From Rhodoferax sp. (GTDB lineage Bacteria; Pseudomonadota; Gammaproteobacteria; Burkholderiales; Burkholderiaceae_C): a DNA stretch of 64,000 nucleotides. The position numbers and the translations under genes are program-made. The notes under the pieces were generated by a model. That model searched no databases. It had not been told where the DNA came from and saw only the letters and a list, made by a program, of their open reading frames with translations. The stretch is taken from the NCBI GenBank assembly GCA_008015235.1, contig SSFF01000004.1, positions 248,001 through 312,000 of the forward strand, written 5' to 3'. Of the stretch, positions 1-64,000 are shown in pieces (within the stretch, counting starts at the first letter, position 1; the number at the start of each line of letters is the position of its first letter).

Positions 1-616
1 TGCTGTAGATGTGCCACTGGTTCTGCTCCTGCGGCACGGCGTAGGCGATCTGGCCTTCGAGGTAGAAGTGTTCCTGGCCGCCGACTTCGAGCGTGCCGGT
101 GAGGGTGTGCGGCGCCCGTGCCAGCGCGGCGGCCGCATCACCGCGGCGCACCGTGACGGGTGGCAGCACGTAGTTCTTCTGCGCCAGTGCGTCCTGTACG
201 GTCAGCACGGCGGGCAGGGGGGTAATGTCGAGCTGCACCTTGCGGGCTGCGCGGCGTGCCTGCATCACACTGTTCGCCACCACCAGGCCGATGACCTGAC
301 CGATGTGCTGCACGGTGTCGATGGCAAACACGGGCTCGTCGCCTGCAAATGCGGCCAGCATGGGGTCGCCGGGAATGTCCTGGGAGAGCACCACACCGCG
401 TACGCCGGGCAGTGCCAGCGCCGCACGGGTATCGACCCCGCGCAGCCTGCCATGGGCCACGGTGGACAGGATGGGGGCGGCGAACAAGGTGCCGCGGATC
501 TCGGGCAGGTCGTCGATGTAGTGCACGGCACCGGCCACCTGGGCCAGCGCGCTTTCGTGCATGCGGGTGGTGCCAGCTGCCGGAGGAGCGCTGTGGACAG
601 TGGAGCTGTTTTTCAT
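1..616 (-). CDS. xdhB: xanthine dehydrogenase, molybdopterin-binding subunit (5' part only; runs off window start)
   Basis: Reverse translation from ATG at 616: MKNSSTVHSAPPAAGTTRMHESALAQVAGAVHYIDDLPEIRGTLFAAPILS...; ATGA overlap with the xdhA stop. Confidence 0.9.
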   Translation of the reverse strand, partial: MKNSSTVHSAPPAAGTTRMHESALAQVAGAVHYIDDLPEIRGTLFAAPILSTVAHGRLRGVDTRAALALPGVRGVVLSQDIPGDPMLAAFAGDEPVFAIDTVQHIGQVIGLVVANSVMQARRAARKVQLDITPLPAVLTVQDALAQKNYVLPPVTVRRGDAAAALARAPHTLTGTLEVGGQEHFYLEGQIAYAVPQEQNQWHIYS

Positions 617-2100
617 GCTGCTGCTCCTTGTGCCGTGAGCCGGCGCACGTCGATCTCTTGCTGGCCTTGCGTTTCGAGCCAGAAGCGTTGCAGCAGGTTG
701 CCCAGTACGGTGCGGCGGTAGTCGCCGGAGGCACGCATGTCGGAAATGGGGCTGAATTCGTTGCGCAAGGCTTGTTGTGCACGCTGGACGGTTTGCGCGT
801 TCCAGGGCTGGCCACGCAATGCAGCTTCCGTCTGCACGGCCCGTGCAGGCGTGGCGGCGACACCGCCTGCGCCAATGCTGGCGCGCTGCACCACGCCGTT
901 TGCAATGTGCAGGCTCACCACCAGGCACACGGCCGAAATGTCGTCCTCAAAGCGCTTGGAAATCTTGTAGGCCCTGGTGAACTCCGTGGTAGTGGGGCGT
1001 GGCACCTTGATCCAGGCCAGCACTTCACTGGGCTGCAATATGTTCTGGCGGTAGCCGGTATAGAGCTGCTCCAGCGGCAGTTCGCGGTGGTGGATTTGGT
1101 CTTTCTCCCAGTGCATGAGCACAATATTCGCGCCCAGCGCGATCAGCAGCGGCATGGAGTCGCCAATGGGCGAGCCGTTGGCGACGTTGCCGCCCAGGGT
1201 GCCGGCATTGCGCACCGGCTGCCCGGCAAAGCGGTGGGCAAAGTCGGCCAACTGGGGCCGGTCCGCCACCAAGGCAGCAAAGGCGTCGGTGAGAGTGACC
1301 GCTGCGCCAATGGCAATGTGGTGCGGGTACTGTTCCACCCGCTGCAGTTCGGCCACGCGGGTCAGGTCAATGATGTGGCCGAACTCCCGGTGCTGCTTGG
1401 TGATCCACAGCCCCACATCGGTGCATCCGGCCACCAGCTGGGCCAGTGGGTGTTGTGCGCGCGCCTGCAGCAGCGCAGCCAGGTTTTCGGGTGTTTTATA
1501 GGCCAAATCGGCATCCATCCCGCGTGGATATTGCGCAAGCAGCTCCAGTTTTGATAGCGTATCAGCCTCATCGACGGCCACCTTGGGCAACTTCTGCATG
1601 GCCTCGGCGGCGTCCAGAATCGGCCGGTAGCCGGTGCAGCGGCACAGGTTGCCCGACAGCGCCTGCGAGGCCTGTTCGCGTGATACCGCCTGGCCGTGCA
1701 CGGTGTGGTTCTGGTACAGGCCAAAGAGGCTCATCACAAAGCCGGGCGTGCAGAAACCGCACTGCGAGCCGTGGCACTCGGCCAGGGCCTGTTGAGCGGG
1801 ATGGAGTTTTCCATCCTGTTGCACCAAATCTTCTGTCGTCCACAGTGCCTTGCCATTGGCTGCGTGGGCTGGCTGGATGCAGCTGTTGACCGCGCGGTAC
1901 TGCAGCTTGCCGTCTTTCTCTTGCCCCAGCACCACGGTGCAGGCGCCGCAGTCGCCTTCACCACAGCCTTCCTTGGTGCCACAGCTGTGCAGGTCTTCGC
2001 GCAGTACTTCGAGCAGGGTGCGCTCGGGCGGCACGTTGTGCAACGTGAGGACTTCACCGCGTCGCAGGATTCGCAGGGGAGGATTTTTCATGGCGCTCAT
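613..2100 (-). CDS. xdhA: xanthine dehydrogenase small subunit (2Fe-2S + FAD domains)
   Basis: 495 aa; CGTKEGCGEGDCGACTVVLG, CGFCTPGFVMSL, NLCRCTGYRPI motifs. Confidence 0.95.
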   Translation of the reverse strand: MSAMKNPPLRILRRGEVLTLHNVPPERTLLEVLREDLHSCGTKEGCGEGDCGACTVVLGQEKDGKLQYRAVNSCIQPAHAANGKALWTTEDLVQQDGKLHPAQQALAECHGSQCGFCTPGFVMSLFGLYQNHTVHGQAVSREQASQALSGNLCRCTGYRPILDAAEAMQKLPKVAVDEADTLSKLELLAQYPRGMDADLAYKTPENLAALLQARAQHPLAQLVAGCTDVGLWITKQHREFGHIIDLTRVAELQRVEQYPHHIAIGAAVTLTDAFAALVADRPQLADFAHRFAGQPVRNAGTLGGNVANGSPIGDSMPLLIALGANIVLMHWEKDQIHHRELPLEQLYTGYRQNILQPSEVLAWIKVPRPTTTEFTRAYKISKRFEDDISAVCLVVSLHIANGVVQRASIGAGGVAATPARAVQTEAALRGQPWNAQTVQRAQQALRNEFSPISDMRASGDYRRTVLGNLLQRFWLETQGQQEIDVRRLTAQGAAA

Positions 2101-2171
2101 TACTCAAGGGTATGTCGTGATGCCCGTTTTGACCATACGCTTTAGCATATGGGATAAATCCATTCGACGGT

Positions 2172-3107
2172 ATGACAGACCTGACCCAATTCGACAAGAT
2201 AGACCTCCATTTGATAAGGGTCTTGCACACCGTGTTGACTGAGCGCAACGTATCGAGGGCCGCTGTCCGACTGGGAATGCACCAGCCGGCCGTGAGTGCT
2301 GCGCTCAAGCGCCTGCGTGACTACGCGGGCGACCCGCTTCTGGTGCGCAGCGGCTCCGGCATGGTGCCCACGGTGGCAGGTCTGCGCATGGTGGAGCCGG
2401 CTGCCAATATCCTGCGCGACGCCCAGCGCTTGTTTTCCGATGCCCGCGAGTTCTCGCCCAGCAACAGCCGTGCCGTGTTCCGCATTGCCGCCAGTGACTA
2501 CCTGGACCCTCAGTTCCTGCCGCGGCTGGTGCAAGAAGTGAAAGAACAAGCGCCGCTGTCGGAAATTGAAATCCACCCGCTCAATGCCGCCACCGACTAC
2601 CAGCAGCAATTGGCCCGGGGCGACGTGGACGTGGTGGTGGGCAACTGGCTGACCCCGCCGCTGGACCTGCACCTGGGCAAACTTTTTTCCGACGAAGTGG
2701 TGTGTCTGGTGGCCAACAAGCACCCGGCATTGCGCCGTGGCTGGGACGAGGCAGCCTGGCTGGAGGCGGACCACATTGCTCCAACTGCCACCCACCCCGG
2801 TGCCCGCGGCGTCATCGACGAGCACCTGACCAATCTGGGCCTGCGCCGCCACATCGTGGCGCGCTGCCCACACTTTGGCCTGATTCCGGGCATGGTGGCA
2901 TCGACCTTGCTTGTGTTGACCACCGGGCGCCAGTATTGCGAGCGATTTGTGGACCAGTTGCCGGTGCAGATCGTCCCGTGTCCGGTACAGTTCCCCCCTT
3001 TGGTGTATTACCAGCTGTGGCATGAGCGTTCGCACACGTCGGCATCGAGCCGCTGGTTGCGCGAGCGCATCAAGTCGGTAGCGGCCACTTTGAAAAACAA
3101 ACCCTAG
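2172..3107 (+). CDS. LysR-family transcriptional regulator, divergent from xdhAB
   Basis: N-terminal HTH (NVSRAAVRLGMHQPAVSAALKRLRDYAGDPLLVRSG). Confidence 0.9.
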   Translation: MTDLTQFDKIDLHLIRVLHTVLTERNVSRAAVRLGMHQPAVSAALKRLRDYAGDPLLVRSGSGMVPTVAGLRMVEPAANILRDAQRLFSDAREFSPSNSRAVFRIAASDYLDPQFLPRLVQEVKEQAPLSEIEIHPLNAATDYQQQLARGDVDVVVGNWLTPPLDLHLGKLFSDEVVCLVANKHPALRRGWDEAAWLEADHIAPTATHPGARGVIDEHLTNLGLRRHIVARCPHFGLIPGMVASTLLVLTTGRQYCERFVDQLPVQIVPCPVQFPPLVYYQLWHERSHTSASSRWLRERIKSVAATLKNKP

Positions 3108-3115
3108 ACATTCCC

Positions 3116-4663
3116 ATGTCCCATCCCCACCCGCGACTTCAACTCACCGGCATCACCAAGGCCTATCCCAGTGTGGTGGCCAACAGCGATGTCTCGCTGA
3201 CCGTGCAAGCGGGCGAAATCCATGCTGTGCTGGGTGAAAACGGTGCCGGCAAGTCCACGTTGATGAAAATCATCTATGGCTCGGTCAAGCCCGATGCCGG
3301 CGAGATGCGCATCAACGGCCAGCCCATCGTCATCCGCAACCCCAACGATGCCCGCGCCAACGGTATCAGCATGGTGTTCCAGCACTTCAACCTGTTCGAG
3401 ACCATGACCGTGGCCGAGAACGTGTGGCTGGGGCTCATGCGCACCAGTTTGGACCAGGTCAGCGCCGCGATTTTGGCCAAGGCCAATGAATACGGCCTGG
3501 ACATCGACCCGAACCGCCCGGTGCATACCCTCAGCGTGGGTGAGATGCAGCGCGTGGAAATCATCCGTGCCTTGCTGACGCGCCCCGAACTGCTGATCCT
3601 CGACGAGCCGACTTCGGTGCTGACACCGCAGGCGGTCGAGAAGCTGTTTGTGGTGCTAAAGCAGTTGGCCAGCGAAGGCTGCTCCATTTTGTACATCAGC
3701 CACAAGCTCGACGAAATCCGCGAACTCTGTACCGCCTGCACGGTGTTGCGTGGCGGCAAGGTGACTGGCGTTTGCAACCCGCAGCAGGAAAGCAACGCCT
3801 CGCTTTCGCGCCTGATGATAGGTGCCGAACCCCCGCAACTGGTGCACCGGCCGCAGACGCCCGGCGCACCGGTATTGCAGGTGAAGGGGCTGACGCTGGA
3901 AAAGGAAGACCAGTTTGGTGTCGACCTGAATGCGATTGGTTTCGAGGTGCGTGCCGGTGAAGTGGTAGGTATCGCTGGCGTTTCGGGCAATGGTCAGAAA
4001 GAATTGCTGTATGCCCTTTCCGGTGAAGACTGCCGTGCACCGGCGGACAGTGTGCAGATCGGCGCGACCGATGTAGCACGCTTGAATCCGGCACAGCGGC
4101 GTCGCCTGGGTTTGCACTTCGTGCCCGAAGAGCGCTTGGGTCGCGGTGCGGTGCCTACGTTGAGTCTGGCCCAGAACCTGCTGTTGACGCGCACCGAGTC
4201 CATTACCGCGCCAAAGTTCGCCGGGGGCTGGATCAAGGTGCGTGCACTGGAGGCACATGCCGCGCGGCTGATCCAGTCGTTCAATGTCAAGGCAGGCGGT
4301 CCGCAGTCGGCAGCCAAATCCTTGTCCGGTGGCAATCTGCAGAAATTCATTGTCGGGCGCGAGATCGACGCGAAGCCCAGCCTGTTCATCGTGTCGCAGC
4401 CGACCTGGGGGGTCGATGTAGGCGCTGCGGCCCAGATTCGCGGTGAAATTCTGGCCTTGCGCGATGCCGGTTGTGCCGTGCTGGTGGTGAGCGAGGAACT
4501 CGATGAGTTGTTTGAAATCAGTGACCGCATGCATGTGATTGCAGGTGGGCGACTGTCGCCTTCGCTGCCCATAGGAGAAGCCACAGTGGAAAAAATCGGT
4601 ATCTGGATGAGTGGCTTGTGGGATGGGGCCAAGACCAACGCGGCGGAGGTGGCGCATGCTTAA
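3116..4663 (+). CDS. ABC transporter ATP-binding protein (tandem NBDs, nucleoside/sugar type)
   Basis: GENGAGKST Walker A, LLILDEPTSVL Walker B, second half LSGGNLQKFIVGRE. Confidence 0.93.
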   Translation: MSHPHPRLQLTGITKAYPSVVANSDVSLTVQAGEIHAVLGENGAGKSTLMKIIYGSVKPDAGEMRINGQPIVIRNPNDARANGISMVFQHFNLFETMTVAENVWLGLMRTSLDQVSAAILAKANEYGLDIDPNRPVHTLSVGEMQRVEIIRALLTRPELLILDEPTSVLTPQAVEKLFVVLKQLASEGCSILYISHKLDEIRELCTACTVLRGGKVTGVCNPQQESNASLSRLMIGAEPPQLVHRPQTPGAPVLQVKGLTLEKEDQFGVDLNAIGFEVRAGEVVGIAGVSGNGQKELLYALSGEDCRAPADSVQIGATDVARLNPAQRRRLGLHFVPEERLGRGAVPTLSLAQNLLLTRTESITAPKFAGGWIKVRALEAHAARLIQSFNVKAGGPQSAAKSLSGGNLQKFIVGREIDAKPSLFIVSQPTWGVDVGAAAQIRGEILALRDAGCAVLVVSEELDELFEISDRMHVIAGGRLSPSLPIGEATVEKIGIWMSGLWDGAKTNAAEVAHA

Positions 4664-5714
4664 GCTGGAAACACGTCCCCAGCCCTCCAGTTTCTGGAGT
4701 TACGCCTCACCGGTGCTGGCACTGCTGTTGACGGTCGTCATCGGCATCCTCCTCTTCGCCGCCTTGGGCAAGGACCCGGTGCGCGGCTTGCAGGTCTTTT
4801 TCTGGGAGCCCATCAAGTCTGGCTATGCCCTGAGCGAGCTGGTGGTCAAGGCCACGCCATTGCTGCTGATTGCCCTGGGGCTGGCTGTGTGCTTTCGCTC
4901 CAATGTGTGGAACATTGGTGCCGAAGGGCAGTACATCATGGGTGCCATAGCCGCCAGCGGCGTAGCGTTGATGGCATCGCCTTCGACAGGGGGCTGGATT
5001 GTGTTGGCCATCCTGTTGGCTGGCGTGCTCGGTGGCATGGTCTGGTCGGGTCTGACAGCCCTGTTGCGCGACAAGTTCAACGCCAACGAGATTCTGGTGA
5101 GTCTGATGCTGGTCTATGTGGCCGTGCAGGTGCTGCAGTTTCTGGTGTTCGGTCCCTGGAAAGACCCCCATGGCTACAACTTTCCACAGACCAAGACTTT
5201 CGATGCCATTACCCGCATCCCACGTCTGATGGACGGCTCGCGCCTTAATATCGGGGTGCTGCTTGCGCTGCTGGGCGTGGCCGGTTTCTGGGTGTTCCTG
5301 TTCCGTACCCGTGCTGGTTTTGCGTTGCAGGTGGGGGGGCTGGCACCGCAGGCGTCCCGCTATGCCGGTTTCTCTTCCCGTAAGGCGCTGTGGACGGCCT
5401 TGCTGGTGTCCGGGGCGATGGCTGGACTGGCAGGTGCTTTGGAAGTGGCCGGTCCCATTGGCCAGCTGACTCCGTATGTGCCCGCTGGGTATGGTTTTGC
5501 CGCCATCATCGTGGCTTTTGTTGGCCGTCTGCACCCGGTGGGTATGGTGTTTTCGGCGGTGCTGATGAGCATGTTCTACATCGGTGGTGAGCTGGCCCAG
5601 TCGCGTCTGGGTCTGCCCAAGTCGCTCACGGGCGTGTTCCAGGGCTTGCTGTTGTTCAGCCTGCTGGCATGCGACACCCTGGTCAATTACCGCCTGCGCT
5701 GGAAGCGCGCCTGA
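4656..5714 (+). CDS. ABC transporter permease (BPL/BMP nucleoside type)
   Basis: Multi-TM protein; internal start MLKLETRPQ preferred over 4611; operon context. Confidence 0.88.
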   Translation: MLKLETRPQPSSFWSYASPVLALLLTVVIGILLFAALGKDPVRGLQVFFWEPIKSGYALSELVVKATPLLLIALGLAVCFRSNVWNIGAEGQYIMGAIAASGVALMASPSTGGWIVLAILLAGVLGGMVWSGLTALLRDKFNANEILVSLMLVYVAVQVLQFLVFGPWKDPHGYNFPQTKTFDAITRIPRLMDGSRLNIGVLLALLGVAGFWVFLFRTRAGFALQVGGLAPQASRYAGFSSRKALWTALLVSGAMAGLAGALEVAGPIGQLTPYVPAGYGFAAIIVAFVGRLHPVGMVFSAVLMSMFYIGGELAQSRLGLPKSLTGVFQGLLLFSLLACDTLVNYRLRWKRA

Positions 5715-5726
5715 GGAGATCGGAAT

Positions 5727-6647
5727 ATGGAATCGTATGCTTTGCTGATTGCCGCCACACTCAACGCCGGCACAGTGTTGGCGATAGCGGCGCTGGGCCT
5801 GTTGATTAACGAGAAGGCCGGGGTCGTCAACCTGGGGGCTGAGGGCATGATGCTGTGCGCCGCCATTGCCGGATTCGCTACCGTGGTGCACACCGGCAGT
5901 GATGTGCTCGGTTTTGGTGCCGGCATGGTGGTGGGTGCGTTGATGGCGGCCATTTTCGGAGGGCTGGTGATTTGGCTGAATACCAACCAGTACGCGACCG
6001 GGTTGGCTTTGAGTCTGTTCGGTGCAGGATTTTCGGCATTTGCCGGAATTGCCTACGTGCAGGAAAAGATTCCGGAGCGCGAGAGCTTTGCTGTCCCGTT
6101 CCTGGCGGATATCCCCTTGGTTGGCCCGGCCTTGTTCAAACACCACCCGTTGGTGTACCTCACGGTGTTTTTCGCCATCGGGCTGATCTGGTTTCTTTAC
6201 AAGACACGTTCTGGTCTGATCCTGCGCAGCGTCGGTGAAAGCCCTGAATCGGCCCATGGTCTGGGCTACCCGGTGCGCAAGATCCGGTTGGGCGCTGTGA
6301 TGGCGGGTGGTGCACTGTGCGGGCTGGCGGGCGCGTACATATCGGTGATCTACACGCCTTTGTGGGTTGAGGGCATTGTGGCGGGCAAGGGCTGGATTGC
6401 TTTGGCACTGACCACGTTTGCCACCTGGCGACCGGCACGGGTATTGCTTGGTGCCTACTTGTTTGGTGGCGTGACCATGCTGCAGTTCCATCTGCAGGGC
6501 GCGGGTGTCGAGTTGCCCAGCCAGTTCCTGAGCATGCTGCCTTACCTTGCCACGATTGTGGTTCTGGCTTTGATCTCGCGCAATCCACGCTGGATTCGTA
6601 TTAATATGCCAGCTGCAATTGGGAAGCCCTTTTATCCTGGTTCTTGA
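5727..6647 (+). CDS. ABC transporter permease (nucleoside type)
   Basis: Multi-TM, NEKAGVVNLGAEGMML signature. Confidence 0.9.
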   Translation: MESYALLIAATLNAGTVLAIAALGLLINEKAGVVNLGAEGMMLCAAIAGFATVVHTGSDVLGFGAGMVVGALMAAIFGGLVIWLNTNQYATGLALSLFGAGFSAFAGIAYVQEKIPERESFAVPFLADIPLVGPALFKHHPLVYLTVFFAIGLIWFLYKTRSGLILRSVGESPESAHGLGYPVRKIRLGAVMAGGALCGLAGAYISVIYTPLWVEGIVAGKGWIALALTTFATWRPARVLLGAYLFGGVTMLQFHLQGAGVELPSQFLSMLPYLATIVVLALISRNPRWIRINMPAAIGKPFYPGS

Positions 6648-6684
6648 ACCAGTTCATTCCATTTTTTAACAGTGAGGATTTGAC

Positions 6685-7836
6685 ATGACAGACATGCAGA
6701 AGCGTTCTCTTCTCAAGCTGGCCGCCGTGGCCGCTGCCGCCAGCGCGGCTTTGGTTGGGTGTGGCAAGAAGGAAGAGCCCGTCGCAGCTCCAGCACCGGC
6801 TCCTGTTGCTTCGGCACCTGCCAAGCCCGAGCCCCTGAAGATCGCGTTTGCCTATGTCGGTCCTGTGGGTGACGGTGGCTGGACGTTCGCGCACGACAAT
6901 GGCCGCAAGGCACTGGAGAAGGAGTTGGGCGACAAGATCGTCACCAGCTTCGTGGAAAACGTGCCCGAATCGGCCGACGCCGAGCGTGTGATCCGCGACA
7001 TGGCCGGGCAGGGCAACAAGCTCATTTTCGGTACTACATTCGGTTACATGGAGCCCATGCTGAAGGTTGCTGCTGACAATCCCAACGTGAACTTCCAGCA
7101 CGCCGCCGGCTACAAGACAGCCGCCAACATGAGCACCTACGACAGCCGTACCTACGAGGGTGCGTACATGGCGGGTGTCATCGCCGGCAAGATGACCAAG
7201 TCCAACACCCTGGGTGTGGTGGCCTCGGTGCCGATTCCTGAAGTGATCCGCAACATCAACAGCTTCACCCTGGGCGCCCAAAGCAGCAACCCCAAGGTCA
7301 AGACCAAGGTGGTATGGGTCAATGAGTGGTTCAATCCTCCCAAGGAAACCGAAGCCGCGACCAGCCTGATCAATGGTGGTGCCGACGTGTTGTTCCAGAA
7401 CACCGACTCTCCGGCAGTGCTCAAGACTGCGCAGGACAAGGGCAAGCGCGCCTTCGGTTGGGACTCTGACATGACCGCCTATGGTCCCAAGGCCCACTTG
7501 GCATCCGCCATCATCAATTGGGGCCCTTACTACATCAAGGCCACCAAGGACGTGCTGGAAGGCAAGAAAGAATCGACCCAGACCTGGTGGGGTGTGAAGG
7601 AAGGTGCGATTGATATCGTGTCCATCGCCGAAGACGTACCTGCTGAAACCAAGGCCAAAGTGGAAGAAGTCAAGGCCGGCTTGAAAGACGGCAGTTTTGT
7701 CATCTGGAAAGGCCCCATTGTCGACAACACCGGCAAGGAGCAGCTCAAGAAGGACGAAGTGGCCGATGACAAGCTCCTCGGTGGGCTGAACTTCTACGTC
7801 AAGGGCGTGGAAGGCAAGATTCCCGGAGCCAAGTAA
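6685..7836 (+). CDS. BMP-family substrate-binding lipoprotein
   Basis: Lipoprotein signal ...AALVGCGKKEE; BMP-like fold sequence GPVGDGGWTFAHDNGRKALEKELG. Confidence 0.92.
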   Translation: MTDMQKRSLLKLAAVAAAASAALVGCGKKEEPVAAPAPAPVASAPAKPEPLKIAFAYVGPVGDGGWTFAHDNGRKALEKELGDKIVTSFVENVPESADAERVIRDMAGQGNKLIFGTTFGYMEPMLKVAADNPNVNFQHAAGYKTAANMSTYDSRTYEGAYMAGVIAGKMTKSNTLGVVASVPIPEVIRNINSFTLGAQSSNPKVKTKVVWVNEWFNPPKETEAATSLINGGADVLFQNTDSPAVLKTAQDKGKRAFGWDSDMTAYGPKAHLASAIINWGPYYIKATKDVLEGKKESTQTWWGVKEGAIDIVSIAEDVPAETKAKVEEVKAGLKDGSFVIWKGPIVDNTGKEQLKKDEVADDKLLGGLNFYVKGVEGKIPGAK

Positions 7837-7853
7837 GCCCCTGCGCGCATCCC

Positions 7854-7879
7854 AAGGCCGCTAGCAAGCGGCCTTTTTT
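7854..7879 (+). terminator. Rho-independent terminator after BMP lipoprotein
   Basis: AAGGCCGCTAGCAAGCGGCCTTTTTT. Confidence 0.85.
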
Positions 7880-7891
7880 CTGGAGTATTTC

Positions 7892-8935
7892 ATGCTGTAC
7901 CGCACCATTGACCCCGACAGTCTTCCGGAGCTGCTGTGCAAGATGCCCAAGGCGGAGTTGCACATGCACATTGAAGGTTCGCTGGAGCCGGAGTTGATGT
8001 TTGCCCTTGCTGAGCGCAATGGCGTGGCCATGAAATACCCCTCCGTTGAGGCACTACGCAGTGCCTACGAGTTCGACAACCTGCAGAGCTTTCTGGACAT
8101 TTACCACGAAGGCACGCTGGTGCTCAAGACCGAGCAGGACTTCTACGACATGACCTGTGCCTACCTGGCGCGGGCGCAGGCCGACAATGTGCTGCACACG
8201 GAGATTTTTTTCGATACCCAAACGCACACCGGGCATGGGCTCAGTGCGCAAACGGTAGTCGATGGCCTGTACCGCGCCTGCCAGGATGCCCCGGAAAAGT
8301 ACGGCATCACGGCCTCGTTGGTTTTGTGTTTCCTGCGCCATCTGAGCGAAGAGGAAGCCTTTGCCTGTTTGGAAGAAGTTTTGCCATTCCGCGAAAAGAT
8401 CGTGGGCATTGGCCTTGCTTCCAGCGAAGTCGGGCATCCGCCGGAGAAGTTTGCCCGGGTGTTTGCGCGTGCACGTGAATTGGGTTTCCGCTTGGTGGCC
8501 CATGCGGGTGAAGAAGCTGGTCCCGACTACATCTACAGTGCATTGGACATATTGAAGGTAGAGCGCATCGACCATGGAGTGCAGGCGATGCGCGATCCCG
8601 AGCTCATCAAACGGCTGGCGCATGAGCGTATACCCTTGACGGTGTGTCCCTTGTCGAACCTGAAGCTGAAAGTGTTTTCCGACCTGCAGCAGCACTGCCT
8701 GAAGGATTTGCTCGATGCGGGGGTGGTTGCAACGGTGAACTCGGACGATCCTGCCTACTTTGGCGGCTATATCAATACCAATTTCACACAGACTTTTGCT
8801 GCACTGGGCATGAATGCCACTCATGCCTACCAGCTTGCACGCAACAGCTTCGATGCCAGTTTCATCGATGTCTCGCAGAAGAGACGATATATTGAGAAAT
8901 TGGATGCGGTGTTTGAGTCCTTTTACCGACCTTGA
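7892..8935 (+). CDS. add: adenosine deaminase
   Basis: 347 aa; KAELHMHIEGSLEPEL, HAGEEAGP, TVNSDDPAYFGGY motifs. Confidence 0.93.
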   Translation: MLYRTIDPDSLPELLCKMPKAELHMHIEGSLEPELMFALAERNGVAMKYPSVEALRSAYEFDNLQSFLDIYHEGTLVLKTEQDFYDMTCAYLARAQADNVLHTEIFFDTQTHTGHGLSAQTVVDGLYRACQDAPEKYGITASLVLCFLRHLSEEEAFACLEEVLPFREKIVGIGLASSEVGHPPEKFARVFARARELGFRLVAHAGEEAGPDYIYSALDILKVERIDHGVQAMRDPELIKRLAHERIPLTVCPLSNLKLKVFSDLQQHCLKDLLDAGVVATVNSDDPAYFGGYINTNFTQTFAALGMNATHAYQLARNSFDASFIDVSQKRRYIEKLDAVFESFYRP

Positions 8936-9006
8936 GGGGGGCTTTGGCCACCCCCTTTGACCGTGCATGTCAAACAGTCAGTTCGTACTCATAAACAGGA
9001 GAAAAA

Positions 9007-9399
9007 ATGCCACAGGACGTTGGAACGCAGGGGAGTAAATTGCTGATCGTCGATGACAGCAAGGTTTCGCGACTGCGAATACGCGCTTTTTTTGCGCTCC
9101 ACTGCCCATCATGGGAAGTGAAAGAAGCTTCAACTGGTGACGAAGCGATCACAATGAGTCAGGAGTTTCGGCCTGATTTTGTGACAATGGATGTGAATAT
9201 GCCTGGTATGAGTGGATTTGAGGCCGCGCCTCAAATCATTGCAGGCAATCAACGGGTGCGTGTGGTCATTTTGACAGCCAATATCCAGGAAAGCAGCAGA
9301 CAAATGGCAGCTTCATTGAATCTCAGCTTTGTTGCGAAGCCTGCGACCGAGGCGTCCCTGCAGCAGGCGCTGGACTTTTTGCTGGCGGGGCGCCCATGA
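9007..9399 (+). CDS. response regulator receiver (CheY-like)
   Basis: LLIVDDSKVSRLRIR, DFVTMDVNMPGMSG. Confidence 0.9.
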   Translation: MPQDVGTQGSKLLIVDDSKVSRLRIRAFFALHCPSWEVKEASTGDEAITMSQEFRPDFVTMDVNMPGMSGFEAAPQIIAGNQRVRVVILTANIQESSRQMAASLNLSFVAKPATEASLQQALDFLLAGRP

Positions 9400-10019
9400 T
9401 GACGCTCAATGAGCTGGAGCAGGATGCTCTTGGCGAAATATTCAATATCGGAGTCGGTCTGGCAGCCGATGTGCTGAGCCAAATGGTCAGTGAAACGGTG
9501 CATCTGTCCGTTCCAGTGGTTGAAATGGTGAGTCACGAGCAGGCTACCGGGTACTACTTGAATCGGGTCCAAAGGCCTTTGTGTGCCATTCGCCAGACCT
9601 ATGTAGGCGAGGTAACCACGGAGGCGATCCTCATGTTCCCGGAGGAGAACAGCCTGGAGCTCGTGCGAGCGATGGTGGGGAATGATGTTCCGGTGGAAGA
9701 ATTGCCCGACATGGAGCGGGATGCCATGGCGGAAATTGGCAACATTATTCTGAACGCGGTGATTTCCAGCATGTCCACCACTTTGGGATTGGCTTTTGAT
9801 GGCTCCTTGCCTGAAGTGAGCATCATTGATGCAGAGGCAATATTCAGTGACGCCATGGGGCGTTACGAGGGGGGTGGCGGGCCATCTACCGTGCTGGCAC
9901 TGACCATCGATTTCGAATTGGCCGCTCGCCAAGTCAATGGTTATCTGGCGTTTTTGCTGGATATTCCTTCCAGTGAAAAGTTGCAGTCTCACATTGCACA
10001 GTACATTGCTGGAACTTGA
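9396..10019 (+). CDS. CheC/CheX-like chemotaxis phosphatase family protein
   Basis: LNELEQDALGEIFNIGVGLAADVLSQM and DMERDAMAEIGNIILNAVISSM; ATGA-type overlap with receiver gene. Confidence 0.8.
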   Translation: MMTLNELEQDALGEIFNIGVGLAADVLSQMVSETVHLSVPVVEMVSHEQATGYYLNRVQRPLCAIRQTYVGEVTTEAILMFPEENSLELVRAMVGNDVPVEELPDMERDAMAEIGNIILNAVISSMSTTLGLAFDGSLPEVSIIDAEAIFSDAMGRYEGGGGPSTVLALTIDFELAARQVNGYLAFLLDIPSSEKLQSHIAQYIAGT

Positions 10020-10138
10020 ATGTCTGGGTGGGCGTTCGGCACCGAGGCAGTGGCGCGCATCTGCATGTGTTACCACTGATATTGGCTATTTGAATGTCAG
10101 TATGTCCGGTGCGCGAAGATGCATTTAAAGTCCACGGA

Positions 10139-11461
10139 ATGAAGGCATATCGATCCTCGCTCCTGTGGTTTCCATACAGTGGAGAGCGTGCTGCCCAGGC
10201 TTGTTATGAGCAGGATGGCTTGCTAGTGCTCGACAAAGATGGTGCAGGACGCTGGGTGGTCCACGCCATCGGTGCGTGGAGTGCCCTCCAGGCTGATTTT
10301 TCCAACGTACCGCGGGAAAATCTGCCGAACAGGATCATCGCTCCAGGCTTTGTCGACTTGCATGTCCACTTTCCCCAGACCAATGTCATCGGCTCACCGG
10401 CAGATGGTCTGTTGCCATGGCTTGAAAACTACACCTTTCCCGAGGAGGCGCGCTTTGCCGACGCTGAATACGCTGCTTCCTCGGCTAAATTTTTCGTCGA
10501 CGAATTGTTGCGCAATGGAGTGACAACGGCGCTGGCATTCGCCACATCCCATCCAGGTTCGGTGGAGGCGTTGAATACTGTCGCATTGGAGCGGGGCATG
10601 CGCATGGTCAGCGGCATGGTGTTGATGGACCGCAATGCGCCGGACTATCTTTTGAATTCAGCATCTGGTACGGTTAATTCGACCGAGCAAAGCTTGCGCG
10701 ACACCGAAGCACTGATCCAGCGGTGGCATGGCAAAGGGCGCCTGGGCTACGCCATTACTCCCCGTTTCGCGCCCACCAGCACAGAGTCTCAGTTGCGCGG
10801 AGCGGGGGAGCTGGCACAGCGCTATCCCGAGGTTTGGATCCAGTCCCATGTGTCTGAGAACAAGGATGAAATTGCCTGGGTGCGGGAGCTTTATCCTTTG
10901 GCGTCGAGTTATTTGTCGGTGTACGACCAATTTGGTCTCTTGCGACAGCGTTCCGTGTATGCGCACTGCATCCATTTCGACGACCGTGATCGTGCCTTGA
11001 TGCGTGAGCGGGGTGGCGTCGCAGCTGTCAGTCCGACCAGCAACCTGTTTTTGGGCAGTGGTTTTTTTGATTATTCCGGCGCTGATCGGATAGGTTTCTT
11101 GTATGGCTTGGCCAGTGACGTGGGTGGTGGCACGTCCTTCAGTCCCTTCCACACCATGCTGGCTGCTTATTACGTGGGCCGAGAAGGTCAAACCAAAACG
11201 GGACTTACGCTGAACCCCCAGCACCTGTGGTGGCAGCATACTGCCGGTGCCGGGCAGGCCATGGGGCTGGGCGGCGTGGCTGGGGCTCCGATCGCTGGTA
11301 ATCTGGTTCCCGGTGCGGACGCCGACTTTGTGGTGTTGAATCCCCGGGCAACCCCTCTCTTGGAGCGCAAGACCCAGGGAGCCAAATCACTGGATGAACT
11401 GTTGTTTTCCCTCATCGTCTTGGGGGATGACCGGGTTATAGAACGCACGTATCTGGCTTGA
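10139..11461 (+). CDS. guaD: guanine deaminase
   Basis: PGFVDLHVHFPQTNVIGSPADGLLPWLENYTFPEEARF amidohydrolase signature. Confidence 0.93.
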   Translation: MKAYRSSLLWFPYSGERAAQACYEQDGLLVLDKDGAGRWVVHAIGAWSALQADFSNVPRENLPNRIIAPGFVDLHVHFPQTNVIGSPADGLLPWLENYTFPEEARFADAEYAASSAKFFVDELLRNGVTTALAFATSHPGSVEALNTVALERGMRMVSGMVLMDRNAPDYLLNSASGTVNSTEQSLRDTEALIQRWHGKGRLGYAITPRFAPTSTESQLRGAGELAQRYPEVWIQSHVSENKDEIAWVRELYPLASSYLSVYDQFGLLRQRSVYAHCIHFDDRDRALMRERGGVAAVSPTSNLFLGSGFFDYSGADRIGFLYGLASDVGGGTSFSPFHTMLAAYYVGREGQTKTGLTLNPQHLWWQHTAGAGQAMGLGGVAGAPIAGNLVPGADADFVVLNPRATPLLERKTQGAKSLDELLFSLIVLGDDRVIERTYLA

Positions 11462-11561
11462 TCACAGTCTGGACGCGATGCCTCAAGAACGCCATTTGTT
11501 GGTCTAACGCAAAGAACTTGGCATATTGGCCCACTAGAATCGCGCGTTTTGGAGCTGAATT

Positions 11562-12128
11562 ATGAGCATCAAGAGCGATAAGTGGATTCGGCGCATGGCC
11601 GAGCAGCACGGCATGATTGAACCGTTTGAGCCTGGCCAGATTCGCCAGCGTGATGGCAATCGCCTGATCAGCTACGGGACCAGCAGCTACGGCTATGACA
11701 TTCGCTGCGCTGCAGAGTTCAAGGTATTCACCAATATCCACAGCACCGTGGTCGACCCCAAGAATTTCGACGAAAAAAGCTTTGTCGATTTCAACGACGA
11801 TGTCTGCATCATTCCTCCCAACAGTTTCGCCCTGGCACGGACGGTGGAGTATTTCCGCATCCCCCGTAATGTGCTCACCATCTGCCTGGGTAAAAGCACC
11901 TATGCCCGTTGCGGCATCATCGTGAATGTCACCCCGTTTGAGCCCGAATGGGAAGGCTATGTGACATTGGAGTTCTCCAATACGACGCCTCTGCCAGCCA
12001 AGATTTACGCCGGCGAAGGCTGTGCCCAGGTGTTGTTCTTCGAGAGTGACGAAGTGTGCGAAACCAGCTACAAGGACCGTGGCGGCAAGTACCAGGGCCA
12101 GCATGGCGTGACTCTGCCCAAAGCCTGA
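11562..12128 (+). CDS. dcd: dCTP deaminase
   Basis: 188 aa; [22 protein letters not shown]..., [23 protein letters not shown]. Confidence 0.96.
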
Positions 12129-12257
12129 GTTCACGCGGGCCTGGCCAGTTAAGATGGTCCATCGGTAGGTATTTGGGCAGCGATGGCGGATAATCGGGGT
12201 TTTTCCCTATATAGGTGGATAGCAGCAGCTTATGCGTCTGCGTCCCCGTCTGACTGA

Positions 12258-13742
12258 ATGACCGAACAAACATCCGTGCCCGCAAATCCAGAGACTGCCG
12301 CCGCTGCCGAGGTGGCCGCCAGCGCATTTGCCAACCTCAATTTGGCACAACCTCTGGCGCGTGCGGTGGCGGAAATGGGCTTCAGCGCCATGACCCCGAT
12401 CCAGGCACAGGCCATTCCGGTGGTTATTCAGGGGCGTGACGTGATGGGGGCTGCGCAGACAGGCACCGGCAAGACGGCGGCGTTTGCCTTGCCTTTGTTG
12501 CACCGCATGATGAAGCATGAAAATGCCTCCACATCGCCGGCCCGTCACCCTGTCCGTGCATTGGTGCTGTTGCCCACGCGCGAGCTGGCGGACCAGGTGG
12601 CGCAACAGGTCAAGCTTTTTGCCAAGTACACCAACCTGCGCAGTGCCGTGGTGTTTGGTGGCGTGGACATGAAGCCGCAAACGGCTGAACTCAAGGCGGG
12701 CGTCGAGGTTCTGGTGGCAACCCCTGGGCGCCTTCTGGACCATATCGAGGCCAAGAGCGCCGTCTTGAACCAGGTGGAGTACGTTGTGCTCGACGAGGCG
12801 GACCGCATGCTCGATATCGGCTTCCTGCCGGATTTGCAGCGCATTCTTTCCTATCTGCCCAAGCAGCGTACCACCTTGCTCTTTTCTGCGACCTTCTCGC
12901 CAGAAATCAAGCGCCTGGCCGGTAGCTATTTGCAGGATCCGATCACCATCGAGGTCGCCCGTCCCAATGCCACGGCGTCGACAGTGGAGCAGCGTTTTTT
13001 TGGCGTACCGGAGGACAACAAGCGCCATGCGCTGCACGAGCTGCTGCGCCAGCGCGAAATTCGCCAGGCCTTTGTCTTCGTGAATAGCAAGCTCGGTTGC
13101 GCCCGTCTGGCGCGCGCCTTGGAGCGTGACGGTCTGAAGGCGGCCGCCTTGCATGGTGACAAGAGCCAGGACGAGCGCCTCAAGGCACTGGATGCCTTCA
13201 AGAAAGGCGAAGTTGATTTGCTGGTGTGCACCGATGTGGCTGCGCGCGGGCTGGACATCAAGGATGTGCCTGCCGTGTTCAATTTCGATTTGCCTTTCAA
13301 TGCCGAAGACTATGTGCACCGCATCGGCCGTACCGGACGTGCCGGCGCCGCGGGTCTGGCCTTTAGTTTTGTTGGTGGTGGCAACGATGCCCGGTTGGCG
13401 GCTGATATTGAAAAGTTGATCAAGAAAAAGATCGAAGTGGAAGGGCTGGAGTTCGCGGACCAGTTGCCCGATATTCGACGCCAAGGTCGCATCAACAGCG
13501 GGCGTCGCCTGTACTCCGACCAGACCCATGGCGACCACCACCGCAGTACACCGCGCGGCGACTATGCGCGCACGGCACCTGCGCCACGTGACCCGTTCTT
13601 TGACAAGCCCTACGAAGCATCGCCTGATTCCCAAGTTGCACAGCCTACATGGGATGCAGGAGAACGTGCCCCTGCATCTCGCAGCATCTCCGCCAATATT
13701 CGCCCCAAACGCAAAGTGGCGGCTTTATTCAAGGCGTCCTGA
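12258..13742 (+). CDS. rhlE: DEAD-box ATP-dependent RNA helicase (RhlE-like)
   Basis: AQTGTGKTAAFALP, VLDEADRML, SATFS, HRIGRTGRAG. Confidence 0.92.
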   Translation: MTEQTSVPANPETAAAAEVAASAFANLNLAQPLARAVAEMGFSAMTPIQAQAIPVVIQGRDVMGAAQTGTGKTAAFALPLLHRMMKHENASTSPARHPVRALVLLPTRELADQVAQQVKLFAKYTNLRSAVVFGGVDMKPQTAELKAGVEVLVATPGRLLDHIEAKSAVLNQVEYVVLDEADRMLDIGFLPDLQRILSYLPKQRTTLLFSATFSPEIKRLAGSYLQDPITIEVARPNATASTVEQRFFGVPEDNKRHALHELLRQREIRQAFVFVNSKLGCARLARALERDGLKAAALHGDKSQDERLKALDAFKKGEVDLLVCTDVAARGLDIKDVPAVFNFDLPFNAEDYVHRIGRTGRAGAAGLAFSFVGGGNDARLAADIEKLIKKKIEVEGLEFADQLPDIRRQGRINSGRRLYSDQTHGDHHRSTPRGDYARTAPAPRDPFFDKPYEASPDSQVAQPTWDAGERAPASRSISANIRPKRKVAALFKAS

Positions 13743-13750
13743 GGCAGAAG

Positions 13751-14608
13751 TTAAATAAACGAACCTGTTGGGGTCTGCATTGCAGGGCAGTCAACAGCGA
13801 TTAGTTCCGGTGCCCAGCGTGTGCGAGCCTCTAGCCGCAACGCTGCGAGTTGACCTCCCCAAACACAACCGAGATCCAGCGCATAGACATCGGAGCGCCC
13901 CAGCCATCCCAAGGTTGACCAGTGGCCAAAGGCCACTACAGCATCAGCACTCGAGCGCCCCGGCACATCAAACCAAGGCATGTGGCCTGCGGGTGCGTGC
14001 TCAGCCCCTCCCTTGCTTTCGAACTCCATCACCCCATCGGCGGTGCAATAGCGCAGCCGTGTGAGTGCGTTGACGATGAGCCGGATGCGGTCCATCCCCC
14101 GCAGGGATTCCGACCATTTTGCCGGGTGGTCGGCGTACATGGTGTGGAAGAACTCCGTGGCCTGTGGGCTGCGCAGGAGTGTTTCCACCTCGCCGGCCAG
14201 TTGCAGGGTCTGGGCAGCCGTCCATTGCGGTAAGACTCCCGCATGCACCATGAGTACGTTCTTGCCGCCGATGTGCTCACACAGGGCCATATGCTGGTGG
14301 GCGAGCCAATCCAGCATGGACGCGCTGTCCGGGGCGTTCAGGATACAGGCCAGGGTGTCCTTGCGTTTTGCATGCCGGGCCTGGTGGGACACGGCCAGCA
14401 AATGCAGATCGTGGTTGCCGAGCAGGCAGCGGGCCGCATCGCCATAGGACATGAGGCGCCGCACGACGAGGTCCGACGCAGGGCCACGGTTGACCAGGTC
14501 GCCGAGCACATACAGCGTATCGCGGCTGGGTGAGAAGGCTATGGTGTCCAGTAATTGCCCCAGCGCTGCATCGCAGCCCTGGATATCGCCAATCATGTAA
14601 AGTGCCAT
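13751..14608 (-). CDS. apaH: symmetrical bis(5'-nucleosyl)-tetraphosphatase
   Basis: MALYMIGDIQGCDAALGQLLD..., GDLVNRGPAS, GNHDLHLLAV. Confidence 0.95.
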   Translation of the reverse strand: MALYMIGDIQGCDAALGQLLDTIAFSPSRDTLYVLGDLVNRGPASDLVVRRLMSYGDAARCLLGNHDLHLLAVSHQARHAKRKDTLACILNAPDSASMLDWLAHQHMALCEHIGGKNVLMVHAGVLPQWTAAQTLQLAGEVETLLRSPQATEFFHTMYADHPAKWSESLRGMDRIRLIVNALTRLRYCTADGVMEFESKGGAEHAPAGHMPWFDVPGRSSADAVVAFGHWSTLGWLGRSDVYALDLGCVWGGQLAALRLEARTRWAPELIAVDCPAMQTPTGSFI

Positions 14609-14632
14609 GTCCCTATTCTCTTTGCTTTATCC

Positions 14633-15934
14633 ATGGATTTTTTGCTGATACTGGTGTTGACCCTGCTCAACGGTCTGTTTGCGATGACCGAGCTGGCACT
14701 GACCGCGAGCAAGAAAATCCATTTGCAGAACATGCGCGATGCCGGTGACAAAGGTGCCCGGGCTGCATTGGCTCTGCTTGACAACCCCACCCAGTTCCTG
14801 TCCGTGGTGCAGGTGGGGATCACTTCGATTGGAATGCTGAACGCCATTGTGGGTGAGGCTGCTTTCAGCGATGGGCTTTCGCAGTGGCTCAAGCACACTG
14901 TCGATCTGTCGGACAGGGCTGCCGACCTGACCGCTACCGCCGTGGTGGTGACTTGCATCACCTTTATGACTATTGTGTTTGGTGAACTGGTTCCCAAACG
15001 CATTGGGCAACTGTATCCGGAGACGGTGGCAAGCTTGCTGGCGCGTCCGATGACCTGGGTGGCCAAAGTGGCAAAACCTTTTGTTCGTCTTTTGTCCATA
15101 TCGACCCACGCGGTCATGCATTTACTGCGTATAGACACTTCGGATACGCGTGGTGTCACAGAAGCAGAGATTACCGCAAGTCTGGAAGAGGGTGTCGATG
15201 CCGGCATCATTGAAGTGCACGAACACCAGATGGTGCGCAACGTGTTTCACTTGGATGACCGTTCGCTGGCTTCCATGATGCAACCCCGCTCGGAGATCCA
15301 ATGGCTGGATGCATCTGCAACGGTGGAGCAGGCACTGGCTCAGGCTGGAGCAGGTGCAGGCAAAGGGCACCATTCGTGGTACCCGGTGTGCAGGGGGTCG
15401 CTGGAACAGGTGCTGGGCCTTGTCAGTGTGGCACGTCTGTTGGAGCTCGGATCCGGGCGTGAAGGCGCTATTGAGCTGTGGATGGAGCCTGCAGTTTTTG
15501 TCCCGGAAACACTCAGTGGCATGGAACTGATCGCGCAGTTTCGCAGCAAGGCGGCACGCATGGTGTTTGTGGTGGATGAGTATGGTGATCTGCAAGGTTT
15601 GGTAACCCCGTTTGATCTCCTGCAAGCCATCACCGGTGAACTCAAACCCACCGCAGAGGTGGATGCATGGGCACAAGTGCAGGCGGATGGCAGCTGGCGA
15701 CTGGATGGTGCTATGCCCGTGGAAGAGATGAAGACCCAGCTGGGTATCGAGGCCGACTTGCCATTTGAGGGGCGCTACAACACGGTGGCTGGATTGCTGA
15801 TGGCAGTGAGCGGACGCTTGCCGCAGGTTGGCGATGTTGTCCAATGTGCTGGGTGGCAGTTTGTGGTGCTTGCGCTGGAAGGGCGACGCCTGGAGAAAAT
15901 CCAGGCCAGCCCGCTGCCCTCACATGCGTCCTAA
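14633..15934 (+). CDS. hemolysin/CNNM-family protein (DUF21 + CBS + CorC_HlyC)
   Basis: MDFLLILVLTLLNGLFAMTELALTASKK; VVDEYGDLQGLVTPFDLLQAITGEL. Confidence 0.9.
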   Translation: MDFLLILVLTLLNGLFAMTELALTASKKIHLQNMRDAGDKGARAALALLDNPTQFLSVVQVGITSIGMLNAIVGEAAFSDGLSQWLKHTVDLSDRAADLTATAVVVTCITFMTIVFGELVPKRIGQLYPETVASLLARPMTWVAKVAKPFVRLLSISTHAVMHLLRIDTSDTRGVTEAEITASLEEGVDAGIIEVHEHQMVRNVFHLDDRSLASMMQPRSEIQWLDASATVEQALAQAGAGAGKGHHSWYPVCRGSLEQVLGLVSVARLLELGSGREGAIELWMEPAVFVPETLSGMELIAQFRSKAARMVFVVDEYGDLQGLVTPFDLLQAITGELKPTAEVDAWAQVQADGSWRLDGAMPVEEMKTQLGIEADLPFEGRYNTVAGLLMAVSGRLPQVGDVVQCAGWQFVVLALEGRRLEKIQASPLPSHAS

Positions 15935-16690
15935 CAGGCGGTAGCTGGCAATCCCGGCATATTCGTGTAGCGCAAGTTGCCATAGACCTATGCTTTCCAG
16001 CAAGGAATAAGCGGTCCATGGGGTGGTACTGGCTGTCCGGAAGTCGACCGGATATGCGCTGACGTTCCATCCCTGTGCCAGGAAGACGCCCATGGCACGT
16101 GGCATGTGCCAAGCGGAAGTTAACAACAGCCAGGGGCGTTGTTTATTGATGCCAGGAATTTGTGCCGTCAATGCAGCATTTTCAAATGTGTTGCGAGATT
16201 TGTCCTCCCAAATCATGGTCTCTACTGGCAACCCCATGGTGCTGAAAAACCTACGGGCGCGCGCAGCTTCACTAGGGCCGGATGCGATCAGACCACCCTC
16301 TCCTCCGGTGAAAATGATGCGCAGCTTGGGGTTGAGTCTGTACAGGGCAACGGCAGCCGTCATGCGCTCGGAGGCATCATTGATCAGCGGTTGTGCATGT
16401 GCGCCTGCAAGGTATGCGGCGGAGGTTGCTCCGCCCAAGATGATGACACCCGCGAAACTGTCGGTGGACGCTTCGGGATGCAGTTCTGGATACTGTGTCT
16501 CCAGCGGTCGCATCAGTGCCTCAGATAATGGTTGCCAGCCCAGTGTCAACAACAGCATCAAGGTGCCAGCCAGGATCCTGCGGGTTGTTTGCAGGCTCCA
16601 GTACGTGCCTATCCAGGCACAAAACATAAGAAACAACACCCATACCAGGGGCTGCAGGGCGAAGTCCAATAATTTGGCAGCAAAGTGCAT
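15920..16690 (-). CDS. YdcF/ElyC-like DUF218 membrane protein
   Basis: FAGVIILGGATS..., RIIFTGGEGG, WLLLTSAWHMPRAMGVF. Confidence 0.85.
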   Translation of the reverse strand: MHFAAKLLDFALQPLVWVLFLMFCAWIGTYWSLQTTRRILAGTLMLLLTLGWQPLSEALMRPLETQYPELHPEASTDSFAGVIILGGATSAAYLAGAHAQPLINDASERMTAAVALYRLNPKLRIIFTGGEGGLIASGPSEAARARRFFSTMGLPVETMIWEDKSRNTFENAALTAQIPGINKQRPWLLLTSAWHMPRAMGVFLAQGWNVSAYPVDFRTASTTPWTAYSLLESIGLWQLALHEYAGIASYRLLGRM

Positions 16691-16737
16691 GGGTTTACAC
16701 TCGAAACGATGATGGCACTGGCAGGATTGAGAAACGC

Positions 16738-17841
16738 ATGACCAAAGGCATGATACTGGCCGCAGGGCAGGGAACCCGGGTGCGACCCTTGACCAAGGAT
16801 ATTCCGAAGCCCATGGTGCCGATCCTGGGCAAACCGGTCATGGAGTACCTGATTGAACTCATGGCGCGCCATGGCATCCGCGAGATCATGGTGAACGTGG
16901 CCTGGCACCACCGCAAGATCGAAGAGTATTTCGGAGATGGCAGTCGCTGGGGGGTGGACATCGGCTACTCCTATGAGGGTGTGCTCGACCACGGCGACAT
17001 CGTTCCGCGTCCCAAGGGTTCAGCCGGTGGCATGCGCCATATCCAGGATGCCTCGGGGTTCTTCGATGACACTACCCTGGTGGTCTGTGGCGATGCCCTG
17101 GTGGACCTCGATATTTCTGCTGCCGTGGCCGAACACCGGGCCCAGGGCGCCTTGGCCAGTGTGGTGGCGTTGGAGGTGCCGCGCAGCGAAGTTGCCAATT
17201 ACGGCATTGTCGTGGCCGATGCCCAGGGGCGCATTCAGTCGTTCCAGGAAAAGCCCCAGCCTGAGGCGGCGCATTCCACGCTGGCATCCACCGGTATTTA
17301 CCTGTTCGAGCCGGGTGTGTTGGACTATGTACCCGCCGGCCAGCATTACGACATAGGCGCCCAGCTCTTTCCGCAATTGGTGCAGGCGCAGCAGCCGTTC
17401 TTTGTACAGAGCCGGCCTTTCCACTGGATTGACATTGGCCGTGTCAGTGACTACTGGACGGTGTTGCAGCGTGTCTTGTCGGGTGAGGTGGCCCACATGC
17501 CCATGCCGGGGCGTGAAATTCGCCCCGGTATTTTTGTCGGACTCAATACGCAGGTGGACTGGGAGCATGTCGATATTCACGGCCCGGTGTACCTGGGTTC
17601 TTCGGTGAAAATCGACGCGGGCTGTCGCATTCAGGGTCCGGCATGGATTGGGCACGGCAGCCATTTGCGCAGTGGTGCCCAACTGGACCGTTGTGTGCTG
17701 ATGGAGTACACGCGCATCGGTGCAGGCGTGCACATGCGCGACATGGTGGTGTCGCCCCAATACTGCGTGGACCGGGAGGGCAATACCGTCTACCGCGGTG
17801 ACGACAGCACCACCCTGCGCTGGAGCGACGCCCGGGCCTGA
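16738..17841 (+). CDS. NDP-sugar nucleotidyltransferase with C-terminal left-handed beta-helix
   Basis: KGMILAAGQGTRVRPLTKDIPKPMVPILGKPVMEY. Confidence 0.9.
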   Translation: MTKGMILAAGQGTRVRPLTKDIPKPMVPILGKPVMEYLIELMARHGIREIMVNVAWHHRKIEEYFGDGSRWGVDIGYSYEGVLDHGDIVPRPKGSAGGMRHIQDASGFFDDTTLVVCGDALVDLDISAAVAEHRAQGALASVVALEVPRSEVANYGIVVADAQGRIQSFQEKPQPEAAHSTLASTGIYLFEPGVLDYVPAGQHYDIGAQLFPQLVQAQQPFFVQSRPFHWIDIGRVSDYWTVLQRVLSGEVAHMPMPGREIRPGIFVGLNTQVDWEHVDIHGPVYLGSSVKIDAGCRIQGPAWIGHGSHLRSGAQLDRCVLMEYTRIGAGVHMRDMVVSPQYCVDREGNTVYRGDDSTTLRWSDARA

Positions 17842-17874
17842 GCGGCACGGTCACACACTTTTACCAGGATTTTT

Positions 17875-18942
17875 ATGACCATTCTCGTGACCGGCGGTGC
17901 CGGCTTTATTGGCAGTAATTTTGTGTTGGACTGGCTGGTGCAGGGTAGTGAACCCGTCGTCAACCTGGACAAACTCAGCTATGCTGGCAACCTCGAAAAC
18001 TTGGCCGCCCTGCAGTGCGATGTCCGCCACATCTTTGTGCAAGGCGACATCGGCGATAGCGAACTCCTTGCGCGTTTGCTGCGTACACACTCTGTGCGCG
18101 CCATTGTCAATTTCGCCGCCGAAAGTCATGTGGACCGCTCCATCCACGGACCGCAAGCCTTCATTGACAACAACATCGTGGGCACTTTCAAGCTGCTCGA
18201 AACGGTCAAGGCCTACTGGAGTGCGTTGCCTGACGCCGAAAAATCTGCGTTCCGTTTTCTGCACGTCTCCACCGACGAAGTCTATGGTTCATTGTCCAAA
18301 GACGCCCCGGCCTTTACCGAACGCAACCCGCACGAACCGAATAGTCCCTACAGCGCCAGCAAGGCTGCCAGCGACCACCTGGTACGTGCCTGGCACCACA
18401 CCTACGGCTTGCCGGTGTTGACCACCAATTGCTCCAACAACTACGGCCCGTTCCACTTTCCGGAAAAACTGATTCCGCTCATGATCGTCAATGCCCTGGC
18501 CGGCAAGCCCTTGCCGGTGTACGGCGATGGGCAGCAAATCCGTGACTGGTTGTACGTCAGGGACCACTGCAGCGCTATCCGCCGTGTCCTGGAGGCCGGC
18601 ACGGTGGGGGAAACCTACAACGTGGGGGGCTGGAATGAGAAAGCCAATATCGACATCGTGCGCACCGTGTGCGGCTTGCTGGATGAGCTGCAACCCCGCG
18701 CCGACGGCCAACCCTATGCCCAGCAGATCACCTATGTGACCGACCGGCCGGGCCATGACCGTCGCTACGCCATTGACGCCAGCAAGATTGAGCGTGAACT
18801 GGGCTGGAAACCGGCCGAAACCTTTGACACCGGCATTGCCAAGACCGTGCGCTGGTACCTGGACAACCCACAATGGGTTGCCAACGTCCAAAGCGGAAGC
18901 TACCGCCAGTGGGTGGATCTGCAATATGGGGCAGCCGCATGA
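17875..18942 (+). CDS. rfbB: dTDP-glucose 4,6-dehydratase
   Basis: [35 protein letters not shown]. Confidence 0.96.
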
Positions 18943-19844
18943 AAGTCCTGCTTTTCGGCCGTAGCGGCCAGGTTGGGTGGGAGTTGCAGCGTTCCTTGGG
19001 GGTGTTGGGCGAGCTGGTGGCGTTGGATTCGGATGCCCAGTACAACCCCGGCGGACTGTGTGGTGACTTTACCGATCTGGAGGGTTTGGCCCGAACGGTG
19101 GCAGTGGTTCAGCCCGACATCATCGTCAATGCGGCTGCCCACACTGCGGTCGACAAAGCCGAGTCCGAGCCTGTGCTTGCAAGGCAAATAAATGCCTTGG
19201 CCCCTGCCGTTCTTGCGCAAGCAGCTACAAAAGTAGGAGCAAAACTGGTGCATTACAGCACCGACTATGTGTTTGACGGCAGTGGTAACCGGCCCTGGGC
19301 CGAAACTGACGCTACTGCGCCCTTGAGCGTTTATGGCCAGACCAAGCTAGAGGGGGAGCAGGCCGTGGCCACCACGGCCAAGCACCTCATTCTGCGCACC
19401 AGTTGGGTCTATGCGGCACGGGGCGGCAACTTTGCCAAGACCATGCTGCGTCTGGCGGGCGAGCGTGAGACGCTGACGGTCATTGACGACCAGTTTGGCG
19501 CCCCGACCTCGGCCGAACTGCTGGCCGATGTGACGGCCCATGCCCTGCGGGCCCTGGTGCAAAAGCCGGAACTCGCAGGCCTGTACCACTGCGCGGCGGC
19601 AGGTGAAACCAACTGGCACGGCTATGCCCGCTATGTGCTGACCCAGGCCCAGGCGCTGGGGCAGCCGCTCAAAGTCGGGCCCGATCAGGTCAAGCCCATT
19701 TCCACCCGCGATTACCCCACACCGGCCCAGCGGCCATTGAACTCGCGTCTCGACACGCGCAAACTCCAGCGTGCCTTCGGGTTGCGCCTGCCTCACTGGC
19801 AGGAAGGGGTGGGGCGCATGCTCACCGAAATTGCACAGAAGTAA
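18939..19844 (+). CDS. rfbD: dTDP-4-dehydrorhamnose reductase
   Basis: [35 protein letters not shown] overlap with rfbB. Confidence 0.95.
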
Positions 19845-19850
19845 CTCCCC

Positions 19851-20735
19851 ATGACCCAGCGCAAAGGCCTCATCCTCGCCGGTGGCTCCGGCACCCGGCT
19901 GCACCCGGCCACCCTGGCCATCAGCAAGCAACTGCTGCCGGTGTACGATAAACCGATGATCTACTACCCGCTCAGCACCCTGCTGCTGGCGGGCATGCGT
20001 GACATCCTCATCATCAGCACCCCGCAGGACACCCCGCGCTTTGCCCAGTTGTTGGGCGATGGCAGCCAGTGGGGCGTGAACCTGCAATACGCCGTCCAAC
20101 CCAGTCCGGACGGGCTGGCGCAGGCCTTTCTGATCGGCGAGGATTTCATCGGTGACAGCCCCAGCGCCCTGGTGCTCGGCGACAACATCTTCTACGGCCA
20201 CGACTTCCAACCTTTGCTGGGCAGCGCCATGCAACGCCAACAAGGCGCGACCGTGTTTGCCTACCATGTCACCGACCCCGAACGCTATGGAGTGGCCGAG
20301 TTTGATGCAGCGGGCAAGGTGCTGTCGATCGAAGAAAAGCCTGCCCATCCCAAGAGCCACTACGCGGTCACTGGGCTGTATTTCTATGACGACAGCGTAT
20401 GTGAGAAAGCCAAGGCCTTGCAACCTTCCCCGCGCGGGGAGCTGGAAATTACCGACCTGAACCGGCTGTACCTGGTGCAGGGTGCGCTGAACGTGGAGAT
20501 CATGGGGCGCGGTTATGCCTGGCTCGACACCGGCACCCACGACAGCCTGCTCGATGCCAGCCAGTTCATCGCTACGCTGGAACGCCGCCAAGGCCTGAAG
20601 GTGGCGTGTCCCGAGGAAATTGCCTGGCGCCGTGGCTGGATTGACAGTGCACAGCTCGAGCAACTGGCCCAACCGCTCAAGAAAAATGGCTATGGCCAGT
20701 ACCTGATGGGCCTGTTGAAAGATGGGGTGCGCTGA
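19851..20735 (+). CDS. rfbA: glucose-1-phosphate thymidylyltransferase
   Basis: [41 protein letters not shown]. Confidence 0.97.
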
Positions 20736-21289
20736 TGCAGGTGACCCCCACCGCCATTGCCGATGTGCTGATTCTGGAACCCCAGGTCTTCGGGGACGCG
20801 CGCGGATTTTTCCTGGAAAGTTTCAACCAGCAGCGTTTCAACGCCGCCACCGGAACCGATTACCGGTTCGTGCAGGACAACCACAGCCGCAGCGCCCAAG
20901 GGGTGCTGCGCGGCCTGCATTACCAGGTGCGCCAGCCGCAGGGAAAGCTGGTGCGCGTGGTGGCCGGGGCCGTATGGGATGTGGCGGTAGATATACGGCC
21001 ACACTCGCCCAGTTTTGGCCGATGGGTCGGGGTGGAGCTCAGCGCCGACAACCAGCGCCTGTTGTGGATTCCGCCGGGGCTGGCCCATGGTTTTGTGGTG
21101 CTCAGCGACAGCGCCGACTTTTTGTACAAAACCACCGATTACTACGCGCCCGAGTTTGAGCGCTGCCTGCGCTGGGACGACCCGACGCTGGCCATTGATT
21201 GGCCGGACCTGGGCATGGCACCCGTGCTTTCAGCAAAGGACCTGCAAGGGCAGAGCTGGGCGCAGGCCATGGCTGGTGGCTTTGTTTGA
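20735..21289 (+). CDS. rfbC: dTDP-4-dehydrorhamnose 3,5-epimerase
   Basis: DARGFFLESFNQQRFNAATG, LRGLHYQ. Confidence 0.95.
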   Translation: MQVTPTAIADVLILEPQVFGDARGFFLESFNQQRFNAATGTDYRFVQDNHSRSAQGVLRGLHYQVRQPQGKLVRVVAGAVWDVAVDIRPHSPSFGRWVGVELSADNQRLLWIPPGLAHGFVVLSDSADFLYKTTDYYAPEFERCLRWDDPTLAIDWPDLGMAPVLSAKDLQGQSWAQAMAGGFV

Positions 21290-21340
21290 TGCTCCTGTCC
21301 CTGGATGTGTCTTTGATGCACATCCGAGGGGCAAAGAAAA

Positions 21341-21370
21341 AGCCCGCACGTTCGTGGAACTGTGCGGGCT
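21341..21370. terminator. stem-loop between rfbC and attL
   Basis: AGCCCGCAC-gttcgtggaact-GTGCGGGCT. Confidence 0.75.
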
Positions 21371-21375
21371 TCAAT

Positions 21376-21431
21376 GTGGTGCCCAGGGCCGGACTCGAAC
21401 CGGCACGCCTTGCGGCGGGGGATTTTGAGTC
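21376..21431. repeat. attL core: 3' portion of tRNA-Leu, identical over 56 bp to 60996-61051
   Basis: gtggtgcccagggccggactcgaaccggcacgccttgcggcgggggattttgagtc present at both sites; flanks differ. Confidence 0.92.
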
Positions 21432-21613
21432 TGGTAGCGAAATGGCTCAACCATGCGGGTTTGCGTCCGATTGCTTCCGCAAAAAATACTGAGTTCCATG
21501 CATCTTTTTACCTCTGGATCGTGATTTTTGCGGAAGCGATATTCATGTAAGCACACATTTGGGTCAAGTTAACATTCCAGGCACGAAAAAGCGATCCTCA
21601 TCGATCTAAGCCA

Positions 21614-22567
21614 ATGCCTGACAAAAAGATGCTTTTCAAGTACCGGTCTTTCTCCGCAAAGACCGTTGAATCATTGGTTTGTGACCGGCTGTATATGGCC
21701 AATCCAGCCGACTTCAATGACCCAATGGACACAAGGCCAGTGGTCGAGTGCGATATTGATCTTGATAGTCTCCAAGAGCTTGTGGCAACGCTTATTGAGC
21801 GACGGCTTAAAGATGAATTGACAAAAGCGGCTGAGAAGATTCGGTACCGAGGTCCAAAGACGTTTGAGCAGATTGATAGACTGAGTCTTGGTCATGTTCA
21901 AAAGACGCTAAATGAAGTGGCGTATAACGCGACCAATCCGGATTATGAGAATGCAGATGAGGCGTCAAAATGGATGCTGGTAAGTCTGCTAGAGAAAGAG
22001 CTGCTACAGCAGTACACAGGTGGTGTGTTCTCGATGGCTGAAAAGGCCAATTGCCCGCTTATGTGGAGCCATTATGGTGACCAGCATCGTGGCCTATGCA
22101 TTGGCTATTCAATAGCCAAAGGATGGCCCTCGAACTTGTACCAGGTCGAATACGGTGGAAGTCGTCTTATCAAAACAAGTTTGATTTCCAGAGTGATTGA
22201 TGGTGACATTTCCGCAAAGTCTGAGCTGGACAAAGCAGTGCTACTTCGTAAGGCCAGAAGTTGGAGTTATGAGCGTGAGTGGCGTCTAATTGGTAAGCGC
22301 GGCCTCATAGACTCAATTTTTGAACTTGAAGATGTTACGTTTGGATTTCGTTGTCCGAGTGAGGTTAAGTGGGCTGTGTTTTCTGCCCTGAGAGACCGTA
22401 GTAGGACTGTGAATTTTTATGAAATTCGTGAAGTCCATGGCAAATTCACACTGAAACGCCACCAATTAGACACTGATGAACTGGGCATCTCCTACCCACG
22501 GAGAGCTCGCGATGCTACTGACGTATTCATACCTAACAATCTCATTGAAGGTCCGTCCGGTATGTAA
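21614..22567 (+). CDS. DUF2971-type protein, prophage cargo between attL and integrase
   Basis: MLFKYRSFSAKTVESLVCDRLYMANPADFNDPMDTRP...CPLMWSHYGDQHRGLCIGY. Confidence 0.75.
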   Translation: MPDKKMLFKYRSFSAKTVESLVCDRLYMANPADFNDPMDTRPVVECDIDLDSLQELVATLIERRLKDELTKAAEKIRYRGPKTFEQIDRLSLGHVQKTLNEVAYNATNPDYENADEASKWMLVSLLEKELLQQYTGGVFSMAEKANCPLMWSHYGDQHRGLCIGYSIAKGWPSNLYQVEYGGSRLIKTSLISRVIDGDISAKSELDKAVLLRKARSWSYEREWRLIGKRGLIDSIFELEDVTFGFRCPSEVKWAVFSALRDRSRTVNFYEIREVHGKFTLKRHQLDTDELGISYPRRARDATDVFIPNNLIEGPSGM

Positions 22568-22568
22568 T

Positions 22569-23594
22569 TCATCGCACGGCCTTGAGCTTCGTGCCCTTCG
22601 TCCGGTAATGTGTGTTGGTGATTTTCTTGTCGCTGTGCTGCAGCAGTTTGCTGGCCTCGTCGTCATCCTCGGCCAGATCGGCGGCACGCTTGCGCATGTC
22701 ACGTAGCCACATGGCGCGAATCTCGGTGGCGATCTTTGGATTGGCCTGGGCGGCCTTCTCCCGCGCGTATTCGTAACGGTCCCGCAGCATGGACTCGGAC
22801 ACAGCCCGTCCGGTATGGGTGGTGAGCAGCATCACACTGTCCACGGTGCCACGGCGCTTGATAAGTGCGGTCAGCACGGGGGAGTCCGCAACCTCGAAGT
22901 AGGCGACCTTGCCCTTCTTGCTGGACTTGAACCGCAACTTCCCATCCACTGGCATACGTACGGTGCGCGCGTCGGTGATGCGCATGCCGGTGGCGCTGGA
23001 TATGTCCATTGCGTCCTTGAGCACCTGGTCAGCGTGGGCGTACACCGCATCGAAGAGCTGGTCCGTCACCTCAAACTGGCGAGCTGCCTCAGGGTTCTTC
23101 CAGTCCTTCACGCCTGCGGCCGGCCAGGGTAGCTGCGTCATGCCCCAGATCCTGGCTTTCCCCCAAAGGATAGACAGGACTGACATTTCGCGGTTTCCCT
23201 GTGTCTTGGCAGAACGCAGGTCGAGGTATTCGCGCATCACCGGCAGGGTGACTTCGTGCCAGGCCATTTGGCCAAAGGCTGCGCCGATGTTCTTCAGCTG
23301 CTTCTTGTAGCTCCGCACCGTGTCCTTGTTCTCGTATGCCGGTGTGGTTTCGCCTTTCTCCCCGCCCAGGTACTCATCCACAAAGCGGTTGATTGCCTCC
23401 TGGATTCGCCCAATGGTTTTCGGCTTTTCGTTGTGCAGCTCATGCCACTTCTCGATGGCAATGGCGTAGTCCGTGCCTAGGCTCACGTCGGGCTTGCCGG
23501 TGCCACGCATGTCGTACCAGTAGGACACCCATACCTGCCCGCCCTTTCCCTTGCGGGTGTGCGAACGCAGACGAGGGTATTTCGATTTCTTCAT
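22569..23594 (-). CDS. int: phage tyrosine integrase
   Basis: ATGMRITDARTVRM (catalytic Arg region), LLQHSDKKITNTHYRTKG (His/Tyr). Confidence 0.9.
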   Translation of the reverse strand: MKKSKYPRLRSHTRKGKGGQVWVSYWYDMRGTGKPDVSLGTDYAIAIEKWHELHNEKPKTIGRIQEAINRFVDEYLGGEKGETTPAYENKDTVRSYKKQLKNIGAAFGQMAWHEVTLPVMREYLDLRSAKTQGNREMSVLSILWGKARIWGMTQLPWPAAGVKDWKNPEAARQFEVTDQLFDAVYAHADQVLKDAMDISSATGMRITDARTVRMPVDGKLRFKSSKKGKVAYFEVADSPVLTALIKRRGTVDSVMLLTTHTGRAVSESMLRDRYEYAREKAAQANPKIATEIRAMWLRDMRKRAADLAEDDDEASKLLQHSDKKITNTHYRTKGTKLKAVR

Positions 23595-23797
23595 TTGATG
23601 GCTGCAGTGTTCAGGCCGCGGGAGACAACCATTGTGCGTCCCTCCAGCCAGTTGCGTACATGTTCACGGCTGACGATGACGCGTCGCCCATCAACGCGAT
23701 GCGGAATGCCCTTTGTCTTCAGCCATTCCGACTGTTGTCCGGCGCGTGCATAGCTGGTGAGGGCATGCATTTCTTGTGGGTTGAGGAATTCAGTCAT
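23591..23797 (-). CDS. DUF4224/excisionase-like small protein
   Basis: FLNPQEMHALTSYARAGQQSEWLKTKGIPHRVDGRRVIVSREHV; ATGA overlap with integrase. Confidence 0.75.
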   Translation of the reverse strand: MTEFLNPQEMHALTSYARAGQQSEWLKTKGIPHRVDGRRVIVSREHVRNWLEGRTMVVSRGLNTAAIK

Positions 23798-24270
23798 TGC
23801 ACGTCCTCCAGTTTCAGCAATTGCCCGCCCGTCATGCGACGGTATGCCTCCTTGATAGCGTGCTGCAGCTGCAGGGGGCTGCTGGCGTCGGCCATGGCCT
23901 CCCAGGCGTCAAGTGCAGCGGGTACGTCGCGCAGGCCCGGGGCATCGAAGCCAAAGCGCAGGCCGCGCAGGTAGCGGTCTTTCATGCGCACCATGGCGTC
24001 TTGGCCGCGTTTTATGGTTTCCACCAGCAGCTCATCGATTTGCTCGGCGCGGACCAGGGCGGAATTCAATACGTGGGCTACCAGGTCGAAGTCCTGCTCA
24101 GTAGCGCCGCCATCGCGCAGGCGCTCGAAGCTGACGCGGCACTCGATGTGCTCGGTGTCCAGCTTGCCAGGCTCGTTTGGCTTGGCCATGCCCAAAAGCT
24201 TGAAGGCAGCGGTGGGGTCTTTCTGCCAGCGGCGCTTGTGCTGGGCGGCGCGGCGGTGTGCTGTTTTCAT
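23794..24270 (-). CDS. hypothetical phage early protein
   Basis: 158 aa ORF, overlapping starts/stops in leftward operon. Confidence 0.65.
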   Translation of the reverse strand: MKTAHRRAAQHKRRWQKDPTAAFKLLGMAKPNEPGKLDTEHIECRVSFERLRDGGATEQDFDLVAHVLNSALVRAEQIDELLVETIKRGQDAMVRMKDRYLRGLRFGFDAPGLRDVPAALDAWEAMADASSPLQLQHAIKEAYRRMTGGQLLKLEDVQ

Positions 24271-24623
24271 GTCTTGCTCCCATACTTGCCATCGAGGTAG
24301 CTGGCGTATTCCATGATGTTGCTGATGAGAACGCGGCGGCCGTCGGCGGCACCACGAATGTCGTCATGCCCGGCATCGAGGCAGGCATGCAAAAATTCGT
24401 TGACGGCCTCCGCTGCTGCCTCGAGCTTCTTGGCTGCAGCGGCGCCGGAGCGCTTCACGGCGGCATCGGCCCGGGCCTGGCTCTTCTGGTCGCGCTCACT
24501 GAGCCAGTCGTCGCCAGTCATGCTCACCTGCTCGGCAATACCGTGCTGGCGGCGGTAGGTGGTGGTGTCTACATCGCCAAAGGGGCTCAGAGTTTCCATG
24601 GCTTTTCTCCCCACTCGCGCCAC
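24267..24623 (-). CDS. hypothetical phage early protein (Ala-rich, helical)
   Basis: 118 aa ORF; overlaps neighbour by 4 nt; true start may be internal. Confidence 0.55.
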   Translation of the reverse strand: MARVGRKAMETLSPFGDVDTTTYRRQHGIAEQVSMTGDDWLSERDQKSQARADAAVKRSGAAAAKKLEAAAEAVNEFLHACLDAGHDDIRGAADGRRVLISNIMEYASYLDGKYGSKT

Positions 24624-24829
24624 ATGTCGCCGTGCTTCCAGGTCATCAGAGGTACGGTCTCGCCCGGTGCAATCAGTCGTGCCTTGAGCTTCTGGTTGGA
24701 GCTGAGTTCCAGCAGTCCATGGGCGCAGTGCTCCAGGTCGCCGTCTTCAAAGGTGTCCAGGTCGAAGCTGGTGACACGGCGCCAGGATCCGGAGTCGTTG
24801 ATGTCGAGGTTGACGATGCGGCCGGTCAT
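24587..24829 (-). CDS. hypothetical phage protein
   Basis: MTGRIVNLDINDSGSWRRVTSFDLDTFEDGDLEHCAHGLLEL...; overlaps upstream gene stop. Confidence 0.6.
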   Translation of the reverse strand: MTGRIVNLDINDSGSWRRVTSFDLDTFEDGDLEHCAHGLLELSSNQKLKARLIAPGETVPLMTWKHGDMWREWGEKPWKL

Positions 24830-25371
24830 GCTCCACCGCCTTCCAGGCGCTTGAACTTGACCACCCACACCCACGGGTTTGCATCCCATGCGCCGGGTCC
24901 GTTGATCTGCTCCCAGAGGGCCTGATACCAGGTCACGGGGTCCATCTGATTGACGCTCCCTGGGAATTCCTTGTAGCCCTCAGCCTTGGCATCCGCCTCG
25001 CTGATGTCCTGCAACCGCTCCACGCGCACGCCAGTGATTTCCAGCGTGATGCGGCTGGCCGCACGCGGCATGTGGATGCTGGGCTTCCATTTTGTCGAAT
25101 CGGGGTTCTGGTCGGTGGCGCGGTAGTAGTAGTGCATTCCGTCCTTGAATGGGCCATAACCATTCCAAGCCTCACGCACCCAAAGCCTGTCGCCGGGTTG
25201 GCCGTATGGGCAAATTGCATGGGGTAGGCCAACACGGCCATTGAACGAAAGCACGCCGCTTTTGCCAATCCATTCGGGTGTCGGCTTCACCACCCGCCGC
25301 GTCTGCGTCTTGGTGCCTGCCAGGATGGCGCGTACCATCGGGGCAGAAAAGAGAATAGGGTGTTCTTTCAT
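24826..25371 (-). CDS. phage protein with ASCH-like N-terminus
   Basis: MKEHPILFSAPMVRAILAGTKTQTRRVVKP... typical phage accessory protein. Confidence 0.7.
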   Translation of the reverse strand: MKEHPILFSAPMVRAILAGTKTQTRRVVKPTPEWIGKSGVLSFNGRVGLPHAICPYGQPGDRLWVREAWNGYGPFKDGMHYYYRATDQNPDSTKWKPSIHMPRAASRITLEITGVRVERLQDISEADAKAEGYKEFPGSVNQMDPVTWYQALWEQINGPGAWDANPWVWVVKFKRLEGGGA

Positions 25372-25888
25372 GTCGATGCGATCCTGGGGTTTAGGTGGTG
25401 TATTTGCTGGTTTGTGCTTTCTGCTGTGGTGGAAGACTCCACAGCAGTCCGCAGACCTGGCTGCTTGGGTTCAAGCGATTGGATCGATTGCTGCCGTGCT
25501 GGTGGCGATTTGGATTACCAACAAGGCAGACCGTGACAGGAGACATGCAGCGTGGACCATGGCTAACCTCTTTGCATCCAACCTTATCGCTGCCTGTGCC
25601 GAGCTTCGAGACACGGCAGGAAGGGGGGACACAAGTGCTTCGCGTCGAGCAACTGATCAACTCTCGGAGTTGCTTGAGTGGGCAAGGCGTATTGATGTTG
25701 TCCTGCTTGATGACAAACACATTGAAGGTCTGTTCAAGATCCGAGCAACAGCGGTCAGTACCCTTGGGCGCGCCCAAGAGATGAACTCCAACATCCTCTA
25801 CGACTACAGGAAAGCTTCTGAATTCTTTGAGCTTCAGCGAAGCAAAGTCCATGAGGCATGTGTCCAGTACTTTTGGATCAAGAGCTGA
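25370..25888 (+). CDS. predicted membrane-anchored hypothetical protein, opposite strand to the early operon
   Basis: Two hydrophobic segments (GLGGVFAGLCFLLWW; WVQAIGSIAAVLVAIWI) then soluble domain; internal start MSMRSWG preferred. Confidence 0.65.
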   Translation: MSMRSWGLGGVFAGLCFLLWWKTPQQSADLAAWVQAIGSIAAVLVAIWITNKADRDRRHAAWTMANLFASNLIAACAELRDTAGRGDTSASRRATDQLSELLEWARRIDVVLLDDKHIEGLFKIRATAVSTLGRAQEMNSNILYDYRKASEFFELQRSKVHEACVQYFWIKS

Positions 25889-25911
25889 GCTTTGTCTTTG
25901 AAGGGTATCTA

Positions 25912-27714
25912 TCACGCTGCCTCCTTCATTGCCTGTTCTTCGCTGTAGTTCGCCGCCACGATGGCGCGGGCCAGTGGGGGGCAAACGCTGTTGCCGCACA
26001 TGCGTACCTGGGCGGTCTTGCTGATGGGTTCACCGGCCGCGCCGCGGTCGATGCGGTAGTTCTCGGGGAAGCCCTGGGCCCGGTACAGCTCATGCGGTGT
26101 GAGCATGCGCAGGCCGATGTCCACGATGGCGTAGGGTTCGCCGTGCACCATCACCAAGCCCATACGGTCCTTGGTCGGCACGGTGTGCATGGGGTCAGTG
26201 CAGCTGGCATCCTGCCCACCTTCGCTGTAATACTTGACCAGGAATGCGCGCACCTCGCCGGCATGCCCGCCGCCGGCCGTGAGCGTTGGCACTGGTTCTT
26301 CCATGGACTGGCCGAACTGGTTGTTGCGCAGCTTCACCATGTGGCTGGTGACGATCCCTGCGGTGGCACCCTGGGCGGTGATCGTGTTCAGCGGGTCGGC
26401 CACATCGCGTATGCCGTGGCTGAACCGCTTGGTTCCGTCCTTTCCTTCGCCGTGGCCCAGGTGCACCAGGTTGGCAGTCACAACACCCTGTGTGATAGCC
26501 GTGCCAGGTCGGGCCTGTTCGCCGCCGGCGGTTATGGTGTGCGCTGGCGTGTCAGCTGCATAGCCAACGCTCCCGGTGTTGAACTTGGTTATGTGCGCAG
26601 TTACCAGGCTGTGGTGATCTACGCTAGTGACTGTCGCCATGGGGTCTGTCATGTCAGATCCGACCACCCCGGTGTAGTGCTTTGCCAGGAATGCAGTCAC
26701 CAGGGCGTGGTGTCCTCCCTTGGTTTCGGCTGTGATGGTGCGCAGCGGCTCGTCGGCCGGCATGCAGCGCGGGGTGCTTGCGTTGGCAATCTCGGTCAGC
26801 ACTGGGGCCAGCTTCGCCACTGCCAGCGCCTTTTCCCCGCGGTTGGCACCGGTCACAGTCTTGAATGGCTCGTCCAGGCCTTCAACGCGCTCGCCGCCCT
26901 GGTGAGTCAGGGAAACAATGAACGGCTCCGCCGCGTCCACCACGTAGCGCATGATCCCCTTCGCAATGCGTCGGCAGGTAGCGTCCGCCAGCGGGCGGGT
27001 GCGCTCGAAAATGCTGGGCGCCGGGATGCTCCAGTCGATGCACTCCGCGGCCGTGCGCCACGGCTTCATGCCCTTCGGCACCTTGCCCTTGGCGTCGGGC
27101 TTGGCGTGCGTGGCTTCCGGCCACACGATGGGCTGACCATCGCGCCGGGCCACCAGGAAGAGACGTTTGCGTATCGTCGGGGCGCCGTAGTCGCAGGCAC
27201 GCAGCTCGCGGTGCTCCACCACATAGCCCAGGTTCTGGAGTTGCTTCTTCCACAGGGCAAAGGTCTGGCCCTTGCGCAGCGGGCAGGGGCGGTTGTCGTC
27301 GCCCAGCGGGCCCCAGGTCTGGAACTCTTCGACGTTCTCCAGGCAGATCACGCGCGGCTGCACGGCCTTGGCCCACTTCACCACAACCCAGGCCAGGCTG
27401 CGGATCTTCTTGGACACGGGCTTTCCGCCCTTGGCCTTGCTGAAATGCTTGCAGTCCGGGCTGGCCCATAGCAGGCCCACGGGCTGGCCATCGGTCACGG
27501 TGAGCGGGTCCACCTCAAACACATCGCTGCAAAAGTGACGTGTCTGCGGGTGGTTCGCCTGGTGCAGGCTGATCGCCTCGGCGTCGTGGTTTACGGCCAC
27601 ATCGGGCGCGCGGCCAATGGCCTGCTCGATGCCGGTACTGGCACCGCCACCGCCGGCGAAGAGGTCAACCACCAGCTCGCGGTGGATGGGAAGGTGGAAT
27701 TGAGGGGTCAGCAT
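25912..27714 (-). CDS. orphan C5-cytosine DNA methyltransferase
   Basis: VVDLFAGGGGASTGIEQAIG, WASPDCKHFSKAKGGK, ICLENVEEF, RKRLFLVARR. Confidence 0.88.
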   Translation of the reverse strand: MLTPQFHLPIHRELVVDLFAGGGGASTGIEQAIGRAPDVAVNHDAEAISLHQANHPQTRHFCSDVFEVDPLTVTDGQPVGLLWASPDCKHFSKAKGGKPVSKKIRSLAWVVVKWAKAVQPRVICLENVEEFQTWGPLGDDNRPCPLRKGQTFALWKKQLQNLGYVVEHRELRACDYGAPTIRKRLFLVARRDGQPIVWPEATHAKPDAKGKVPKGMKPWRTAAECIDWSIPAPSIFERTRPLADATCRRIAKGIMRYVVDAAEPFIVSLTHQGGERVEGLDEPFKTVTGANRGEKALAVAKLAPVLTEIANASTPRCMPADEPLRTITAETKGGHHALVTAFLAKHYTGVVGSDMTDPMATVTSVDHHSLVTAHITKFNTGSVGYAADTPAHTITAGGEQARPGTAITQGVVTANLVHLGHGEGKDGTKRFSHGIRDVADPLNTITAQGATAGIVTSHMVKLRNNQFGQSMEEPVPTLTAGGGHAGEVRAFLVKYYSEGGQDASCTDPMHTVPTKDRMGLVMVHGEPYAIVDIGLRMLTPHELYRAQGFPENYRIDRGAAGEPISKTAQVRMCGNSVCPPLARAIVAANYSEEQAMKEAA

Positions 27715-28034
27715 GTCTGAACCTCATTACCGAAATCCAGCCCTTGCATGACCACATCAGTAGCCGGATGCTTGGCCTGCAACGGGCGCAGTGCCTCGTT
27801 GATGAGTTGTGGCAACGCCTCGCGCATCTGCGGAGTCATGGCTGTGTAGTCCATGCAGTGCAGAGTACGTAGAAGGCGGTACGCCTCGGTATTGCGGTTG
27901 GCCCCCAAGACATCAGCAATGTCATTGAGGCGGCAGATGCTGAAATGTCGCTCATTGAGCAGGCAGTTCAGGCTTTGTTCCACTACCAGCCTGCGTGTCT
28001 GTGGAAGGCTTGCCACGCTTGGATACAACTGCAT
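27708..28034 (-). CDS. hypothetical phage protein
   Basis: MQLYPSVASLPQTRRLVVEQSLNCLLNERHFSICRLNDIADVLG...; start uncertain. Confidence 0.5.
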   Translation of the reverse strand: MQLYPSVASLPQTRRLVVEQSLNCLLNERHFSICRLNDIADVLGANRNTEAYRLLRTLHCMDYTAMTPQMREALPQLINEALRPLQAKHPATDVVMQGLDFGNEVQTC

Positions 28035-28194
28035 CGATCCAGGCGCTGACAAGGTGGGGCCAGAGTTCATTGATGCCGTCGAGTCGCCCGCGCTCGTAGT
28101 CGAGTCTGCGGTCTGCGCGCGCGAGCCAGTGTCCGATGAGGATTCCGAGCGCGGCGCCCGAAGAAAAGAGAGAAAGCGCATCAAATATCTCCAT
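27952..28194 (-). CDS. small membrane protein
   Basis: MEIFDALSLFSSGAALGILIGHWLARADRRLDYERGRLDG... Confidence 0.55.
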   Translation of the reverse strand: MEIFDALSLFSSGAALGILIGHWLARADRRLDYERGRLDGINELWPHLVSAWIDAVVSKRGKPSTDTQAGSGTKPELPAQ

Positions 28195-28381
28195 GGTGTG
28201 AACTCGGTTTGTCTGCAGCAGGCGCAGGGGGCATGCCCCAGTCGCGCGTCGTGCGGCGGATGATTTCCAGCGCGGCGAGCTGGGCGTTGGTGCAAGGCAC
28301 GCGCAGGCCTGGCTCGTACTTGGCGTGCACGGACACGCCGCCACTGGGCGTGTCTTTGAGGGTGATGGTTACTTCAGCCAT
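28181..28381 (-). CDS. hypothetical phage protein
   Basis: MAEVTITLKDTPSGGVSVHAKYEPGLRVPCTNAQLAALEIIRRTT. Confidence 0.6.
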   Translation of the reverse strand: MAEVTITLKDTPSGGVSVHAKYEPGLRVPCTNAQLAALEIIRRTTRDWGMPPAPAADKPSSHHGDI

Positions 28382-28690
28382 TTAGAGTGGTAGTTCGGGT
28401 TGTTTGATCGGCTCAAAGCCCGCCATGACCATCTGCGTGGCCCAGCCCACCGGGTGGCCATCGGTGCCCAGGCGTACCCGGCGCACAGGTGTCACCACAC
28501 GCTGGTGCACGGCCTTCCACGCTTCGGTGCGTATCAGGGCTGCCTTGCACTCGATGACCTTGCGCAGCGCGGCATGGCGCGGGTGGTTCATGGCGGCCTC
28601 AAAGCTCACGCCAATGGGACGGATGACTAGGTAGGCGTGCATGCGGTGCTGCAGCGTTACCGGTGGAAGGTCTGCATGGGTCTTGGGCAT
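28382..28690 (-). CDS. hypothetical phage protein
   Basis: 102 aa ORF in tight leftward operon. Confidence 0.6.
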   Translation of the reverse strand: MPKTHADLPPVTLQHRMHAYLVIRPIGVSFEAAMNHPRHAALRKVIECKAALIRTEAWKAVHQRVVTPVRRVRLGTDGHPVGWATQMVMAGFEPIKQPELPL

Positions 28691-28699
28691 GGCGTGCTC

Positions 28700-29023
28700 C
28701 TAGATTCCAAAAAGCTTCACGGACAGATAGCCTGCAGTTCCGAGCACAGTGACGATGCTCAGGCCCACACCGAAGCCCACGGCACCCCAGTAGGCAATGC
28801 GCTCGCAGGGTGTCAGGCTCTCCTTGAAGTCATACTCGTCGCCCAGCACGTTGCAGCAGCCAGCATTGCGACTGGCTTGAGCGGCGGAGGCAAGAGCTTT
28901 GGCGGTAGCTGTGTCAGCCTCGCAGGTGCAGCCTGTGCAGGCAGGGTTACGGTTTTGGCAGAGGCCCAGTTCCGTACAGCTGCGCATGGCTGCCGGAGGG
29001 TCTTTGGGTGGTGTCTGTCCCAT
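28700..29023 (-). CDS. Cys-rich hypothetical protein with C-terminal TM helices
   Basis: CTELGLCQNRNPACTGCTCEADTATAKALASAAQASRNAGCC... Confidence 0.55.
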   Translation of the reverse strand: MGQTPPKDPPAAMRSCTELGLCQNRNPACTGCTCEADTATAKALASAAQASRNAGCCNVLGDEYDFKESLTPCERIAYWGAVGFGVGLSIVTVLGTAGYLSVKLFGI

Positions 29024-29163
29024 CAGCGCACCCCGTACAGAAGAACAATGCACACGATGCAGACCACTGCGCCGGCACGCTGGATGATCTTGTGGCCCAA
29101 GGGTGTCTCGCTGCGCCGGTGCACAGGGTTGCCCAGGCGGTCGAAGGCTTGGCGGTAGGTCAT
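29023..29163 (-). CDS. small membrane protein (46 aa)
   Basis: MTYRQAFDRLGNPVHRRSETPLGHKIIQRAGAVVCIVCIVLLYGVR; below ORF-track cutoff; ATGA overlap with the upstream gene's stop. Confidence 0.5.
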   Translation of the reverse strand: MTYRQAFDRLGNPVHRRSETPLGHKIIQRAGAVVCIVCIVLLYGVR

Positions 29164-29324
29164 GCTTCCACCTCATCGCACGTAAGGTGCAGCGCACCCA
29201 GGGCCATCGGCTGGAAAGTCAGCCACTCATCAACAACGAAGCGGCAGCCAATGCGCGCAGCCAGGTGATGAGCAAGAGTGCTCTTGCCCATGCCTTGTGG
29301 AAGCGACAGAATGACCGTTTTTTC
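29160..29324 (-). CDS. small P-loop protein, 5' end unclear
   Basis: EKTVILSLPQGMGKSTLAHHLAARIGCRFVVDEWLTFQPMALGALHL; no clear start codon; overlaps an opposite-strand ORF upstream. Confidence 0.45.
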   Translation of the reverse strand, partial: EKTVILSLPQGMGKSTLAHHLAARIGCRFVVDEWLTFQPMALGALHLTCDEVEA

Positions 29325-29339
29325 AGGGGGAACAAGGCC

Positions 29340-29678
29340 ATGGCCAATACCGAATCCGAACTTCGCCAGCTCATCTTGATCTACTGCCTCGACCGCATGC
29401 CGGATGGCAGCTACGTGGCGCTCAACAGGCGCTACAAGCCGGTAGGCTTCAACAACGGCCCCATGGACTTCGTCAAATACGAAGACTTTCCCGTGCGCTT
29501 CAAGTTCAAACGCGCCCTCAGCGCGCGGCAGATCGCAGCCCTGTCCTACAAGGGAGACACCAGCGCCGAGAGCATATACCTGTACGGAGACGGGTGCATC
29601 CCCACCAGTTCCGATGCTGACTGGGCGGCCTACAGCGCCCGGCTGCAGAAGCTTGCGGGCTACAAGGTAGTTCACTGA
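29340..29678 (+). CDS. hypothetical protein, opposite strand to the early operon (moron candidate)
   Basis: MANTESELRQLILIYCLDRMPDGSYVALNRRYKPVGFNNGPMDFVKYEDFPVRF... Confidence 0.6.
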   Translation: MANTESELRQLILIYCLDRMPDGSYVALNRRYKPVGFNNGPMDFVKYEDFPVRFKFKRALSARQIAALSYKGDTSAESIYLYGDGCIPTSSDADWAAYSARLQKLAGYKVVH

Positions 29679-29683
29679 ACTGC

Positions 29684-29980
29684 TCATGCTGCACCGCCCT
29701 TAAACACCGTAGTGCCTTCAAAGCAGAAAAGAATCTGCCCGCTCTTAACAGCCAGAATGAGTTTTTCGTCGGCCAGCTTCTTGAGCTCGTACATACCAGA
29801 CCACAGCGCATCACACTCTTTGGTGAATGGGTTAGCCCTGCGCTTGCGCATCGCCTCCAGCACGGCTGCGTCTTTGCTGTGGCTCAGGTAGCTGTTCACA
29901 AAGGTCAGCTCCGTGAGTTCTTCGCGGGTCAGATCGCGCTTTTGCTCAAACGCTTGGATATAGCCGGGAGTAGTGCTCAT
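29684..29980 (-). CDS. hypothetical phage early protein
   Basis: MSTTPGYIQAFEQKRDLTREELTELTFVNSYLSHSK... Confidence 0.6.
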   Translation of the reverse strand: MSTTPGYIQAFEQKRDLTREELTELTFVNSYLSHSKDAAVLEAMRKRRANPFTKECDALWSGMYELKKLADEKLILAVKSGQILFCFEGTTVFKGGAA

Positions 29981-30345
29981 GCTGCCGCTCCTCGTTTTGC
30001 CCCGCTTGCTTTGCGGCGGTTCACCAGCTCTGTGAACTCCGCATGCATGTAGGCGTGGCCATAGGCCGCCATGGGAACCGATTTGTAGACGTCGCCAATA
30101 TGGGCGACAACCGTGGAGGTGGCCTCGGCGTCGGTCTCGGTCAGGTCCCGTGCCTGGGCGATGACGTTGGTCTCTGCCACTACCAGGCAGTCTGCAATCT
30201 GGAACTCGTCCATCGCGGCGCGTACCGCGTCGACAAACTTGGTGACGTTCTCCTGCGCTACTTCACTGGCGACTGGAACGCTGCGCTTGCGGTAAGCGCG
30301 GGGGTCATATAGTTGTGGCACCTTTTTCTCCAACCCGACTTCCAA
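29977..30345 (-). CDS. hypothetical phage early protein (first gene of leftward operon)
   Basis: 122 aa ORF just downstream of consensus promoter/operator. Confidence 0.6.
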   Translation of the reverse strand: MEVGLEKKVPQLYDPRAYRKRSVPVASEVAQENVTKFVDAVRAAMDEFQIADCLVVAETNVIAQARDLTETDAEATSTVVAHIGDVYKSVPMAAYGHAYMHAEFTELVNRRKASGAKRGAAA

Positions 30346-30360
30346 ATGCGGGATGAAGAA

Positions 30361-30389
30361 ATATTAGTCGGACTAACATTTAGTGTCAA
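30361..30389 (-). promoter_or_regulatory. PL-like early promoter: TTGACA-N17-TAATAT on minus strand
   Basis: Reverse complement of 30361-30389 reads TTGACACTAAATGTTAGTCCGACTAATAT; overlaps operator. Confidence 0.8.
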
Positions 30390-30440
30390 GTCAGACTAAT
30401 AATGCGCTTAATTTTTGTATAAATACAACAGTATGACTAA
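30364..30440. promoter_or_regulatory. OL-like operator cluster
   Basis: TTAGTCGGACTAA (30364-30376), CAAGTCAGACTAA (30387-30399), ACAGTATGACTAA (30428-30440). Confidence 0.75.
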
Positions 30441-30444
30441 TAAA

Positions 30445-30466
30445 AAAGCCACCCGAAGGTGGCTTT
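30445..30466. terminator. bidirectional stem-loop terminator at end of ietS-like gene
   Basis: AAAGCCACC-CGAA-GGTGGCTTT. Confidence 0.8.
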
Positions 30467-30484
30467 GCTGGAGGGTCGTCACTG

Positions 30485-32791
30485 CTATATCTGCACGGGA
30501 ACCTGCACAGGAAGGTTGGAGCGCACCCAGTTGGTGGCGTTCAGTGCCTGAATGCCTTGTGAGTGGACATTGGGGTCGCCATCCAGTGAACGAAGCGTCA
30601 CGATGATGGCTACGCGCATTGCATCGTCCGGCTTCAGTTCAAAAGCACGTTGCACCATCTTTGCCTGCAGTGCCCAGGCGTCGCCACCCTGTATTCCTTC
30701 GGCAAACACCCTGCGCTGCGTCTTCACGGGGGACCATTTGCCACCATGCTCCACCTGCTGTATTTCGAGCCCGGTAGAACCCTTTTCACCATCCCATGGA
30801 ACGCGGCCGTTAAATCCACCATCTTCCACAAAGCCCCAGTTCAGTTCCAGGTTGGCCCGAATGTATTCGGCTCCATAGTTGCCATTCAGTGGCGGTGCGT
30901 ATGCCGCGGTAATGATCACTTCGCCGCGAAATTTCCCACCAGGAAGCAGTGCCTGGGGTACAGGGTAGGGGGTCTTTCTCCAGCGCATGCGCCCAGGCGT
31001 TAAGTGGGCCTCAAATGCCAGCGTGAAGCTGTCGTCCCGGTCGTACAGCACATCCAGCACATTGGATGGCAGGCCGGACCCGTGGTACTTGCGTTCCACC
31101 GGCGTGAACTCCGGGCTGCTGATCTGTGCCGCGTGGATGAGCAGTGCCTTCACCAGGTGGGGTGAAGGTGGTAGCGCAGCGTTGCCCTGCAGTGCTGCCC
31201 AGGTGTGGGCTGCCATGGCTGATGCCAATGGCGCTGCATAGCTCGTGCCGTAGCCATGGCCTATTTCATTTCCAGCGGTAAGCACTGCGATGCTGGTGTT
31301 ACCGGGTTTCCATGGGGCTTCCGGGTTTCCTGTGTGGTGGACATTTCCACCAAAGTGAACGATGTCCGGTTTGGGTGTAAACACAGGGCCCATGCCTCGT
31401 CTGCTGTAGGGGGCAGGCTCCCAGGCTCTCACTACCGTGTCAGCTGCATCTGCATGCGCCACAGAGCCTACAGTCAGCGCACGCACGGAATCGGCCGGGC
31501 TGGATATACGGTCTTCTCCACCAGCCAGTTCCGTGGGCCATGCCCGGCGAGGGTCTATTAAATGGTTCCCCGCAGCCACCACAAACAGCACCTGGAAGCG
31601 GTCGCTGAGCTCGTCCAATTTTTGGGCAAAGTCGCTGAATATGTGGTCAGAGCACGGTATCACTGAGCCGAGCGACAAATTCCACACTTTGATGTCTGGT
31701 CGGTTGGTGACTGCAGTTTCCAGATCCAGCATGAGGTCGCTGATTTGCGACGTCGAGGATTTCAGCCCAGTAACGTTGTGCACCAGGCAGGAGTAATCAG
31801 GGAAGTTGGGGTTCAGCCGAGAGCCTCCTGCGACAAGAGAGGCCACATTGCTGCCATGCTCGAAGTTCGTGTCCGGCGGCAGCACAAAGACTTCATTGCT
31901 GGTGACCCATCCTTGCAGCGTAGCGTGTCCCGGTGCTACCCCCGTATCAAACACGGCAACAGTGGGCAAGCCCGCTGTGGGAGCAGGGAAGTGCAGTGTT
32001 GGTGGGATGACCATTGCGGGCTGCCCTGTTGCCACCGGGCCTACCAGCTGGTCTGCGCTCAAGGTTCGAACTGCTGGGTGGTCTAGCAGATCATCCAAAC
32101 GCTCGTCACTTACGGCGTCAAGGTTGGGAAGCAGGATGACTTCCGACATCCCCAGTGTGATCGTGCGGGTGTGAATATTGAGCCGCGCCAGTTGCTCGTA
32201 CATGGCCGCGCGGGTAGCAATATCAATCTCCCGGTCGTAAAAGCGATGGGGGCGCAAGATGGCTTGCCCACGTTCACGTAGTGCGAGTGTCCCTTCGGGG
32301 TTCCTGCGGGCTCTACTCCAGGGCTCAATTCGCAGCAGCGTGCTCAAATTTGCCTTCAGCTTTCCATTGGGCCCATCAGCAATCAGGGCCCGTAGCTTGG
32401 TAAGCGCTGCAGCATTGGCACCCACCAGCATCTCGTCGATATTGGCGTGTCCAGCGGGTTGCAGGTTGGCGGCCTGGAGAAGTTTGAGCGGGCGGTGGCT
32501 TTTCGCTATGCCATCTTCGCGCAAGCGCAATACGGTACCAACGGGAAGGTTGGGGTAGCGTTCCAGGGTGGGCCCCAGTATTGCGCTTGTAATGTCCAGT
32601 GTTTCGTTGAGCGCAGTGCAGAATGCCTGGTCTACAGTCACCAGCTCTTTGCTTGGCCCTTGCGATCCGCCGTGCCCCTCGAGGTCATTAGGGCCGTGCG
32701 CAATGACAATAAACGGGTTCTCTGTATTGGGCGAGAGGTTACTTGGGTTGCCGTTTCTTCTTTCCTGGTTCTGCTTTTTCTTGGATGCCAT
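30485..32791 (-). CDS. ietS: S8 subtilisin-like serine protease, IetS-like
   Basis: Asp GLPTVAVFDTGVAPGHA, His HGSNVASLVAGG, Ser HGYGTSYAAPLASAMAAH; pairs with AAA+ ATPase. Confidence 0.85.
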   Translation of the reverse strand: MASKKKQNQERRNGNPSNLSPNTENPFIVIAHGPNDLEGHGGSQGPSKELVTVDQAFCTALNETLDITSAILGPTLERYPNLPVGTVLRLREDGIAKSHRPLKLLQAANLQPAGHANIDEMLVGANAAALTKLRALIADGPNGKLKANLSTLLRIEPWSRARRNPEGTLALRERGQAILRPHRFYDREIDIATRAAMYEQLARLNIHTRTITLGMSEVILLPNLDAVSDERLDDLLDHPAVRTLSADQLVGPVATGQPAMVIPPTLHFPAPTAGLPTVAVFDTGVAPGHATLQGWVTSNEVFVLPPDTNFEHGSNVASLVAGGSRLNPNFPDYSCLVHNVTGLKSSTSQISDLMLDLETAVTNRPDIKVWNLSLGSVIPCSDHIFSDFAQKLDELSDRFQVLFVVAAGNHLIDPRRAWPTELAGGEDRISSPADSVRALTVGSVAHADAADTVVRAWEPAPYSRRGMGPVFTPKPDIVHFGGNVHHTGNPEAPWKPGNTSIAVLTAGNEIGHGYGTSYAAPLASAMAAHTWAALQGNAALPPSPHLVKALLIHAAQISSPEFTPVERKYHGSGLPSNVLDVLYDRDDSFTLAFEAHLTPGRMRWRKTPYPVPQALLPGGKFRGEVIITAAYAPPLNGNYGAEYIRANLELNWGFVEDGGFNGRVPWDGEKGSTGLEIQQVEHGGKWSPVKTQRRVFAEGIQGGDAWALQAKMVQRAFELKPDDAMRVAIIVTLRSLDGDPNVHSQGIQALNATNWVRSNLPVQVPVQI

Positions 32792-33938
32792 CCCTGCTTC
32801 CTTTGTCTTCGTTTAAAAGGTTCTGTACCTGCCGTAATGGCAGATCGTACAAGGCTGCAAGCGCACGAAAAGTGAAGTGCGACTGCGCCCATGCTCTGAG
32901 CCAACGAATTTCTTGTTCTGTAGTGGTTAACCGCTCGCCCTTTGCCAGTGCCAAGGTCAACCCCAGTCTGCGCAGCAAGACAAGTTTTTGAGCCCGTGCC
33001 TGCCCTGCAAGCACAGCGGAACGCTTGGCGTCCAGACTCACGTGTTCAATGGTTGCGCCTGTCGCACCCTCTGAGAGGCTGGCCAGTTCTTTCCAGTCCA
33101 ATTCATCGGGGGCATAGCTGCCAAGTAACTTGCGCCACAGCCCCTCGCGCAGCGCAGTATCTGGTATGGGCATGGGTATGTGGAAAGGAAACCGCCGGTC
33201 AATGGCCGGATCCAGCAATTGCTCATGGTTCGTAGAGGCTACCAGCACGGTGCTGTCTGGCAGGGCATCCATGTTTTGCAGCAGGGCTATCACCACGCGC
33301 TGCAGTTCACCGATGTCGCGCTCATTCCCACGTGCGCCGGCAAGTGCGTCAAATTCGTCCAGGAACAGCACACAGGGCAGTTGCTGCGCGTAGTCGAATA
33401 CTCGGCGCAGGTTTCGGCTGGTCTGGCCTAGGAGGCTGCTCACCAGCGTATCGCATCGCACGGTCAGCAGCGGAAGCTTCAGGCGGGCGGCTATCCAGCG
33501 TGCAGTTTGCGTTTTCCCGGTTCCCGGCGGGCCATATATCAAAACCCTGTTGGGCATGGCCGCGCCAGCACGTTGCAGGGCATCGTGGTGCTCAACGCAT
33601 TGGATGAACTCGAGTAGCCGATTTTGTATGGCGTCCGGCAGCAGCACTTCGCTGGTTTCCAGCGTGGGCTGGCTGTAGTCCACGGTATTGAGGCGGCTGT
33701 CGTTGTCAGTTGGCATCTGCCCCAGCATGTGGCCATGCCCGGCACCTTGGGCGCTGGCCACAGCCATGGGGGCACGTGCCAAGCGCTCACGGATCATGCG
33801 TGCCTGCTGTTTCTCGCCATCGCTTTCCAGCTTGTCCGCCAGCAGGCCGGCGTAGCTGGTGGCCATGCTGGCATTCGCCTTGAGAGCGCCGTCCAGAATC
33901 TTCAGGACTTCGGAGAGGTGTTGCACGTGTTGATACAA
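32739..33938 (-). CDS. ietA: AAA+ ATPase, IetA-like
   Basis: VLIYGPPGTGKTQTARWIAARL Walker A, CVLFLDEFDAL Walker B, DRRFPFHIPMP; 53-bp overlap with protease gene; start codon (TTG) uncertain. Confidence 0.82.
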   Translation of the reverse strand: MYQHVQHLSEVLKILDGALKANASMATSYAGLLADKLESDGEKQQARMIRERLARAPMAVASAQGAGHGHMLGQMPTDNDSRLNTVDYSQPTLETSEVLLPDAIQNRLLEFIQCVEHHDALQRAGAAMPNRVLIYGPPGTGKTQTARWIAARLKLPLLTVRCDTLVSSLLGQTSRNLRRVFDYAQQLPCVLFLDEFDALAGARGNERDIGELQRVVIALLQNMDALPDSTVLVASTNHEQLLDPAIDRRFPFHIPMPIPDTALREGLWRKLLGSYAPDELDWKELASLSEGATGATIEHVSLDAKRSAVLAGQARAQKLVLLRRLGLTLALAKGERLTTTEQEIRWLRAWAQSHFTFRALAALYDLPLRQVQNLLNEDKGSRDGIQEKAEPGKKKRQPK

Positions 33939-33999
33939 AAAATTGGGGTTTTGTATCAGTTTACCCCATTCCTGTATCGAAAAACTGCTGTTTTGTATC
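33931..33999. promoter_or_regulatory. four phased TGTATC/GATACA sites at ietA start
   Basis: GATACA 33932; TGTATC 33952, 33973, 33994; TGATACAAAA...TTTTGTATCA inverted repeat 33931-33958. Confidence 0.55.
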
Positions 34000-34001
34000 G
34001 C

Positions 34002-34829
34002 TTATTGGCTTGCTTGTCTCACTGCGTCAAGTAACTGCCCCATGGTCTCAGGAGCATCTGGCAGGTCATATAGCTGGGTTTCACCACCTGGCATGTCGGC
34101 TACACGCATGAGGGTGAATCCGTCCAGAAGTTTCCCGCCCACGAGTTGGCGGTAGCTGGCTTGCAGTTTAGCCTCGGCCGGACTGGGCTGGCTTACAGCG
34201 TCGGAATTCTCCAGTAGTCCGATGTGGAATAGGGCGATGTTGCTTGTCATGGGCTGCCCCTGGTCGTCATGCTTTGTCAGCCAGCATTCACCCGCCAAAA
34301 AGGCCGGCTTGTAGAACCTGTCCAGGTCCGTTTTGAAGGTCTTGCACTCGATCAGTACTTTGGGTGCGCCGTCAGCGCCTAGAACCGCTATGTCCGCGAT
34401 GTGCTTGTTTTCAAGGCGATATTCCTCGCGCACTTGGCACTGCGGGCCGGCAATGTTTTTGATGGTCTCCACCATGACCCGCTTCAGTGCGGGCCGCATT
34501 CGCAGGTTTTCAACAGCAGCAGTTTGCGGGGAGACAACAAATACAGGGGCGTTTTGCTTCACCGACTTGGACAGCTCTTCGATCTCAGATGCGAGCCGCT
34601 GGCTAAAGTCGCCGACTGAAATGCCAATTAGCGTTGCAATTTTTGACGCGAAATCGCGGTTGATGGCCATTCGACCACCAATTCGTTGGGACAGGGCGCT
34701 TTGGCTGTATCCAAGTTTGAACGCAGCTTCTTCCTGCCTGATCCCCGTCTTTTCCTGCCAAGCATGAAACAGCGGTCGTAGTCGATCGGCATCAGCTTTT
34801 TGCTCTGGGGTGATTGGTCTTGTGGGCAT
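34002..34829 (-). CDS. HTH transcriptional repressor (CI position) with C-terminal PD-(D/E)XK nuclease-like domain
   Basis: HTH IRQEEAAFKLGYSQSALSQRIGGRMAINRDFASKIATLIG; then HIADIAVLGADGAPKVLIECKTFK. Confidence 0.65.
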   Translation of the reverse strand: MPTRPITPEQKADADRLRPLFHAWQEKTGIRQEEAAFKLGYSQSALSQRIGGRMAINRDFASKIATLIGISVGDFSQRLASEIEELSKSVKQNAPVFVVSPQTAAVENLRMRPALKRVMVETIKNIAGPQCQVREEYRLENKHIADIAVLGADGAPKVLIECKTFKTDLDRFYKPAFLAGECWLTKHDDQGQPMTSNIALFHIGLLENSDAVSQPSPAEAKLQASYRQLVGGKLLDGFTLMRVADMPGGETQLYDLPDAPETMGQLLDAVRQASQ

Positions 34830-34843
34830 ATCGCAGAACCGTA

Positions 34844-34906
34844 TTAGTCACGGGGGCTTGTGGCAATTAGTCGGACTGTCATATACTTAGATTTAAGTCG
34901 GACTAA
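34844..34906. promoter_or_regulatory. OR-like operator cluster between repressor and Cro-like genes
   Basis: TTAGTC half-site (34844-34849), TTAGTCGGACTGT (34867-34879), TAAGTCGGACTAA (34894-34906). Confidence 0.75.
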
Positions 34907-34916
34907 TATTTGCATC

Positions 34917-35165
34917 ATGAACACCATCAAAACCATCCGAGAGCGCCTTGGCGTCACCCAGGCGGTGCTGGCGCAGGCTGTGGGTCGTACGCAGGGAAAC
35001 GTAGCGTTCTACGAGCGTGGCCAAAGCGTGCCATCCGACGTAGCCAAGCGTCTGATCGTGTTTGCATCTGAACGTGGTGTCGTTCTGTCCTACGAAGACA
35101 TCTACGGCCCAGCCCTCGCAAACAGTGCGCAAGCGGCTACCGAAACCGTAGTGCAGGGGGTGTGA
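34917..35165 (+). CDS. Cro-like XRE-family regulator
   Basis: MNTIKTIRERLGVTQAVLAQAVGRTQGNVAFYERGQSVPSDVAKRLI. Confidence 0.85.
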   Translation: MNTIKTIRERLGVTQAVLAQAVGRTQGNVAFYERGQSVPSDVAKRLIVFASERGVVLSYEDIYGPALANSAQAATETVVQGV

Positions 35166-35170
35166 TGCGC

Positions 35171-35443
35171 TTAGGTCTCGATCTTTGTCTCGGTGTAGCT
35201 GCAGGCATCGCAGCCAAATGTGACGTCCAGCCCACCCATGTCGCCAAACGTTTTGTTGGGTGCGCTTTTGATCTTGCGCCAGCGTCCGATCGCGCAGCTT
35301 GGGCAAGTAGGCAGTTGCGTCGTGCTGCCAAGGCGCGTCTCCAGCACTGCAATGCGGCGCTCCAGCTCCGGCACCTTGCGGGCAGCGGCAACCACTTGCT
35401 GCCATTCCACCAGTTTTTTCAGTGATTCGAGTAGGCCCACCAT
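35171..35443 (-). CDS. small zinc-ribbon-like protein
   Basis: LPTCPSCAIGRWRKIKSAPNKTFGDMGGLDVTFGCDACSYTE. Confidence 0.6.
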   Translation of the reverse strand: MVGLLESLKKLVEWQQVVAAARKVPELERRIAVLETRLGSTTQLPTCPSCAIGRWRKIKSAPNKTFGDMGGLDVTFGCDACSYTETKIET

Positions 35444-35699
35444 GAAAACTCCCTTCGAGAAATTGAATGTGACCCATTGTGATGCTGTAGGCGTCAGCAA
35501 GGTGCGCCTGCACCATCAGTCCATCCAGGTGTGCCACTTGAGCAACGGCAATACGGTGTTGACCTGCAGCGAGTCGGGCCGTGATCCGGTGCTTTTCGAA
35601 TTGACGCCGTCCCAGCGCCAGCATTTCATCGGCCTTCTTTCTCCAGCCCTCGCCAACACCGCACAACCAGCTACTGAAAACGTAGCGCAGGGGGCCTGA
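35442..35699 (+). CDS. hypothetical phage protein with repeat-derived C-terminus
   Basis: MKTPFEKLNVTHCDAVGVSKVRLHHQSIQVCHLSNGNTVLT...SPALANTAQPATENVAQGA. Confidence 0.55.
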   Translation: MKTPFEKLNVTHCDAVGVSKVRLHHQSIQVCHLSNGNTVLTCSESGRDPVLFELTPSQRQHFIGLLSPALANTAQPATENVAQGA

Positions 35700-35707
35700 T
35701 GCAATCG

Positions 35708-35923
35708 CTAGTGCTCTGCTTCGCCCTCTTCGGGATTGCGGGCTCGAAAGCTCACGCTCACCTGCAGGCTGGATTCGCCCGCCGTCAGCACGCCACCAGT
35801 GTGCTGGGCTGCCTCCAGCGTCACATCTGCCCATTGGTTGCACAGCTCGGTCAATGCCTGCGCAATGGCCAGTTCGATTCTTTCCTTCGGGATGTTCGCA
35901 AGGGGGTGATTGGTGTTTGACAT
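35708..35923 (-). CDS. hypothetical phage protein
   Basis: MSNTNHPLANIPKERIELAIAQALTELCNQWADVTLEAAQHTGG... Confidence 0.55.
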   Translation of the reverse strand: MSNTNHPLANIPKERIELAIAQALTELCNQWADVTLEAAQHTGGVLTAGESSLQVSVSFRARNPEEGEAEH

Positions 35924-36046
35924 AGCTTTTATCAGTGTAGCCCGCGTAAACATTGCGCAGCCAGCTACCGAAAACGTAGCGAAGGTGGTGTGAGATGAAG
36001 GATCGCAAACCAATCGCGATTGACGCGCCTGCTGACCACGAGCAGG

Positions 36047-36289
36047 TTATTGATACGGTACGTCGCTCTGCGCGCTGCCATCTCCCATGTACAGACGCAG
36101 AAGTGGCCCGCGCTCCGTGTATTCCCAGACCCGAGCTGTTACCACGTATTGGCGTCCGCCAAAGCGCACTAGGTCGCCTTGTGCGGGCGGTACTTGCAAG
36201 CCTGGCCAGAAGTTGGGGACGGTAGTGCCATTCTTGCGAATCAGATCCAGGTCGTCTGGTGAGAACGACATCACGACTTGCAGTTCCAT
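36047..36289 (-). CDS. hypothetical phage protein
   Basis: MELQVVMSFSPDDLDLIRKNGTTVPNFWPGLQVPPAQGDLVRFGGRQYVVTARVWEYTERG. Confidence 0.6.
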   Translation of the reverse strand: MELQVVMSFSPDDLDLIRKNGTTVPNFWPGLQVPPAQGDLVRFGGRQYVVTARVWEYTERGPLLRLYMGDGSAQSDVPYQ

Positions 36290-36360
36290 TTTGGGTAACC
36301 CCCTGGTGAAGTTGGTGTGCTGGGAATCCATCAGTGTAGCCAGCGGGGTTGCCCGCCAGT

Positions 36361-36573
36361 TCAGGAGTGGTGCACATGCGTGAAGCCCTCCCATTTCAGT
36401 ACCAGGGGCTCAAACGTGCCCAGGTAACCGCCAAAGCTGCGGCGCGCTTTTTCCATCGTTTCGTGGCTCGGAGCACTTTGGGGTTGTCTCGCTCCGTGTC
36501 TTTGGGCCTGCCCGGCTTCTTGCTGGGCGGGCTGCTTTTTGTTTTCTGACTGATTCGCAGGGAGTGTGTTCAT
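36361..36573 (-). CDS. hypothetical phage protein
   Basis: MNTLPANQSENKKQPAQQEAGQ...; divergent from CII-like gene. Confidence 0.45.
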   Translation of the reverse strand: MNTLPANQSENKKQPAQQEAGQAQRHGARQPQSAPSHETMEKARRSFGGYLGTFEPLVLKWEGFTHVHHS

Positions 36574-37264
36574 GAGAGCAAGTGTGGCCCTTCGCGGCAT
36601 TTCAGAAAACGGCGAATCCATTGGCGCCGGCAACATCGACCCAGCCACCATGGCCCCGCTCGATGCGGCCTACCACACGGCCCACCAGTACAAGGGTGGG
36701 GTGCATGCCCTGGCCCTGAGCATGGGGGTGTCCGGCAACGTGTTGCAGAACAAGGTCAACCCCAACAACACCACGCACCACCTGACGCTGGCCGAAGCCG
36801 TGGCCATGATGGACCTGGCCGACAACGATGCCATCTTGATGTCAATGGCTGCGCACCGTGGCTACGACCTGATGCAGACCATCCCGGTCAACACCGGCAA
36901 CCCCGTGTCCCTGTATTGGCAGGCAGCAGCTGCACAGGCGGACTTCATGCAGGCTGCATCCGATGCGCTTGAGCATGGCGCTACGACCAATGCGCTGCGC
37001 AACGCACGCAACCGGGCAGTCGATGCCATGGCCCACATGAACAACCTACTGGCAGCCCTCGCTGCCACCGTCCCCACAGCACCCAAAGAGGTGCAACAAC
37101 CCCGTCCCCCATCAATGGGGAAAGGCCACGAAATGACGCAGCGAAACACTTCAACTCGTTCACCTCATGGGGCCACCCCCGGCTTTGGGTCCTTCCGCAA
37201 AGAGCGGCGTGAGGGTAATTCGAACCCCTCGCGGCGTGTAGATAGTGAGGCTGGAAGTTACTGA
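36572..37264 (+). CDS. CII-like phage regulatory protein
   Basis: YHTAHQYKGGVHALALSMGVSGNVLQNKVNPNNTTHHLTLAEAVAMMDLADNDAIL. Confidence 0.75.
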   Translation: MRASVALRGISENGESIGAGNIDPATMAPLDAAYHTAHQYKGGVHALALSMGVSGNVLQNKVNPNNTTHHLTLAEAVAMMDLADNDAILMSMAAHRGYDLMQTIPVNTGNPVSLYWQAAAAQADFMQAASDALEHGATTNALRNARNRAVDAMAHMNNLLAALAATVPTAPKEVQQPRPPSMGKGHEMTQRNTSTRSPHGATPGFGSFRKERREGNSNPSRRVDSEAGSY

Positions 37265-39618
37265 TGGCGTCCAACTACGATGATGTGCTGAGCCAGTTGC
37301 AGGCAGCTGGCCTGCAGGTGGACAGCCTCGAAATTGGGCGCATGCGGCGCTGCAAGGTCGAGGGCGACCGGGAAAAGCGAGGGTGGTACCACCTTCATGA
37401 GCTGCGGCTGCAGAACGGCCACGATGTGATCGTTGGCAGCTTCGGCGTCTGGCGCGGTGCAGAAAACAATGCCACCAAGGTGGAGCTGCGCAAGACCGAA
37501 CTGAGCCAGGAGCAGGCCGCCGCGCTGCGCAAGCGCCTGGCCGAAGACAAGAAGCGCTCCGAAGCTGCCCGCAAGGCCGATGCTGCCCGCGCTGCAGAGA
37601 AAGCCGCCGCGGCCTGGCGCAAATGTGCAGAGCAGGGCGGTTCGGAATACCTGACTCGCAAGGGTGTGGGTGCCCACGGTGTGCGCTTCAGCCCCCAGGG
37701 CGCCATGGTCATACCCATGCTGGACGTGGCAGGCCGGATCCATGGCCTGCAGATCATCCGCGGTAAGCAGCCTGGGCAGCAGCGCAAGCTGGACAAGGAA
37801 TTCTGGCCTTCGGGCCTCATCAAGAAACACCACTTCCACTTGCTGGGAATGGTCGGCATGGTCACGCCCATCATCCTGGTGGCCGAGGGCTACGCCACCG
37901 CAGCCAGTTTGTATGAGGCAACTGGCCTGCCAGTGGCGGTCGCCTTCGACGCTGGCAACCTGGGCCCGGTGGCCACGGAGCTGCATGGCCGGTACAAGAA
38001 GGCCCGCATCCTGATCTGCGCCGACGACGACGCCTTCAGCGACGGTAACCCCGGCGTCACATGCGCCAGTGCAGCCGCGCTGGAGGTGGGCGGCGCCTAC
38101 GTGGCTCCACGCTTTGCCGACGAAGAAGCCCGCCGGGCGGCGTACGAGTCCAAGGGCCAGAAGATTACTGACTTCAACGACCTCCACCTGGCGGAAGGCC
38201 TGCATGTGGTGCGCGTCCAGATCGAGGCCCGCATCACGGAATTGGGATGGCGGGTGCAAGCCGCGCGCGCCGCCACAAAGCCGCAGGGGGAGGGGGTAGA
38301 GAAAGATCCGCTCAAGCCCATCGAATCCGTCGACGAGCTGCTGGAGCGTTACGCCTTGGTCTATGGCCAGGGTGGCAGCGTGTTCGACCACCAGGAGCAC
38401 ATGCTGCTGGCTCTGAGCGATATGCGCGACGCCTGCCTGCGTCGGGAAGTGCACCGCGCCTGGTGCGAGCATCCTGACAAACAGATCGTGCGGGTGCAGG
38501 AAGTTGGCTTTGACCCTGCTGGCACCGACCCCGAAGTGAAGTGCAACCTGTGGGCGGGCTGGCCCACCACGCCAAAGGCCGGTAAGTGTGAATACCTGCT
38601 CGACCTTCTGCGCTACATGTGCGCTGGCGAGACCAAGAGCGAAGACCTCTACAACTGGGTGCTCAAGTGGATCGCCTACCCCATCCAGCACCCGGGCGCC
38701 AAGATGAAGACCACCCTGGTCATCCATGGCCCCCAGGGAACAGGCAAAAACATGTTCTTCGAGGCCCTCATGGCCATCTATGGCCGCTACGGCCGCGTGA
38801 TCGACCAGTCGGCCATCGAGGACAAGTTCAACGACTGGGCCAGCGGCAAGCTGTTCCTGATCGCCGACGAAGTGGTGGCCCGCAGCGACCTGTACCACGT
38901 CAAGAACAAGCTCAAGGCATTCATCACGGGCGAGTGGATCCGCATCAACCCCAAGAACCGAACCGCCTACGACGAGCGCAACCACGTAAACATGGTGTTC
39001 CTGTCCAACGAGGCCATGCCGGTGGTTCTGGAGGAAGACGACCGCCGCCATGCCGTGATCTGGACCCCTGAAAAGCTCAGCCCGGACTTCTACCAGGGGC
39101 TCATGGCCGAGGTGGCCGCCGGCGGCGTTGCCGCTCTGCACGACTACCTGCTGCACTTGCCCATGGACGATTTCACCAACGGAACCTTGCCGCCCATGAC
39201 CGAGGCCAAGCGTGAGCTCATCCACCTCGGCCTGGACAGCCCCAGCCGCTTCGTCATCGCCTTTGAGCGCGGTGACGTCGACGGATTCCCGGGCCTGAAG
39301 GCGCCGGCGCTGCTCACCCCCTGTCTCAGCCAGGACTTCTACGACCTATACGGCGAGTGGTGCAAGCGCCAAAAGCTCACCGCCCTCAACCAGCCGCGGT
39401 TTATGAACGCAGTCAAGCGCAAGCACAAGGGCTGGACCGACCGCAAGCGCGTTGGCCACTCCACCAACCCGGCCACGGTGCTGCAGCTGCCCGGTGGCAA
39501 TGAATTGCCGCCCGGCCAAAGCGAATCAGATTGGCTGGAGGGCAGGGTGCAAGCCTTCAAGGCCGCGCTCAAGATTTTCCGGCAGCAAACCATGGGTGGA
39601 GGTAGCAGCTATGACTGA
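37264..39618 (+). CDS. P4-type TOPRIM primase-helicase
   Basis: TOPRIM-like LVAEGYATAASLYEATGLPVAVAFDAGNL; helicase LVIHGPQGTGKNMFFEAL. Confidence 0.88.
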   Translation: MASNYDDVLSQLQAAGLQVDSLEIGRMRRCKVEGDREKRGWYHLHELRLQNGHDVIVGSFGVWRGAENNATKVELRKTELSQEQAAALRKRLAEDKKRSEAARKADAARAAEKAAAAWRKCAEQGGSEYLTRKGVGAHGVRFSPQGAMVIPMLDVAGRIHGLQIIRGKQPGQQRKLDKEFWPSGLIKKHHFHLLGMVGMVTPIILVAEGYATAASLYEATGLPVAVAFDAGNLGPVATELHGRYKKARILICADDDAFSDGNPGVTCASAAALEVGGAYVAPRFADEEARRAAYESKGQKITDFNDLHLAEGLHVVRVQIEARITELGWRVQAARAATKPQGEGVEKDPLKPIESVDELLERYALVYGQGGSVFDHQEHMLLALSDMRDACLRREVHRAWCEHPDKQIVRVQEVGFDPAGTDPEVKCNLWAGWPTTPKAGKCEYLLDLLRYMCAGETKSEDLYNWVLKWIAYPIQHPGAKMKTTLVIHGPQGTGKNMFFEALMAIYGRYGRVIDQSAIEDKFNDWASGKLFLIADEVVARSDLYHVKNKLKAFITGEWIRINPKNRTAYDERNHVNMVFLSNEAMPVVLEEDDRRHAVIWTPEKLSPDFYQGLMAEVAAGGVAALHDYLLHLPMDDFTNGTLPPMTEAKRELIHLGLDSPSRFVIAFERGDVDGFPGLKAPALLTPCLSQDFYDLYGEWCKRQKLTALNQPRFMNAVKRKHKGWTDRKRVGHSTNPATVLQLPGGNELPPGQSESDWLEGRVQAFKAALKIFRQQTMGGGSSYD

Positions 39619-39630
39619 AAACGCCGCGTT

Positions 39631-39806
39631 TGTGCAGGGTGTGCAGGGCCATGTGCAGGGGTTTGTGCAGGGTCTTTCACTCTTGTGCAGGGCTGTGCAG
39701 GGTGTTTCCCACTTTCCCGCATGTGCGTGGGCGCGTGCGCGAGGCCCAAGAAACACCGCTGCATTTCGCAAATATTTACCCCTGCACACCCTGCACACCC
39801 TGCACA
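39631..39806. repeat. iteron-like cluster: 6 direct TGTGCAGGG plus 3 inverted CCCTGCACA
   Basis: TGTGCAGGG at 39631, 39640, 39652, 39664, 39684, 39694; CCCTGCACA at 39780, 39789, 39798. Confidence 0.75.
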
Positions 39807-39820
39807 CGCCTTCTAAATCA

Positions 39821-40087
39821 ATGACTTACGAAAAAAATGATGGTGCACAGATGGGTGCACACCATGCACAAGGCCAAAGGACTATCCGCTGCACGGAAGA
39901 AAACGCTGCCCAGATGCAGCAGGCCGTCAAAAACTGGCCTGAACTCCACGCCCTGGTGAAAGACCTGCACGCAGCCAACCTGATCCCCGGCCTGCGCGCC
40001 GTTCAGATCACGCTATCCGGCCCTCCAGAGCATCTGGCCAAGGGGTTGGGTGCGCTCCTGCCTGACAACGGCGCCAAACGCGATTGA
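39821..40087 (+). CDS. hypothetical phage protein (could start at 39611 across the repeats)
   Basis: MTYEKNDGAQMGAHHAQGQRTIRCTEENAAQMQQAVKNWPELHALVKDLHAANLIPGLRA. Confidence 0.5.
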   Translation: MTYEKNDGAQMGAHHAQGQRTIRCTEENAAQMQQAVKNWPELHALVKDLHAANLIPGLRAVQITLSGPPEHLAKGLGALLPDNGAKRD

Positions 40088-40094
40088 GGGCCCC

Positions 40095-40877
40095 ATGAAA
40101 ATCTCTATGCAATTCACCGGCCTCGAAAAGGTCCAGCGTCAGCTGGCCAAGCTCAGCGGACCCCAAGCGGCAGGTGCCTATGCAGCAGCCATCAATGACA
40201 CGGCCTATGAGGTGCGCCGCAAGATGCAGGCAGAGATGGCCGCCGTGTTTGACCGGCCCACCCCTTACATCTTGCGCAGTGTTCGGGTAAATCAGGCAAC
40301 CGCAGTCAACCTGCAGGCCACCATCGAGCCCACCTACTACGGCGGCAAAGGGGTGGACCCGCAAAAAATCCTGAACGCTCAGGCCGACGGTGGCAGCCGC
40401 CGCGACAAGCGCAGCGAGGTGGCCCTGCGCCGTGCCGGCATCCTGCCTTCCGGCTACCAGACAGCCATTCCCGAGACACCCTACCCAGGCAGCGACGACG
40501 GCAATGGGAACCTCAAGGGCAGCTTCCTGGTGCACATCATCAGCTACTTCCAGGCGTTCGGTGAGCAAGGCTACAGGGCCAACATGACCGATCGCACCAA
40601 GTCCAGGCTGCACGCAACCGGCACCAAGGCCATGGCCGCCCGGCGCTACTTTGTCAGCTACGGCAGGCTGCGTGGCAACCGGTCCAGCCACCTGGCGCCC
40701 GGGATCTGGGCTGCCAGCGGCACCCACGGTGTCGACGTCCGCCCGGTGCTGATGTTCGTCAAGGCAGCCCAATACCGCCCGCGTCTGAGCATGGAGCGCA
40801 TCGCCCGCCAGGCCAACGCCAGCGAATACCTGGCCCGCCGGCTGCGCTACCGCATTAAACAGGCGGCAGGGGAGTGA
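40095..40877 (+). CDS. phage minor tail/structural-like protein upstream of terminase
   Basis: MKISMQFTGLEKVQRQLAKLSGPQAAGAYAAAINDTAYEVRRKMQAEMAAVFDRPTPYIL. Confidence 0.65.
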   Translation: MKISMQFTGLEKVQRQLAKLSGPQAAGAYAAAINDTAYEVRRKMQAEMAAVFDRPTPYILRSVRVNQATAVNLQATIEPTYYGGKGVDPQKILNAQADGGSRRDKRSEVALRRAGILPSGYQTAIPETPYPGSDDGNGNLKGSFLVHIISYFQAFGEQGYRANMTDRTKSRLHATGTKAMAARRYFVSYGRLRGNRSSHLAPGIWAASGTHGVDVRPVLMFVKAAQYRPRLSMERIARQANASEYLARRLRYRIKQAAGE

Positions 40878-40879
40878 GC

Positions 40880-41494
40880 ATGTCCACCCCATCCGTTATG
40901 TCCATTCCTGACTTTGGGGCCTACCTGGGCCACGGTCGCACCTACGGCTACCAGCTCCAGAAGGAAGGCCGCCTGGTCATGGCCGACGACGGCGTGAACG
41001 TGCTGGTGGTGCAAAGCGAGGCCCGCGTGCGCGCCACCCAAGACCCCAGCAAGGCGGGTGTGCGCGAGCGCCACGCCAAGAATCGCCGCGCAAAAAATCC
41101 ACAAAATCAGCCTGTAGCCCGCACAGATACTGCGCAAGCAGCTACACAAAACGTAGCGCCGTCGGAGCCACCACCAGAAGACTCCTCCAACACCCAGTAC
41201 GACTTTCAGGGCGCCAAGGCCAAGCGCGAGCACTGGGCGGCCGAGCGTGAGCATGCCCAGTACCTCAAGGAAGCGGGCGAGCTCATGGAGCGCAGTGCCG
41301 TGGTGGCGGCATTTGCCGATGCCGGCGCCACCCTGCGCTCAGGGCTGGAGGCCTGGCAGGTCACCTTGCCACCCCAGCTCGTTGGCCTGGACGAGTCTGC
41401 CATCCGCACCACCCTGGCCGACCAGGTGGAGCGCCTGCTGCACGACCTGGTCGACAAGCTGGGCCGCATGGCTGAACAGGACAAAGCGGCATGA
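40880..41494 (+). CDS. terminase small subunit (Nu1-like)
   Basis: IPDFGAYLGHGRTYGYQLQKEGRLVM; adjacent to TerL with ATGA overlap. Confidence 0.75.
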   Translation: MSTPSVMSIPDFGAYLGHGRTYGYQLQKEGRLVMADDGVNVLVVQSEARVRATQDPSKAGVRERHAKNRRAKNPQNQPVARTDTAQAATQNVAPSEPPPEDSSNTQYDFQGAKAKREHWAAEREHAQYLKEAGELMERSAVVAAFADAGATLRSGLEAWQVTLPPQLVGLDESAIRTTLADQVERLLHDLVDKLGRMAEQDKAA

Positions 41495-43308
41495 GCACCC
41501 CAGCCTACGCATCCCCCCGTGCCCACGGATTTCGCGCCATGGCCCGCGCCTTGGCCCCGCGCAAGCCACTTACCGTCAGCCAGTGGGCAGATGCTGAGCG
41601 CCGCACCAGCTCCAAAGGCAGCGCCGTGGTCGGCCAGTGGGTCACCGACCGTAACCCGCCGTTGCGCGAACCCATGGACTGTATGAGCGCGCGCTCCAGC
41701 GTCCACGACGTGGTGCTCATGTTCCCCATCCAGTTCGGTAAGACTGAAGTGGCAATCAACGCACTGGGCTACGCCATGGACCACGATCCCTGCCCGGTCA
41801 TGGTCTGCTTGCCCGGGGAGGTCAGCCAGCAGAAATGGGTGGCGCAGAAGCTGCAGCCCGCCATCGAGGAAAGCCCGGCAATGAAGCGGGCGCTGACCAG
41901 CGTGTCCAGCCGCGATGCATCCAACACCCGAACCTTCAAGGACTTCGCCGGCGGCCAGCTCTACATAGAGCACGCGGGCTCCCCCAGCCGCCTCAAGTCC
42001 ACCACCGTGCGCAAGCTGCTGGTGGACGAGGTCGACGAGTTCTCTGCCAACCTCACTGGCGGAGACGATCCGCTCGAAATGTTGGAAGGCCGCACCAGCG
42101 CTTTCCCTAGCACCTACCAGCGCCTGTATATCAGCACCCCGCAGATCAAGGGCATCAGCCGCATCGAGCAGCTCTACAACAAAAGCGACCAGCGCCGCTA
42201 CCACGTGCCGTGCCCCCACTGTGACCACCTGCAGCCGCTCATGTGGTCTGGCCTGCACTGGTCTGCCGATGCCAGCCAGGTCTGGTACGTCTGCCAGGAG
42301 TGTGGGGCCCACATCGACGAACACCACAAAACCGCCATGATCGCCGCCGGGCGCTGGGTTCCGGAAAACCCCGGATCCAAGGTGCGCGGTTACCACATCA
42401 ACTGCCTCTACTACCAGTTCGGCCTAGGGCCCCGGTGGATTGACCTGGTCGAACGCTGGCGCGAAGTCCAGAACGACCCGGCCCGCCTCAAGACCTTCGT
42501 CAACGACCGCCTGGCCGAACCCTGGGAAGACGCTGCCATGCGCGCCGTCAAGCACAACGCCATCGCTGACCGGGCCGAAGGCTACGCGCTGCGCACTGCG
42601 CCCGAGGGTGCCCTGGTCGTCACCGCCGGGGTCGATACCCAGGACAACCGCCTGGCGGTGCATCTGGTGGGTTGGGGGCGCAACATGGCGTTCTGGACGC
42701 TCGACTACATCGAGCTGCCCGGCGACCCAGCGGACTCTGCCGTCTGGGCCAGCCTCACCGAGCTGCTAAACACCCCCATCCAGCACGCCAGCGGCGCACT
42801 GCTGCAGGTCAGCGCCTACGCCAATGACATAGGTGGCCACCGTGGAGAGGCCGTCAAAGACTACGTGCGTCAGCGCCGCGTGCGCCGACCCATGGCCATC
42901 CACGGTGCCGTGGCCAATAACGCCCCCGTGCTCAATAAAGGCAAACTCATGGATGTGGATTGGCGCGGCCGCAGCGATAAGCGGGGCGTGCTGGTCTACC
43001 AGGTGGGCACCGTGGCCGCCAAGCACTGGCTCTATGGACGCCTGAGCACCGACGCAGACAAAAGCCCCGACACGCGCCTAACCCATTTCAGCAGTGAGCT
43101 TCCGCCTGAGTTGTTTTCAGGGCTGGTCAGCGAGACCTACAACCCGGCCAAAAACCGCTTCGACAAGCGCCGTGGCGCGCGCAATGAGCCGCTAGACACC
43201 TGGGTCTACGCCTACGCCGCCGCCCACCACCCCGAGCTGCGCCTGCATCGCTTTACCAAGGCGGACTGGGACCGCCTGGAACTCAACATCCAAACCGCAA
43301 ACGACTGA
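41491..43308 (+). CDS. terminase large subunit, GpA family
   Basis: FPIQFGKTEVAINALGYAM; YHVPCPHCDHLQPLMW; TAGVDTQDNRLAVHLVGWG. Confidence 0.93.
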   Translation: MSTPAYASPRAHGFRAMARALAPRKPLTVSQWADAERRTSSKGSAVVGQWVTDRNPPLREPMDCMSARSSVHDVVLMFPIQFGKTEVAINALGYAMDHDPCPVMVCLPGEVSQQKWVAQKLQPAIEESPAMKRALTSVSSRDASNTRTFKDFAGGQLYIEHAGSPSRLKSTTVRKLLVDEVDEFSANLTGGDDPLEMLEGRTSAFPSTYQRLYISTPQIKGISRIEQLYNKSDQRRYHVPCPHCDHLQPLMWSGLHWSADASQVWYVCQECGAHIDEHHKTAMIAAGRWVPENPGSKVRGYHINCLYYQFGLGPRWIDLVERWREVQNDPARLKTFVNDRLAEPWEDAAMRAVKHNAIADRAEGYALRTAPEGALVVTAGVDTQDNRLAVHLVGWGRNMAFWTLDYIELPGDPADSAVWASLTELLNTPIQHASGALLQVSAYANDIGGHRGEAVKDYVRQRRVRRPMAIHGAVANNAPVLNKGKLMDVDWRGRSDKRGVLVYQVGTVAAKHWLYGRLSTDADKSPDTRLTHFSSELPPELFSGLVSETYNPAKNRFDKRRGARNEPLDTWVYAYAAAHHPELRLHRFTKADWDRLELNIQTAND

Positions 43309-43319
43309 AGGGACCCACC

Positions 43320-43562
43320 ATGTTCAAAGGCGACGTCATCCGCAAAGAACGAAAGCCCAGCCAGCCTGCGTCCACCTCCACGGTTGACCAAAACGTTGCA
43401 CAGCAAGAGCCCGACCCACAGCGCATCCCGCCATCCCTGCGCCATTGGGGCCACAAAGACCGCGACCAAACAAACACGGCCCCGCTGGAAAAGCTCCGTG
43501 CTGGCACCAGCTTCGGCGGGGGCCAGGCCGACCACCTGCGCTCCACCTTCAAAGGATTCTGA
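43320..43562 (+). CDS. hypothetical phage protein
   Basis: 80 aa ORF between terL and Mor-like gene. Confidence 0.5.
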   Translation: MFKGDVIRKERKPSQPASTSTVDQNVAQQEPDPQRIPPSLRHWGHKDRDQTNTAPLEKLRAGTSFGGGQADHLRSTFKGF

Positions 43563-43564
43563 CT

Positions 43565-43924
43565 GTGACGGAAACCAGCAAAACCCCCGAGCTCGACACC
43601 CGCCTGCAGGCCGATCCCGACCTGGTCGACCGCATTTTCGAATACATCTTTTCCGACCCGGCCATGGCCCATGCCCTCAAGGCCATGGCGGGTGGTGGCG
43701 AAAAGAAGGTTGGCCAGCTCAAAACGGCGGTGCGGGCGGAGTTTCGCGGCGAAGAGTGTTACATCGCCGGGCGGCCGGCCACCGCGCGTCAGCAAACCGT
43801 CTCGCAGGTGCTCGCACTGTTCAATGGTCGCAACGCTTCTGAGGTGGCCAGGCGCTTGGGCATTGGCCGCGCCACCGTGTACCGCATCATCAAACAGTCC
43901 AGCGCGTCGCGCGGCGGTGGGTAG
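43565..43924 (+). CDS. Mor-like HTH transcriptional activator
   Basis: GTG start; RQQTVSQVLALFNGRNASEVARRLGIGRATVYRIIKQ. Confidence 0.7.
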   Translation: MTETSKTPELDTRLQADPDLVDRIFEYIFSDPAMAHALKAMAGGGEKKVGQLKTAVRAEFRGEECYIAGRPATARQQTVSQVLALFNGRNASEVARRLGIGRATVYRIIKQSSASRGGG

Positions 43925-43936
43925 GGAATCTGGTTT

Positions 43937-43961
43937 GTCTCACGTTTCCTGAACTTGAGAC
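43937..43961. promoter_or_regulatory. 25-bp dyad element, copy 1
   Basis: GTCTCACGTTTCCTGAACTTGAGAC, repeated at 45692. Confidence 0.75.
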
Positions 43962-43987
43962 ACCAAGCCCGCTACTTTACGCGGGCC

Positions 43988-44209
43988 ATGGCCTTCTCCC
44001 AAACCGACCTCGATAACATCAATACCGCCATTGCCACGGGTGAAATGACCGTGGAATTCAATGGCCGGCGCGTCACATACCGCAGCATGGCCGAGCTGGA
44101 GCGGGCCAGATCAATCATAGAAAGCGACATTGCTCGCGCTAGTGCTGCATCCGTAGCTAGGCCCCGCAGTGTTTACCAATTCCGCTTCACCACGGCCCGA
44201 GGAGACTGA
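43988..44209 (+). CDS. gpW-like head-tail joining protein
   Basis: MAFSQTDLDNINTAIATGEMTVEFNGRRVTYRSMAELERARSIIESDI. Confidence 0.8.
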   Translation: MAFSQTDLDNINTAIATGEMTVEFNGRRVTYRSMAELERARSIIESDIARASAASVARPRSVYQFRFTTARGD

Positions 44210-44213
44210 CCGC

Positions 44214-45707
44214 ATGGCCGCCACACCCACACTGCTGGACCGACTCATCGGCCAATTCAGCCCGGGCGCCGGGCTGCGCCGCATGCGAGAGCGGGAACTG
44301 TTGCAGCGTGCCTATGAAGCCGCCAGCCCGCGTGACGGCTGGAAGCCCCGCCGTCCCGGCGCCAGTGCCAACGCTGACCACTTGGCCGACGCTGCCACCA
44401 TTCGTACCAAGGCGCGCAACCTGGTGCAAAACGTCCCCTATATCGCTGGCGGACTGGAAAAGCATGTGGCCAACGTCATAGGCACCGGTATCGTGCCGCG
44501 CAGCCTGGCCACCAACGCCGACGCCATCGACGCACTGTGGTCCGAGTGGGGCCGTGTGGCCGACGCGGATGGTGAGCGAGACATCTACGGGCTCATGGCC
44601 ACGGCCGAAACCGCTATGGAGCAAGATGGTGAAGTCCTTGTGCGCCTGCGCAACCGCCGCCCAGAAGACGGCCTGCCGGTGCCCCTGCAGCTGCAGGTGC
44701 TGGAAATCGACTGGCTCGACTCCAGTAAAAATGGAACTACCAACGGTGGAGGCACCATCATTGGCGGCGTGGAATATGACGTCTTGGGCCGAAAAACTGC
44801 CTATTGGCTCTACCCGCACCACCCAGGCGACCCCCAGGCCAGCCTACGCGGCATGCTGCGCCAGGAGAGTAAGCCCGTTCCGGCAGCCGCCATCCTGCAC
44901 CTGTTCAACCCCAAGCGGCCCGGGCAGGGCAGGGGATTTTCGCGCCTGGCGCCCATCATCAATGCCGCCCGCGACCTGCGTCTGTATGAAGACGCCGAGC
45001 TGCACCGCAAAAACCTGGAAACCCGCCTGGGAGTCATTGTCAGTGGCGATGCTGAGGCCTACAACAATGGACTGGACCCTGAAGAGGTCAAAAAGACAGG
45101 AAATTTGGGAGAGCTTCCTAGTGGTGGAATACTGCAGACTACTCCAGGCGTGAACATCACCACCCTGGAGCCCAAGGCCGCGCCAGGTTACGTGGAATAC
45201 GTTAAACACCACCTGCACCTCATTGCTGCCGGGATGGGCATTACCTACGAAATGCTCAGCGGCGACATGAAGGAGGTCAACTTCAGCAGTGCCCGGGTGG
45301 CCTTGCTGGAATACCGCCGCAGCGTCGAGCACCTGCAGTGGCTCACCCTCATACCCAAGCTGTGCGAACCCATTTGGCGTGCCTTCATCGAGGCTGCCTA
45401 CCTTGCAGGCAAGGTGCGATCCACTGACTACCGTGTCGACTGGTCTACTCCCAAGTGGGACTACGTCAACCCCGAGCAAGACGTCAAGGCTGAACTTGCC
45501 GAAATCTCCGGCGGCCTATCGAGCTACAGCGAAAAACTGCGCCGCCGCGGCTACAAGCCAGACCTGGTTTTTTCAGAGTTGAAGAAAGACCTTGAGCGCC
45601 TGCAAAAAGACGGAACCTTGTCACTTCTGCTAGCCCTGCAGGCCCATGCGGCAGCGCTTGCGGAGCCAGCTACGGCCGCCTCGTCAAAATCGTCTCAGGT
45701 TTCCTGA
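44214..45707 (+). CDS. portal protein (lambda gpB family)
   Basis: NVPYIAGGLEKHVANVIGTGIVPR; MGITYEMLSGDMKEVNFSSARVALLEYRR. Confidence 0.92.
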   Translation: MAATPTLLDRLIGQFSPGAGLRRMRERELLQRAYEAASPRDGWKPRRPGASANADHLADAATIRTKARNLVQNVPYIAGGLEKHVANVIGTGIVPRSLATNADAIDALWSEWGRVADADGERDIYGLMATAETAMEQDGEVLVRLRNRRPEDGLPVPLQLQVLEIDWLDSSKNGTTNGGGTIIGGVEYDVLGRKTAYWLYPHHPGDPQASLRGMLRQESKPVPAAAILHLFNPKRPGQGRGFSRLAPIINAARDLRLYEDAELHRKNLETRLGVIVSGDAEAYNNGLDPEEVKKTGNLGELPSGGILQTTPGVNITTLEPKAAPGYVEYVKHHLHLIAAGMGITYEMLSGDMKEVNFSSARVALLEYRRSVEHLQWLTLIPKLCEPIWRAFIEAAYLAGKVRSTDYRVDWSTPKWDYVNPEQDVKAELAEISGGLSSYSEKLRRRGYKPDLVFSELKKDLERLQKDGTLSLLLALQAHAAALAEPATAASSKSSQVS

Positions 45708-45716
45708 ACTTGAGAC
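45692..45716. promoter_or_regulatory. 25-bp dyad element, copy 2
   Basis: GTCTCAGGTTTCCTGAACTTGAGAC. Confidence 0.75.
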
Positions 45717-45741
45717 AGGCACATGGGCACATTGCGTGCTC

Positions 45742-47757
45742 ATGCCACAGCAAATCACACAAACTACCCAATTGCTACCCGCCATGTTGCGGGCTGCACA
45801 GATCGAGCCCAGCAGCTTCAACGCTGACAAGCGTACGGTTGAAGTTGTGTTCACCACCGGCGCCAAAGTTCGCCGCTACGACTACTGGCGCGAGCGCTGG
45901 TACGACGAAGAACTGGTGGTCAGTGAGGATGCTGTTGACCTTACCCGCATGAATGCGGGCGCCAGCGTGCTCAACACCCACGGCCAGTACGACCTCAATG
46001 ACGTGATCGGCGTGGTCGAAAGCGCCTGGATCGCTGGTACCGAAGGCCGTGCCAGCGTGCGCCTGTCCGACCGCCCGGAAATGGCCGGCATCGTAGCCGA
46101 CATCCAGGCGGGCGTCATTCGCCACATCAGCGCAGGCTACAGCGTGCAGCGCATGGAAGTCGTGCGCCCCGAGGAGCGTACCGACGGCGGTGTTGACTGG
46201 CTCTACCGCGCCGTGCGCTGGACCCCCGCTGAAATCAGTTTTGTCCCCGTTCCTGCAGATGCCGGCAGCGGCACCCGCAGCAAACCCGAGCAAGGCACCC
46301 AGCCCTGCGAATTCATCACCCGGGCAGCCGCCCAAATCCAGGAGAACCCTATGCCTCAAGGCAACGAAACCGGCGGCGCCACCGCAACGCCCGCCTCTGA
46401 AACCCGCGCCAATCCGGCGCCTGCTTCCGCCCAGGTGGTGGACACGCAAGACCTCATCGCCCGCAGCGCTGAAATCAGCGAACTCTGTGCCCGCCACGGC
46501 ATGGCCCACATGGCGGCCGACTTCATTCGCTCCGGTTCCGATGTGGGTGCAGCCAAGTCCAAGATTCTTGATGCTCTGGCCACCCGTGACGCCGCCGCTG
46601 GCGGCCATCGCAACGTTGGCACGGTCGTAACCGTGAAGGACGAAATGCAGGTTCGCATGGCGGGTATCGAACAAGCCATCCTGCACCGCGTGGCACCCGC
46701 TACTACGTTGGACGACAACGGCCGCCAGTACCGTGGCATGAGCCTGCTGGAAATCGGCCGTGGCTTCCTGGAGGCCCATGGCGTGCGCACCAGCGGCATG
46801 GATCGCCTGCAGCTTGCTACCCAAATCCTGCACTTCCGCGCAGGCTCCATGGGTACCAGCGATTTCTCCAGCCTGTTTGCCAACGTCGCCAACAAGCGCC
46901 TGCGCAGTGCCTACGACGAAAACCCTGGAACCTACGCCATGTGGGCACGCCGCGCGCCCAATGCCCCGGACTTCAAGAATATGTCGGTGGTGCAATTGTC
47001 TGGCGCACCTGACTTGCTGCAGACCAACGAGCATGGCGAGTTCAAGTACGGCAAGATGACCGACGGTGCGGAGTCCTACGCGGTGCTCACCTACGGCCGC
47101 ATTGTCAGCCTCACCCGCCAGGCCATCATCAACGACGACCTGCGTGCCTTCGAGCGCCTGGTGTCTGCATTCGGCTTTGCAGCTCGCCGCCTGGAAAACC
47201 GCACCGTCTACAGCCAGCTCACCGCCAACGGTAATCTGGCCGACGGCGGCGCGTTGTTCAATGCCACAGCCATCACCACTGCTGGCGGCCATGCCAATCT
47301 GGCTACCGGTGCCCCCAGCGCACTGCAGCTCTCCAGCCTCACCACCGGCCGCACCGCCATGCGCCTGCAAAAGGGCCTGGCCAGCGAAGAGCTCAACCTG
47401 GCTCCCAGCTACCTCATCGTGCCCGCTGCGCTGGAGCAAACCGCCTACCAGCTCACCAGCAGCAACTACGTTCCTGCCCAGCAGTCCAACGTCAACGAGT
47501 TCCGTACCGGTGGCCGTACCGCCCTGGAGCCCATTGTGGAACCCATCCTGGACGCCAACAGCGCCACCGCCTGGTACTTGGCTGCGCAGAGTTCGCAGGT
47601 CGATACCGTCGAGTACTGCTACCTGGACGGCGCAGAAGGCCCGGTCATCGAAAGCGAAGTCGGTTTTGAGACCGACGGCGTGGCCTACAAGTGCCGCCTC
47701 GACTTTGCGGCCAAGGCCATCGACTTCCGCGGTCTCTACAAGTCCGCTGGCGCCTGA
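45742..47757 (+). CDS. prohead protease-major capsid protein fusion
   Basis: N-terminal protease-like ASVLNTHGQYDLNDVIGVVESAW...VIRHISAGYSV; C-terminal capsid-like region ending FRGLYKSAGA. Confidence 0.85.
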   Translation: MPQQITQTTQLLPAMLRAAQIEPSSFNADKRTVEVVFTTGAKVRRYDYWRERWYDEELVVSEDAVDLTRMNAGASVLNTHGQYDLNDVIGVVESAWIAGTEGRASVRLSDRPEMAGIVADIQAGVIRHISAGYSVQRMEVVRPEERTDGGVDWLYRAVRWTPAEISFVPVPADAGSGTRSKPEQGTQPCEFITRAAAQIQENPMPQGNETGGATATPASETRANPAPASAQVVDTQDLIARSAEISELCARHGMAHMAADFIRSGSDVGAAKSKILDALATRDAAAGGHRNVGTVVTVKDEMQVRMAGIEQAILHRVAPATTLDDNGRQYRGMSLLEIGRGFLEAHGVRTSGMDRLQLATQILHFRAGSMGTSDFSSLFANVANKRLRSAYDENPGTYAMWARRAPNAPDFKNMSVVQLSGAPDLLQTNEHGEFKYGKMTDGAESYAVLTYGRIVSLTRQAIINDDLRAFERLVSAFGFAARRLENRTVYSQLTANGNLADGGALFNATAITTAGGHANLATGAPSALQLSSLTTGRTAMRLQKGLASEELNLAPSYLIVPAALEQTAYQLTSSNYVPAQQSNVNEFRTGGRTALEPIVEPILDANSATAWYLAAQSSQVDTVEYCYLDGAEGPVIESEVGFETDGVAYKCRLDFAAKAIDFRGLYKSAGA

Positions 47758-47817
47758 TAGCCAACCACCCGCAGCCAGCCTGCGGGTTCCACCAGAACTC
47801 AACTTCCGGAGACCAGC

Positions 47818-48162
47818 ATGAAAAATTTCGTACAAAAGGGTGAAGTCCTCACCTTGACCCCCGCAGCCGCCGTCGCGTCGGGCGTTGGCTACCTGTTTGG
47901 CAGCGCTTTGTTTGGCGTTGCCACCAATGATGTAGCCAACGGAGCAAACGGTGAATTCATCACCGAAGGCGTGGTCGAAATCGCCAAAACCTCAGCCCTG
48001 GCCATCAGCGTTGGTGATCGCCTTTACTGGGATTCCACCAACAAGTGCGTCAACAAGACGTCTACCGCCCAGCAGCAGGTCGGTGTGGCTGTGGCTGCCG
48101 CAGGCAATCCCAGTGCCACCGTGCTGATGAAGATCGGTGCGGCACTCGCTGCTGCAGCCTGA
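47818..48162 (+). CDS. DUF2190-type capsid cement/decoration protein
   Basis: MKNFVQKGEVLTLTPAAAVASGVGYLFGSALFGVA. Confidence 0.8.
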   Translation: MKNFVQKGEVLTLTPAAAVASGVGYLFGSALFGVATNDVANGANGEFITEGVVEIAKTSALAISVGDRLYWDSTNKCVNKTSTAQQQVGVAVAAAGNPSATVLMKIGAALAAAA

Positions 48163-48185
48163 TTCTGGGTTGATCTGAGCGATCA

Positions 48186-48476
48186 ATGGCCACGGCATTT
48201 GCAACCCTTGAGGCGCGCGTCAATGCTGCTGCCATCAAGCAGCTGGCAAACGCAGAGGCCATTCTTGACGGCCAGGAAGTCATTGGTATTTTTGATGCCA
48301 CCCCGGCCATCTTCAACATGCTCGCAGGCTCTTCCCCCACCTTCCTGCTCGCCAGCGCCTCGGTCCCCGCCGACCCGCGCAACCTCGCCATGGTGATTGG
48401 CGCAACCAGTTACGTCGTGCGCGAATACACGCACGATGGCACTGGCCTGTGCACCCTGAAGCTGGAGGCCGCGTAA
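48186..48476 (+). CDS. head-tail joining protein
   Basis: 96 aa ORF in head-tail connector position. Confidence 0.65.
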   Translation: MATAFATLEARVNAAAIKQLANAEAILDGQEVIGIFDATPAIFNMLAGSSPTFLLASASVPADPRNLAMVIGATSYVVREYTHDGTGLCTLKLEAA

Positions 48477-48916
48477 TGGCCCACATGCGCACCCAGATCC
48501 GCCAGGCCTTGGTGGCTGCCCTCACCGGGCTTCCTGCCACCGGCGCGCGCGTCTTTGTGAACAGCGTTTACGAGCTGCGTGCATCTGATCTGCCTTGCCT
48601 GTTGGTGCAAACCGGCGACGAGCCGCAAATCGACGCCATGGTCGTGGCTGGCACTGCTCAGCAGCGCCAGCACCTGGTCATGGTCAAGGCCGTGGCCAAG
48701 CAGGCTTCCGGGCTGCAAGACGCATTGGACCAAATGCTGCTTGAGGTGGAGGGAGCATTGGCCTTGTCCACCCTGGGCGGCCTGGTCAAGCGCATGGAAC
48801 TCAAGGCCATAGCCACAACCGACAGCGCAGCACTCGACACCCCGGTCGGCGAGCTTACTGCCACTTGGTTTGTTACCTACCTCACCCCGACTACCAACCC
48901 CGACACCCACCTATAG
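48476..48916 (+). CDS. minor tail/tail completion protein
   Basis: MAHMRTQIRQALVAALTGLPATGARVFVNSVYELRASDLPCLLVQTGDE. Confidence 0.7.
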   Translation: MAHMRTQIRQALVAALTGLPATGARVFVNSVYELRASDLPCLLVQTGDEPQIDAMVVAGTAQQRQHLVMVKAVAKQASGLQDALDQMLLEVEGALALSTLGGLVKRMELKAIATTDSAALDTPVGELTATWFVTYLTPTTNPDTHL

Positions 48917-48925
48917 GAGATCACC

Positions 48926-49567
48926 ATGGCCTACTATTTCGCCGAAGGATCCTCGATCCAGTTTTCTACCACATTGGCATCTGCCAAGACCATCACGGCA
49001 ATCACCAATGCCAACCCAGCTGTTGCAACCAGCACGGCACATGGCTACACATCTGGTGACGAAATTCTGCTGACATCCGGCTGGGAGGATGCAACTGACA
49101 CCGTCTACACGATCACTGTTGTCGATGCCAACAGCTTCCAGATCAACGGCCTTGACACCAGCAATACCAGCTTCTTCCCAGTAGCTACTGGAACAGGTAC
49201 TGCGCAGAAGCTCAGTGGTTGGACGACTGTCCCCCAGGTACTGACCATCAGTGCCAGCGGCGGTGATGCACGGTTTACCACCGTCACGCCGCTATCCAAG
49301 CGCAATGCCATCAACATCCCGACTGGCTTTAACGCTACCAGCATCACCATGTCGCTGGCGCACGATGCATCGCAGGCCAACTACAAGACCATGATCGGCA
49401 TCAGCCGCACTTTGTCGAAAGTTGCCATCAAGCAAGTCATCAGTGGTGGCGCAGTCACCTACGGTTACGGCTACATGAACGTATCCGAAACCCCCAAGCT
49501 CAACAACAACCAGGTCAACACCGTGGATGCGGCCGTCACCATGCTCGGCCGCACCATGAGCTACTGA
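48926..49567 (+). CDS. major tail protein
   Basis: MAYYFAEGSSIQFSTTLASAKTITAITNANPAVATSTAHGYTSGDEILL; synteny. Confidence 0.75.
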   Translation: MAYYFAEGSSIQFSTTLASAKTITAITNANPAVATSTAHGYTSGDEILLTSGWEDATDTVYTITVVDANSFQINGLDTSNTSFFPVATGTGTAQKLSGWTTVPQVLTISASGGDARFTTVTPLSKRNAINIPTGFNATSITMSLAHDASQANYKTMIGISRTLSKVAIKQVISGGAVTYGYGYMNVSETPKLNNNQVNTVDAAVTMLGRTMSY

Positions 49568-49577
49568 GCCTGACTCT

Positions 49578-49675
49578 TTGCGCGCGGCAGGGTATTGGGG
49601 GTTCCCGGTGCCTGTCAGTCTTGCCCGAGCTGGCAGCCGCGCGCAATTCATTCATCGGGCCTACCCATCGGGCAA
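49578..49675 (+). promoter_or_regulatory. interleaved inverted repeats, potential RNA pseudoknot upstream of gpG-like gene
   Basis: TTGCGCGCGGC (49578-49588)/GCCGCGCGCAA (49636-49646); TTGCCCGA (49621-49628)/TCGGGCAA (49668-49675). Confidence 0.55.
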
Positions 49676-49678
49676 ATC

Positions 49679-50014
49679 ATGGCAATCAAAATCGTTCTCT
49701 CCGACAAAGTTGGTATTCAAGTCAGGGGTGCAATCAACGACGAAGCTGGCGTGGCGCAAGCTTTTGACTTTCGTCTTGTTTGCAAGCGTCTGGATGCTGC
49801 ACAGATCCAGCAAAAGGTGAATATCAACTCACAAGCCTCGCTGGTGGAATTCCTGGCCGATGTCGTAGAGGATTGGTCCGGCGTTCGTGACGGCAATGAC
49901 AGTGTGTTGCCCTATAGCGAGCAAAACCTGCAGGCTCTGTGCAACATCCCAGGGGTTTCCGCGCTGGCGTTCAAGACCTACATGGCGGAGGTCGGGGCTA
50001 AGGAAAAAAACTAG
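49679..50014 (+). CDS. tail assembly chaperone (gpG-like)
   Basis: MAIKIVLSDKVGIQVRGAINDEAGVAQAFDFRLVCKRLDAAQI; position between major tail protein and tape measure. Confidence 0.75.
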   Translation: MAIKIVLSDKVGIQVRGAINDEAGVAQAFDFRLVCKRLDAAQIQQKVNINSQASLVEFLADVVEDWSGVRDGNDSVLPYSEQNLQALCNIPGVSALAFKTYMAEVGAKEKN

Positions 50015-50361
50015 CGGCGCTCGCCAGAGCGCTTGCCCTCGACACCAGCAACAAGCCCCATGCAGAAGACGCCAACAATCCCTTCATTGCAGCCCACATC
50101 GCAGCGGGTGCAGCACCGCACCAGGAAGCTTGGCTTTGGCCTTGCAACCAGGAAGCTTGGGGCTACTGGCTGGGTGTCCAGACCCAATGGAATGTCGGTG
50201 CATCAGGTGCAACCGGCTTGCGGTATGAGGGTGTCCGGGCCTACCTTGACGAAGTCGGTTTGCAGGGTGAGTTGCGCCAGCAGGTCTGGGCGGCAGTCTG
50301 TGCCTGCGAGCGCGCCACCTTGCAGGCTTGGGGTGAACTTCGTGATCAACAAGCGCATTGA
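49679..50361 (+). CDS. gpGT-like tail assembly chaperone produced by -1 frameshift
   Basis: Slippery A_AAA_AAC at 50005-50011 before TAG; -1 frame stays open to TGA at 50359-50361: KKLAALARALALDTSNKPHAEDANNPFIAAHIAAGAAPHQEAWLWPCNQEAWGYWLGVQTQWNVGASGATGLRYEGVRAYLDEVG... Confidence 0.78.
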
Positions 50362-50369
50362 GGTGGTGC

Positions 50370-53300
50370 ATGGCTGAAGTCATCGGAATCCGCATCACTG
50401 CCCATGATGAAACGCAGACCGCTCTGGCTGGTGTTCAGCGCGAATTGGCGCAGGTAAACACGGCTGCGAGCACTGTTGGGGCTACTTTGGCGGGATTGGG
50501 CATTGGTGTTTCCGTGGCAGGCTTTGTGGCTTTCACGCAGAACATCATCAATGGTGTCGATGCGCTCAATGACCTCAAGGATGCCACTGGATCCACTATC
50601 GAAAACATCAGTGCACTGGAGGACATCGCCCGCCGCTCTGGTACTGGGCTCGACACCGTCAGCACTGCGTTGGTCAAAATGAACCAGGCGCTCAGCAGCG
50701 CCAAACCAGGCAGCGATGCCGAGCGTGCCATCAATGCATTGGGCCTGAGTGTGCAGCAGCTCAAAGCGCAGGATCCTGTGGTGGCATTCAAGGGTATTGC
50801 TGACGCATTGGGCGGCTATGCCGACGACGCCAACAAGGCACGCCTGGTCCAGGAAATTTTTGGGAAAAGCCTCAAAGAGGTGGCGCCGCTGCTCAAAGAC
50901 ACCGCGGAGGCCACGGGCTTGGTTGCCACGGCGACCACGGAGCAGGCCGAAGCTGCAGAAAAACTAAACAAGCAGTTCTTTGCGTTGCAGGCGAATGCGA
51001 GCAATGCTGGCCGCACCATGGTGGCCGAATTCCTGCCAACCATCAACAGCATCGCCGACGAGCTCCTGAAGGCCGATACCGCCGGTGGAAATCTCGCGAA
51101 GACATTTGGTTCTGGCATCAAGACCGTGTTTGAGGCCGTTGCCATTGCTGGTGCCAATGTGGCCTTTGTGCTCAAGGGGGTTGGTCGTGAAGTCGGCGGC
51201 ATCGTCGCCCAGTTCTCTGCCATGGGGGAGGCTGGCGGCATATTCACCCAAGCCGGACGCAATGCTTGGACGGCTGTTGGCGAAGCCATGCGCGAAGACG
51301 GCGAGAGAGCCCGCAAAGAGCTGGATGACCTGGAGCGTCGAATCATGGGCGCAGCAACCGGAGCCACTTCAGGCTCTACTGCACCGACAAAGGGCACCGT
51401 CGGCGACCTTGGTGGTGGTCCAGACAAGGCGACCATCGCGGCTGCCAACCGTGAGCTTTCAGAGCAAAAAAAGCTCATTGCCGAGCTTTCTGGTCTCAGT
51501 GGCTCATTCGCTGAAGAATGGAACCGCCTGAACACAATGTTCGGCAAAGGCAAGCTCAGCTTGGATCAATTGACCCAGGCCCAAGCCACCTTGCTGGAAA
51601 AGCAGCCCGCTATGCGCACCGCGGCCAAGGAACTGGAAGATGCGCAAAAGGAAGCCGCCAAGCAGGCTGTGGAAAACGCCAACGATTACATCAAAGCCGT
51701 CGAAGAACAGCAGAAGGCCGCGTCCAGCATTCGCGACCAGGTAGATGCCGAGCGACAACATGTGGCGTCCATCGGTCTGACCAAGGAAGCTGTCACCGCA
51801 CTGCTGGTTCAGCGGATGGAAGAGCAGGCCCTGACCAAAGACAGATTGGCTGACTACCTGACCGAAAACAACCTGAGCGCCGAACTGGCGCAAAGCTACA
51901 GGGAGCAGGCTGCTGGTTTGCGTGACCTTGCCAAGCTGAAGGTTCAGGGGTCCGCCAAAGAAGCTGCAGCCGAGATCGAGAAGGAAAACCAGAAAGCTGC
52001 TGACAAAGCTGCATCTGACTGGCAGCGTGCTGCCGAGAGGATTCAGGACAGCATCACTGATGCGCTCATGCGCGGCTTCGAGTCCGGGAAGGGCTTTGCC
52101 GAAAACCTGCGCGACGTGGTTGTCAATATGTTCAAGACCATGGTTTTGCGGCCTGTCGTTGAGATGGGTGTCCGAGGTGGGCTGAGCATTCTTGGCCTTG
52201 GGGGCGCCTCGGGAGCTGCCAGTGCCTCAGATGCCATTGGCTCGGTAGGGAGCGCATCCAATGCGTTCAATGGGCTCTCTCAGCTTGGCGGTATGTCGAG
52301 CTGGTTCACCAATTTCGGAGAATCGGCGGCCAACGGCATCATCAAGGCGGGTGAGATGGCCTACCAGGCCGGGTTCGAATCCATCGGCTCCAGCATGATG
52401 AGCTTGCAGGAGGCGGGCAACTTCAGCGCGGTCGCGGATGGCTTGAATATGGTTGGCGATGGCTTGGGCTACCTCAATGCCGCCATGGCAGCCAGTGAAG
52501 GCAAATGGGGGAAGGCCATTGGTTCTGCAGTCGGTACGTACTTTGGCGGCCCACTTGGCGCGGCCATAGGCGGGGCTGTCGGTGGATGGATTGACGATGC
52601 ATTCGGTGGTGGGCGGGAGTACACAACCGGTACAGGCATATCTGGCCGCTTCAGCGGTAGCACTTTTACAGGGCGTAACTACCAAGACTGGCGCAATGAC
52701 GGTTCCAGTGGCTTCTTTGGGATCGGAGCTTCCGGCTCCAGCAGCGGAACCAACTACAGTGCCATGGACGCAGGGCAGGCGAAAAGCCTGGGGGCCGCCT
52801 ATGGAGCCATCATTTCCCAGACGGCAGGCTTTGCGACTGCATTGGGTGCCAGTGCTGATTCCATCAAAAGTTTTCAGAAAGACATCAAGCTTGCGCTTGG
52901 TGCGGATGCCGAGGCCAACAAGAAGGCCATTGCTGACATGTTCAGGGGTGTAGCAGACGAGATTGCTGCCACCGTGCTCGATGCCCAGTACATACGCGAA
53001 GGCGAGGGTGCTGCCGACACCTTGGCGCGCTTGGCCTCCAACCTTACCTTGGTGAACGGATCGTTTGACTCACTGGGTAAAACCATGCTGGCGATAAGCC
53101 AGGGTAGTGGAGACGCCGCCAGCGCACTGGTGGATGTGTTCGGTGGGGTTCAGCAGTTTCAGACAGTCACAGCGGCTTACTACCAGCGCTTTTACTCAGA
53201 GGAAGAGCGTCTTGCCAATACCCGTGAGCAATTGAGTTCCCAGCTTGGTGCCTTGGGTGTCTCCATGCCGGACACCGTGGAGGCATACCGTGAGCTTGTC

Positions 53301-53762
53301 AGTGCGCAGGACGTGACCACCGAGAGCGGACGAAAAACCTACGCCACGCTCTTGAGCCTTTCCGGAGCATTTGCCGATGTGAGTGAGTCGGCAGCGGAGG
53401 CGGCCAAACAGCTCATCATGGCTGCGCGGTATGGAACCTATGCTGAATACGCTGCAGCCAGTGCAGCCGCCGGTGCTGTGGCTACGCCAAGGTTTGCCAG
53501 TGGGGGCTTCCATGGTGGAGGGATTCGCCTTGTGGGCGAGAACGGGCCTGAGCTGGAGACCACCGGGGCATCGCGTATCTGGAATCAAAGCCAAATGGCA
53601 GGCGCCGTGCTCAGTGGAAGCTCTGAGTTGGCGTCCAAGATCGATGCCTTGCGTGACGACTCCAGAGCCCAGGCTCGGGCCATGGCCGCACTCCAGTCCA
53701 GGATGGTCAAGTTGTTCGAAACATGGGACGCCAAAGGCATGCCAGAGGTGCGCACGCTATGA
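50370..53762 (+). CDS. tape measure protein
   Basis: ~1130 aa; LKDATGSTIENISALEDIARRSG; C-term FASGGFHGGGIRLVGENGPELETTG. Confidence 0.93.
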   Translation: MAEVIGIRITAHDETQTALAGVQRELAQVNTAASTVGATLAGLGIGVSVAGFVAFTQNIINGVDALNDLKDATGSTIENISALEDIARRSGTGLDTVSTALVKMNQALSSAKPGSDAERAINALGLSVQQLKAQDPVVAFKGIADALGGYADDANKARLVQEIFGKSLKEVAPLLKDTAEATGLVATATTEQAEAAEKLNKQFFALQANASNAGRTMVAEFLPTINSIADELLKADTAGGNLAKTFGSGIKTVFEAVAIAGANVAFVLKGVGREVGGIVAQFSAMGEAGGIFTQAGRNAWTAVGEAMREDGERARKELDDLERRIMGAATGATSGSTAPTKGTVGDLGGGPDKATIAAANRELSEQKKLIAELSGLSGSFAEEWNRLNTMFGKGKLSLDQLTQAQATLLEKQPAMRTAAKELEDAQKEAAKQAVENANDYIKAVEEQQKAASSIRDQVDAERQHVASIGLTKEAVTALLVQRMEEQALTKDRLADYLTENNLSAELAQSYREQAAGLRDLAKLKVQGSAKEAAAEIEKENQKAADKAASDWQRAAERIQDSITDALMRGFESGKGFAENLRDVVVNMFKTMVLRPVVEMGVRGGLSILGLGGASGAASASDAIGSVGSASNAFNGLSQLGGMSSWFTNFGESAANGIIKAGEMAYQAGFESIGSSMMSLQEAGNFSAVADGLNMVGDGLGYLNAAMAASEGKWGKAIGSAVGTYFGGPLGAAIGGAVGGWIDDAFGGGREYTTGTGISGRFSGSTFTGRNYQDWRNDGSSGFFGIGASGSSSGTNYSAMDAGQAKSLGAAYGAIISQTAGFATALGASADSIKSFQKDIKLALGADAEANKKAIADMFRGVADEIAATVLDAQYIREGEGAADTLARLASNLTLVNGSFDSLGKTMLAISQGSGDAASALVDVFGGVQQFQTVTAAYYQRFYSEEERLANTREQLSSQLGALGVSMPDTVEAYRELVSAQDVTTESGRKTYATLLSLSGAFADVSESAAEAAKQLIMAARYGTYAEYAAASAAAGAVATPRFASGGFHGGGIRLVGENGPELETTGASRIWNQSQMAGAVLSGSSELASKIDALRDDSRAQARAMAALQSRMVKLFETWDAKGMPEVRTL

Positions 53763-54649
53763 GTGACGGTATCACCATCATCAAGCCTCTGGCCATCACC
53801 CCGGCCATGCTGGTCAGCACGGATGTAGCCGAGGCGGACTATTCCGCATATTCCGCCGGCACTACCTATGCCCTGGGCGATCGGGTCATGGATAACCACC
53901 TGATCTACCAGAGCCTGGTCGCTGGCAATTTGGGCAACACGCCCTCCGCCAGCCCAGCCAAGTGGGTACTGGTAAGCGCTACCAACCGCTGGAAGCTGTT
54001 CGATACCGTGAGCAGCAGCCAGACGGCTCAGGCCACCAGCATGACCTACAGCGTGCGACCTGCAACGGTTGTAACTGGTATTGCTGCTGTGAACATGACG
54101 GGTGTGACAAGCATCCGCGTGCGAATGGTGAGCGATGCCTATGGCACTGTTTATGACAAGACCGTAACTCGCAGTCGACCACCGCCATCGAGTGGTTGGT
54201 GGAGTTGGTTTTTTGGTCGACGTACCGACCCCATTTCCAGCCATTTTGATGATTTGCCAAGCTTTGCCGACAGTGTCATTACCGTGGACTTTGCTGGGCT
54301 CAGCAACATGGCCGTTGGATCGCTGCTCATTGGTACGGTATCGCGCTGGGGCATGGGAATTCAGTACGGCATGTCGATGGGCATACGCGACTACTCCATC
54401 AAGCAGACCAACGAGTGGGGCGACACCATTCTTACCCAGCGTGCCTACGCCGACCGCGACAAATTTTCGCTAACGGTGCAGCGTGGTGACGTCAAGTCAT
54501 TGCGGTCATATCTCGCTGGACTGCGGGCCACTCCGTGCCTGTGGATAACGCCAGACGACATCCTGTATGGCTATTACCAAGACTTCGAAATTCTTATCTC
54601 TTACAGCACCGTATGTGACTGTGACATTACCTTGGAGGGACTCACATGA
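53759..54649 (+). CDS. phage tail protein with carbohydrate-binding-like N-terminal segment
   Basis: YSAYSAGTTYALGDRVMDNHLIYQSLVAGNLGNTPSASPAKW. Confidence 0.65.
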   Translation: MSDGITIIKPLAITPAMLVSTDVAEADYSAYSAGTTYALGDRVMDNHLIYQSLVAGNLGNTPSASPAKWVLVSATNRWKLFDTVSSSQTAQATSMTYSVRPATVVTGIAAVNMTGVTSIRVRMVSDAYGTVYDKTVTRSRPPPSSGWWSWFFGRRTDPISSHFDDLPSFADSVITVDFAGLSNMAVGSLLIGTVSRWGMGIQYGMSMGIRDYSIKQTNEWGDTILTQRAYADRDKFSLTVQRGDVKSLRSYLAGLRATPCLWITPDDILYGYYQDFEILISYSTVCDCDITLEGLT

Positions 54650-55869
54650 GTATTGACGCATTGCCGTCTGCACCAGCTGCAACTGATGCTGTCGAGGTTT
54701 TCGACACCAAGGCGTTTGCTTTCTTGGCTGCGCTTCAGTCATTTGCTGTCCAGGCCAATAGCACGGCGCAGGAGATGCAAACCAATGCAGACCTGACTGC
54801 AGCTATGGCGCTTGGTATGGCTTTGCCAAACTACGCAGGGACCAGCTCCACCAGCTTGACCATCGGAATCGGTGGAAAATCCCTCACCACCCAGACTGGC
54901 AAGAGTTGGACTGTTGGCCAAATCGTGGTTGTCAGTAACGGTACTGGCGCCTACATGAAAGGCAGTGTCACTGCGTATTCAGGCAGCACCCTGGATGTCG
55001 ATGTCACTGCTGTGGTTGGATCTGGAACACATACCAGTTGGAACATCGGTCTGGGGTATGCGTCCCTTGGCTTACAGCCGCGCGGGCAGCGCATTGATGT
55101 GGCAAGTGTTGCGGGCACGGTAAACCTCACGGTGGCAGCACATGATTCTGACGACATTCGAATCACTGGCGCACTGGCGATTACCGCTTTCACCACGGAT
55201 GCAAATAGGGTTTTCCGTGTGACAGCTGGTGGTGCCTTCACGCTCACCAATAACGCAAGTATCGTCACCAACACTGGCGCAAACATCGTTGCCTCAGCTG
55301 GTGACACTTTCATGCTGCGCGCCACGGCCGCAAACACGGTCGAGGTGCTTTCCTACTGCTATGCCGGGATCGCCCCCGATGGCAGCATTGCCACCGCAAA
55401 GCTCTCCAGACCGCCTACATTCGGCACCGCGGTCAACACCACCAGCGGCACCGCCCACGATGTAACTGGAATTCCGAGCTGGGCGAACGAGATCCTGATC
55501 CCGTTCAAAGGGGTAAGCACCAACGGAACGAGCCCAGTGCGGCTCCAACTTGGCAGTGGTTCCATCCAGACTTCCGGCTACGAGAGCACGGCTACCGTCA
55601 TGGGTGTTGCCAACGGCACCTCCACTGGTGGATTTGACCGATACCAGACAGCGGCCGCAGACGTGACAAGCGGATGGTTCAAGCTGACTCGAATCACTGG
55701 CAACACTTGGTTGTGTATCGCTCAGTATGCGCTGAACACCGCCAGCAACCCTGGGTGGATCACCGGCAACGTCACCCTGTCCGGGGCGCTTGACCGTATC
55801 CGCTTCACCACTGTCGACGGAACTGTGCCGTTCGATGGTGGGTCTTTCAACGTCCTGTTCCGGGAGTGA
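54646..55869 (+). CDS. tail fibre-like protein
   Basis: 407 aa, Ser/Thr/Gly-rich repetitive beta sequence; synteny. Confidence 0.65.
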   Translation: MSIDALPSAPAATDAVEVFDTKAFAFLAALQSFAVQANSTAQEMQTNADLTAAMALGMALPNYAGTSSTSLTIGIGGKSLTTQTGKSWTVGQIVVVSNGTGAYMKGSVTAYSGSTLDVDVTAVVGSGTHTSWNIGLGYASLGLQPRGQRIDVASVAGTVNLTVAAHDSDDIRITGALAITAFTTDANRVFRVTAGGAFTLTNNASIVTNTGANIVASAGDTFMLRATAANTVEVLSYCYAGIAPDGSIATAKLSRPPTFGTAVNTTSGTAHDVTGIPSWANEILIPFKGVSTNGTSPVRLQLGSGSIQTSGYESTATVMGVANGTSTGGFDRYQTAAADVTSGWFKLTRITGNTWLCIAQYALNTASNPGWITGNVTLSGALDRIRFTTVDGTVPFDGGSFNVLFRE

Positions 55870-55873
55870 TGCC

Positions 55874-56089
55874 ATGCGCTACGAAACCAACTGCATGACC
55901 GGCGAGGTCACTGAGCACCCAGATGCAGACCCAACACCCGTTGCGCCACCAACGCTCAAGGAGCAGATTGCAATCTTGGAAGCTTCTGTAACACCGCGGA
56001 GACTGCGCGAAGCTGCAATAGGGATTGACAACGGCTGGCTGGCAAGCGTGGATGGGCAGATCACCGCGTTGCGCGGGCAGATTCAGTGA
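55874..56089 (+). CDS. small tail-associated protein
   Basis: MRYETNCMTGEVTEHPDADPTPVAPPTLKEQIAILEASVTPRRLREAAIG. Confidence 0.6.
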   Translation: MRYETNCMTGEVTEHPDADPTPVAPPTLKEQIAILEASVTPRRLREAAIGIDNGWLASVDGQITALRGQIQ

Positions 56090-56103
56090 GATAGAGGAGT
56101 CAC

Positions 56104-56520
56104 ATGCCTGAACCAACGTCCACGGCCGCAGCGGCGGCCACCTACGCGGCGGCAGGTCTGTCTGTGCCGTTCATTACAGCCTTTGGTGTGCCGCTGGGCC
56201 TGCGGGCCGATGTGCTGATCGCAGGCTTCTTCGGCAGCCTGGTGGCCATCATTCTGCTCAACAGCGTGCCCAGCGAAGGCGATACCTGGCAGCACCTGGT
56301 GCGCACCACCTTCAAGCGCATCTTTGTGGCGGTGGCCAGTAGTGTCACGGCTGGCTACCTCACGCCCTTGGCGCTGTTGCTGGCCAGCCTGCCGGATTCC
56401 CTGCTGCTCAGCGCTGCTTTTGGGGTTGGCGGTGGCGCCCAGCGGGTGTTGCTCATCCTGATTTCCAAGTTTGGCACGCCACCGACACCCCCAGCGGCAT
56501 CAGGAGGTGCCACACCATGA
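56104..56520 (+). CDS. putative holin/membrane protein
   Basis: Multiple hydrophobic segments; lysis cassette position. Confidence 0.55.
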   Translation: MPEPTSTAAAAATYAAAGLSVPFITAFGVPLGLRADVLIAGFFGSLVAIILLNSVPSEGDTWQHLVRTTFKRIFVAVASSVTAGYLTPLALLLASLPDSLLLSAAFGVGGGAQRVLLILISKFGTPPTPPAASGGATP

Positions 56521-56837
56521 ACACCACGCTGCAGATCCTGCACTGGCTGGCGGGCTTCATCGTGCTGGCCGAAGCACTGAATAAGTTGGAGCGCACGGCA
56601 CCGTTCGCTCCCAACCTCTCTACCCACAAGCGTGTGGTCGACGGCCTCAAGGCCATGGCCTGGACGCTTTTGGCATTGGGCGGTGCCGGTGCCATTGCGC
56701 CATCGTTCTTCGGGCTGCTGAGCGTGCAGCCTGGGGACGTGGCGATTCTTGTCCACCAGTCACCGTCGTTCGCAGAGACGGCGGTGTTGGTGGGCTTCGC
56801 GGTGCTGATAGTGCGCACCAGAGTGAAGGAAGGCTGA
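56517..56837 (+). CDS. putative membrane protein of lysis cassette
   Basis: Hydrophobic segments LHWLAGFIVLAEAL, AMAWTLLALGGAGAIAPSFFG. Confidence 0.55.
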   Translation: MNTTLQILHWLAGFIVLAEALNKLERTAPFAPNLSTHKRVVDGLKAMAWTLLALGGAGAIAPSFFGLLSVQPGDVAILVHQSPSFAETAVLVGFAVLIVRTRVKEG

Positions 56838-56840
56838 TTC

Positions 56841-57320
56841 ATGGAACTTTCATTTGACAAGGCCTTTGATCGCCTGATGGGCCATGAGGGCGGATACACC
56901 AACAATCCTGCAGACCCTGGTGGCGAGACCAACTGGGGCATTGCCAAGCGCAGCTATCCAGGCGTGGACATCAAGAATCTGACACGTGAACAGGCAAAGG
57001 CCATCTACCTGCGGGACTTTTGGCAGCCGCTGGGCGATGCTCCTGCGGCCTTGAAGTTTCAGGTGTTCGACTTCGCCGTCAACTCAGGCATCCAGACTGC
57101 CATCCGCAAGCTGCAGGCGGCCATTGGCGTGGCTGACGATGGGCACTGGGGTCCGGTGAGCGCGGCTAGGCTGGCAAGCATGGATGTGAACGATGTGCTG
57201 ATGCGCTTTGTGGCGCAGCGCCTGCGGTTCTGGACGGCGCTGAGCAGCTGGCCCAGCTTTGGCAAGGGCTGGGCGAACCGGGCAGCCAAGCAGCTTGAAT
57301 ACGCTTCGGAGGACAACTGA
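56841..57320 (+). CDS. endolysin, glycosyl hydrolase 108 family
   Basis: FDRLMGHEGGYTNNPADPGGETNWGIAKRSYPGVDIKNLTREQAKAIYLRDFW. Confidence 0.93.
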   Translation: MELSFDKAFDRLMGHEGGYTNNPADPGGETNWGIAKRSYPGVDIKNLTREQAKAIYLRDFWQPLGDAPAALKFQVFDFAVNSGIQTAIRKLQAAIGVADDGHWGPVSAARLASMDVNDVLMRFVAQRLRFWTALSSWPSFGKGWANRAAKQLEYASEDN

Positions 57321-57321
57321 A

Positions 57322-57876
57322 ATGGACTGGCTTAAAGCACTGGCACCCACGGCCGCAACCCTACTGGTGGGGCCGTTGGCGGGCATGGCCACCAAGTACC
57401 TGGCGGACAAGTTGGGTGCACCGGAAGGCACTGTGGAGGCGGTAACAACTGCCATGGCAGGGCTGAACGAGACACCCGAGGGGCGCATCAAGCTGGCAGA
57501 GATTGACGCCGCGCTGCGAGCCCACGCCATTGACGCCGGTATTGACCTGGAGCGACTGGCTGTGGCCAACGCCTCGGATGTCAACAAGACCATGCAGGCC
57601 GAGGCAGCTTCTGAGCACTGGCCAACCTATAGTTGGCGCCCAGCCATTGGCTTTGCCGTGGCGATTGATCTGGTGGCTTCGGTGCTGGTGGTGTTTGTGG
57701 CCTACGTGGGGGTGATGTTTTTCAAGATCGACGCCCAGGTGCTGAGCTACCTGCCCGCGCTACTGGGCGCGATGGCTGCGCTGATCGGCGTGGCGTCACC
57801 CATTTTGGGCATTGCTAGCTGGTTCCGCGGCAAGATGCAGGCCGACCCTGCGGTGTCTACGGTGAACAGAGGGTAA
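57322..57876 (+). CDS. 3TM-type holin
   Basis: TYSWRPAIGFAVAIDLVASVLVVFVAYVGVMFF...SPILGIASWFRGK. Confidence 0.75.
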   Translation: MDWLKALAPTAATLLVGPLAGMATKYLADKLGAPEGTVEAVTTAMAGLNETPEGRIKLAEIDAALRAHAIDAGIDLERLAVANASDVNKTMQAEAASEHWPTYSWRPAIGFAVAIDLVASVLVVFVAYVGVMFFKIDAQVLSYLPALLGAMAALIGVASPILGIASWFRGKMQADPAVSTVNRG

Positions 57877-57915
57877 TTGCAACAAGCAATGTGAAGTCAG
57901 GACGCTAGGCGTGTT

Positions 57916-58143
57916 TCACTTGCTGATGGGAATCGATTTGCTCAGCTGTACGGCTGAGCGGACATAGGTATTGCAGGCTTCTTCGGCACGCTTTTCCTGG
58001 GCATGGTCGAACGGATTGGAAGCCATCTTTGAAACCTGTTGGTGGCACTCGTCTTCTGCTTGAATAAAGCTTCCGAATGCTGGAGCAAATGCTGCGGCGA
58101 TGCAAATGACGATGGCGGCGTAGATGGCGTAGGCGAGGTTCAT
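57916..58143 (-). CDS. small exported/membrane protein
   Basis: MNLAYAIYAAIVICIAAAFAPAFGSFIQAEDECHQQVSKMASNPFDHAQEKRAEEACNTYVRSAV. Confidence 0.55.
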   Translation of the reverse strand: MNLAYAIYAAIVICIAAAFAPAFGSFIQAEDECHQQVSKMASNPFDHAQEKRAEEACNTYVRSAVQLSKSIPISK

Positions 58144-58174
58144 CTTCCTTTGAACGCTCTTTTGCGAAATTGGT

Positions 58175-58339
58175 TTACTTAGGCGGTAGGTTTTCTGAGG
58201 TGTGCTTCTTGGCCGTTTTTGTGCCAGGTGGTGGGGGCCTTGCACCGATCAAGACTTCAGCGATTTTGTCGCCATCTTCAGTGCCAGCTACGGCGCAGTG
58301 AGCGACCAGCTCAACAAGATCCTGGACATCGAGGACCAT
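58175..58339 (-). CDS. small hypothetical protein (54 aa)
   Basis: MVLDVQDLVELVAHCAVAGTEDGDKIAEVLIGARPPPPGTKTAKKHTSENLPPK; below ORF-track cutoff. Confidence 0.4.
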   Translation of the reverse strand: MVLDVQDLVELVAHCAVAGTEDGDKIAEVLIGARPPPPGTKTAKKHTSENLPPK

Positions 58340-58453
58340 CGGAACCCGTTGCCCCCATAAATCTGTTTACCAATACTGATTGGTGCTTGCATCGCTGTAA
58401 TGGTTGGTAGGTGGATGCTTGGGTGAGGCTTTTCAGCCCCACCCTTGCCAACG

Positions 58454-58591
58454 CTAGTTTTTCACCGCTGCAATGACGACCAGCGACAGAGCAAAAGCCT
58501 GCATCGGATCAAAGGACACACAAAGTGTTCCAAAAACTCCGAGAAAGGCCGTTGTCCCAGCGATCCAGGTCTTAATGTCGTTAGGTTTCAT
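58454..58591 (-). CDS. small membrane protein (45 aa)
   Basis: MKPNDIKTWIAGTTAFLGVFGTLCVSFDPMQAFALSLVVIAAVKN; below ORF-track cutoff. Confidence 0.45.
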   Translation of the reverse strand: MKPNDIKTWIAGTTAFLGVFGTLCVSFDPMQAFALSLVVIAAVKN

Positions 58592-58755
58592 TCAAAACCC
58601 TCCTTCAAAAATCGGCGTTGCGTCTTCAGAGAGTCGGACAACGCGCATGACCTGACCACTGCCGATTTCCAGTTTAGAGCGCCTATAGCCGTCGCAGGCC
58701 AGGCAGTCCAGTCGAGGAGGCGGCAGGCCCGACTGGATAGTTCAAATTGTGACAT
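58588..58755 (-). CDS. small hypothetical protein
   Basis: MSQFELSSRACRLLDWTAWPATAIGALNWKSAVVRSCALSDSLKTQRRFLKEGFE; 4-nt overlap with next gene. Confidence 0.4.
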   Translation of the reverse strand: MSQFELSSRACRLLDWTAWPATAIGALNWKSAVVRSCALSDSLKTQRRFLKEGFE

Positions 58756-58908
58756 GTGACTCGCTTTGTTCGAAGTTTGTTGCCATTTGACTACTCCTAT
58801 AACGGCTGATTTACAAAATCCAACGGCCTCACACATCGTTTTCGTGGCAAGATTCACACCTCACTTCACGGTGAAAACTACCCCGGGCCGTCTGGTCTGG
58901 GTCCAAAG

Positions 58909-58936
58909 AGCCAGGGTTGCAGCCCTGGCTTTTTTC
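58909..58936 (+). terminator. Rho-independent terminator
   Basis: AGCCAGGG-TTGCA-GCCCTGGCT followed by T-run. Confidence 0.8.
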
Positions 58937-59117
58937 TTTGGTGTGCTCCTACTCAATTCGTAGTGGGCTCAATGTAGCAGAGCATCAGCGGTATTTTTTT
59001 GCGCTAGGCCAACAGTCCGTCTCGCCTTATTGGGGCGCTGGGCAAATCCATACCAATAGAGATGTCGTTGATGTAGAAGCGCATGTCGTAGTCGGTGGAT
59101 TTGCAAATTGATGGCCA

Positions 59118-60413
59118 TCACGCCTTCGCCACCGGCAAGGCATCCCAGCTGGTGGTGTAGGCGGGGGTCAGCAGCTGCTGGCGCAACACCCAGGTGCGCT
59201 CTGCGCGCCTTGTTCCGGCGCTGGCCAGCGTGATCGTGCCCCGGCCGAAGCGGTCGTTGATCCTGTCCATGGCCGCCATCAGCTCGCCGCCCTGGTCCGG
59301 CGCGGCATCCAGCTGCAGTTCCAGTTGCTCCACGCTGTCATCATTCAGGTCCAGCAGCATGACCCCGGCCTTGATGTAGTCAAACCCCGGTCGGTAGATC
59401 GCCCGCAGGCCCAGCACTGCGGCGTGCACCAGGTCTTGCGTGTTGGCCGTTGGGCGGCGCAGCGGCACGGATGTGCTGCGGCTGTAGTGCGGTGGCGGCC
59501 GGAATGGGCTGGTGTGGATGAACACGCACACCTGGCCAGCCAAGCTGCTCTGGCGTCGTAGCTTGCTGGCTGCCCTCGCAGCAAACTCAGTCACGGCCTG
59601 GATGAGGTCGTCCAGACCACGCACAGGCCGGCCGAAGCTGCGGGTGTGGGCAATTTCCTGCTTGGGTGGTGGTGCGTCCTCCAGGCGAATGCAGGACTGG
59701 CCTTGTAGCTCGCGCACAGTGCGCTCCAGCACCACGCTCCAGCGTCTGCGCACTGTGGCTGGGTCGAGCTGGGCAAATTGCAGCGCGTTGGTGATTCCGG
59801 CCGCTGCCAGTTGTTTGCTGATGCGCCTGCCCACGCCCCACACGTCCCCCACCTCGGTGGCGGCAAGTACAGCGTCCAGGTCGGAGGCGGGCAGGGCGCC
59901 CAGGTTGCACACGCGCGCCAACTCGGCCGGGTAGCTGCCTGGTTTGCGGTCGGCGCTCTTGGCCACGTGGTTGGCCAGCTTGGCCAGCGTCTTGGTCGGG
60001 GCGATACCTATGCCGGTGGGGATGCCGGTGTGCTGCAGGATGCGCGTGCGCATGGTCTGTGCCCGCCTGGTCAGGTCTCCACGGATTCCGGCCATGTCCA
60101 CAAAGCACTCGTCAATGCTGTAAATCTCCTGGTTGTGGCCCAGCCCGGCGGCCGTGCACATCATCCGGTCGCTCATGTCGCCGTAGAGGGTGAAGTTCGC
60201 ACTGAGGGCCACCACGCCGTACACCTCGGCCAGCTCCCGGCACTCAAACCACGGCTGGCCCATCTTGATGCCCAGTTCCTTGGCCTCGTTCGATCTGGAA
60301 ATGGCGCAGCCGTCGTTGTTCGACAGCACCACCACCGGGTGCCGTTTCAGCGACGGACGAAAAGCCCGCTCGCAGCTGACGTAGAAGTTGTTGCCATCGA
60401 CCAGTGCGAACAT
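59118..60413 (-). CDS. umuC: DNA polymerase V catalytic subunit (prophage-borne)
   Basis: MFALVDGNNFYVSCERAFRPSLKRHPVVVLSNNDGCAISRSNEAKELGIKMG. Confidence 0.95.
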   Translation of the reverse strand: MFALVDGNNFYVSCERAFRPSLKRHPVVVLSNNDGCAISRSNEAKELGIKMGQPWFECRELAEVYGVVALSANFTLYGDMSDRMMCTAAGLGHNQEIYSIDECFVDMAGIRGDLTRRAQTMRTRILQHTGIPTGIGIAPTKTLAKLANHVAKSADRKPGSYPAELARVCNLGALPASDLDAVLAATEVGDVWGVGRRISKQLAAAGITNALQFAQLDPATVRRRWSVVLERTVRELQGQSCIRLEDAPPPKQEIAHTRSFGRPVRGLDDLIQAVTEFAARAASKLRRQSSLAGQVCVFIHTSPFRPPPHYSRSTSVPLRRPTANTQDLVHAAVLGLRAIYRPGFDYIKAGVMLLDLNDDSVEQLELQLDAAPDQGGELMAAMDRINDRFGRGTITLASAGTRRAERTWVLRQQLLTPAYTTSWDALPVAKA

Positions 60414-60420
60414 GGCGCTC

Positions 60421-60861
60421 TCATTGCCTGAATCGCTTGATGGTGGCGGTGACCACGCCGCAAATCGTCAGGGTCTGGCCGTCGCGGAAGATGATGGGGG
60501 CAAAGGTCTTGTTGCCGGCACGCAACTGCACCGTGCCACGCGAGCGCCAGAACTGTTTGACGGTGAAGTCGCCGTCCACCTCGGCAATCACGATGTCCCC
60601 ATGGTTGGCCTGCAGCGCCCGGTCGCACACCAGGATGTCACCGTCGAAGATTCCAAAGTCCACCATCGAAGTCCCGCTGGCCTGCAGCATGAAGGTGGCA
60701 TTGGGGTGGCTTATGAGCAGCTCGTTCAGGTCATGGCGTTTGACAGCGAAGTCGGCAGCTGGGGACGGAAAGCCCGCTGGCACTTTCCCCTCCACCCATG
60801 GCAACAGCAGTGCTGGGCCGGGGATGAAGGGTGTCGCATCTGGCGGCAATATACTGTTCAT
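60421..60861 (-). CDS. umuD: UmuD-like S24 autoprotease (prophage-borne)
   Basis: FMLQASGTSMVDFGIFDGDILVCDRALQANHGDIVIAEVDGDFTVKQF. Confidence 0.93.
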   Translation of the reverse strand: MNSILPPDATPFIPGPALLLPWVEGKVPAGFPSPAADFAVKRHDLNELLISHPNATFMLQASGTSMVDFGIFDGDILVCDRALQANHGDIVIAEVDGDFTVKQFWRSRGTVQLRAGNKTFAPIIFRDGQTLTICGVVTATIKRFRQ

Positions 60862-60871
60862 TCATACAGTA
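60852..60871 (-). promoter_or_regulatory. LexA (SOS) box overlapping umuD start
   Basis: TACTGTATGAATGAACAGTA on minus strand matches CTGT-N8-ACAG. Confidence 0.85.
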
Positions 60872-60995
60872 TATGCTTGCTTTTCCCCAAGTGTCTACTT
60901 GGCGTCAATCAGCTAAATGCGGAAACGGTGCGGAACCGAATGCGGAAACAAAAAGGCCTTGCTACTATCTTCATAGCGGCAAGGCCTTTAATTGC

Positions 60996-61051
60996 GTGGT
61001 GCCCAGGGCCGGACTCGAACCGGCACGCCTTGCGGCGGGGGATTTTGAGTC
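60996..61051. repeat. attR core (56 bp identical to attL core)
   Basis: See attL. Confidence 0.92.
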
Positions 61052-61081
61052 CCCTGAGTCTACCAATTTCACCACCTGGGC
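60997..61081 (-). tRNA. tRNA-Leu (anticodon CAA), intact copy forming attR
   Basis: GCCCAGGTGGTGAAATTGGTAGACTCAGGGGACTCAAAATCCCCCGCCGCAAGGCGTGCCGGTTCGAGTCCGGCCCTGGGCACCA; acceptor, variable arm and T arm all present. Confidence 0.95.
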
Positions 61082-61115
61082 AGGTATTCTGTGAAGCAGG
61101 AATTATGGCACATTT

Positions 61116-62024
61116 ATGGACATGAAATACCAAACGATTGAAGACGTGGTCGGAAAAACGCCCCTGGTGCGCCTGCAGCGCCTCGGTGCGGCCGACAACG
61201 AAGCGCGCGGCAATGTGATCCTGGCCAAGCTCGAAGGCAACAACCCGGCGGGTTCGGTCAAGGACCGGCCAGCCCTGTCCATGATCCAGCGCGCCCAGGA
61301 GCGCGGTGACATCCAGCCGGGTGACACGCTCATTGAAGCCACTTCGGGCAACACCGGCATTGCCCTGGCCATGGCAGCAGCCATCAAGGGTTACCGCATG
61401 CTGTTGATCATGCCCGAGGACCTGTCCATCGAGCGCGCCCAGACCATGAAGGCCTTTGGTGCTGAGCTGATCCTCACGCCCAAGAGCGGCGGCATGGAGT
61501 ACGCGCGCGACCTGGCCGAGAAGATGCAGCGCGAAGGCAAGGGCCGGGTGCTGGACCAATTTGCCAACGCTGACAACCCGCGCATCCACTATGAGACCAC
61601 GGGGCCGGAACTGTGGGAACAGACCGGGGGGCGCATCACCCACTTCGTGAGCGCCATGGGCACCACCGGCACCATCACCGGTGTCAGCCGTTTCCTGAAG
61701 GAGAAGAACCCGGCGGTGCGCATCGTCGGTGCCCAACCGGCGGAAGGTTCGCGCATTCCCGGCATCCGCAAGTGGCCGCAGGAATACATGCCCACCATCT
61801 ACGACCCCGCCGGGGTCGACGAGCTGGTGCTGGTGCGCCAGTCCGATGCCGAAGACCTGTGCCGGCGCCTGGCCCGCGAAGAGGGCATTTTTGGCGGCAT
61901 CTCGGCTGCAGGCGCCTGCTGGGTGGCACAGCAGATCGGCCAGCGCGAACGCGATGCGGTGATTGCCTTCGTGGTCTGCGACCGTGGCGACCGCTACCTG
62001 TCCACCGGCGTGTTTCCGGCATAA
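61116..62024 (+). CDS. cysM: cysteine synthase B
   Basis: YQTIEDVVGKTPLVRLQRLG; EGNNPAGSVKDRPALSMI; EATSGNTGIALAM. Confidence 0.95.
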   Translation: MDMKYQTIEDVVGKTPLVRLQRLGAADNEARGNVILAKLEGNNPAGSVKDRPALSMIQRAQERGDIQPGDTLIEATSGNTGIALAMAAAIKGYRMLLIMPEDLSIERAQTMKAFGAELILTPKSGGMEYARDLAEKMQREGKGRVLDQFANADNPRIHYETTGPELWEQTGGRITHFVSAMGTTGTITGVSRFLKEKNPAVRIVGAQPAEGSRIPGIRKWPQEYMPTIYDPAGVDELVLVRQSDAEDLCRRLAREEGIFGGISAAGACWVAQQIGQRERDAVIAFVVCDRGDRYLSTGVFPA

Positions 62025-62082
62025 AAATGGGCTTTAGCCCGCGTGGATATTGCGTAAGCAGCTACAAAGTTAGGAGCTTCTG

Positions 62083-62637
62083 ATGCACCCGATTGCGCAA
62101 TACCGGTTTTGCCCCCAGTGCGCCACACCCTTGCAGTTGCGGGTGGCGCACGAGGATGGCGGTGCGCGCGAGCGCCTGCGCTGTCCGGCCTGTGACTTCA
62201 CCCACTGGAACAACCCGACGCCGGTGCTGGCCGCAGTCATTGAATACCAGGGCAAGGTGCTGCTGGCGCGCAACGCGGCCTGGCCCGGCAAGATGTATGC
62301 GCTCATCACCGGCTTCATGGAAGCCGGCGAGTCGGCGCAGGAGGGCATCATCCGCGAGATTGCCGAAGAAACGGCGCTCATGACCACGACCCTGAACCTG
62401 ATCGGGGTATACGACTTCCAGCGCATGAACCAGGTCATCATCGCCTTCCACGCGGTCTGTGAAGGGACAGTCCAGCTCTCGCCCGAGCTGGTCGACTACC
62501 GCCTGTTCGAACCCGCGGCGGTGAAGTGCTGGCCCGCAGGCACTGGCTTTGCGCTGGCTGATTGGCTCAAGGCACGTGGTCTGACACCCGAATTCATCGA
62601 GTTTCCCAAGCCAGAGACCTACAATCCCGGGGATTGA
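62083..62637 (+). CDS. NUDIX hydrolase with zinc ribbon
   Basis: YRFCPQCATPLQ...CPACDFTHWNNPTPV; GFMEAGESAQEGIIREIAEETAL. Confidence 0.9.
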   Translation: MHPIAQYRFCPQCATPLQLRVAHEDGGARERLRCPACDFTHWNNPTPVLAAVIEYQGKVLLARNAAWPGKMYALITGFMEAGESAQEGIIREIAEETALMTTTLNLIGVYDFQRMNQVIIAFHAVCEGTVQLSPELVDYRLFEPAAVKCWPAGTGFALADWLKARGLTPEFIEFPKPETYNPGD

Positions 62638-62646
62638 GGAATTGCC

Positions 62647-62874
62647 ATGCAGATTGACAAAGAAGTAGACACCCGCGGGCTCAACTGCCCCTTGCCCATC
62701 CTGAAAGCCAAGAAGGCGCTGGCGGAAATGCACAGTGGCCAGTTGCTCAAAGTGGTGGCCACCGATGCTGGGTCCGTGCGCGACTTTCAGGCCTTTGCCA
62801 AGCAGACGGGCAATGAGCTGGTCGAGCAGCAAACTGCAGGAGAAGAGTACATCCACGTGCTGCGCAGACGCTGA
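62647..62874 (+). CDS. TusA-like sulfurtransferase
   Basis: VDTRGLNCPLPILKAKKALAEMHSGQLLKVVATDAGSVRDFQAF. Confidence 0.92.
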   Translation: MQIDKEVDTRGLNCPLPILKAKKALAEMHSGQLLKVVATDAGSVRDFQAFAKQTGNELVEQQTAGEEYIHVLRRR

Positions 62875-62898
62875 TTTTTTCAGCACTCACCAAACGAC

Positions 62899-62920
62899 AA
62901 GGCCACCCGAGGGTGGCCTT
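62899..62920. terminator. stem-loop between tusA-like and valS
   Basis: AAGGCCACCCGAGGGTGGCCTT. Confidence 0.75.
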
Positions 62921-62944
62921 GTTGCTGAATGGCAGCGCTAGGGA

Positions 62945-64000
62945 TTAGCCCAGGCGCTGGAGCTGCTCGCGCACCTTGTCCAGCGTGGCGCTAAAGTCAG
63001 CCACGCGCTTGCGTTCCTGCTCCAGCACGGCGGGTGGCGCCTTGGCCACGAAAGCTTCGTTGCCGAGCTTGGCATTGGCCTTGGTGATCTGTTCTTCCAG
63101 GCGTGCCACTTCCTTGCCCAGGCGCAGTTTCTCGGCGGCCACGTCCACTTCCACAAAGAGGCAGACACGGGCCTCACCCACCACGGCCACGGGGGCCGAC
63201 TGGGCTGCCGCCTGCCATGCGGCTTCGGTGTCGAAGAGCTTGACTTCACTGAGCTTGGCCAAGGCCTGCAGCACGGCGGCCGATGACTGTAGGAAGGCTG
63301 CTTCGTCGGCAGTTTGTGCCACCACGAACAGCGGGAGGCGGGAGGCGGGCGATACGTTCATTTCACCGCGCAGATTGCGGCAGGCGTCCACCAAAGCTTT
63401 GAGCTTGGCCACGTGGGCCATGGCCGCCGCGTCAATGCGCTCGGGCTGGCTCACGGGGTAGGCGGCAACCGAGATCGAGGGGCCGGCACGGCCTGCCACA
63501 GGGGCCACCTTCTGCCACAGCTCCTCAGAAATGAAGGGCGTGATGGGGTGGATCAGGCGCAGGATGGTTTCCAGCGTGCGGATCAGGGTGCGGCGCGTGG
63601 CGCGCTTCTGCGCGTCGGTGCCGGTGTTGATCTGCACCTTGGCGATTTCCAGGTACCAGTCGCAGAACTCGTTCCACACGAAGTCGTAGATGGTGTTGGC
63701 CACGTTGTCCAGGCGGTAGTCGGCAAAGCCCTGGGCCACCTCGGCCTCCACCTTTTGCAGTAGCGACACGATCCAGCGGTCGGCCTGGCTGAAGGCGAGG
63801 TAGGAACCGGTATCGCACGCGGCAGCGGCGTGCTCTTCCAGCCCGCAGTCCTGGCCTTCGCAGTTCATCAGCACGAAGCGCGTGGCGTTCCACAGCTTGT
63901 TGCAGAAGTTGCGGTAGCCCTCGCAGCGCTTGCTGTCGAAGTTGATGGAGCGGCCCAGCGAGGCCAGTGCCGCAAAGGTGAAACGCAGCGCGTCGGCACC
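62945..64000 (-). CDS. valS: valyl-tRNA synthetase, C-terminal part (runs off window end)
   Basis: [37 protein letters not shown]; upstream frame open to 64000. Confidence 0.92.

Follow-up and report, generated by a model that had tools for sequence, protein, structure and literature searches.

An apparently mobile IetAS ATPase–subtilase pair with a conserved promoter-like iteron region in the lambda-like immunity region of a Rhodoferax prophage

The window, i.e., the whole stretch of 64,000 nucleotides of Rhodoferax sp. DNA that was analyzed, contains a prophage with a full-length, genuine IetAS module, consisting of an AAA+ ATPase gene (IetA) and an S8 subtilase gene (IetS), directly behind its repressor gene (Table 1). 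Judged by its distribution, the module is mobile cargo in the immunity region, with a resemblance to rexAB of lambda that is positional only. Comparison of IetAS loci further indicates that the pairs of this clade bring their own conserved promoter-like control region, marked by iterons with an exact spacing of 21 bp. The IetAS family and its carriage by prophages are already known. The iteron region is possibly undescribed, since no description of it was found in the available portions of the IetAS literature, a body of text outside which the original IetAS paper falls, and its novelty is not certain.

Table 1. Features of the prophage and its immunity region in window coordinates
Feature	Position	Strand	Details
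attL-like direct repeat	21376–21431		56 bp; copy of the tRNA-Leu end; exact match to 60996–61051
Integrase gene, left prophage end	22569–23594	-	phrog_7244 integrase, E = 3e-9
PL-like promoter	30361–30389	-	TTGACA-17-TAATAT; leftward, strong; overlaps operators
OL-like operator pair	30364–30399		30364–30376, 30387–30399; weak third copy 30428–30440
Intrinsic terminator 3' of IetS	30445–30466	-	9-bp stem, T-rich tail
IetS	30485–32791	-	S8 subtilase, 768 aa; triad D282/H312/S517
IetA	32739–33926	-	AAA+ ATPase, 395 aa; GTG start; predicted C-terminal helix-turn-helix
Five iterons YGRNACR, exact 21-bp spacing	33931–34021	- and +	34021–34015, 34000–33994, 33979–33973, 33958–33952 (-); 33931–33937 (+); period analysis
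-10-like TAAACT box, IetAS promoter region	33958–33963	-	hexamer recurrence upstream of IetA
Hybrid repressor	34002–34829	-	lambda CI-like N-domain (aa 4–90) and non-S24 C-domain
PR-like promoter	34860–34887	+	rightward; overlaps operators
OR-like operator pair	34867–34906		34867–34879, 34894–34906
Cro-like HTH protein	34917–35165	+	PF13560 and PF01381 above cut-off
CII/CP76-like regulator	36566–37264	+	PF06892, E = 3e-27; phrog_101
attR-like repeat	60996–61051		inside tRNA-Leu (60997–61081)

Identity of the IetAS pair

Both proteins exceed the NCBIfam equivalog cut-offs of their families (IetS, NF042956, 982.8 bits with a cut-off of 900; IetA, NF042959, 559.6 bits with a cut-off of 510) and match the PADLOC IetAS models (PDLC02196 and PDLC02197) over almost their full length, with E values of 6e-261 and 2e-142, in the order IetS, IetA. 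The only Pfam families found on the pair are of the AAA type and Peptidase_S8, and no solved structure resembling IetS was found by sequence. The two genes are adjacent on the same strand, with the ATPase gene first and the subtilase gene second, which is the arrangement of IetAS, and they share 53 bp (32739–32791). A similar overlap is present in Acidovorax delafieldii, the pair of which (locus L038) is the nearest relative, with protein identities of 88% and 81%. The Walker A motif of IetA (GPPGTGKT, residues 132–139) and its Walker B motif (LFLDEFD, from residue 187) are both intact. With values of dN/dS relative to the A. delafieldii pair of about 0.045 for IetA and about 0.07 for IetS, both genes are evidently under purifying selection.

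The preliminary description had recognized overlapping leftward genes for an AAA+ ATPase and an S8 protease, with Walker motifs and an Asp/His/Ser triad, all of which are present as described, and its assignment of the pair to IetAS is borne out by the HMM comparisons. It had placed the locus at 30485–33938; the genes, motifs, and context within these bounds stand, whereas the start of IetA has to be moved from TTG at 33938 to GTG at 33926. The former codon lies upstream of the conserved start, and the GTG, TTG, or ATG starts of the orthologs align with the latter.

The prophage and its immunity region

The prophage is about 39.7 kb long, siphovirus-like, and apparently complete, with genes for terminase, portal, a head protease–capsid fusion, major tail protein, and tape measure, and its ends are 56-bp att repeats in tRNA-Leu. 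Sites resembling TTAGTCNGACTAA lie over both the PL-like and the PR-like promoters, with 0 and 2 mismatches in the two members of the OL-like pair and 2 and 1 in those of the OR-like pair, in order of position. Since 11 such sites are present in the whole window and at least 11 were found in 6 of 100 shuffles, their total is not clearly above chance, and the case for operators is made by their clustering over both promoters rather than by their number. IetAS lies between the two operator pairs, 75 bp behind the repressor gene and on its strand, and is followed by a terminator hairpin. Thus the prophage setting, the flanking operator clusters, the position directly downstream of the repressor, and the strong terminator at the end of the pair, all of them noticed previously, were found again.

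Several other genes of the prophage deserve mention. Genes for UmuC and a UmuD-like protein are located directly inside attR (59118–60413 and 60430–60876, both on the minus strand), and in A. delafieldii umuDC is found directly upstream of the IetAS cassette. A DUF2971 protein, possibly a cargo gene, is encoded in the interval between attL and the integrase gene (21614–22567), and a small P-loop protein (29160–29687; GMGKSTLAHHLAARIG, phrog_14685-like) in the leftward operon. The interval between Cro and CII (35171–36394) contains open frames on the minus strand (35171–35440, 35708–35922, and 36047–36394), and minus-strand frames are likewise present between Cro and CII in two related prophages (L127 and L136).

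The hybrid repressor

The N-terminal domain of the repressor matches the DNA-binding domain of lambda CI (E = 2.5e-10). Pfam finds no Peptidase_S24 match in this protein, whereas S24 is present in seven of the eight repressors of related prophages that were examined. The C-terminal domain carries a nuclease-like motif (D147..E162-x-K164), shows the order alpha-beta-beta-beta in a single-sequence model of low confidence (pLDDT 44, too low to support a search by fold), and has a weak similarity, below the cut-off, to PF13588 (HsdR N-terminal domains, E = 0.0072). These features suggest a restriction-endonuclease-like domain, possibly with a PD-(D/E)XK-like fold. A search of phages, plasmids, and 400 order-level genomes for this domain returned the window's own copy only. 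The only other trace found, 58 C-terminal residues with 38% identity, precedes IetA in A. delafieldii, where DNA homology with the window (75.5% over 3.57 kb) extends from the repressor tail through IetS; because this homology spans both, the repressor tail and IetAS must have moved together at least once. The linkage in A. delafieldii may represent either a functional unit or what is left of a related immunity region. A frame in another locus (L005), considered as a full-length relative of the repressor, contains stops and gives an unconvincing alignment, and was rejected. Independently of IetAS, a CI-like repressor that has no self-cleaving domain is an unusual feature of prophage control and lends itself to experiment.

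Distribution of IetAS

A scan with the prophage primase identified 78 related viral contigs. In 50 of them the sequence extends beyond the homologous primase by more than 3.5 kb on its upstream side, and neither IetA, IetS, nor the repressor C-domain was detected at E = 1e-3 in any of these 50. The preliminary description had named absence of the locus from the immunity region of related prophages as an outcome that would count against it, and with IetAS found in 0 of 50 contigs the pair is not a conserved element of this region. In such relatives the slot behind the repressor is occupied by other genes, for example one for an Ig/cadherin-like protein (L094). Other contexts do contain IetAS: it is found in the right arm of a Rac-like phage of E. 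coli, and 78 of 5426 E. coli genomes have it; a Pf inovirus carries it at its end; and in Acidovorax it is located on a plasmid, beside Shedu and between copies of IS21. Its occurrence above the cut-off in 401 family genomes is sporadic (nine genomes), and no close relatives of IetA alone or of the repressor alone were found in viral contigs. AAA–subtilisin operons are already on record for prophages of several genera from a previous survey (PMC3339403). The absence from related prophages, taken together with the variety of contexts (phage arm, inovirus, plasmid, and island), argues that IetAS is mobile cargo. The absence from the 50 contigs alone would leave a rex-like role possible, as accessory genes in this slot may vary.

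On plasmid p1-T1 (L188, 9476–10585), the Shedu nuclease gene directly follows IetAS and copies of IS21 flank them, possibly forming a defense cassette. The record of PfAC08 (OR818368; L046, 216–3526) has the labels of the two proteins swapped, the ATPase being named IetS and the peptidase IetA.

The control region upstream of IetA

Of 16 loci, 8 have the hexamer TAAACT, similar to a -10 box, in the DNA preceding IetA, and related hexamers are found in most of the others. No good -35 box was seen in this promoter region, and the promoter scan made no call there. Five iterons are spaced along the same region, with the first copy located inside the end of the repressor gene. Averaged over 15 loci, the self-match amounts to 0.408 for a lag of 42 and 0.388 for a lag of 21, both above the maximum of 0.359 reached at any lag by 3000 sets of random windows taken from the same loci, and none of 2000 shuffles equaled the value at lag 21 or lag 42. 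Triplet periodicity of coding DNA was considered as the source of these two lags and rejected, since the scores at other multiples of three are far below theirs and none of the random-window sets from these loci attains them. Two loci (L188 and L159) are near copies of two others (L052 and L054), and a class-level search for an independent test set yielded no further IetA at E = 1e-90. Because distant families of IetA are mostly without the signal at lag 21, the claim of an iteron array is limited to the clade of IetAS to which the window pair belongs. The control region recurs in IetAS loci of unrelated contexts, in which no such repressor was detected adjacent to the pair, and no repressor operator was found within the iteron stretch. 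A divergent IetA (43%; L160, about 2610–2700) is preceded by 20-bp tandem repeats (gtgaaaaaatcttcactttt), perhaps an analogous operator array.

The C-terminal part of IetA is predicted to form three helices (336–346, 353–360, and 364–375), with pLDDT of about 90 except for the last residues, and in IetA orthologs, including those of distant families, the C terminus is a helix-turn-helix-like segment. Three distant IetAs have a Pfam HTH match above the cut-off; in the window's own clade this match is weak (best E = 0.0036, L040). Antitoxins commonly bind their own promoters and autoregulate, and the predicted fold and the repeats are consistent with a model in which IetA may bind the iterons and autoregulate the operon. 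This model of autoregulation by an AAA+ antitoxin is directly testable on 91 bp of defined DNA.

Proposed mechanism and alternatives

We consider it probable, with considerable reservation, that the pair is composed of an autoregulating AAA+ antitoxin and a protease that it restrains, the latter being freed by infection or by loss of the element. IetS would be a subtilase of the cytoplasm that is toxic unless IetA binds and restrains it. The C-terminal helix-turn-helix of IetA would bind the iterons spaced by 21 bp over the promoter of IetA, making the operon autoregulated. When another phage infects, or when the element is lost, IetA or its supply would be disturbed and IetS in this way freed; it would then cleave proteins of the cell or of the phage, so that phage growth would be stopped or cells that have lost the prophage would be killed. 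The order of the genes, with a putative antitoxin first, a putative toxin second, and an overlap between them, is that of type II toxin–antitoxin systems. In Salmonella genomic island 1 (SGI1), SgiA neutralizes SgiT, with the subtilase being the toxin (PMC5006074), and in mycoplasmas an AAA-ATPase similarly neutralizes its toxic subtilisin-like partner (PMC8562856). Carriage of IetAS by a Pf phage is associated with phage resistance, by a mechanism stated in 2025 to be unknown (PMC11878078). Counting against the proposed mechanism, plasmid-free cells were not killed when the SGI1 operon was under its own promoter (PMC5006074). The weak Pfam HTH match in the window's own clade, the missing -35 box, the lack of a promoter call at the site, and the absence of the 21-bp array from more distant IetA families count against it as well.

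Integrated prophages are already fairly stable, which makes it doubtful, although still conceivable, that IetAS mainly stabilizes the prophage by killing the cells that lose it, with phage defense being secondary. Such a role would agree with the position of the antitoxin gene before the toxin gene, and related pairs raise the stability of plasmids and islands (Yamamoto 2009, cited in PMC8562856; PMC5006074), whereas the lack of post-segregational killing by the SGI1 operon from its own promoter speaks against it here too (PMC5006074).

We regard as unlikely a Rex-like arrangement, in which the pair would be cotranscribed with the repressor from the maintenance promoter and would serve only in superinfection exclusion by the lysogen. 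The pair does lie closely behind the repressor gene on its strand, with no terminator-like site between them, and the terminator after IetS is placed immediately ahead of the PL-like promoter. However, the pair was absent from the 50 related contigs and has its own conserved promoter-like iteron region, also where no such repressor was detected. As IetA is provided with this region, expression coupled to the repressor in the manner of rexAB would not be needed, although read-through from the repressor gene is possible, since no terminator-like site was found before IetA.

It is quite improbable that the nuclease-like C-domain of the repressor and IetAS constitute one functional unit, in which a non-self-cleaving repressor would be controlled by, or would signal to, the AAA+ protease; if true, such a unit would be an immunity and defense switch driven by a protease and not by SOS. 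Very improbable is the related idea of an induction switch, in which the neighboring repressor would be cleaved or removed by the protease of the pair, leading to non-SOS induction. Two observations fit it: the repressor has no Peptidase_S24, unlike seven of eight relatives examined, and in A. delafieldii a remnant of its C-domain stands before IetA, where DNA homology extends from the repressor tail to IetS. Against it, IetAS is also disseminated where this repressor is absent, and with a single other occurrence of the C-domain found, the co-occurrence extends to two loci only. Least probable is a decaying defense pair that is now an inert passenger, as its motifs are intact and dN/dS is low for both genes, despite the sporadic occurrence in 9 of 401 family genomes.

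Comparison with known systems

The window pair shares with IetAS/IteAS (NF042959 and NF042956) the equivalog scores, gene order, overlap, and Walker and S8 motifs. It differs in occupying an immunity slot on the side of the repressor, and its clade-specific 21-bp iteron promoter is not mentioned in those parts of the family literature that were available. SgiAT of SGI1 likewise consists of an AAA-ATPase gene followed by a subtilase gene, and its toxin–antitoxin behavior has been demonstrated (PMC5006074); the SgiAT genes are 20 bp apart rather than overlapping, and they reside on a mobilizable island. The A132/T133 pair of mycoplasma has the same AAA-ATPase–subtilisin architecture, with a toxic protease that the ATPase neutralizes, and is chromosomal, without the prophage context of the window pair (PMC8562856).

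The pairs of Escherichia phage vB_EcoS-683R6 (ON470595) and of E. coli chromosomes are about 61% identical to the window pair in IetA and about 45% in IetS. The former is prophage-borne, as is the window pair, although it follows the replication genes of the right arm and is not located beside the repressor, with an annotated gap between its genes instead of an overlap. In lambda, rexAB is likewise found between the repressor gene and the OL/PL-like region, on the strand of the repressor, but it belongs to unrelated protein families: the window pair has no RexA or RexB homology in Pfam, has its own promoter-like region, and is not conserved in related prophages. Finally, while it is devoid of the S24 self-cleaving C-terminal domain of lambda CI, the window repressor shares with it the N-terminal DNA-binding domain of the CI type.
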